From the NCBI GenBank assembly GCA_010093515.1, contig MU001700.1:71123-109456 (forward strand): a DNA stretch of 38,334 nt. Direction: 5' to 3'. Under the pieces are notes generated by a model that was not told where the DNA came from, did not search any database, and worked only from the letters and a program-made list of their open reading frames with translations. Positions 1 through 38,334 of the stretch are shown here, piece by piece (position 1 is the first letter of the stretch; each line of letters opens with the position of its first letter). Source of the DNA: Lineolata rhizophorae. Lineage: Eukaryota > Ascomycota > Dothideomycetes > Lineolatales > Lineolataceae. Both the position numbers and the translations under genes were made by a program.

Positions 1-275
1 GCCAGCATGGCCACCTTCATCTCCGCAAGCATGGCTGCCCATTGGTTCTGCCCATTATCTCTAGGTGCCTCCACCTCCTCGCCTGCATCCATAGTGGCCA
101 CGTCTTCCATTTCGTCATCGGTGTCCTGTCCGAGAGCAAGGCGCACGTAATTGGGTCTCTTGCCGTTGCGGCTGGGTCTGCCGTTGGGCCTGGCTGAGGA
201 TTTCGCCGGTGGCATGTTGCCGTGCAACGCGTCGTTGGTCAAGGCTCTTTTCCGACCACCAACACCTGTGGCCAT
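1..275 (-). mobile_element. Retroelement ORF1/Gag-like N-terminus, cut by window edge
   Basis: An open frame starts with ATG at 275 and runs leftward off the window, 92 codons without a stop. It begins MATGVGGRKRALTNDALHGN and is rich in Arg, Asn and Pro, followed by an acidic patch (DTDDEMEDVATMDAGEEVE). It ends in a segment that could start a helix (NQWAAMLAEMKVAML). A basic, low-complexity head followed by an acidic stretch and a coiled-coil-like helix is typical of ORF1/Gag-like proteins of fungal non-LTR elements such as the Tad clade, and also of some LTR Gag proteins. No zinc knuckle or reverse transcriptase lies inside the window, so the class cannot be settled. The visible part looks whole. 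Confidence 0.4.
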
Positions 276-1811
276 CGACCAGTGGGCGGACCCCACTTAG
301 AAGGTAAGGAAAGGTAAGTGAGAGTGATAAAACGATAGCAAATGCCTGGGGACAGGATGGACGGGCCACTCGATGAGTTTGTTCAATAAGGAGAGTGGCA
401 GCTTGATCTGGGGTTGCATGGGCGGTAGGTTATAATCGTCGTTCAATACGGTCCTGGTTAACCTGGCAGGCTGGCTTACTTTGCAGTAAAGACCTCGGTT
501 AGTCCCTCTCCTAGTGGTGCATGCGATATACTCTCCGGTCCGAGCTGAAGAGAGTACTTTTCGTAGATGGATCAACCAGTCGAGTAGCCTGGTCCTTAGC
601 GATCGGTATTGGTACCAGTTCCTTGCCTAGAGCTCGCGCGCATAGTGCAGTAAGTGTCGTAGGGTAGCAAATCTACGTGGCCCTTTTAGACCGGCTAAAT
701 CTATTTCTTCAGAGAGCTCATTGCGAATTCACTATAAAGACGTTAGCCAGTACGGTCACCTACCACTAGATAGGTATTACCGTAGTTAGGTCTCTTAATA
801 ACCAGTGTACTATCTCTTGACGACGCTTCTATGTCCAGGCAGCGCTAAAGTCGTCTATTCGCTTGCGTATTGTTTTTTCTCCAGCGACATTCTCCCCTAC
901 GTATCCTTCCCTTCTCCTGGAATGGTATACGCCACTATCTAGGTGTGTCACGGTCTGCCTTCTGGCAGGCGGATTGAATGGTGGAGATGTGAATCTCACT
1001 AGATGGTTGATTTCAGATCAGGGTCCGGTCGATGGGCGACCGGGGCCAGATTGATAGGTCAATCACGAAGTACACGATGGGTAGAATATGGATGAGAATG
1101 GATGAATTGCTATCTAAGAGTTGGATCGAGGTTGGATCCTTATAAGATTCAACCTCTATCACGTGAGCCTTCCGTTCACGGAAGGATCTTCCTAATCGTG
1201 TCAGCGTTTAAAGGTTAGAAATAGGGATAGATAAATAAGGCGAGGAGGTACTCTACTAGGTGCTTTGCTAAGAGAGGAGAGAATATTTCTCGATAGGATA
1301 TTAAGCTTTATCTATAATAATAGAATAAGATGTTTATAGAATTTCTAGTGAGTTTTCCGTAAATAAAATGCGTAGATATATACTTATGTTGATAGAATAT
1401 CTCTCTATCGATTCCTATTATATTCCTCTATACGTAGTCAAAGTGAGACTTAATAGCGGTAATCTATGGTTTAATACCTTATTCCATGGTTCACAACCTT
1501 TTAACACCATATTATAACTTTATCAGATAAAGCGCTTCAATTTTTTTCCCATCTAGTAGATTCCGTGGAGTCAATCCATGGATCCAGAGAGCGTGGAAGC
1601 TAATCTGAACTAAAACGTTCCACACGAACTTGCATTGACGCAATCAACTATCAAAATTTCGCAAGGCCAACAATCGATGTATTAGATCACATTCCTTGGT
1701 CGGAAGTTGGCTTTTCTCCTTTGTTTGCAACATTCCCAAAATATACCTCAAAGAAAGAAAACCCCATATAAAGGGCGCAAGTGTGTCTTAGCTATCTACT
1801 GATCGCTATTC
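276..1811. other. Gene-free tract with TpA-rich, AT-rich core
   Basis: No convincing coding frame is seen on either strand. The stretch about 1200-1560 is visibly AT-rich with many TA steps, such as runs of tatctataataatagaata type. That is the look of repeat DNA decayed by C-to-T changes (RIP-like). The part next to the ORF1-like frame (276-900) may be its 5' leader. Nothing else is recognised. Confidence 0.4.
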
Positions 1812-2378
1812 TCAACCGCGCCGGAGGACAAACGCTCCATCTTGATCGAAGTAACCGAGGCGCGCAACGAGCAAGATCGCTTTGTCCCGGATTTGTTTCT
1901 CGACTTGCGAATGTCAGCTAAGCACTAATATTATATACCCTTTAAAGAAGACTTACACCACTGAATAAGGAACTCTTCATCAAAAGGTTCCTCATCCGCT
2001 CCGATAGTACGGTTGATGAAGTTGAGCAACAATGTAAGTTCAGGCCCATTAGGTCGGCGACAGACCAGAAAGAATTCTTCTAGAAGCGCCAACGCCATGA
2101 GAGGTATTCTCTCGGTATTTAGCCGAATACTGGATTCTAGTGTCAATGTGTCGACGACCCTAGCTTGTAAGCTTGTGTTACTTAGTATTGAGTATGTTCG
2201 CTTACATGTTCACGAACTTCTTAGCGAAGAGACGCCAGAAGACATTCTTAACCTGGTGATATGGTCCCGGAGCTAACAACCGATATAGAGAGTTTGCGAC
2301 GCCTCCTTCAACTGCGAAAATTGATTCGAGTCCCTCCACGATAGTTGGTTCGTGCCGAAAAAGCGTTGAAAAAATCAT
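1812..2378 (-). CDS. Unrecognised spliced gene beside the HMG-box gene
   Basis: Three exons on the minus strand join in frame: 2206-2378, 1957-2159 and 1812-1903. Intron one (2160-2205) has a GTAAGC donor and a TAG acceptor. Intron two (1904-1956) has a GTAAGT donor, a GCTGAC branch site and an AAG acceptor. From the ATG at 2378 the product is about 155 aa, beginning MIFSTLFRHEPTIVEGLESI and ending LVARLGYFDQDGAFVLRRG. It is mostly helical-looking, with no membrane segment or known motif. The frame is open upstream of 2378 to about 2524, so the true start may lie further 5'. It is transcribed away from the HMG-box gene, which suggests another mating-type-locus gene (a MAT1-1-2 or MAT1-2-x type protein), but I do not recognise the family. 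Confidence 0.5.
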
Positions 2379-2431
2379 GTGGCGCTGAGTAAAAATCGGT
2401 TGTTCGAGGTATTTTTGCGGCGTACGAATCG

Positions 2432-2710
2432 CTAGCGCATTATCGCGAACGCGTCGGTCTGCCGTTGGTGGTCGGCCACCGCCGTTGAATAAGCAGAGTC
2501 CAACAAGCGTCCAAAATCGTCAAGGTAAGCTTCCGTATCCTGCGATAGAGCAGCGGGTTGATACGCTGCATTGTGGACCGAGCGAAAGTATTTTTGGAGC
2601 TTCGACGGGAGCACGCCATCCTTCCAACCCAGAAGTCCTGTGAGCAGTTCCTCGCGATCGTTGCCTTGCGCCTCGTAGTGATTCTCGAGGGCGCTAAAAG
2701 CGTGACCCAT
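2432..2710 (-). CDS. Small ORF, possible 5' exon of the preceding gene
   Basis: A 92-codon frame with an ATG at 2710, beginning MGHAFSALENHYEAQGNDRE and ending DHQRQTDAFAIMR. It looks like real protein (mixed charged and hydrophobic residues, helical pattern). It lies directly upstream of the 1812-2378 exons on the same strand but in a different frame. No intron with a good donor joins them; the least bad one uses GTGGCC and a CTCAG acceptor. Either this is a separate short gene, or the two form one gene with an unusual intron or a frame change near 2440-2520. Confidence 0.35.
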   Translation of the reverse strand: MGHAFSALENHYEAQGNDREELLTGLLGWKDGVLPSKLQKYFRSVHNAAYQPAALSQDTEAYLDDFGRLLDSAYSTAVADHQRQTDAFAIMR

Positions 2711-2888
2711 ATTGCTCAGAGCGTGGTCAGAAGAGAAAATTCGTGCTGAAGTTTGCTTCGGTTTTGCTGCAGATCTGGCTGACAGTTGAACATGGAAAAG
2801 GAAAGTTCAGAGAGCGGCGGCCGGAATTTATAGAAATTCAGAGCGACAAACGAGCAACCTTGATTTATAGGCGCATCAAATCACTTAG

Positions 2889-3095
2889 ACTGGTTGCCTA
2901 GAGCAGTTGCCGAGAGCGGTTGCCTAGAGCGGTTGTTAGGCGCGGTTGCCAGGCGCGATTGCCAGGCGCTGTTGCTAGTCGTAGCTACTTAATGGTTGCT
3001 AGGGTCCGCTTGCTAAGACGGCTGCTAGGTTTGTTTGCTAGGACGGTTGCTAGGGCCGGTTGCTAGGTGAATATTTGGCACGGTTGCTGGGCAAC
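2889..3095. repeat. 13-bp tandem repeat of GTTGCYAGG half-sites in a divergent promoter
   Basis: About fourteen units of mostly 13 bp (GTTGCCTAGAGCG, GTTGCCAGGCGCG, GTTGCTAGGGCCG and so on) run from 2889 to 3075. They sit between two divergently transcribed genes. The series ends in a perfect inverted repeat, GTTGC-TGG-GCAAC, at 3083-3095. GTTGCY(A/T)RG matches the half-site of the RFX/Crt1 winged-helix family (full site GTTGCCATGGCAAC-like). The array could be a clustered regulatory site, or a minisatellite that happens to resemble one. Confidence 0.6.
3083..3095. promoter_or_regulatory. Perfect palindrome GTTGC-N3-GCAAC, RFX/X-box-like
   Basis: The 13 bases GTTGCTGGGCAAC are two 5-bp inverted arms around TGG, about 170 bp upstream of the HMG-box start codon. 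The layout agrees with the RFX (S. cerevisiae Crt1, S. pombe Sak1) consensus GTNRCC-N(0-3)-RGYAAC. Binding is an inference. Confidence 0.4.
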
Positions 3096-3265
3096 GGCTT
3101 CGCTGTGAATGCCTAGCGGCAATCTGCAGGCTTTATAGTTCTACTGTACACCCCCACACAGCCACGCTTTCCCTCTCTCAACTTCTCTTCGTCCAGCTCG
3201 TCAATCTTTGGCTACGCTTACGCTTGGTTCACTCTACCCCAAACTATCTTGATGACACTAGCATA

Positions 3266-4437
3266 ATGTCTTCGAACATGGAAACTATCACTCTTGAGGA
3301 ACCTCTCGCGTCTCTTTTTGAGTTTCGCGATTTCGAGTTTGAACATGCTTGGCTTCAAATCTTGATGCAAATCGCAGCGGGTCGATATGTTAATGTCATG
3401 CCTGGTCAAGCTGCGCATCAGATCGGTCGCGATGGAGTTCGGCGCTGCGCTATGCGCATCAGGTAAAAATTCGCGATATATGTACCTCTTACCGTAACTA
3501 ACTAAGGATTTAGTGGCCTCCGCCATCGCGACGTTGAAGTTACCACCTATGTCGCTTATGGTGAGGTGATGGTCGGCTTCTCCCCTCGCAATGAATACAT
3601 GGGTCTTCCGATCGACGAGAACAATAAAAACCAGCATGTCGACGCTCTAGCTGGACATCAGAGTGTTGCTCGGAACAATGAGAATGTTCAAAATGACCAA
3701 AATACTGTTCGGCCTGCTGCCAATGCTGGAAATCCCCCTCGCCCGGCAAATCGGTTCATCATTTTTCGCAAGGAGCGACACGAGTACTACAAATCCACCG
3801 GAATTCCTGCCAAAGAAATTTGTAAGTTATTGAAGTTTATTCATTATAATATCGCATAGCTAACATTATACCAGCTAAAATTGTCAGCAAAGAATGGAAA
3901 GAGCTTGGCCAACAAGAGAAAAAAGTGTACTACGACAAAGAAAATGAGGCCAAAGCTGCTCATGCTGCTGCATTTCCTGGATATCACTATTCCCAGCGTA
4001 AGTCGCGCCATGCTCGTCGGGCCGCGATCTTGGCGGAAGAGAATGCAGTTCGTCGGGAAATTCAAACGCCTCCTCGGGACAACAATGCTATTCAGCCTAC
4101 TGCAGTTGTTCCAAACGTCAACATGTCCAACTTCAACGTGGAGCAACTTGAAAACAATAATACTCGTCCTGCTCCGCAATTTCAGGCTCCGAATCCGGGA
4201 GTTCCGCATGGACGGGTCTACAACTTTGATCCCTTTGGAGCAGACTTGGGCGGCACTATTAATCAGATGAATTTCGCCAACTCGAACGGACCAGAGATGA
4301 TACCGATCACTGGAATGAGCGCGAGATCTAATGTTTGGGACCTTGCGACAGTCGGCTCAATTGAAGGGTCTCTTATTGAAGCGCTTGAAACGGCCAACAG
4401 AGAGCGTATTGCTGGAAACCTCTCGCGTTACTCCTAA
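3266..4437 (+). CDS. MAT1-2-1: MATA_HMG-box mating-type transcription factor (MAT1-2-1-like)
   Basis: Three exons, 3266-3462, 3514-3821 and 3875-4437, join in frame to 355 aa. The introns are 51 and 53 nt, with GTAAAA and GTAAGT donors, CTAAC branch sites and TAG/CAG acceptors. The start is the first ATG of the frame (MSSNMETITLEEP). An HMG box lies at about residues 142-220: RPANRFIIFRKERHEYY, then EISKIVSKEWKEL, then EAKAAHAAAFPGYHYSQRKS and a basic RHARR tail. The second intron splits the Ser codon of EIS|K. That is the conserved intron position of fungal mating-type HMG genes. The protein should be a nuclear, sequence-specific DNA-binding regulator of mating identity. MAT1-1-3 also has this box and intron, so it is the main alternative. 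The C-terminal half is Asn- and Pro-rich, with no other domain seen. The HMG-box assignment is firm; the exact MAT subtype is less so. Confidence 0.82.
3463..3513 (+). other. Intron 1 of the HMG-box gene
   Basis: Donor GTAAAA, branch TAACTAAC just upstream of the TTTAG acceptor, 51 nt. It restores the frame between RCAMRI and SGLRHRD. Confidence 0.8.
3822..3874 (+). other. Intron 2 of the HMG-box gene, conserved Ser-codon position
   Basis: Donor GTAAGT, branch GCTAAC, acceptor CCAG, 53 nt. It interrupts the Ser codon (T|CT) inside the HMG box, the position shared by fungal MAT HMG genes. Confidence 0.88.
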
Positions 4438-4619
4438 TGGCTTAAGTGATCCGCTTCAACCAATAGGTAGCCAGCTTCGCCATAAATAGTATCACTATCT
4501 GGAACTGAATGGATTACACCATAATACTACACTTTCGGGTAACGCATGTGATGTATATTCGACGCATATTAATTAGGCAATTTTCGCCTCTCATTCTCCA
4601 AACGAGGTCATGCCTTTTT

Positions 4620-5479
4620 TTTCTCTTCAACTGACGTCACGAACAACAAGAACCTTCTTCCGGAGGCGCTGGAGGCGACGGTGAGCGAGGAGGACGAGGA
4701 CCCGCTGGACTGGATCCCGCGCGACGCCGAGGAGATCCTGGACGACGAGGGCGTGGAGCTGCGGCCCGAGGCCGACCTGGAGCTCAACATGTCGCAGGAG
4801 GAGATCGACCGCATCTACGGGGCCATGGAGCGGGCCGAGCTGCCGCCGTTCTACAAGCGCATGGTCAGGGAGGGGGCCACGATGTACCGGTACTTCAACC
4901 GGGAAGACGACGTGTCGTTCATGCGGGTCGACGGGAAGCGGTCCACTCTCGGCTTGGCCAAGGTGCGCTCTTCTTTCGTCTTCACTTGTTTTCTTTTCGC
5001 AACTCGCGATTCGATTCGCTTAACCAAGTACACAGGGATTTTCGGGGTCGATGGTTGTGCGCGACGTCCATCACCTGCTACCGCCCATGCCCGTCATTAC
5101 ATTCCTTCCCGACGTGCCTCCTTTTGTTCCCCGCCGTCATCCTGACCGACAGTTCCCGACGCGCTCTGCCAATCTCGAGGGCATCTATTTCATGACGAGT
5201 GAGTTGTTGCAGCACTCCCTATCACATCGCAAAAGAAATTGCTCACCAAGCGGCGGGGTCGGCTTAGTGATCTATTCACGACATGGCGGGCCACAGCCAG
5301 CGGAGCTTCGCACAGGGAGGCGTGCGACGCATTACCAGCTTAAGACGGCCGTACATCCAGAGGAGGAAAAGGAATATTTCGAGGATGAAGAGGATGACGA
5401 GGAGCATGACGGGCGGGCCGAGCTGGCTACGAGGGTCGCGACGGAGGCTTCGATTCTCGATTCTCTGGTCGTTTCCTAG
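4620..5479 (+). CDS. Unrecognised gene lacking its 5' end, at the composition boundary
   Basis: Exons of one frame run from about 4620 to 4962, then 5036-5198 and 5268-5479. The introns are 4963-5035 (GTGCGC...ACACAG) and a probable one at 5199-5267 (GTGAGT...TTAG, frame kept either way). The product runs NLLPEALEATVSEEDEDPL, then LELNMSQEEIDRIYGAME, LPPFYKRMVREGATMYRYF and VRDVHHLLPPMPVITFLP, with an acidic tail (EEEKEYFEDEEDDEEHDG). The codons are strongly GC-ending, as in the genes to the right. I do not recognise the family. The frame is open to a stop near 4570 with no ATG, and no convincing 5' exon is seen. The gene may be a remnant cut at the edge of the mating-type region, or its first exon may lie beyond a longer intron. 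Confidence 0.5.
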
Positions 5480-6107
5480 CCGGATAAGTTGGGTGGCTTC
5501 GAGGACTAGAAGTTCAAGGGCGCAAAACAACCAAAAAAAAAAAAGAACACAAAAAATTGGGGGAGGACATTGGAGGAATGAAGGTACAAAAACCAAAAAA
5601 AAAAGGCAATGGCAGAGGGAGCAAAGAACAACAAAAGACAAAAAAAAAAGACAGCATGGCATCACAGGGACACGGCAGATGGGGAGAGCGAGAGCGACCA
5701 CGGCGGTTCAATGGCGGTTCCAGGACGCGGCAGATAGACAAAAGAACATTTCCTAGGCTTTGCAGTGCTGCAGATGCAACTAACCACGAGGTGAGGTCGC
5801 GACAAGCTTTGTGACTTGGCCGCTTGGGGCAATGCTCCGGGGTGTGCGAGGGTGCGTGTGATTGTGCTTGGTGGCTGCAGCAGAGTAGGGAGCGACAGGG
5901 GGGGCATGGGGCGAGCGCGCGACGCGGTTCGTTGGGGCGCGGCCGGGGGCGTTGGGCGGGACCGGGGCCTGCGACGCGCCTTGGCGGCCTTCGTCCACTG
6001 CGCACCATCTACTTCTGCACCACCTACTTCTGCACCACCTACCTCCGCACCACCTGCTTCCTCCGCACCACCTCGGCCGCCGGCAAAGTCTGCACCTCGC
6101 GCCCGCC
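5480..6107 (+). other. A-rich spacer and leader of the CIA30 gene
   Basis: From about 5500 to 5680 the plus strand is purine-rich with several runs of 8-12 A, as expected for a 3' UTR. From 6001 to 6075 a 15-bp unit (GCACCACCTACTTCT) is repeated about five times just upstream of the CIA30 start. No gene is supported here. Confidence 0.5.
6001..6075 (+). repeat. 15-bp tandem repeat upstream of CIA30
   Basis: About five copies of GCACCACCTACTTCT, the last two diverged. The repeat is open in more than one frame, including the CIA30 frame (HHLLLHHLLLHHLPP), so it could be read if an upstream start were used. Confidence 0.7.
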
Positions 6108-6956
6108 ATGCGACCGACGCCGCGGCTCCTCCGCCGGCCGGGCTTCGTCAGGCGCAGCCTGGACGAGTTCCTCAGGCTGTCCAACGTTGGTGAGCGGCCC
6201 CCCCTCGCGGCGCATCCCGGCCGAGGCTAACGAGCGCGTCCGTCAGCCGTCAACCTCGAGGGCCTCCGCGAGGCGACGAAGCCGTACCACCTGGTCTCCT
6301 TCGACTCGCCCGCCTCCATCGACCGCTGCAAGACCATGTCGGACCGCGACATCGGCGGCTTCAGCACCGCGCACCTCGACTTCGTCCCCGGCGGCAGCGC
6401 CTCCACTCGAGACACCCACCACGATGCCGACGCGCCGCCGCACGCGCGCTTCCACGGCCGCATCAGCACGCAGCTGCCCGCGTCGTCGCCGCAGGTGCAG
6501 CGCACCGGCTACGCGGCCTGGCGGACGCTCGACCGAGGCGCGTCGCTGTGGGGGCGGCTGCTGTGGGACACGTCGCCGTACCGCTACCTGGCCTTGCACG
6601 TCAAGTCGGATGGGCGGGCTTACTTTGTCAACGTCCAGACCGACTCCGTCGTGCCGACCGACATCCACCAGCACCGCCTGTTCGCCCAGCGGCCCGGCGA
6701 GTGGGAGACGGTGCTGATCCCCTGGGACGACTTCGTGCGGACCAACTACGGCAGGGTGGTGGAGCCCAGGCACGAGATGCTGAGGCAGAAGGTCCGGACC
6801 GTGGGCATCGGCAGCACCGACCGCGTCGTCGGGCCCTTCGAGCTGCGCGTCGCGGGCATCTGGGCGACCAATGGGCTGGAGAAGGAGCGGGGGGAGACGG
6901 GCGAAGTGGAAAAGGTGGCGGAGAATTTGGAGGCGGGGTGGAAGTACAGGCGGTGA
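6108..6956 (+). CDS. cia30: Complex I intermediate-associated protein 30 (CIA30/NDUFAF1)
   Basis: Two exons, 6108-6189 and 6247-6956, encode 263 aa. The intron has a GTGAGC donor and a CAG acceptor, 57 nt. The N-terminus MRPTPRLLRRPGFVRRSL is Arg-rich without acidic residues, as in a mitochondrial presequence. The CIA30 domain fills most of the rest: LVSFDSPASIDRCKTMSDRDIGG, then AAWRTLDRGASLWGRLLWDT, YRYLALHVKSDGRAYFVNVQ, HRLFAQRPGEWETVLIPWDD and VGIGSTDRVVGPFELRVAGI. The family is an assembly chaperone for mitochondrial NADH:ubiquinone oxidoreductase. The chosen ATG starts the presequence-like stretch. CIA30 is often found near Sordariomycete mating-type loci, which supports the reading of the HMG-box gene on its left. 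Confidence 0.9.
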
Positions 6957-7786
6957 TGTGGTTGGCCGCGAGAGGGGCTGAGATGGGACTGAAAGAGAAG
7001 AGATTCGTGGTGAGCAGGTGAGGTGGACGCCAGAGTGATGTGTCTTGCGAGGTGTTGACAATGGTCAGAGAAAGCGGGAAGAGAAAAAGTTTGCGATGAC
7101 GGTGTGTTGTTGGCAGTCGCAACAGGAAGGCGTGGTGGGAGTCGTCCCCAACGGTGGCATGGCGTTTGCACTCTTGTGTAGGTAAACAAGATAGGAACAA
7201 CATGGCGAGGTCTATGTGGCCTTCTCTTTTGTCCAGGTTGACTTATGTGTCTGTTCACTCGCGATCGCGAATTGGAAGCAGACGGCACAGCCGGGGGGAG
7301 GCGCACTGCCTTGCGCTCCCGGAAGAGCAGTCTAGACGCAGCTGGAGGAGTGTGCCACTTTTGTCCCGATTGACTTGCACGTCCGTTCACGCATGTTCAC
7401 GCACAATTGCCGACCGGAAGCAGAGTGCGCTCTCCAGCTGCGGCTCGCGGCAGGAGAGCACACCCCTTTTGCCCAGGCTTGACTCGTCTCTGTTTACTCG
7501 CGACCGCGGACCGCGAGGCGGAGAGCGGAGCCGGCGGAAAGAGCACCCTTTTGAAACACACCCAGCTCGTGGAAAGAGACCCAGCTCGTGGAAAGAGACG
7601 GTTTGATTATCCGAAGCCGCAAGTGAAACTCTGCTGTCTACCTAACGAACGGGGAGGACCCAGGGGGAAGGGAAGGTTGGGGGATTCTCGAAGTGATGCA
7701 GCCGCGCTCTCCGTACAAGTCCCGTCGTCCCCGCCAGGACTGAGCTGGCCCCGACCATTCCTTGCGAATCTTGACTTTGTCCCCCA
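6957..7786. repeat. Gene-free spacer with three diverged ~110-130-bp repeats
   Basis: No coding frame is supported. Three related blocks start near 7227, 7361 and 7468, each with CTTTTGYCCMGRYTTGACT followed by a TTCACTCGCGA-like segment and a GGAAGCAGA or GGCGGAGA end. A perfect tandem duplication of about 19 bp (ACCCAGCTCGTGGAAAGAG) lies at about 7559-7597. This spacer separates the convergent CIA30 and COX13 genes. Confidence 0.55.
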
Positions 7787-8374
7787 CTACTCCTTCTTGT
7801 GAAAGTTGACCTTGTCGTTCCAGAAGAGGGTCTGCCCGCGCGACCCGGCAAATCAGCGCGTCGAGCCCCCGAGCAACCGCGACGGGAAAAGGGAAGGGAG
7901 GTGACCACGGACCTTGTCGCCGTCGCCCCAGAAGTAGTTCTTGGTGCGCACGTTGAGGTAGGGGTAGGCGGGACGCTCCTCGAGCGGCGGCATGTGCTCC
8001 CAGTGCTCCCAGTGCTCGTTCCAGAGCCGGTAGGCGTTGGCGCCGGAGATGAGGAGCGCGGGGATGACGACGTAGATGGAGAGCTTGCGCCACAGGTCTG
8101 GAGCGACGGACGGGCACGATGCGACGCGTTAGCCGGGCGTTCTTTGCTCGCGCTCGACCCGGGAGAAGCGGCAAAGCCCACGGAAGGAAATCTCACCGCT
8201 CGTCGCCGCCGCGTGCGCCTTGACGGCCGCGCGCTCGCGGTTGAAGGCGTTGTCGGCGGGGCCCTTGAGCGGCTGCCCGCCCACCTCGGCCGAGTACGTG
8301 CGGAGGCCGGCGGGGCCGGCGGCGGTCCTGGCGCGCACGACGCGCGCCGTCGCTGCTGCAGTGCGGGCGAGCAT
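7787..8374 (-). CDS. cox13: Cytochrome c oxidase subunit VIa (COX13)
   Basis: Three exons, 8197-8374, 7913-8097 and 7787-7831, give 135 aa, the usual size. The N-terminus MLARTAAATARVVRARTAAG is a mitochondrial presequence. A single membrane helix follows LWRKLSIYVVIPALLISGAN, then AYRLWNEHWEHWEHMPPLEE, YPYLNVRTKNYFWGDGDK and TLFWNDKVNFHKKE, all family hallmarks. The protein is a nuclear-encoded subunit of inner-membrane complex IV. The intron at 8098-8196 has a GTGAGA donor. The intron at 7832-7912 must use GTCCGT to give DK|TLFW, an uncommon donor. COX13 commonly flanks APN2 at Sordariomycete MAT loci. Divergently transcribed from SNX3. Confidence 0.93.
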
Positions 8375-8666
8375 TTTCTCGTTGGGGGATGGATCGGGGG
8401 GTGCGTGGTTGCGGGAGGAGAAGGAGACGGACGGCTGCGGTTGACGTTGGGGGATCAGGTGAGAGCGGCTAGCGCGCCTGCCCACGTGAGGGCCGGGGGC
8501 GCTGCCGGGGCGACTGACGCAACTCGCAGCGCGCGCCTCGCGCTCTTTTCCCCGCCGTCCACGTCCCGCTCGCTGCGTCGACCGCCCGCGCTCGCAGATG
8601 CATCGGGGCGCTTGTCGTCCTGCCGCCACGAAGAGATCCCCTCGCCGGTCCCGAATTCGAGCAGCC
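8375..8666. promoter_or_regulatory. Shared divergent promoter of COX13 and SNX3
   Basis: These 292 bp lie between the two start codons. GC-rich, with no clear TATA box. An ATG at 8598 is in frame with SNX3 but adds an Arg-rich extension (MHRGACRPAATKRSP) unlike the family, so it was not used. Confidence 0.6.
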
Positions 8667-9455
8667 ATGCAGGCGATGCCGGACGCCCGCCAGCAGACCT
8701 TTGAGGAGATCTACGGGCCGCCCGAGAACTTTCTCGAGATCGAGGTGTGTGAGGCTTCTCTTCCCCTCTTCCGCCTTGTCCGCTTCTTCCCTCCTGCTTT
8801 TCCCGCTTCTTCCCTCTTCCGCTTTCCCGCTTCCGCCCCTCCTCCGCATTTTTTGCTCCCCCCCCTTTGCATTGAGATCGAGGCCTGCGAGCTTCTTCTC
8901 TTCCTTTCTCCCCGTCTCCCCTCCCCGCCGTCGAGATTCAAAACAAAAATACTGGACTGAGAACTCCAACTGACAGCAAGCCTCCCCCCCCTCGCCCCGC
9001 CTCGGCGCGCGCCCCCCTTTCCCTTGCAGGTCCGCAACCCGCAGACGCACGGCTTCGGCCGGCGCATGTACACCGACTACGAGATCGTGTGCCGGACCAA
9101 CATCCCCGCCTTCAAGCTCAAGGCGTCGACGGTGCGGCGGCGCTACTCGGACTTCGAGTCGTTCCGCGACATCCTCGAGCACGAGAGCACCCGCGTGACG
9201 ATACCGCCGCTGCCCGGCAAGGTCTTCACCAACCGCTTCAGCGACGACGTCATCGAGCACCGCCGCGAGGGCCTGCAGCGCTTCCTGCAGATCGTCGTCG
9301 GGCACCCGCTGCTGCAGACGGGCAGCAAGGTGCTGGTGTCGTTTGTGCAGGGTGAGTGCGGGACAAGGCGAAGATGGCCTGCTTGCCGGCCAGGGAAAAC
9401 GGAGTGCTAACGTCGTAGGAGCGCAGACCCGGACTGGGACAAGGACGGCTGGTAA
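8667..9455 (+). CDS. snx3: Sorting nexin-3 (Grd19-type PX protein)
   Basis: Exons 8667-8744, 9030-9351 and 9427-9455 encode 142 aa. The first intron is unusually long for this window (285 nt, pyrimidine-rich). The PX domain spans almost the whole protein: [76 protein letters not shown] and [19 protein letters not shown]. The end is DPDWDKDGW. The RRYSDF and PPLPGK motifs hold the phosphatidylinositol-3-phosphate contacts. The protein acts in endosome-to-Golgi recycling with retromer. Start [22 protein letters not shown] matches family length. Confidence 0.95.
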
Positions 9456-9649
9456 AAGCGACGGCGACAATGGCGGCGGAGTCGGAGCACGGCAGGAGAT
9501 GACGTTGCGTTTTCTTTTGCTTCTTCACGAATACCAAGTTTTGTTCGACGCCGCGATGCAGATGCCCCTGAGCCGGCGAAGGCTGGAGGCGGCGGCGCGC
9601 CGGCGTCCACACCCTCAAGCATTTGCTTTGCTTTGTGTATGTTAGTTGC

Positions 9650-12600
9650 AGGCTTCGAATGCGAGCACGACGTTAGCCCTGGCACGACTATCACCGCGAT
9701 GTTCAAAGTGTGCCGGCCATCGCTTCGCCACGGCTCGCTCTCGCCGCGCCCCCGAGTCTGCGCCCGCGTGGCCTTCGCCCCCTCTCTCCCCCTCTTCGCC
9801 GCAGAGCAGCCTGGTCAGCGCGGATGACGCCGACCTCGCTCGTAGCGAACTGACCGGGGAAGCGGACCAGGAGAACGCGACGACGGGAGCCGGGGGAGAG
9901 TGGGAGAGGGAAGGATAGGGAGGGGGAGGAACTGCCGCTGCAGCCCCGTCGACCTTACGTCCCCCCCCATTCCCCCCCTTCCCCCTACCTCTATTCCACC
10001 CTCGCCCCCTCTCGAGTCCTCCAGCTCAACTCCGCAAGACGCGCCGCCCCAAGAAATCACCGCGGCCCCGCCGCCCCCCAAGTTTGCCCAACTCGTGGCA
10101 GCCGCCTTGCCATGCTTCGAGGCCGCCTTCGCCGCGCCTCGAGTCTTCCCCGGCCAAACCCCCTCGCAAAGACGCGCCGTGCTAAGTTGCTGCAGCAGCC
10201 CCCGGTCGCCCCTCCGATGCCCCCGACGTTCACTTTCTCCGCGGCTCAGGTCCCCCCTCCTCACGCTTCGAGCTCTCCCCAGCTCAACTCCACAAGCCGC
10301 ACCGTGCTAAGTTGTTGCAGCCCCATCGGCCTCGCGTTTCCCCACGCCTCCAGGTCACTCTTGCGACGGCTCGCGTCCCTTCGTGGTACACCTCGAGTCC
10401 GCCTTCATCGCGACTCGAGTACCCCCCGGCCGGAACGCCCTCGCAAAGACGTGTCGTGCTAAGTCGCAGCAGCAGCCCCCGGTCGTCCCTCCGATGCCCT
10501 AACGTCCACTCCCTCCGCGCCTCGAGTCCGCCCTCCTCATACCTCGAGACGTCCCCAGCTCAACTCCACAAGACATGTCGTGCTCAGCTGCTGCAGTCCC
10601 CGTCGGCCCCTACTGCAGCCCCATCGGCCTCACGTTTCCCCACGCCTCCAGGCCTCTCTCGCGACGGCCCGCGTCCCCTCTTGGTACACCTTGAGTCCGC
10701 CTTCATCGCGCCCCGAGCCCTCCCCAGCTCAGCTCCACAAGCCACACCGTGCTAAGTTGTTGCAGCCCCCGTCGGCTCTACAGCAGCCCCGCCGGTCTTG
10801 CGTCTCCCCGACTCGTGGTACTCGAGTCCGCTCTCGGTACGCCCCGAGCCCGCCCTTCCCAACCCAACCCCTTCCGCAAAGACAGCCGTTTAGCAGCCCC
10901 GTCGCCCCGGCGTTGCTCTACGCCTCCAGTCCACCCTCGCCGCGCCTCGAGTCCTCCCAAGCCTAACCCCGCAAGCAGCGCCGTGGTAAAATGTTGCTGC
11001 AGCCCCCGTCGGCCCCCCGGCGACCTCGTCGGCTTGTGTTTCCTCACGCCTTCAGTCCGCCCTCCCCAGCCCATCTCCTCTCTCCGCGTGGCCCACGTCC
11101 CCCAACCACGACGCAAACAGGTGAGCCCCGACGAAACCCCCCGTCGCGCCTTGAGTCCGCCCTCCTCAGCCTAATCCCCCGGCAAAGACGCGTCCCCTCA
11201 AGAAGCCGTAGCAGCCCTTCAGCAGCCCATGTCGCCCCGGTGTTCCCTCACACCTCTAGTTCGTCTTCCCCAGCCTAACCCCTTCTCCGCGTGGCTCACG
11301 TGCCCCATACACGACGCAGCCAGGTAAGCCCCGACGAAACCCCCCGTCTCGCTTGTCGTGTCCAGAACGGATTAACCGAGGAAGCAAAGGCAGGCGAACA
11401 TGGCAGCGGGAGCTGGGGGGTTGCGGGGGAGAGAGGAGAGTTTATGCTGCCGGTCCTCCCCAGCTCAATCCCGCAAGACGAGTCCGTTTCAAGAAGCCGC
11501 AATAGCACCGTCGTCGATTTGGCAGGCACCCATCGGCCCTCCGCTTCCCCACGTCTCCGGTTCACCCTCGTTGCGTTTCGAGTTCTCCCCAACCCAACCC
11601 CCGCATCCCCGAGCCACAGAGCAAACAGGCAAGCGTTAACGACCCCGATCTCGCTCGTGGCATTCAGCACGAACGAATCGGGGAAGCAAGAGCCGGAGGA
11701 GGGGGGGAAGTAAAAGGGGTGGAAGAATTGGGGAGGGACCACGCCTCGAATCTTCCCTCGTCGCATCTCACCCTCGCCATGCCTCATCCCCACCACGCCA
11801 CGGGTTCACCCCAGCTCAGAAGCTTGAATTTCTCCGTCGACGACGAGCAACGAATTCGCTTTTGAAAAGGGGGGGGCTTGCGTTCATACCTAACGAACTG
11901 CTCGCCAGACCAAACGCATCCATCTTGATCTTGCTACTGTGCGGGACGGGATCATCGCATCATGATCCGAATTCTCCACTGAACCCGCGCGGCGAGAAAT
12001 TCAACGCGCGCGCGTGGGCTAAGGCTTGGTGACAGTTCGCCGGAGTAGTTCGAGATGCTGTAAGTCCGTGGCCTTCGACTATCGCAAATCAACAGCCTGG
12101 ACCTGCGCTCACCAACCTCAACCCTCATGAGGTCCTTCGGAACTCCTACGAACCCCACAACCTTGGCGGGGAAACGTGTACGTGGTCCACGCCCGCGAGC
12201 CTCAGAGGCACCAGGCAAGCGCAGATGACCTCGACATCGCTCGTCACGAACTGATCGAGAAAGCAGAGCAGGAGAACGCGGCAACGAAGCGCCGGGGGGA
12301 GAAGGGGGGGAGGAAGCTACAGCAACCGCGTCGACCTTACGTTTTCCCCACACCCCTGTTTCATTTTCATCGCGCGTCGAGTCCTTCCCAGCCTAGCCCC
12401 GTAAAACGCGCCGTTCAAAGAAGCCACGCCAGCCCTGGTCGCCCCTACAACAACCGCTCTGTTTCCCCAACTCATGGCAATCTACTCTTGCAACGCCTCG
12501 AGTCTCGCTTCATGCCCCGAACCACAGAGCAAACAGGTAAGCGTTGACGACCCCGATCTCGCTCATCGCGTTCAGGAGGGGGATGAGCGAGGTAACCGAG

Positions 12601-12960
12601 GAAGCAGAGCAGAAGGTAACGAGTTGCCGAGCCGGGGAACACGGCAACGAGTAGCGGGGACGTGGGAGATGAAGAAGGAGAAAGCCGGTGAAGCCACAGT
12701 AACTACCCCGTCCCTCCGTTCTCCGCACGCCTCAAGTCCACCCTCGCCACGCTTCCAGTCGACCCCAGTCCAACCCCCACATCCTCGAGCTCCAAGGCAA
12801 ACAGGTAAGCGTTAACGGTCTCGATCTCTCATCTCGTTCAGGAGGGGAAGGGGGGCGATGTAACTGAGGAAGCAGAGCAGAAGGTAACGAGTTGCCGAGC
12901 TGGAGAACACGGCAAAGAGTAGCCGGGGTGTGGGAGATGAGGAGATGAGGAGAGAGGAAG
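9650..12960. repeat. Degenerate C-rich tandem repeat tract with intron-like modules
   Basis: No ordinary gene is supported. Short blocks recur in order: CTCGAGTCCGCCCTC, CCCCAGCTCAACTCC, a CAAAGACGYGTC segment, CTAAGTTGCTGCAGCCCC and GTCGGCC, at intervals of roughly 110-240 bp from about 10.0 to 11.5 kb. A second recurring block, CAAACAGGTAAGCGTT followed by GACCCCGATCTCGCTC and a TTCAG, is seen near 11619, 12530 and 12797, with weaker copies near 9815, 11115, 11320 and 12210. The units are too diverged to count exactly. The plus strand is strongly C-rich in the left half and G-rich at several unit ends. Confidence 0.6.
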
Positions 12961-15284
12961 CTGGAGAAGTTGTGGTAGTCAGAGTTTGGAAACAAAGTCT
13001 CTTTATTCGACTCTTAAGTTTCGATGTGAACCCTATTTGCGCATAGCGCGAATGTTTCAAGGCCAGTGCAATGAACTCGCTGCGGAGTTGTCTGGACCCA
13101 TCACCTGGATGTTCTTGGGAGCTTGCAAGACGATTGGAATGCGTCGCTGCTAGACTTGCACAGGGGTCCTTCGTCGCCACTGTTGGAGCCGCTCTGTTCG
13201 CGGCTGATAAAGGCTTTCTTCAATCACGTATGCTCCCACTTCTTTCGCAGCTTGAAGCTTGAACTTGCGCTGGGACAAAAGCAAGAGGGAGTTAGCAATT
13301 GGCAGAACACTGAAACTTAAGATATGACCCACTCTCGAACAGTTTTTCACATTCACAATACCACGGCAGTGTGTTCACCGCCAATTAGTAGACCGCAAAG
13401 AAATCCTTGCAAAAGAATGACAAAACATGTCCACATTCTGTTTCGAAAGCTCGTAAAAATCCGAATTGACGAGTGAAGCCAGTGCCGATACCGAAGCGAA
13501 ACCAATGAATTTTTCAATGAGGAGAAGCTCTCATCAAAGGCCACGGACGGCAATCCATATGCAAAGGGGCCATCAATCACGTCGTCTAACCATTCTTGAT
13601 AGACAAGAAGCAACAAGGCGTAAGGTTGACTTCATCCCTAGAGATAGCCTTTGGTACGTGTCACTTAGAATCGAGAATGGGCTTGAAGTGCATGATGTTA
13701 GAAGAAAGACCGACCTCGTGCTGTTGTGCCCACGTCGTGGCCCCTATATTTCCGTCTCACCACCCCCTTGCACCCCCTTGCGGTTGCAGCTGCTCTCAAG
13801 AACCAAATACATCCAAGAAAGACCTTCTCAAACTCTATCTGACGGAACCCTTCTTGCTCGTCTTACCGTTTGTTCGACCTTGAACATCGCCTAAGAATTT
13901 GGCTCGCAGTTCCATCTTGTTTTCCCGCTTGAGACGTGTTGGTGTTTTCCAAGTCACTAGCTACTTGCTTGTAAAGCTCAACTCTTAGATCGCTTGCATC
14001 TTCTGCCTTTCTGATGTTCTTGTACGCTCGATTGTGACCCAAGGATTTCGGGAGTTCGGATCCCCTCCAGCGTTGGAAGATGGCTTGTGGAGATTGGAAT
14101 GTCGACTTTATTCAGACAGAACATCTCCCTATGGCGGCATTAGAAGGCAGTTGCGTAAAGGTGGGGGTGTGCCCTTACTGTCTAGGATTCCGCTTGCGGC
14201 CACTGGTAAATTGCAAGTCGAAAATTGCAAGTCGATCTCCATTGCAGCCTGTATACGCGCAAATGAGCAGAATGAGCTCGAGCCGAAGCAACTGTCGTGG
14301 ACCCGGAAAGAGGGAGGTGTGTGAACTCCAACGACAGAGGATGGCAACGACGTCGTCAACATTTAGAGACTGGCCGCTCTGAGTGCCGTTGGCCAGTCAC
14401 CAGTGAGAGATGGTGGACAAAACGGGCCCAACAAGGCTGAGCTTGGCAGCTGGCCAGTGTGCTCGTATTCTGAGTCACCGTAGCTTTCAAAACTTGCCTC
14501 GTAGGTGGGGGGGAACTGGCGCTGCTTCGAGCAATCGTGGACGATCCCCAGGGCGCTGCACGGGCTTCAACCTACTGTACGTAGTAAGGTCGTACTCCTC
14601 TGTCCGAGACCCATTGATATGCCAGAGAAGTCAATGACTTACCACGAGAGCGGGTGATTGACATTGTTCGTGGTCGCCAGGGAGTGATCTTCCCTTACCT
14701 CGAAGAGCTCTCAAAAGGTCTCGCGGAGTTTGCGGCAGTAGCCAGATACGCAAGGGGTTGCTTGGAGATAATCAACGTCAGCGCAGCCTTTTGAGATTTC
14801 GGAGATGTGAGTTTGATAGACAGGGGAGTGCGAGATCCTTTGGAAAGAGAAAAGGGGTATACGATATCCCAGCCGCATCAATTCTCGATGTTGGCGAGTA
14901 AATGTTGTGAAAGTCAGTGAAATTCTGCTCAACTCAACGACAACGGCTTTTGGACAGAGATACTCACGTCGAGAGTAGCGCTCAGGCTACGTACAGACAC
15001 CGACGAGTGAGAACGTATTAGAAAAGTGAGCGTGCGTGCGAGCGAGAGCTCACTTTATAAGAAGGGGCTTGGGGCTGCTGCCTGCAACTCACCCATGGAT
15101 CGCATTTGCACGTGATATCCTGCTGGTAACGAGTGAGTTATTGTGCAAGAGAGGTCACTGTTGTGATTGGCTTCCAATAAAGCGACTGGCCAATCGCCGC
15201 GATGCTTTTCTAATGGGATGGATTGTCGCCACAATTTCGAATCGGCCTGCGTTTTTTTCGAAGAATGTTGATTTGGAGATACAG
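12961..15284. other. Gene-free intergenic tract
   Basis: I see no coding frame, RNA gene or clear repeat. Composition is moderate and several short frames overlap without protein-like content. The longest (13466-13894, +) has no ATG at its start and low-complexity codons. Confidence 0.4.
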
Positions 15285-15290
15285 CGTTGT

Positions 15291-15537
15291 CCACCGCGAA
15301 GACCACCATCCACAACCATGTTCGTCTTACAACATAGTGTTTTCGACTGCGAAGACCACCACCACGCACAACCATGTTCGTCATACAATACAGCATTTTT
15401 CCCACCGCGAAGATCACCGCGCACAACCATGTTCGTTTCACAATACAGTGTTAGTCCACCGCAAAGACCGCCGTCCCCAACGATGCTCGTCTCAACACAC
15501 AGCCATGTCCACCGCGAAGACGACCCTGCGCAACCCG
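15291..15537. repeat. ~55-bp tandem repeat, five copies
   Basis: Units start near 15291, 15343, 15402, 15456 and 15509 with YCCACCGCGAAGACCACC. Each continues into CACAACCATGTTCGTC and a TACAATACAGTGTT-like end. The copies differ at several positions each. The array lies just beyond the 3' end of the kinase gene at 15575. Confidence 0.8.
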
Positions 15538-15574
15538 TCAACTCACGGAATCAATGGTTGCGCACCCGTCGAAT

Positions 15575-17815
15575 TCAAACGCCCTGCATGTTTGAATTGT
15601 CAACCCAATCGTAAACCCGCATGTCCGAATGGTTCATGGCATCCCGGAGGACTTCCACAATGTCGGCGTACATCGACAAATCTCGGTTCCTCGATAGCAG
15701 GCCATCCGGGAAGATCATCGCCCGCAACCTCTCAATCCATGGCAGGAGAGGTCGGTAATAGGGTGCGACGTTGTCAAAGGCCCATGAAAGGAAACGTGAC
15801 CGGTTGCTGATCAGCTCGTACTTGATCTCGGCGAGGAGGTCGACGGAGTAATCATCCCACTTCTCGACCTCAGCTCGCCTAGCGCCTTTTTGCTGCCCAT
15901 CGTAGCAGACGGAAATCCAGACTAGAACCCAAAAGAAGGATTCAATGTCATGCATGAAGGTGTGTGGCTGATTCATGAGGCCGCCGATCGCCATGAAAGG
16001 CCTCGTCCCGACCCCCCATGCCTCTTCATGCACTTTGATCGCAATGTCAAGGTCGATCAAGAATCCGCGGTAGTCCCCGCTTCCATCCTTGTACATGAGA
16101 AGGTTGTTCGCCGAGATGTCGCGGTGAAGTATGCCAGCTTTCTTGTGCAAAGACTCGCATCCCTCGATGCAGTCGATCAGCGCGGCAAGGAAGGCGATTC
16201 GAGACCTGGCCATATGGATGGGTTTTCCGAGGCCTTGGACAACAAGGCGATGGTGTATCCGATTCAACTGCTGCTCGCCTCCGGCTTCCGTGCTGCCTAG
16301 CCCTCTGCGGATGTTGCTGCGGACGTCGTCGATTTGTCCATCCACCATGACCGTGCAATGGTGATAGTACCGCACTATGTGCTCCACGTCCTTTTGGGCG
16401 GCTTCGCGCAACAGGACCCCCTCGGCGCGCCCCGGGTTCTGCCAAGAGTCTTTGATGACGAAACTCACCGCTTCGCTCCCTTCAAGATACCCTGTCCAAC
16501 AGACCGTCTCTCGGCCGGCGACATTGGACGACCGGCTGAGCAACTCCTGGAAGAAAATACGCTCCGTCCGACCGTCGCGTTCGACCTCGACGTACCGCCT
16601 ACCGTTGCTTCTCAGAATGGTCGGATCTTTTCCAACCTGCTGGTCGTTCATGCGCAGGCAGGCCAGGACGACCGAGACAAACCGTAGCCCATCTTGATTG
16701 ATGTCGAACTCGGAGCCCGCCATGCCGCCAAGGCGGTCAAACTCGAGCAAATTCATGACGGACCCACACAGGGCGAGGCCGAGAACGAATCGACGCGTCT
16801 CCTGGACGGCAAAGGCGAGCCTGGCATAGCGCGCCAGGTCCATGCGGGCCGCGGGCATTGTGCGTGGATCGCTTCTCAACCCTCCAGGAATGAGGAGTTG
16901 GTCCCAGTGGGTCATCACGCCGTCTAGGCCGGGTCGAACAAAACCAATGCCCAGAGTGTGTGTCGGCCGCGGCGTTTCACGATACAGACGAGGGAGCTGA
17001 AGAAACCTCCGAACGTCTGGGATGAAGCCCGGCCTCGCGAAGGTCCGAAGCTGTTCAACAAACTTGGAGAGCCAGGCAGAGACTTCGAATGGCTCTGCGT
17101 CTTGGGGCCAGCCACGCCAGCCACCCTCATTGCTGTACAACGGGTAATCCCCCTCTTGACACTTGGCGAAAACATGGGCGGCTTCCACCTCAAGGCCCGA
17201 AACGCATCCAAAGAAGGTCTCGTAGAGGCGAGGAACTCCAACCTGGAAGGCTTCGACTTCTTGCGTCAGCCGCCAGCCGACGCGCTCTCGGTATTGGTTG
17301 GTGCTGGCAAACTGGCTCCGGCCTTGCATCCACGGACCCTCGTCGGCGAACAGTTGGGAGAGGACGTAGGGAGGCGGCGTCATCTCGGCGACAGCGTCGT
17401 AGACTCTGTGCCATATCACATGGTCCGACTTCTGTTTGAAGATGGCCTTGAGGATGGCATCGATCCGCTTCTCGTTGAAGTCGCCGGATTTGACTTCGTC
17501 TGCCAGCTTCGACAGATCGGCGGAAAGGGGCCCCCTGACACGGAGGGAACGCAGCTCGGAGGCGGCGGAAAGGGTTTGCAGCTTCTGCAGAAGCTCATTC
17601 GCGAGATAGTAGTAATCTACGCGTACGTTAGAACCAGTCTCCCGAAGAAAAGAGGACGCATGTACGCCACCTAGGTTGTCCATCGAACGCAATGCTGCCG
17701 TATAACTGGTAATAGTGGTGTGCATGAAGAACGAACGGAAAAGGTCGTCAATGCTTTGGAGCCCATCGATGATGGGGTACCTCTCAATGATCTCTGAAGT
17801 GGGCATTTCGGCCAT
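15575..17815 (-). CDS. FunK1 fungal-type protein kinase
   Basis: A single open frame of 746 aa from the ATG at 17815 (MAEMPTSEIIERYPIIDG); the open frame extends to 17875 but without an earlier ATG. The long N-terminal half is typical of FunK1 proteins. The catalytic core is C-terminal: SVMNLLEFDRLGG and VSVVLACLRM, then a nucleotide-site Lys candidate in VSFVIKDSWQNPGR, catalytic loop GILHRDISANNLLM, metal site FLIDLDIAI (DLD in place of DFG, normal for this family), GTRPFMAIGGL, and HDIESFFWVLVWI. All key residues are present, so the gene looks intact. FunK1 kinases are expanded in filamentous fungi; substrates are unknown. It stands alone between repeat tracts. Confidence 0.9.
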   Translation of the reverse strand: MAEMPTSEIIERYPIIDGLQSIDDLFRSFFMHTTITSYTAALRSMDNLGGVHASSFLRETGSNVRVDYYYLANELLQKLQTLSAASELRSLRVRGPLSADLSKLADEVKSGDFNEKRIDAILKAIFKQKSDHVIWHRVYDAVAEMTPPPYVLSQLFADEGPWMQGRSQFASTNQYRERVGWRLTQEVEAFQVGVPRLYETFFGCVSGLEVEAAHVFAKCQEGDYPLYSNEGGWRGWPQDAEPFEVSAWLSKFVEQLRTFARPGFIPDVRRFLQLPRLYRETPRPTHTLGIGFVRPGLDGVMTHWDQLLIPGGLRSDPRTMPAARMDLARYARLAFAVQETRRFVLGLALCGSVMNLLEFDRLGGMAGSEFDINQDGLRFVSVVLACLRMNDQQVGKDPTILRSNGRRYVEVERDGRTERIFFQELLSRSSNVAGRETVCWTGYLEGSEAVSFVIKDSWQNPGRAEGVLLREAAQKDVEHIVRYYHHCTVMVDGQIDDVRSNIRRGLGSTEAGGEQQLNRIHHRLVVQGLGKPIHMARSRIAFLAALIDCIEGCESLHKKAGILHRDISANNLLMYKDGSGDYRGFLIDLDIAIKVHEEAWGVGTRPFMAIGGLMNQPHTFMHDIESFFWVLVWISVCYDGQQKGARRAEVEKWDDYSVDLLAEIKYELISNRSRFLSWAFDNVAPYYRPLLPWIERLRAMIFPDGLLSRNRDLSMYADIVEVLRDAMNHSDMRVYDWVDNSNMQGV

Positions 17816-18680
17816 GGTGAGAGAATGTGAAGAAGTGACGTTGAAGCGACGTTGAGGGGCGGGGACGTCGGGCAACGAAAGGACCCGGCTGGGAGAAGAA
17901 GAAGACGAAGAGAACTTCGGACACGGAATTGGCGAATCCGGCCAGAGGCGAATAGCAGGAAAAACGCACGAGAAGGTGATGAAGCGACGTTGAGACAGGA
18001 GGAGTTAGGTGACGGAGGAGTTGGGTGGGGGAAGAATCAGGCCGGGAGGCGGGCAGGCCGCAGGAAAATTTGCCAGGGCCCGGAAGCGGGGAAGGGATTT
18101 TCAGCCGCGCTGGGGAAAAAACGAAGCCGTGAACGGGAAAGAACGAAGAAGAACGAAGCTGTGAGGACGGCTCCGGCTACCGAGTGACGACATCGAGCCA
18201 GCGCGGAAGCAGCCCGCGCTCCCAAAAGCCCGCCCGATTGCGAGCCCGATCAGTTCTACGAATCGATGCCCTCCGTCGACACCTGCAGCTCTCTGCGATG
18301 TCCGCCGGGCTGGCAGAGACATCGTGCACTGGCAACGCGTTCCAGTCCAACGGGGAGGCGTGGACGGAGTTGCTGAGGGCGCCAATGGCCCCGGCAACGA
18401 GCAGCGGCGAGCTCCTCCCCTCGGCCCCGCCGACCCCGCTCCGTCGCTGCTTGCCCCGCGCGTTCCTCGAGCGCAGCCGCGACTCACGACAGCCCGACAC
18501 AGGCGGACGACAGGGCCGCGCCTTCCAGCCTAGCACTTGAGCGCGTCTTTGCGATTCAGAAAAGCAGCGTTGTTGGCTTTCGCTCTCGGCATTGCAGAGC
18601 GGTTGTGCGATTATTTCGACAAAAGCCTGTCCCATGCAGGGTTCCGTGCGAATACACTTCCTCCTGGTGCCTGCGCTATC
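17816..18680. other. Upstream region of the FunK1 gene, no gene seen
   Basis: Purine-rich on the plus strand from about 17880 to 18170 (a likely pyrimidine-rich leader or promoter for the minus-strand kinase), then GC-rich without a credible frame. Confidence 0.4.
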
Positions 18681-20145
18681 TCCAAGCGCCGCGGCGATCG
18701 ACGGCCGGGGTGCCAGCGCGGGGCTCGATCCCTGCGCGCGCCGACGCCCTGGCCTCGGCCGCGCAGATCGCCCAGGCACGCCCGGCGAGTGGCTGCACGT
18801 CGCGGCCGCTAGACGCCGCTTGGGCGCGCCGCATCGTGGCTTGGCTGCAGCCGCAGCGCCACGGCCCTGGCCCCGGCACCCGCTCTCAGGCCTCGCGGAC
18901 TGCGGCGGCGCTGCTCGATTCGCGACGCCGCTCGCGCGCCGGCAACGCCCCTCCTCCTCGACCTTGACCTTGGCGTTTGCTCCCTCGCGCGCCAGCAACG
19001 AGCCGGCCTTTGCCCTAGCATTTGCTCACCGTACAAAGCCATGGCTTGGGTTAAGCCCCAGCGCCACGGCTGCGATCGCAAGGTCGGGGGTGTGCGGGTC
19101 GTGATAGGACTTCGCGTCGTTCGCGCGCCGACGACGGCCAGCGGACCCCCTATCCTTGGGCTTAGCATTTGCCCCCCTGAAAACCATGTCTTAAGCCTTG
19201 AGCCCCAACACCACAACTCCGATCACAACACCGGGGATGTGCGGGTCGTGGAGTTTCGACGTCGTTCGCGCGCCGGCGACGGGCCCCCCCGACAACCGAC
19301 TCCCCCAGTTTTGCCCCAGCATTTGCTCCTCCCGCTGAGAACCATGGCTTGGGGCTTGATCCTCAGCTACGATCGCAAGACCGGGGGGTGTGCGGATCGT
19401 GGGGTTCGACCTCGCTCGCGCGCCGGCAGCGGACCCCGGCCTTAGACCAGCGTTTGACTCCAGCATTTGCTCCCCCGTACTCCGCAGTGCACTATAGCCT
19501 GGGCTTGAACCTCAACACCACGGCTGCAGTCGCAAAACTGGGGGGGGGAGGGGGGGGCGAATCGTGACGGGGCTCGGCAATGGGCCCCCCGGCAACCGAC
19601 CCCCACCGGCCTTGGCCTCAGTATTTACTCTTACTGTAAAAGACCATGAATCTTAGCTACGGTCGCAAGACCGGGGGAGCGGGGGGGAGAGGGGGGGTGC
19701 ACACCGTAGGGCTTCGACGCGCCGGCAACGGACCCCGACCTCAGACCAGCGTTTGACTCCAGCATTTGCTCCCCCGTACTCCGCAGAGGACCATGGCTTG
19801 AACCTCAACGCCACGGCTGCAGTCGCAAAACCGGGGGGAGATGCGGATTGTGATGGGGCTTCGACGCTGCTCGTGCGCCACAGAGGGCCATGACTTGGGC
19901 TTGAGCCCCAACGCCATGACTACGATCGCAAGACCAGGGCACATGCGAATCGTGGGGCTTCGACCCCGCTCGCACGCCGGCAACGGACCCCCCGGACTTG
20001 GACCAGCACTTGGTCCGTTCCCCCGTAGAAGCGCCCAGAAATGCCGGCCAGAATTCGAAGGGCTTCCTTGAGCCCACTACCACCACCACCGCCGCATTAT
20101 GACTTGGGGCTTGAGCCTCAACACCACGACTACGATGGCGAGACT
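18681..20145. repeat. ~150-bp degenerate repeat array, left part
   Basis: A unit of about 150 bp recurs: CCATGGCTTGGGCTTGAACC, CTCAACACCACGGCTACGAT, CGCAAGACCGGGGGTGTGCG, ATCGTGGGGTTCGAC, GCTCGCGCGCCGGCAACGGA, then GACCAGCGTTTGACTCC and AGCATTTGCTCCCCC. Copies of the CCATGGCTTGG-type block are visible near 19038, 19183, 19340, 19490, 19645, 19790, 19888 and 20098. Several carry G-runs of 7-9. Frames through it are chance readings of the repeat. The array resumes after 22150. Confidence 0.8.
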
Positions 20146-22140
20146 GGGGGTGCGCTTCTGGCCCCCATCATCGCCACGACGGGGATCGAGTTGTCCTTCG
20201 AGGTGATGGGGCACCTCCCGACCAGGACCACGTCCCCCTCCTTGAGCCTCCTCGTGGTGAACCTCCCGTCCGTGTTCATGAACGTGAAGACGCCCTTCTC
20301 GAAGACGTCGAGCGGGAGGAAGACGATCTCCGGGCTTACTGCCTCGTTCGTCGGCGAGGCCACGAACTTGCGACGTCGGTCGCGTTCTTCTTCCCGCTCA
20401 TGACCGTCTTGTTGACCATGGCCGCGTCGCTGTACATCGTCTCGTCCCCCTTCGCGAACCCGTACAGTACCATGAAGACGTTCCCGGTCTCGTTCATCAT
20501 GTGGTACCCCTTGCAGCCCGGATGCTCCTTGCAGCCCGTGATCGTGACCAGGTTCTCTTCACCGGCCGCCGTCAAGGCCAGGTTCGACCTCTCCATAGCT
20601 GAGACGCTGCAGGAGACCACCATGGGCGCGTTCGCGATCGATCCCCCGGGTCTGGCGACCCTCGTGACGGTGAACGGGTGGAGGTTCAGGTTCTTGATCG
20701 CGTTTTAGAGTGTACAAGATGACCGTCTTCAAGACCGTGCGCCCCTGCTGGAACAGGTTCGTCTTCTCCATGTGGAACATGTCGGCGCCCAAGAGTATGG
20801 AGACGTACGAGATCATGGACACGAACCTGGAAGACTGCACCGTCATGATCGACCAGATGGCCCTGGACAGGGCGAGGGACCCGAACGCGGGCCCCTACGG
20901 GGGCACCAAGTTGTACCTGCTCGACGCGGCGAGCGGCCAGGCACACAACACGATGACGATGGACGGGTGCCCCGTCGCGAAGTTCCGCGAGTCCTGGGAG
21001 TGGTCCCTCCTCGGGACCTCGATCGAGATGCTGTAGATGGAGATCTTGGTCCCCGAGATGCCGTTCAGCGTCTACTTCAACGCCGTCAACACGGTGCTGT
21101 TCAGGCGCGAGCCGTTCTACGAGTACAAACCCGAGAACGGCTTCATCAGCATGAGGACGAACTGCAAGACAGAGGCGGTCACGTACAACTCCGAGCCTGT
21201 CAACGTGCCCAAGACCGTGGAGGCGGTGAGTTCCGGCGCTACCTTAAAGTGCAAAATCACGTTCAGGCTCGACATTGGGTTCTCGACGTTCAACACGGGT
21301 AGACCCGCGTTCGCGATCACCATGGATGTCAGCGCGGTGGACATATACACGTAGACGACCACGAACGGAATCACCGAGGCGAGCGCGCCTGCGGTTATTA
21401 CTACCAGGGTGACGACGACTTACTCTAGGAAGACGTTCAAAAACGGGTTCGGGACGACGAACAGGCAGCTGACCACAACCGTGATCGCGTACGTCGCCGC
21501 GTTCCTCGTGCGGTTTTGAAGCCGAACACCACCAGGGGTCTAGTCGTGACGGTGGTCGAGATGCTGTCGTGGTCTCATTCGTGGGCGGCTACATGGTCAG
21601 GATCGCGTGCCCGTAGATCTCACCATGAGCGGCCACGAGCCCGAGTATGATCACCATCGTGGAGGTGTTCAACTGCTCGTCGCTGCACGGCTTCGACTCG
21701 AGGTCGCTGTTGACGAAGTCAGCCTCGAGTACACTCGGCTCGGCGGTGTGGAGCGGCACGTACTTCACCATCTCCCCGGTCGAGCCGTTGAAGACTATCT
21801 CCGTGAACTCTCTCGTCCGTCATCGCGCACGCGCCGTCGAACGAGTACTTCGTCCCGGACCTGATCTTAGGCCACCTCAGGAGAACGATCTCGTCCCAGC
21901 GGCGAGGCGCGCTCGTGAACACCGACTCGAGCTCATCCAGGTCGACGTTCACGAAGTCAAGCCTGAAGCCGCAAGCGCCCCTGTGCGACTTCCTGATCCC
22001 GTCCAGGTCCGTGAGCCCGAGCTCGAAGTGATGCAGGATGCTGCCGATCATCACGACCTTGTACCCCTTCTTGATCAGGGCCTCGATCTAGGTCGTGTCC
22101 TAGAAGATGTTCTCCAAGAGCTCCATGTTGGTTAGGGAGT
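20146..22140. mobile_element. Fossil virus-like coding segment inserted in the repeat array
   Basis: About 2 kb with coding-like character unlike the host: third positions are almost all G or C, and Arg is mostly AGG instead of host CGC/CGG. Coding-like stretches lie on both strands. Plus: about 20707-21353 (peptides such as FNAVNTVLFRREPFYEYKPE). Minus: about 20150-20620 (GYHMMNETGNVFMVLYGF) and 21590-22060 (DLDELESVFTSAPRRWDEIV). The segment is broken in several places and reads as an old, dead copy. I do not recognise the family. A large-DNA-virus or other capsid-bearing element is only a guess from the dense two-strand coding style. It sits inside the ~150-bp repeat array, so it is either an insertion or a part of a composite element. 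Confidence 0.45.
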
Positions 22141-22640
22141 TCGTAGTGCGGGTGTAGCTGGCGGATGGTGATGGGGTTTCGACGTCGCTCACGCGTCGGC
22201 AACGTGTTCCCGACCTCGAGCCAGCGCTTGACCCCAACATTTGCGAAGGCGAAGTGAATGCTTCGTGACCCAACTTGAAAGTGCATTCGAAGCCCCACAA
22301 GTCGATGCGCTCGTAGCTCTAGCAATGAAATGTTCCGCTCCCTGACATCTGGCATCCAGCATCTGACTCTGACTCTGACTGCCAAATCCATTCCAGATTT
22401 TCACCGAAATCTGACTGCATTTGCTCTTCCGCAGAGGGCTATGACTTGGAACTTGAACCTCAACATCATGGCTACAATCGCAAGGCCAGGGGTGTGCGGA
22501 TCGTGGGGTCGACTCTTGCTGGCGCGCTAGCAGCGCGCCCCCTGACCTTGAACCAAGTTTGACCCCAGCATTTGACCCCTAACAAAGTTATAGCTTGGGC
22601 TAGAGCCTCAACATTACGACTACGATAGTGCGCGCGGTGA
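22141..22640. repeat. ~150-bp repeat array, right part
   Basis: The same unit as at 18.7-20.1 kb, more decayed. CTATGACTTGGAACTTGAAC lies near 22440 and TTATAGCTTGGGCTAGAGCC near 22590, with CAGCATTTG-type blocks near 22237 and 22566. It shows that one array flanks the fossil on both sides. Confidence 0.7.
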
Positions 22641-22781
22641 GATCGTCGAGCTCGTGGGCGACGACTGTTAAAGAAGGCAATGGTTAGCGACGAGTTTTTC
22701 GAAGTTGGAGGTTAGCTTGGTGACGATGCTGTTTGTGGAGTCGGCGACAAAGACGTTTCTGTGAAAAAGAGAGGGAAAAAA

Positions 22782-23096
22782 AGGTAAGTCAATGCGAGAG
22801 AGGGGGAAGTGAGTCAATGCGAGAGAAGGAGGAGTGAGTTAATGCGAAAGAGAAAAGAGTGAGTTAATACGAGAGAAGGGGAAGAGTGAGTTAATGCGAG
22901 AGGGACAGGTGAGTCAATGCGAGAAGGGAGAAGTGAGTCAATGAGAGAGGGAGAAGTGAGTTAATGCGAGAAAGGAGAAGTGAGTCAATGCGAGAAGAGG
23001 AGAAGTGAGTTAATGCGAAAAGGGAAAAGGTAAGTCAATGCAAGAAGGGAAGAGATAAGTCAATGCGAGAAGAGAAGAGGTAAGTCAATGCGAAAG
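22782..23096. repeat. ~28-bp minisatellite with GTGAGTYAATGCGAGA core
   Basis: About twelve copies of GTRAGTYAATGCGAGA followed by 10-14 purines (AGGGGGAA or AGAAGGAG types). Unit length drifts between about 24 and 31 bp because the purine tail varies. The core contains a sequence identical to a fungal 5' splice donor (GTGAGT/GTAAGT) in every copy. Not coding. Confidence 0.85.
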
Positions 23097-23589
23097 GAGG
23101 AGAAGATGTACTTGCTAGTTGGGGAAGTACGTCTAGAGCACTGCGACAATGTCGGACTCGCGACGAAAACGCGAGTGGTGACGACGTGAATGGCGCGCCG
23201 GCGAGCTCGTCGAACGGGTCGGCGATGACTGTCAAAGAAGACAAAGGTTAGCGACGAGTTTTTCAAAGTTGAAGGTTAACTTGGTGGCGGTGCTGTTTGT
23301 GGGATCGACAGCAGAGCCGTTTGTAAAGAGAAGTGATGAGCTAATGCCGGGAAAGGGGAAAAGATGTAATTGCCAGTTGAAGGGATACGTCGTGAACCCG
23401 ACGTGGATGGCGCCCGTCGAGTGAGTCGAGCGAGTCAAGCGAGTCGGCGACGACCGCTCAGGGGAAGGTGGCGATGCTATTTGTAGGGTCGGTGGCGGAG
23501 GCGTTTTTGTAAGGAGTTGGTTAATGAGGATGGGAGGAAGAGAATACAGCTGCCAGTTGGAGGGGTATAAATACCTGGAGTGTCCCCAA
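23097..23589. other. Gene-free tract with a diverged duplication
   Basis: About 22650-22760 and 23220-23330 share GACGACTGTYAAAGAAGRCAA, GTTAGCGACGAGTTTTTC, AAGTTGGAGGTTA and a GGTGCTGTTTGTGG segment. So the minisatellite lies between two copies of a roughly 110-bp block. A third, weaker match follows near 23448-23515. No gene is seen. Confidence 0.6.
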
Positions 23590-23609
23590 CTAGCTGCTGG
23601 GGAGTTTTG

Positions 23610-23775
23610 GTCCTGTTGAGATAAAGTGTTGGCGAAATAGAGTTTTGTTGAAATGGATTATTGAAATAGAGTGTTGGCGAGATAAAGTGTAGGCGAGATA
23701 GAGTTTGTTGAGATAGAGTGTTGGTGGGACGGACTATTGGCAATATAAAGCGTTGGCGGGATAGAGTTTTGGCAT
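23610..23775. repeat. Short AT-rich tandem repeat (GTTGGCGAGATAGAGT-type)
   Basis: About eight diverged copies of a 16-25-bp unit (GTTGAGATAAAGT, GTTGGCGAGATAAAGT, GTTGAGATAGAGT, GTTGGCGGGATAGAGT). Function unknown. Confidence 0.65.
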
Positions 23776-24815
23776 TGTGGGGGATTCGCCACCTTTATAG
23801 TCTTTTCTTCTGTGGTTTCCATTTATTGAGTATCACGTCATTATACCGTAACGCAGACGTACGTAGGATGCCTTGCGCGAGCGCCTTCGCGTACCTTGGT
23901 AGCGATGACCCCTAAATGATTTTCCGTGTTCTATGGTGACTGGGTTAGTTGGTTCGTTTACGGATCCCAACCCATGGTTGTATATCAGCGCTGCTCGAAG
24001 CTGGGCAGCAAACACGCCACTTTACCAACAAGCATGCTTGCTTCAGCGTGTTGACATGGCTATGTTGAGCAACATGTCAAAGTTGGTAGACGTAGTCTAC
24101 AAACAAACACGTCTGCTCTATAAAAACATGCCTGTTGGTAAATAAGCTTATGTGGTTGCCTGTTGATAAACAGTAAGTGTTTACAATCTATGTGGAAACA
24201 AAGAAACAGCAAATGTTTGCGTGCTTGTTGACCAACATACCTACTCATATCTGGCATAACAAGCACAGTGTACAAATAAACACGTCCGCTCTACCTGATA
24301 AACACACGCTTGTGGGTAAATAAAAATGATTTGAGTAGTACTTGCCTGTGGGTAAACAGCGAGTGCTTATATGCTGTGGAAAAACAAGTAAACAGAAAAC
24401 ACTATGTGCAAACACCGCATACCGAAAGCAAACACATCTTCCTGCTCGTTTATCATTGATGTCTGTTGATAAATAAGCAAACAAACGAACAACGTATACG
24501 CGCCCCTCTCGAGGCCTCCCGCCGACGAGACAACGGCGTCTCGCTATTCACAGTCACTCGTACTTTGTTCAGATGTTTTCCTTCTTATCTAAAGGTTTGA
24601 TTCGTCTGAAGGCATTCGTCTAGAGCAAGAACAGACGAAGATTCCGAACCGTGTCGACTATTGGGGCTGTTAAAGAACAGACACTGGGGTATTACACGTA
24701 GCAAATGAACGTACTACTACTAAAGAACCAAACCGCGTCCCACATTGTCCACGCCTCCGCAATCGCCGGCTCACGCGGCCGGCGCATGCACCACAGCACT
24801 CTAGACAGGGTCCCT
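23776..24815. repeat. AT-rich intergenic tract with diverged repeats and forkhead-like motifs
   Basis: From 24000 to 24500 the segments AAACACGTCYGCTCTA followed by YTGTKGGTAAATA recur near 24107 and 24270. Related GTAAACAG, GATAAACAG and GCAAACA pieces recur at 24155, 24345, 24395 and 24425. These contain the forkhead core RYAAAYA, which is also common in any AT-rich DNA. From 24500 to 24815 nothing is recognised; this is the 3' side of the SRPK-like gene. Confidence 0.45.
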
Positions 24816-26310
24816 CTAGCTTTCAAGAGACTGGGTTAGAAATTCATCCTCGAAGAGATCTTCTGCCGAAGGCCTTTCTTCTGGATGCCAGCGCAAGATT
24901 TTTCGAACGAGCGTAAGGAGTAGCTCTTGGTCCTTGCCCTTTAGCCTTTTCTCACGCATCTCAAGTGTCTGATCTGGAATTGGCGTCGAGGCGATCCAAT
25001 TGCCTTTTGTTTCCCCAGGCTCCTGTCAGCGAAAAGTGGCACCTGGAGGGTTATGGCATGGCTTTACCTTCTGCATCCCAGTACCGACGGCTCGTCTCAC
25101 TCCGTTCCAAGAAGCTTCTGGGTGGATGTCCCATAAGAGAAACCATCTCGGCAAGATGCTGCTCATCATTGAGATGACCGTCTTTTACGGCGCGAAACAA
25201 GCGACCTCCTTCAAACAGATCCCAGATCTACATGACGTTAGCACAAACTGAAGTGACAAGAATACGAAGCTACGGACCATGACTCCAACCGACCATATAT
25301 CAATCTTGGAGTCCCATTCCATGCCCATGATTATTTCGGGCGCTCGATAAACGCCCGGCATGACGTCTCCAGTATGCTTCCCTCCCATTTTAGCAGCGCC
25401 AAAGTTGCAGATCACCGGTGGCCCGCTGGTGATAGGCATGGGGCAGGAACAGTAAATGGTACGATCTGGAAGGATTTTGCGGGCAGACGGATGTTCAAGC
25501 TCGTCTTGCTCAATTATCGAGAACACAGAGGAGTCTGGGGCCCCCAGGAGGATGTTATTGGGAGATATGTCTCAGTTGTTCTTAGCTGGCAAGCTCAGGA
25601 AAACGATTGACGGGACCATACCTGTATGCACCACGTCCGCCTGGTGAAGAAAGTCCAGGCCGAGAAGAACGAGCAGCAAGGTCTGTTGCAATAGTTCTTT
25701 GTTCAGCCATTTCTCTGGAAACAGATTTCGAAAGTCCGTGTAGCTTAGGCCTAGTGGTGTGAAGAGCAAGCATTGGTGCACCCCGTGAGAGCCGGTTATT
25801 TGGAAATCATCCAGCGCCAGACGCAGGAGGTCCTTTCCGGGATGTTCGGCATCGATGGATCTGAGATAGCGGGAGATGGCCACTTCATTGTCCACCTTGG
25901 GGGCACTTTTCCCCGTGATGCAGACCTTCAGGGTTAGAAGGTTGTTTGCTCTAGCTACGGCATCGGTTTGTCAGCGAGACCAATGAAAACCGAACACGAG
26001 AGCGCAAGACGTTTCGGAGGACGCACTCAAGATCACGACAAAGCCAAATGGTGGAGGCCGTGCTGAAGCCGAGCTTTGCGACGACCTGGTATCGAGACTT
26101 GAACACCTCGCCTAGGCGGACCGGATAGAACCTTGCTAGCTTGTAATCCGGGACACGCTCCTCCTCAACCTGGACCCGCGCGGAAAGCTTCTCGAAGCCG
26201 CCGGCCAGGAAAGCGCGAGCGAAACCAGAGCTCGTCGTGGACAATGATACGCGGGACTCAAAGCCCGGCCATTTGCGCGCAAGACGGATGGTATGCGGCA
26301 GTTTTGTGTT
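24816..26310 (-). CDS. SRPK-like Ser/Arg-rich protein kinase, degenerate metal site
   Basis: Exons on the minus strand: from about 26310 (start unresolved) to 26027, 25622-25950, 25278-25570, 25068-25227 and 24816-25003, about 415 aa. Landmarks in order: [39 protein letters not shown] (Gly loop), [10 protein letters not shown] (Lys), [14 protein letters not shown] (catalytic loop), [69 protein letters not shown] and a C-terminal [18 protein letters not shown]. The family phosphorylates RS-domain splicing factors. DFG is NFG here, a G-to-A change that removes the metal-binding Asp, so catalysis is doubtful. The intron at 25228-25277 uses a GTCCGT donor; the one at 25004-25067 uses an AAG acceptor after a GCTGAC branch. 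No in-frame ATG lies between the stop near 26311 and the kinase core, so a 5' exon is missing or the gene is truncated. Confidence 0.75.
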
Positions 26311-26692
26311 CTAGCAGCCAGCCAAAGAGGCGATCTTGCCCTTCTCATGGTTGTCGTCAGCGAAAGAAGGTGCTGGCGGCCACAGACAGGCTTGGTACAG
26401 GCGTTTCGCTCTCGGCCGGCTCGATACACTGTTCGCCGTCTTCGCACCGCATCGCGGCCTGCCGAGCGCGGTTTAGCGCCGTCTTCCCCTGGCGCACGGG
26501 CCGCGCCCCTTCATCTCCTGCGTCCGCGCCGTGCGTGCCGCGCCCGAACGCAACCACCGCGCCCGCAACCACCGCCCGCACGCAACCACCACCGCCTGGA
26601 GCGCGCCCTGCCTCTGCCGTCACGCTTCACCCGGCAGCGCGGCCCTCGCAGCATCCGCACAGCCCGCATTCGGCCAGCCTCGTCGCGCCGCC
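26311..26692. promoter_or_regulatory. Divergent intergenic region of SRPK-like and septin-like genes
   Basis: GC-rich, with imperfect repeats of CGCAACCACCGCC about 26545-26600, likely in the septin-like leader. No TATA-like element is obvious. Any missing 5' exon of the SRPK-like gene would have to lie here or beyond. Confidence 0.4.
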
Positions 26693-28423
26693 ATGCTCTC
26701 GTCCACGCCGCCGCGTCGGTCCGCGCCGCCGCCGCCGTCGCAGCAGCACCAGCACCAGCAGCACCCGCAGCTGCACCAGCAGCACCCGCCGCATCCCCAC
26801 CAGGCCCCGCCCGCCGCCTCCCCCAACGGCAAGCCCAACGGCCCCGAGCCCCGCCGCAGCAGCTTCAACTTCCTGCGGCGCCAGAAGTCGGGCGAGGCCG
26901 GCGGCAAGGCCGGCCGGAAGCAGCGCGCGCTCGACGAGGAGCGCCTGCGTCGCGAGCACGCCGCGTTGCCCCGAGCCCCGCCCAAGCTGCCGTCGTACTC
27001 GCCGCTGCCGCGCCTCAACGCCTTCGGCGACCGCCCCGACTCGTACGCAATCGTCTCGAACCAGCACGAGCAGCACCAGCGCCCGCACCAGCACCGCAGC
27101 ATGCCCGCGGCCGCCGGCAGCCCTCCGCGCAACGCCCCCATCCCCATCCCCCCGATCCCGGCTGGCTCCCCCAACGGCGCCGCCGACTTCGACCCCTACG
27201 CCCGCACCGAGAGCATGACGCACCGCGGCCGCTACAGCTACGCCAGCAGCGCCGTCAGCACGCTCAACAGCCCGCGCCGCGTGCGTCGCCGCCGAGACCC
27301 CACCCCCTTCAAGTCCGTGCTCGCTCCCTCCTCTTCGCGCCTTTCAAAGTGCTGACCCCCCTCCAGCGTCCTCGTCGTCGGCACCAAGAACAGCGGAAAG
27401 ACGTCCTTCATCAACTTCCTCCGTACCGCCCTCGCCCTGCCCCCCAAGAAGCAGCAGACTGCCGCTTCGCCCCCCCAGACCGCCGTCAACCCCGAGTCCC
27501 CCTTCACGTCCTACTACCTCGAGTCCGAGATCGACAACGAGCGCATCGGGGTCACCCTGTGGGACTCGAAGGGCCTGGAGCGCAACATTGTCGACCTGCA
27601 GCTGCGTGAGATGTCCACCTTCCTCGAGTCCAAGTTCGAGGAGACCTTCACCGAGGAGCAAAAGGTCATTCGTGCGCCCGGCGTGCGCGACACCCACATC
27701 CACTGCGTCTTCTTGGTCCTGGACCCCATCCGGCTCGACTCCAACATCGCCACTTCTCGCTGGGGCTCCAACCCGGGAGGCAAGCACGGCGTCAAAGACC
27801 GTGTCATCGGCGGTCTCGACCAGGACCTCGACCTGCAGGTCCTTCGCACCCTCCAGGGGAAGACGACCGTCATCCCCGTCATCAGCAAGGCCGACACCAT
27901 CACCACGGCCCACATGACCTATCTCAAGAAGACGGTGTGGGACAGCCTGAAGCAGGCGCGGCTGGACCCGCTCGAGGCGCTCAACCTCGACGAAGACGAC
28001 GACGACGAGCGCGAGGACGAACAAGCGCTCGACGAGCGCGACGAGGACGAGTACAACCTGTCGGGAGACGAGCAGCCCACGGACGACACCCCGGCCGACC
28101 CGTCCGACTCGGACGAAGCCTACCCCTCCGCCGAGTCGCCTTCCCCCGCCGCCCCCGCCTCCGCCCCCGCCGCCGACGCCCTGCCCTACCTGCCCCTCAG
28201 CGTCATCTCGCCCGACGCGTACGAGCCGGGCGCCGTCGGCCGCCGCTTCCCCTGGGGCTTCGCCGACCCGTACGACCCCGCCCACTGCGACTTCGTCCGG
28301 CTCAAGGAGAGCGTCTTCGCCGAGTGGCGTGCCGAGCTGCGCGAGGCGAGCCGCGCGCGCTGGTACGAGGGCTGGCGGGCCAGCAGGCTGGAGGAGCAGC
28401 GGAGGAGGAGGGTGGGGGCGTAG
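26693..28423 (+). CDS. Septin-like P-loop GTPase
   Basis: Two exons, 26693-27312 and 27367-28423, encode 558 aa. The first about 200 residues are disordered: a Gln/His/Pro-rich tract (HQHQQHPQLHQQHPP), a basic RRQKSGEAGGKAGRKQR patch and Ser/Pro-rich stretches. The G domain begins at the junction: PFNVLVVGTKNSGKTSF (P-loop), then GVTLWDSKGLERNIVDLQLRE (switch II region), HCVFLVLDPIRLD and TVIPVISKADTIT (the AKAD-like guanine motif is SKAD). A long acidic insert (EDDDDEREDEQALDERDEDE) follows, and a last septin-like block (RRFPWGFADPYDPAHCDFVR) precedes a basic C-terminus. The GTPase fold is clear. The acidic insert and the unusual switch mark it as an atypical, filamentous-fungal septin-type protein and not a core CDC3/10/11/12 septin. 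The intron (54 nt) uses GTCCGT as donor. Confidence 0.85.
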
Positions 28424-29039
28424 CTCTGATGTCTGATGCTGGCTGTTTTTTTTTTCTTGTTTCTCTTGTCCCCATTCTGTATTTTTTCTTCTTTCTCTTG
28501 TTCATTCTGTATTGTTGAAGGAGAAGGGGAAAGTTGGTCCCCTGGGTGTATGATGGTTTGGAGGGGACATTGAATTTGGCATTTATTCTTCCTTCCCAGT
28601 GTTTTTCTTTTGTCCAGCTCTCTTCCGCCAAGTAATCTTCTTCCTTTCATGCCTTGATTCGACCTCCCCGGTCTCTAACAGGGAAGCATTCTTGAAGGTA
28701 TGCTCGACGGCACGGTTAAAAGAGAGAAATCGAAATTGCATGCCTCTCCTCGAGTCCTTTCTTCCTAGCCGGAAGTGCGAGTGTGCGTGTTGTCTATGTA
28801 TGTATCCGTTTGCCCTTGCGCTGGACCTGGTCCGCTGGACGCGGCGCGAGCGTCTTGGTCTCTTATGTATGCGTGTGTGTACGTGCGTTTCGCTTGTGTG
28901 TGTGTGTGTGAGAATACTTCTCTGTAGCTGCACTTTTTTCAAAAGCCCTTTTTCTCTTTTTTTTTTGCCTGTTTACATACCCCTCATAGCGAACTACGTT
29001 TGTTCTGATGATGATGATTATGATGATGATGGTTGTGAG
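28424..29039 (+). other. 3' region of the septin-like gene with microsatellites
   Basis: T-rich tracts at 28447-28500 fit a 3' UTR. A TG/GT microsatellite lies at about 28869-28911 and a GAT/TGATGA microsatellite at about 29007-29031. No gene is supported. Confidence 0.6.
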
Positions 29040-30250
29040 TGAGTACGCAACGAACGAGTCTGATGAGAGGACGTACGAAGCTACAGGCTCGTTGACGATA
29101 GTATCTTTATCTATCGTCATGTCCGCCTTCAAGACGAGGAGGGTAGTCTTGCCTGAGCCCGTGCCCGAGAACATGGTCGACGACTCGAGGGCGACCACGC
29201 TCATCAACACCGTCAGGACGGAGGTTAGACTGGCGATCTCCCTCCCATCGCGAGCGCACTAGCGTACTCCCCTAGGTTCTGGCCCAGGCCATGGCCGTGA
29301 TGGCGAACGACTCCAACATGAGGTAAGCCGTTAGGAGGGGGCATACGAACATGCCCAACTACGTGTCAAAGACCAAGCCCCTGGCCAAGTTGACGACCAT
29401 GCTGAGGAATCCCCACATGTGCACGACCGCGAGCGTGATGTTCCTCAACGCAGCGACGATCCCCACGACCGCCGCCGCGAGGAGGATCAGAGTGGCGTTC
29501 TACTTCGCGGAGTGGTTGGGCAACGTGACACTGATCCACAACAAATTCGGACTCCGATTCTCCATCGTCAGCATGGGCTCGTTCGCCCGCTTCAGCGTAT
29601 TCCCCAGCACGAGCGGGATGGTGACCTACACGACCTGCATGAACCCAGCTGCCCTCTCGTATATGAGGCTGGACACCGCCGAGGGCGAGAGTCCGATGGA
29701 CGGTATCACGCCCCTGGAGATGGATATCGAGGGAATCATGGGCATAGTCGGGTACCCGGAGAGGTGCGTGAGGTACAGGTGGGAGGTGTACCCGAGGGCG
29801 TTTTGATTGAGCTGATAGGCAGGGAGGCGGTCGGAGAACTTGCCAAGGCCCTTGTCGACTACACCGTGCACGAGCTCTCGAGCCTGACGACGACTATAAG
29901 CAATCACTTGTACAAGATGGTGAAGGAGGCTAGGGCGGGAGAGGGGGAATGGGAAGTAGGAAGCGCGTACGAGGGGCGTGGGCCGGAAGACGGGCGGACA
30001 GGTCGACACGACTGGGTTCGAGACCGTGGCTCCGAACATGAACATAGCCGCCTCCACAAATGCGGCCGGAGACGGCTCCAGCAGCATGTATAGAGCGAGG
30101 GGCGGGGAGTGGGCCGAGGTCGGCAAGAAGTCCCCCCTCGACCAGCTGGCGGACCCCAAGGTCAAGAACAAGTCGCAGCAAGCGTTGGTTATCGAGCATC
30201 AGGCACAGCCTGTACACGCACGCCAGGGACCACAGAGGCTCTCCTCCCGG
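29040..30250. mobile_element. Second fossil segment of the same virus-like style
   Basis: Coding-like DNA with GC-ending codons and AGG arginine, as in the fossil at 20.1-22.1 kb. The longest coding-like stretch is about 29351-29806, plus (peptides such as FYFAEWLGNVTLIHNKFGLR and YTTCMNPAALSYMRLDTAEG). More plus-strand stretches lie from about 29810 to 30240. On the minus strand near 29170-29080 a P-loop-like peptide, FSGTGSGKTTLLVLK, can be read, which may be chance. The element is broken in several places and looks old. The family is not recognised. The segment begins right after the GAT microsatellite. Confidence 0.4.
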
Positions 30251-30451
30251 TGGGATTGCAGCTCTGGTGTGGCATTGAAAAGAACATTCTGCTCAACCTA
30301 GTCGGCATGTCAGTCTGTGGCTTCGTCGGTGGAAAACCCGGGTAGCCTTGCTGATGGTCTGTCTTGAGTGGGCTAGTGTCGATGAAGTGCTTGACCTCTC
30401 TGGTTTTGCACGTGGACGTTACCAGTGCAATGCCAAACGACGAAGATATAT
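30251..30451. other. Short gene-free stretch between fossil and decayed frame
   Basis: No frame or repeat is recognised. Confidence 0.3.
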
Positions 30452-30780
30452 TTATCCAGCTGCGTTTGCTTCGTGCTTGCCAGCCTTTTGGTCCCAGCTA
30501 CATGGAAACGTTAGCCAACAAACAAGATACGCCTTCTTGAAACATACCGTTCGTTGACTTGATTGCCCGACTTGATGGCAACAATTTGGGCAAGGCGTGT
30601 CAAGAGGTTCTCATCGGTTGGCGACATGTCTCCAGGGAGCATGCTGAGAATATCTTTCTAGGTACTCGCAATGTCCTCGAGCTACGGTGCTAAGAGGTCA
30701 ACTTTGACCGCAACATCTTGAAACGTGTCAACAAGAGCTCGGGGAAGAATTGATTTACAAGAAGCGTCGAGGCTTCAGAG
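30452..30780 (-). pseudogene. Decayed spliced frame, family not recognised
   Basis: A clear fungal intron lies at 30498-30547 (GTATGT donor, GCTAAC branch, GTAG acceptor). It joins LLTRLAQIVAIKSGNQVNER to WDQKAGKHEANAAG and a stop at 30452. Upstream on the same strand, protein-like sequence with helical character continues to about 30780 but is interrupted. It reads as an old gene remnant; I do not assign a function. Confidence 0.4.
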
Positions 30781-32350
30781 GGCTGGAGAAGAGGTATCGT
30801 TCGCCGTGAGCGAGCTGTCAGCATTCTGGTCGACTGGCTCAAGAAGTGGTGGCCAGGATGAAGTGGTAGATGCAGCATCGTTGTCTATACCTACCAGATA
30901 ATGCTGGCCATTTGCGGGACTGCCAGGAGGCGTATCCGAAGGCGTATGATCAGGGACGACAGCGCTGCCCGTGATCCAAATGTTCGGGGTAGGGCTGTCT
31001 GGAAGCGTAAGTGACAGAGTGTTACGTAGTCTAAGGAGAGGGGACGGTCTTGACCTTGACGGATTTGAATGACAATGGCATTTTGTCAAATGGATAGTAG
31101 AGAGAGCTCTTGAAGTCGGCCGATGAGAATCGATAGACTAGATATAATCCATCTCGGGTTTTCATCTCCTACTTATACTTGTTCGGCAGAGCCGATCTCG
31201 TGGGGAACATACTGAACTCAGGCAGCCTCCATGAGTTACATCTTCCAGGAATTGCGAGGCCTGCATTGGAATATCGGACCAGACTACTAGCAAGAGTGGG
31301 AGTAAAACTTCTATTCTGGCAAGGTGGTAACAACTTGAGTGTCTTGGGTTCAATTCAAAGATGCAGAACGCCAGCTAAGGAGTTGGCATGGTGTGGTGGA
31401 GTATGATGCGGGATGAGTGCAGGGCTTGCTCCAAAAGGGCATCATGAGTCACAAATTTAGTGTGCGGCCGGCTTCGGCCCGATGCCCAGACTCGCTTACC
31501 TTGCTGTGTTTGCACTGAAGATATCCATACTCATATCAATGACCACCAAGTGACGTAACTCAAGGGTCCTCATGAGGACGGGTAACACGAGCAGCGCAAC
31601 TTGGCTGAAACTGAAGATGGATTCATGGCGTATGAGAGTGGAAGAGGTGCGTCGGTTTGAATAGGACACTTCCCTCCGTTCGTCTCTATCCATGTGTATA
31701 ATAGAGGATTGGAGTAGCCGACTTGAGTTTTGAGCTGTCGGAGCAGTCCGAGCTACAATTTCAAGACTCCGGGCTGTCTCAGGAGCCGCAGCCTAGCGCC
31801 GACTCTGTATCTTTCCAAGAGGGCAGTTAAGGAAGTGCTTCTGGACTGCAAGATGCTACGCCTGACACCTCTGTGTCTCAACCACCTGGACCTTTCAAGA
31901 AACCGAGGAAGAGGCCTGCTGCGGAGTAGCAACGTGGGGTCGGGTACTAGTCAGTGCAGAATATTATTGACGCAATGGAAAAGTGTCCACGAGCATCCAA
32001 CCCCAGATTTTCGCCAGTGTCCTGATATCGTGCATGAAAACCTCACGTCTTCTCTTTATCTCACTCTTGTTGCTTCCATGTTCCATTTGGTTCGTTCCGA
32101 CACTAATCACTAACGACCTTGTCAATTGAGTGTTCAACGTTTCAGCAGGGCTACCTGAGGATACATAAGACTCGGTTTGATTGCGATAACTGAAGAAGCC
32201 CTCCGGTTGGATCTTATTGTGAAGGGACATTATAATCTGCCGATATCCCTCCCTCGGCTCCCTCCAGCACATCGAGTCCGGCCATCAGGGCAGCGCCCAT
32301 AGCCCCTATTCTCCCTCGTCCGCAAACACCGCTGTTGAACTGCCCGCTGA
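30781..32350. other. Gene-free tract
   Basis: Short overlapping frames only, with no domain, repeat or RNA gene recognised. A minus-strand frame at 30775-31089 is Ser/Pro/Thr-rich (SDTPPGSPANGQHYL) and could be a disordered part of the same decayed gene. Confidence 0.35.
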
Positions 32351-32957
32351 TCAATAGCTCTGGTCATCGGTGCATTGGTACGTAGGCCCCTTCTCACCTG
32401 CGCCACCTTGGGAACAGGTTTTGTCAGTTCCACGCTCCCGTTTCTCGTATATTGAAAGGAATGCTGCACAAGTGAAAGTGTTCTGTTGGCCCAATAGGCA
32501 ACAGTAGGCAACGGTTAGCTCCAGTAGGCTCCAGTGCCCCACAAGGTTCTGAGCCCAATTCTCCTTCAATTCTTGCATTAGTAGCGCTGGAGAGACACTT
32601 GCAGTCTGCTTGGACTCGTCCTCAGGAACATGGCCATCGTTGAGCTTGGAGTTGTCGTCCCAAGCTTCGACGGAGTAGTGCATGCTGGGGTCACCAGCAT
32701 ATTCTGTCAGTAGTTGCACACATCGTTTGGCTGCGACGGCGACGTACCAGATACGAATCTCAGTGACCTTGTTCATGACGTCGTCCCCAAAGACTGCCGT
32801 CAGCGACACGCTTGCCGACCAGGTCAGCAGCTACGTTCTTCAGGCTCAGCTGGATCGCGCTAGTAAGGCGGTTGTGGCCGGGCCCATTCTCAGAAAGGGT
32901 GATGTTGACCATGCACCCCTTGACGAGCGTGGTTCCAAGACGAATGACGCTAGACAT
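32351..32957 (-). pseudogene. Unrecognised small gene in two overlapping frames
   Basis: An ATG at 32957 opens MSSVIRLGTTLVKGCMVNIT, continuing LSENGPGHNRLTSAIQLSLK and NVAADLVGKR. From about 32809 protein-like character passes to another frame: LTAVFGDDVMNKVTEIRIWY, VAVAAKRCVQLLTEYAGDPS, MHYSVEAWDDNSKLNDGHVP. No intron with acceptable signals joins the two frames, although a GCTGAC branch-like sequence lies at the junction. It is either a gene with a frame change or two unrelated ORFs. I do not recognise the family. Confidence 0.35.
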
Positions 32958-33921
32958 TTTGATAGATATCAAGGGAACTCGAAGGTAAAGTTTGGACAAT
33001 GGACAAGAGCTTGGATGGCAGTATAGATAAGTAGAAGGCTTGATTGTTTGCTGTTCGATCAGATGCTGATTTTGGAGAACAGAAACGACGATATCGAGCC
33101 CGAATTTATAGGACGTTGCAGCCAGCAAAACTTCAAGTGTTTCGTATTTCAAACCCACGCGCCGGTGGTCACCCCGGCAGGACGACAGCAGGGATGGTGG
33201 TGGGCAAATATGGGCCAACTGTTCATCTTTTCATACATATTTATACTCTTTCGTGCCCCGCATAAGGCAGCGTTGCGCCATGTTCGTGCGAGAAGTCGTA
33301 CCATTAGGGATGTGCTCGCCGTCCCGGGTCCTCTCGATCCGATGAGGCACTGCAAATGTTGGGGACTCTGTTGGAGAAATATGCAGCTGGCTAGGCCGCA
33401 GTCGCGAGAAGCGCCAACTTCAACGTCGCAGACAGACGAGGCTGAAGTTGAAAGTACCTCACTCAAGGCATTCTGCAAGGGGCAATCTGCGGATCCGTTT
33501 CGCAGTCAACGGAAGTATCTCATCGACGGGCAGCGGCGTTTTCACGAACTTAGGCTGGTAAGGCCCTTTGCTTTACTCCCACCTTCCACCCAACCATCGC
33601 CCGTTTTCTAAAAAAATTCCCGTCCAATCGCAGCAACGTGGCCACCGAAGACTGCGACGTTCAAGAGGCAAGTTCTTAACTAAATTGGTGGGATGACTCC
33701 TTAGTGGAACCAGGACTTCTACCAATGATCAGGGCGGAGAGGAGAGCTGCCCCTGCTAGCGTGTGTGGGAATTTACCGCCAAGGTGTCTGAAATCAATCG
33801 ATGAGATCAGAGGCATGTGCTCAGTCTCAGCCTTGCCTTGTGCGCTGGTCGGCATAGCACTTTCAGAGGATGAATGTCGGGGAAAACGTTGGAGACTCTG
33901 ACGCAAATATGAGAATGACAC
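32958..33921. other. Gene-free tract
   Basis: No gene, repeat or RNA is supported. A minus-strand frame at 33676-33921 has a hydrophobic stretch (TLAGAALLSALIIG) but starts with GTG and shows no family features. Confidence 0.35.
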
Positions 33922-35100
33922 TCAAAAAGGATGGTTGTTTCTGGAGAAAACGCCGGAGACTCCTATGTGAGTACGGCATTTCCAACCTATAGCGTGCTGA
34001 AGTGCCTCGTACTCTTTCGTCGTGAGCACCTGCCCCGCTGGCAAGCGGTTCTGGAAGTCGGGTGCAAGCAAAACCGGGAGAAGAGCCTTGACCTCAGGCG
34101 TGGTGCCCAGTCTCCGCAAGGCCTCCCCAAGAGGCCGTGCTGGGACGTGCAGGCTCCCGTCATCGTCGTCTTCGGGCTGCGTGAGAAGTAGTCGACCCAG
34201 TTCGTACATGGACTTTACATCACTGGCGGCATCAGCCGGCGGATCGACCGTCCGTTCATTCTCAGTCTCCACCAGCTTGATCACCTTGGCGATGCACCAT
34301 GCGCCCGCGAAGATGGGCGGTTTGACGTCGTGCGAGCCAAGGACTCCTGGCTGAAGCCACGAGATGATGGTGGATCCCACAGAATACACGTCTGAGACGT
34401 GGCGGCAGCCATATCCAGCCCAGACCTCGGGAGCGCGCATGGCCGGCGACTGCATTTGCACCTGGTCGTAGCCGTCCGGTTGACAGAGACCCATGTCTGA
34501 GATCTTGACCATCGGGTTTCGTCCGTCGACGTTGGAGCAGAGCACATTGTCGGGCTTACAATCCGTCCAGACGTTTTTCGTGAGACCAACATCTTTTACG
34601 CCTCCCAACGTGCCCTCGAAGAGTGCGGCCATGAAGACAGGATTATCCTTGTACTTGGCCGGATCAAGCGCGCTCAGCGGCACGTCGAGATATTCCAGTA
34701 CGAGACAGTAGGGATTCGACTGCACGGCTTGTTCAAAGGCAGCGGTGTCGCCATGGAAGCCGATTTCGCTTATGTACTGGTTGATCTCGTCGTACAGAGA
34801 CCGGACGTAGCGGCTCTGATAGATTGCTCGCTTATCATATGCCTCGCGCTCTCTTCTTAGCCATTTTTGCTTTTTTGCCGTGGCGGTGTTGATGATGGCC
34901 CTGAAAGACACGCATTGGACGCTGGCATTCTCCGATTGGACGTGGCATACTTACCACTTCGCCGGCCTTTGATATCCGGAGTCGTTAAGAATTTCGGCTT
35001 TCCAGACGGTAGAGAGAACAGTCTGATTCAGCTGAAGCCGTTCCACGAGTTTGTAGGTATATTTGCGGCCGGTAAGGAATTTGCCGACGCTGAACGACAT
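33922..35100 (-). CDS. Atypical protein kinase-like protein
   Basis: Two exons, 34955-35100 and 33922-34900, encode 374 aa. The intron (34901-34954) has a GTAAGT donor and a TTTCAG acceptor and joins RPAKW to AIINTATAKK. The N-terminus reads MSFSVGKFLTGRKYTYKLVE, then RLQLNQTVLSTVWKAEI (nucleotide loop region), PAKWAIINTATAKK (Lys strand), PYCLVLEYLDVPLSAL (hinge), NVWTDCKPDNVLCS (catalytic loop, with WTD for HRD), VKISDMGLCQ (DMG for DFG), MQSPAMRAPEVWAGYGCRHV (APE) and SDVYSVGSTIISW. The Asp of the loop, the Asn and the Asp of DMG are kept, so activity is possible. It resembles orphan kinases common in fungal accessory regions and is not FunK1. No nearby partner gene suggests a role. Confidence 0.75.
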
Positions 35101-35231
35101 GATGGTGCTTTGTCAGCGAAACGATAAAATATTGACAACGGTAAGAGTGTAAGAACCCACAAGGCTTCAAGAGCCAAGAGAGGGAAATTACGATTAAAGT
35201 GAGGTGGAGAGGTGGGCCCGTGCCTTATGAT

Positions 35232-35640
35232 GACTCAGTAAATCCATTTCATCCTGCGGCGTAGGATGAAATGGATTCTTCAAGATCGAGTCCCCAAACG
35301 ATCCGATGAGGTTTGCCTTCCTGCTGGGAGCGTATACTTCTGAGGAGAAGGATGGGAAGCTTGAAAATTGGCGCCCCTCCTGGGGAGCAGTCAAGGCAAC
35401 CATAGCCTTTGCCATGAGCACCGGACGACTAGGGTAGATCGTTGGAGACCCAGCCTCGGCGCCGCGCTGGAACGCATCGATCGTCGGACGTCAGGCCTGC
35501 AGCAAGATAAACGTCGCTTTCGGAAGGTAACCCGGGAGGCTCTGGAGATGCGGGAAATGTAAAGGTAGGTCTGCGGTGCTAGGCCCAATCGGGAGTAGGA
35601 GAAATCAGTTCAGTTCAGGATGAAATGGATTTGCTGAGTC
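35232..35640. mobile_element. Short TIR-bounded, MITE-like element
   Basis: A 25-bp inverted repeat with one mismatch bounds about 409 bp. The left arm at 35232-35256 begins GACTCAG and ends TTTCATCCTG; the right arm at 35616-35640 is its reverse complement, ending GCTGAGTC. The left end is itself a perfect hairpin: 15-bp arms at 35241-35255 and 35263-35277 around a 7-base loop. So three copies of the terminal motif are present. No transposase is encoded. I see no clear target-site duplication. It could be a MITE or a deletion derivative of a DNA transposon. Confidence 0.6.
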
Positions 35641-35939
35641 CTCGGTGATTATCAGGTCGTAGTTCGGTCGGCTTCTCTTGATTCAGACTCCAGTAGCTCT
35701 CAAGGATGAATCACGGCCCATAGGAGGCAGAGCGGTTGACTTTGCTCTATTCCCAATTGGCGCCAGTAGACAGAGGGGCGTGTGCCAGAGAGGCGTGTGC
35801 CTCGACCGTCTGGAGAGCGTCAGCCACACCGTAGTGGAACGAGTTGTAGTGCAAGACCTCGTAGTGGAATACCCTGTAGTGGAATACCTCGTAGTGGAAC
35901 GGTTCGTAGTGCTACGAAGTGGTCCAATCGACCAATGGG
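35641..35939. repeat. Spacer with a 15-bp tandem repeat (GTAGTGGAATACCTC)
   Basis: About six copies of the 15-bp unit lie at 35832-35921, for example GTAGTGGAATACCTC, GTAGTGCAAGACCTC and GTAGTGGAACGGTTC. A two-fold GAGGCGTGTGCC-like duplication (about 35774-35803) precedes it. No gene is seen. Confidence 0.8.
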
Positions 35940-36347
35940 TCACATGCGGCACTCCGAGCCGATCGGGAGGTGCGGATGGAAGCTTCTGGGGTGTGGGTCC
36001 ACCGACGATCTCGAGAGAAGGTCATGGCTGACTCCCTTCGAGACGGAGTTTGTCGTCGACAAAGCGTCGAAGAGGCCCTTCGACCCCCGGCGAGGACTGG
36101 CCTGGATATATCTCGTTGATATCGATATGAATGATAAGCTTCCTCCCAACCTCCTTACTTCCCGCATGTCTCCATGTGTGTGCTTTCTAAGCTTCGTCTG
36201 GCAGCCGTCGCCGCAATATTGCGCCAGTCCACAGCGACGATAGGCTCGTAGCCGGCTGTTGCATTTACCGCAATTGTCGCACTGCAGACAACATCTACTT
36301 CCAGAGCGTCTTCTCTCCGCCACCCTGATGGGGTCCTGCTTGACCAT
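35940..36347 (-). CDS. MYND-like zinc-finger ORF, probably degenerate
   Basis: A 135-codon frame from the ATG at 36347. Residues about 20-60 read CDNCGKCNSRLRAYRRCGLA then QYCGDGCQTKLRKHTHGD. This matches the MYND pattern C-x2-C ... C-x4-YC-x3-C ... H, but one Cys of the second pair and the final Cys are not in place. The C-terminal half is low-complexity. MYND fingers mediate protein contacts. The frame lies about 140 bp beyond the end of the chromodomain gene on the same strand, and could be a remnant of a larger MYND gene. Confidence 0.4.
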   Translation of the reverse strand: MVKQDPIRVAERRRSGSRCCLQCDNCGKCNSRLRAYRRCGLAQYCGDGCQTKLRKHTHGDMREVRRLGGSLSFISISTRYIQASPRRGSKGLFDALSTTNSVSKGVSHDLLSRSSVDPHPRSFHPHLPIGSECRM

Positions 36348-36484
36348 CGGGTCTCCCTCGAGGCGCTGAGGCTGTGATGCACCTCAGCTACCGAATACAT
36401 CTGCTTGAAGGTCGATCCGTCGGGTAGAAAGGATCCATCTTGATTAGGAATGGGTCTATTCTCGAAGCCCGCATAGCTTTACGA
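36348..36484. other. Short spacer
   Basis: Between the chromodomain gene's stop and the MYND-like ORF. Nothing is recognised. Confidence 0.4.
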
Positions 36485-37770
36485 CTATTTCTGCTGAGAT
36501 TCCCTATACTTCGTAATGAAGCAACGAGGGATGTGCTTCGTCGGTTCCCAGGTGTTCTCTCTGTCCGGATAACCCTTCCATTTCACCTCCCAATACAAGC
36601 TTCTTCCTCTTTTCTCCATGCCAACTATTTTCTCGACTTCCCACATCCCAGGCGCTAGCTCAGACGGCCGCTCATATTCTAATTCACTGTGATTGCATCG
36701 CGGCAAGGATGCAGGGTTACTCGCGGCCATGGAGACAGATTCAATGCTGGGGCCTTCTGAATCAAGGGCATCATCAGTGGAGGTCTCTGGGCTCTCCTCT
36801 GGGGAGCAAGCCTGTTGTACGCATGGCATATCGACTATACGCGCTCGGTCAGCTTAGCACATGCGACCGTTCCATGCGTATACGCACTCTGAAGTAACCC
36901 AGCTGGAACGACATCGCTGGGGCTAACGTTCGACTGGAGGATTGCCGGATCGATGAGATCCTCATCGCAAATGGATGACGGTGGTGTTTCGCGAGGAATC
37001 GGCGCCTCATTCTCCGTGGATGGACTAGGGAATGGCGGAAACCCTTGGTGCTCTTGTAGGCTGTCTTGCTCGCTCGAATCCACCTTGGTCAGATTGATAC
37101 TCAGGACGGTTGACATCAATACGCACTTTCAAGCGGAATTGTTTCAGGAGCTTTGGTGATCGCATCCGGTGCTTCCTGAAAAATCGCAGGATCGATGGGT
37201 TCTGCACCAGGACTCGGTGGAGATAGCAGCCCAGTCTCAGGGACTTTCTCATCCGCCGGCGAGTGAGGAGACTTGACCTTGCGCCTCTCACAGCTGCCCA
37301 GACCCTCGCTCGTGAAATTGACGAAATAATAGTCCATTTCGATAGATACTTCGTCCTGCTCCTCTTTCTTCAGACTGCGTTGCCGCTTCCTTCGGGGAGA
37401 TTTCTCCTCGCTTCCTCGGGATCTCTTCGATGGGGTTGTTCTCTCGAGGCCACGTATGCCGTGAGCACCATGAAGATGGAAGCGCAACTGTTGGGCAGAC
37501 CCAAACTCAGCAGAGCCACAGTGTGGATGTGGGCACCCGACAGGCTGGCTACCGTGCTTGCGGATATGGTCCAGCCAATAGCTGCGATTCAAGAACTGGT
37601 ACATCCGTAAGACAGAATGGACAGTAGCCTGGAGTAGCCAGCACGCCATCGTGAATAAGAGGATCGCAGTAGAGAGGAAATGCGGCCAAGTTCCGCAGAT
37701 GCTCCTTGCAGTGATGGTCCCAGGCTTCGAATCCTGAAAACCACGTGTTGCACAGGAAGCATAGTTCCAT
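36485..37770 (-). CDS. C2H2-type zinc-finger protein with C-terminal chromodomain
   Basis: ATG at 37770 (MELCFLCNTWFSGFEAWDHH). Exons are 37127-37770, 36887-37064 and 36485-36834, about 390 aa. Intron 37065-37126 has a GTGCGT donor, a TCTGAC branch and an AAG acceptor; intron 36835-36886 has GTGCGT, GCTGAC and TAG. Zinc ligands: CFLC...HHCKEHL, GYCPFCL, then WLDHIRKHG, CPHPHCGSAEF and LRFHLHGAHG. A basic nuclear signal (RRKRQRSLKKEE) and acidic Pro-rich linkers follow. The chromodomain is at the end: WEVEKIVGMEKRGRSLYWEV, KWKGYPDRENTWEPTKHI. The aromatic cage (W/Y-W-W) looks complete, so methyl-lysine binding is likely. The frame changes once near 37600, between CPFCLTD and WLDHIRKHG, and no intron fits there. 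That means a disabling indel or a sequence error. This C2H2 family is common in fungal genomes; its function is unknown. Confidence 0.65.
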
Positions 37771-37966
37771 AGGGCCCGGATTACTCGTCTGGTAGCTTCA
37801 CAGCAGGGACCGGGCAAGAAGGAGATAACCAATCATATTAAAGACCAGAATCAGGCCTGAGCAGTAGCGGTGGAAAATGGAGAGGTGAGAGAGACCAAGA
37901 CAAGACAGCAGGCGCCTATTCGGATGTCCCTGAGTCGCAGACCGGATGGCTCCAAGAACGCGATCG
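37771..37966. other. Spacer between chromodomain gene and ORF1-like frame
   Basis: Divergent intergenic region, partly the 5' leader of the retroelement on its right. No motif is recognised. Confidence 0.4.
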
Positions 37967-38334
37967 ATGAGCGAAAACCCGGTGGTGGCGGGGGGCAGAG
38001 ACATACTGGAGGTCCTCGATCCCAGGCTCTGGCCAACCGACGTTGCGGACCCTGTCCGGAACGGAACAACACCTGGAACGAACGAGCACCCCCAAACAAC
38101 CGCGAACGAGGCTACCACTACAGGAGGAGGAGAACCCCAGGAAACGGCAACAACGACCCAAACAAACATTCCAACCAGGAAGCGCCCAAGAAACGACACC
38201 GACGGAGATGGAGACACCGGACAATACCGTGCGTCCGAGTTCTCCGGCCGTGACGGGGGCCGGGGATCGTGGATGGAGGAGGTGGTGTGGTTGATTGCAG
38301 AACTCAAACAAACCATCACCACCCAAAGCCACGC
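37967..38334 (+). mobile_element. Retroelement ORF1/Gag-like N-terminus, cut by window edge
   Basis: An open frame from the ATG at 37967 runs off the right end, 122 codons with no stop. It reads MSENPVVAGGRDILEVLDPR, then a Thr/Gly-rich low-complexity stretch, a basic patch IPTRKRPRNDTDGDGD, and a helix-like SWMEEVVWLIAELKQTITTQ. That order (disordered, basic, then coiled-coil-like) is usual for ORF1/Gag-like proteins of fungal retroelements. Which class it is cannot be told without the downstream part. The visible part looks whole. Confidence 0.45.

Follow-up and report, generated by a model that had tools for sequence, protein, structure and literature searches.

The window, by which we mean the whole stretch of 38,334 nucleotides analysed (C31:71123-109456 of a 31-Mb genome in 48 contigs), carries two divergently oriented genes whose putative start codons, at 2710 (minus strand) and 3266 (plus strand), enclose a tandem array of short repeat units (Table 1). 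Since the array lies between these two starts, the preliminary description was geometrically right in placing it in a divergent promoter. The plus-strand gene encodes an HMG-box protein (Pfam HMG_box, 3.1e-13) whose box resembles the SOX-type boxes in PDB. Its second intron splits a serine codon within the HMG box, and an intron at this codon is a hallmark of MAT1-2-1; the gene thus combines the two features by which MAT1-2 is recognized, a sequence-specific-class HMG box and an intron in its serine codon. An HMG_box profile search of the genome gave 11 matches (E up to 0.01), and among the nine loci read (a weak match on C6 excluded) the window gene is by eye the only one of MAT1-2-1 type. 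As for the other loci, L033 is Ste11-like by appearance and L040 is a neighbouring exon of L032. A genome search for the MAT alpha family gave no match, from which the absence of this family does not follow. The SLA2-type I_LWEQ domain was found on another contig (C4, about 1.069 Mb; L030, L042 and L043), and therefore the usual neighbour of MAT is unlinked here; MAT-SLA2 linkage is common, not universal.

Table 1. Features of the MAT-type locus (positions in the window)
Feature	Position	Strand	Basis
Divergent gene (longest splice models encode about 240 aa)	1931..2710	-	open frames, Pfam scan
Divergent promoter, the 555 bp that separate the putative start codons	2711..3265	.	sequence, open frames
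Half-site run 1, seven units at exact 13-bp spacing	2893..2983	+	TRF, lag identity, register
Degenerate unit, next unit 11 bp on	2984..2994	+	register
Half-site run 2, six GTTGCTAGG-type units, spacings 14, 12, 13, 12, 13	2995..3071	+	TRF, register
Palindromic X-box GTTGC-TGG-GCAAC, the sole complete RFX-type site of the array	3083..3095	.	pattern scans
HMG-box gene, MAT1-2-1 type, introns 3463-3513 and 3822-3874	3266..4437	+	Pfam, PDB, intron borders by eye

The divergent gene is less well defined. No family was matched in a Pfam scan, possible introns lie at 2205-2160 and 1958-1904, and the 3′ end is uncertain, probably beyond 1931. A junction near 2385-2480 is not explained by ordinary splice sites, and this early break in the frame possibly reflects either decay or an assembly error. 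Farther along the minus strand, a long open frame at 15578-18004 matches Pkinase_fungal (1.7e-104), and a second, weaker protein-kinase frame lies at 33925-34950 (Pkinase, 4.7e-10).

The tandem array itself, at 2893-3095, is confirmed. Placing each unit where it agrees best with GTTGCYAGG, allowing shifts of up to 2 bp, gives 15 in-register units, mostly 13 bp apart, that start at 2893, 2906, 2919, 2932, 2945, 2958, 2971, 2984, 2995, 3009, 3021, 3034, 3046, 3059 and 3083. The first seven spacings are exactly 13 bp, and those that follow are 11, 14, 12, 13, 12, 13 and 24. The self-identity of the array reaches 0.54 at lag 13, compared with values between 0.15 and 0.30 for lags 1-12 and 14-23, and TRF reports it as two pieces (2892-2975 and 2994-3067). 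The fourteen 13-bp units originally proposed thus hold as regards tandem arrangement and 13-bp periodicity, the count being 15, or 14 once the degenerate unit at 2984 is excluded, whereas the spacing is not uniform. The perfect palindrome said to end the series is indeed there, the terminal unit being GTTGCTGGGCAAC.

A motif GTTGCYAGG common to all units proved too strong a statement. GTTGC and GTTGCY are each exact in 9 of the 15 units, GTTGCYA in five, the full GTTGCYAGG in four (three of them GTTGCTAGG, the fourth GTTGCCAGG) and GTTGYCA in a single one, while the loose RFX half-site RTHNYY fits 11/15. These and the other assessments of RFX likeness used consensus strings rather than a published RFX matrix. 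A correctly placed right half-site, GCAAC, occurs in the last unit and is missing from the other 14. The terminal palindrome satisfies the full-site layout RTHNYY-N0-3-RGNAAC, which matches six further places in the window, and it is the window's single site of the form GTTGCY-N1-2-RGCAAC. All five plus-strand occurrences of GTTGCYA in the window fall inside the array; the four on the minus strand lie elsewhere. Nine GTTGC on one strand within 207 bp compare with at most four in the best 207-bp stretch when the window is resampled 200 times under a first-order Markov model, with both strands counted. This enrichment shows the presence of a tandem repeat; function is not thereby demonstrated.

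Could a protein encoded in the same genome read such an array? A search for the RFX domain identified one gene (96.5 bits), whose product has an intact DNA-binding domain. This domain aligns to that of human RFX1 (1dp7, E 6.5e-15), with TRRLG-RG-SKYHY in common; relative to RFX5 (8zjr) there are two changes within this segment, and the RFX1 chain scores higher. Judging from its domain and from the motifs of the units, an RFX protein is the putative reader that fits the array best. The operators of yeast Crt1/Rfx1 comprise several RFX-like sites in one promoter, and here, too, several such sites share a promoter in a genome with one RFX gene. Unlike the yeast operators, these sites form a regular head-to-tail 13-bp array, and the candidate target is a MAT-type gene. 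The terminal unit, like the RFX X-box GTTGCCA-TGGCAAC, is a complete palindrome of two half-sites; however, the classical X-box is 14 bp long, whereas the terminal site has 13 bp and the remaining units have no right half.

The closest likeness is to the non-palindromic site of RFX5 and RFX7, which the accessible part of one report gives as CCTAGCAACA, containing CCTAGCAAC (PMC11344851). The unit form GTTGCTAGG is the exact reverse complement of CCTAGCAAC, nine bases of that site, and three units have precisely this form. This is a likeness of sites; the fungal protein scores better against the RFX1 chain. According to the same partial source, RFX5/7 sites often lie near CCAAT boxes (PMC11344851), whereas the array is a tandem series and neither strand of the 555-bp intergenic region contains CCAAT. 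The specificity of RFX monomers is said, in the available text of PMC10530576, to be common to animal and fungal proteins. On the fungal side, the available portion of PMC11423578 cites Fusarium graminearum Rfx1 (Fgwing16) as a regulator of DNA repair whose deletion leads to perithecial defects, and it describes another winged-helix protein, FgWING27, as affecting MAT gene expression. The TpRfx1 motif TN3DN3GNAAC, as it appears in the part of PMC6174557 at hand, fits one of the 15 units and not the palindrome. A table row in the accessible part of PMC5592922 appears to assign 0 phenotypes to the one RFX mutant of Neurospora. The layout of RFX/Crt1 sites ascribed to the array in the preliminary description is thus partly borne out, by the GTTGC core, the nine-base RFX5/7 match, the palindrome at the end and the RFX gene, but the full site is present in only one unit of 15.

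Occurrence of this minisatellite at numerous unrelated loci, the outcome named beforehand as speaking against a regulatory reading, was looked for by a DNA search that skips simple repeats and common words, and no second copy was found in the 31-Mb genome at E up to 10. Looser patterns of paired or tripled half-sites do exceed their controls, but by eye many of the matches are simple repeats or scattered pairs. TTGCYWG-N6-TTGCYWG with one mismatch occurs at 219 places (84 for the control); among the matches listed, 13 are exact, three of these belonging to the array and several more being simple repeats of the TTGCTTG type. Triplets of TTGCY spaced by 12 to 14 bp were found 86 times against 20 (three in the array, many being simple or 12-bp repeats by eye), and two GTTGCYA within 25 bp 44 times against 27, again with three in the array. 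No relatives were confirmed in bacterial and archaeal contigs, a result of little weight given that these are the wrong domains of life. Among the open-access papers listed for this subject, no title or opening part of an abstract described such an array.

Our preference, by a narrow margin, is to regard the array as a functional homotypic cluster of RFX half-sites, rather than as a neutral minisatellite. This reading builds on things observed: the array, the palindrome, the single copy in the DNA search, the RFX gene and the consensus match. The neutral explanation, in which slippage in non-coding DNA produced a 13-bp repeat whose RFX likeness is a coincidence picked out afterwards, is nevertheless nearly as probable. 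Tandem repeats are common in this region (TRF lists 41 rows in 38 kb, with some overlap), and the array has just one full site. Against it, a GCAAC completing a palindrome by chance would be expected in about 1 to 4 percent of arrays of this kind (a hand estimate for nine GTTGC units and one to four spacings), and the lack of a second copy in the DNA search (common words skipped) also counts against it.

The two explanations differ in how they account for the pattern of conservation among the units. The five least-mismatched columns are exactly GTTGC, with a mismatch rate of 0.093 versus 0.251 overall (column dispersion p 0.0005). Permuting columns (5 of 13) gives p 0.006 for entropy and 0.036 for adjacent changes, or 0.012 and 0.046 without the degenerate unit, and by entropy GTTGC ranks second among the 13 contiguous column choices; these tests lean toward the core, since the units were aligned on GTTGCYAGG itself and shared ancestry was ignored. 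Adjacent units have linkers in common, block by block, just as recent duplication predicts, and on the neutral explanation the core appears conserved because copies within blocks share recent ancestry. Yet GTTGC stays constant across blocks that differ in their remaining columns, which argues against neutrality. The window also contains a 25-bp satellite of about 13 copies (22787-23105), with an AATGC core conserved as unevenly as that of the MAT array. Its column dispersion (p 0.0006) favours the neutral side; the five further arrays compared, which together with it were picked from the window's TRF rows, are not similarly uneven, four of them having at most five copies. Taken together, the column statistics are only suggestive of selection on the GTTGC core.

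A different reader is conceivable as well. CGGTTG agrees with the Myb consensus CNGTTR, and the array might then be a series of Myb-type sites read by a developmental Myb protein. CNGTTR fits 8/15 units, and Fusarium has Myb-type proteins, MYT1 to MYT3, which the accessible portions of the literature connect with female fertility or perithecia. We nonetheless consider this improbable: column 5 (C in 14/15 units) and column 6 (a pyrimidine in 15/15) fall outside the Myb core, more units agree with the looser RFX half-site, and a GTTGC/GCAAC palindrome is not expected of Myb sites. Less probable still is a structural repeat with no sequence-specific reader, serving nucleosome exclusion, recombination or the spacing of two core promoters, for which the central position between two divergent starts would be suitable and nothing specific speaks.

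How might a cluster of RFX half-sites operate in a promoter common to the MAT1-2-1-type gene and the divergent gene next to it? The unit is as long as the GTTGC-N3-GCAAC site, and the array probably grew by head-to-tail duplication of this 13-bp unit, with the left half retained (GTTGCY in 9/15 units) and the right half missing except in the last. A dimer of an Rfx1/Crt1-type protein would bind the terminal X-box, which lies 170 bp upstream of the MAT start codon; this site would serve as a high-affinity anchor, and additional RFX molecules would bind the half-sites weakly, by avidity. Bound RFX might then set how strongly the MAT gene, and perhaps its neighbour, is expressed according to the state of the cell cycle or of DNA integrity. 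We infer both the direction of regulation and the action on two genes. In yeast, repression by Crt1 is relieved on a signal, and our guess would be a similar mode here. That the MAT gene is wired directly to an RFX regulator of cell cycle and genome integrity, through a graded half-site array that ends in a full site, drives both divergent genes and by its length tunes mating competence, is a bolder proposal that we regard as doubtful. The upstream control of fungal mating-type genes is poorly known, and a direct RFX input, if real, would link the expression of these genes to genome integrity and the cell cycle. A tandem array, which can change in length by slippage, would lend itself naturally to tuning.

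If RFX reads such sites, complete X-boxes elsewhere in the genome are worth a look. There are 16 perfect GTTGCY-N1-2-RGCAAC sites, the array palindrome included, versus 11 for the control, and the classical 14-mer GTTGCCATGGCAAC is not among them. Split by spacing, 13-bp X-boxes number 12 with that of the array (4 for the reversed control; hand binomial 0.04, one-sided) and 11 without it (0.06), and 14-bp X-boxes number 4 versus 7; this split was made post hoc, and the reversed control contains CpG and is an imperfect match. Another search with pooled spacings gave 152 versus 121, and GTTGCYAGG itself occurs 448 times genome-wide versus 389 for the control with the motif reversed. The excess of X-boxes (16 versus 11, 152 versus 121) is too weak to prove an RFX regulon, and this argument was set aside.

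Three X-boxes lie close to genes of note, with distances counted by eye from the first Met. One is about 170 bp before a kinesin (L052), another (L048) precedes by about 140 bp a gene whose SprT-like match is below threshold, and the third (L049, at 1501) has an XPG-family nuclease gene on one side and a divergent gene of no known family on the other; judged by this location, the last intergenic region is a candidate RFX target promoter. Kinesin, XPG and SprT-like neighbours would suit an RFX protein concerned with genome integrity. The remaining 12 X-boxes are in coding frames or beside unknown or unrelated genes. A covering frame of at least 250 aa is present at 5 of the 15 other X-box loci (L045, L047, L048, L051 and L054), that of L048 beginning before its likely ATG, and at three of four control loci read, drawn from 11 sites, numbers too small for a claim. 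A Pfam scan of frames at 13 of these 15 loci (all except L046 and L050) added a protein kinase, a ubiquitin hydrolase, an AMP-binding enzyme and one chance-level match, and the remaining scanned frames gave no Pfam match. At L048, a PAF acetylhydrolase match lies upstream of the X-box, and a subthreshold HMG_box match (C6:671070-671189) follows the SprT-like match by about 450 bp; the gene possibly encodes a single SprT/HMG-box protein.
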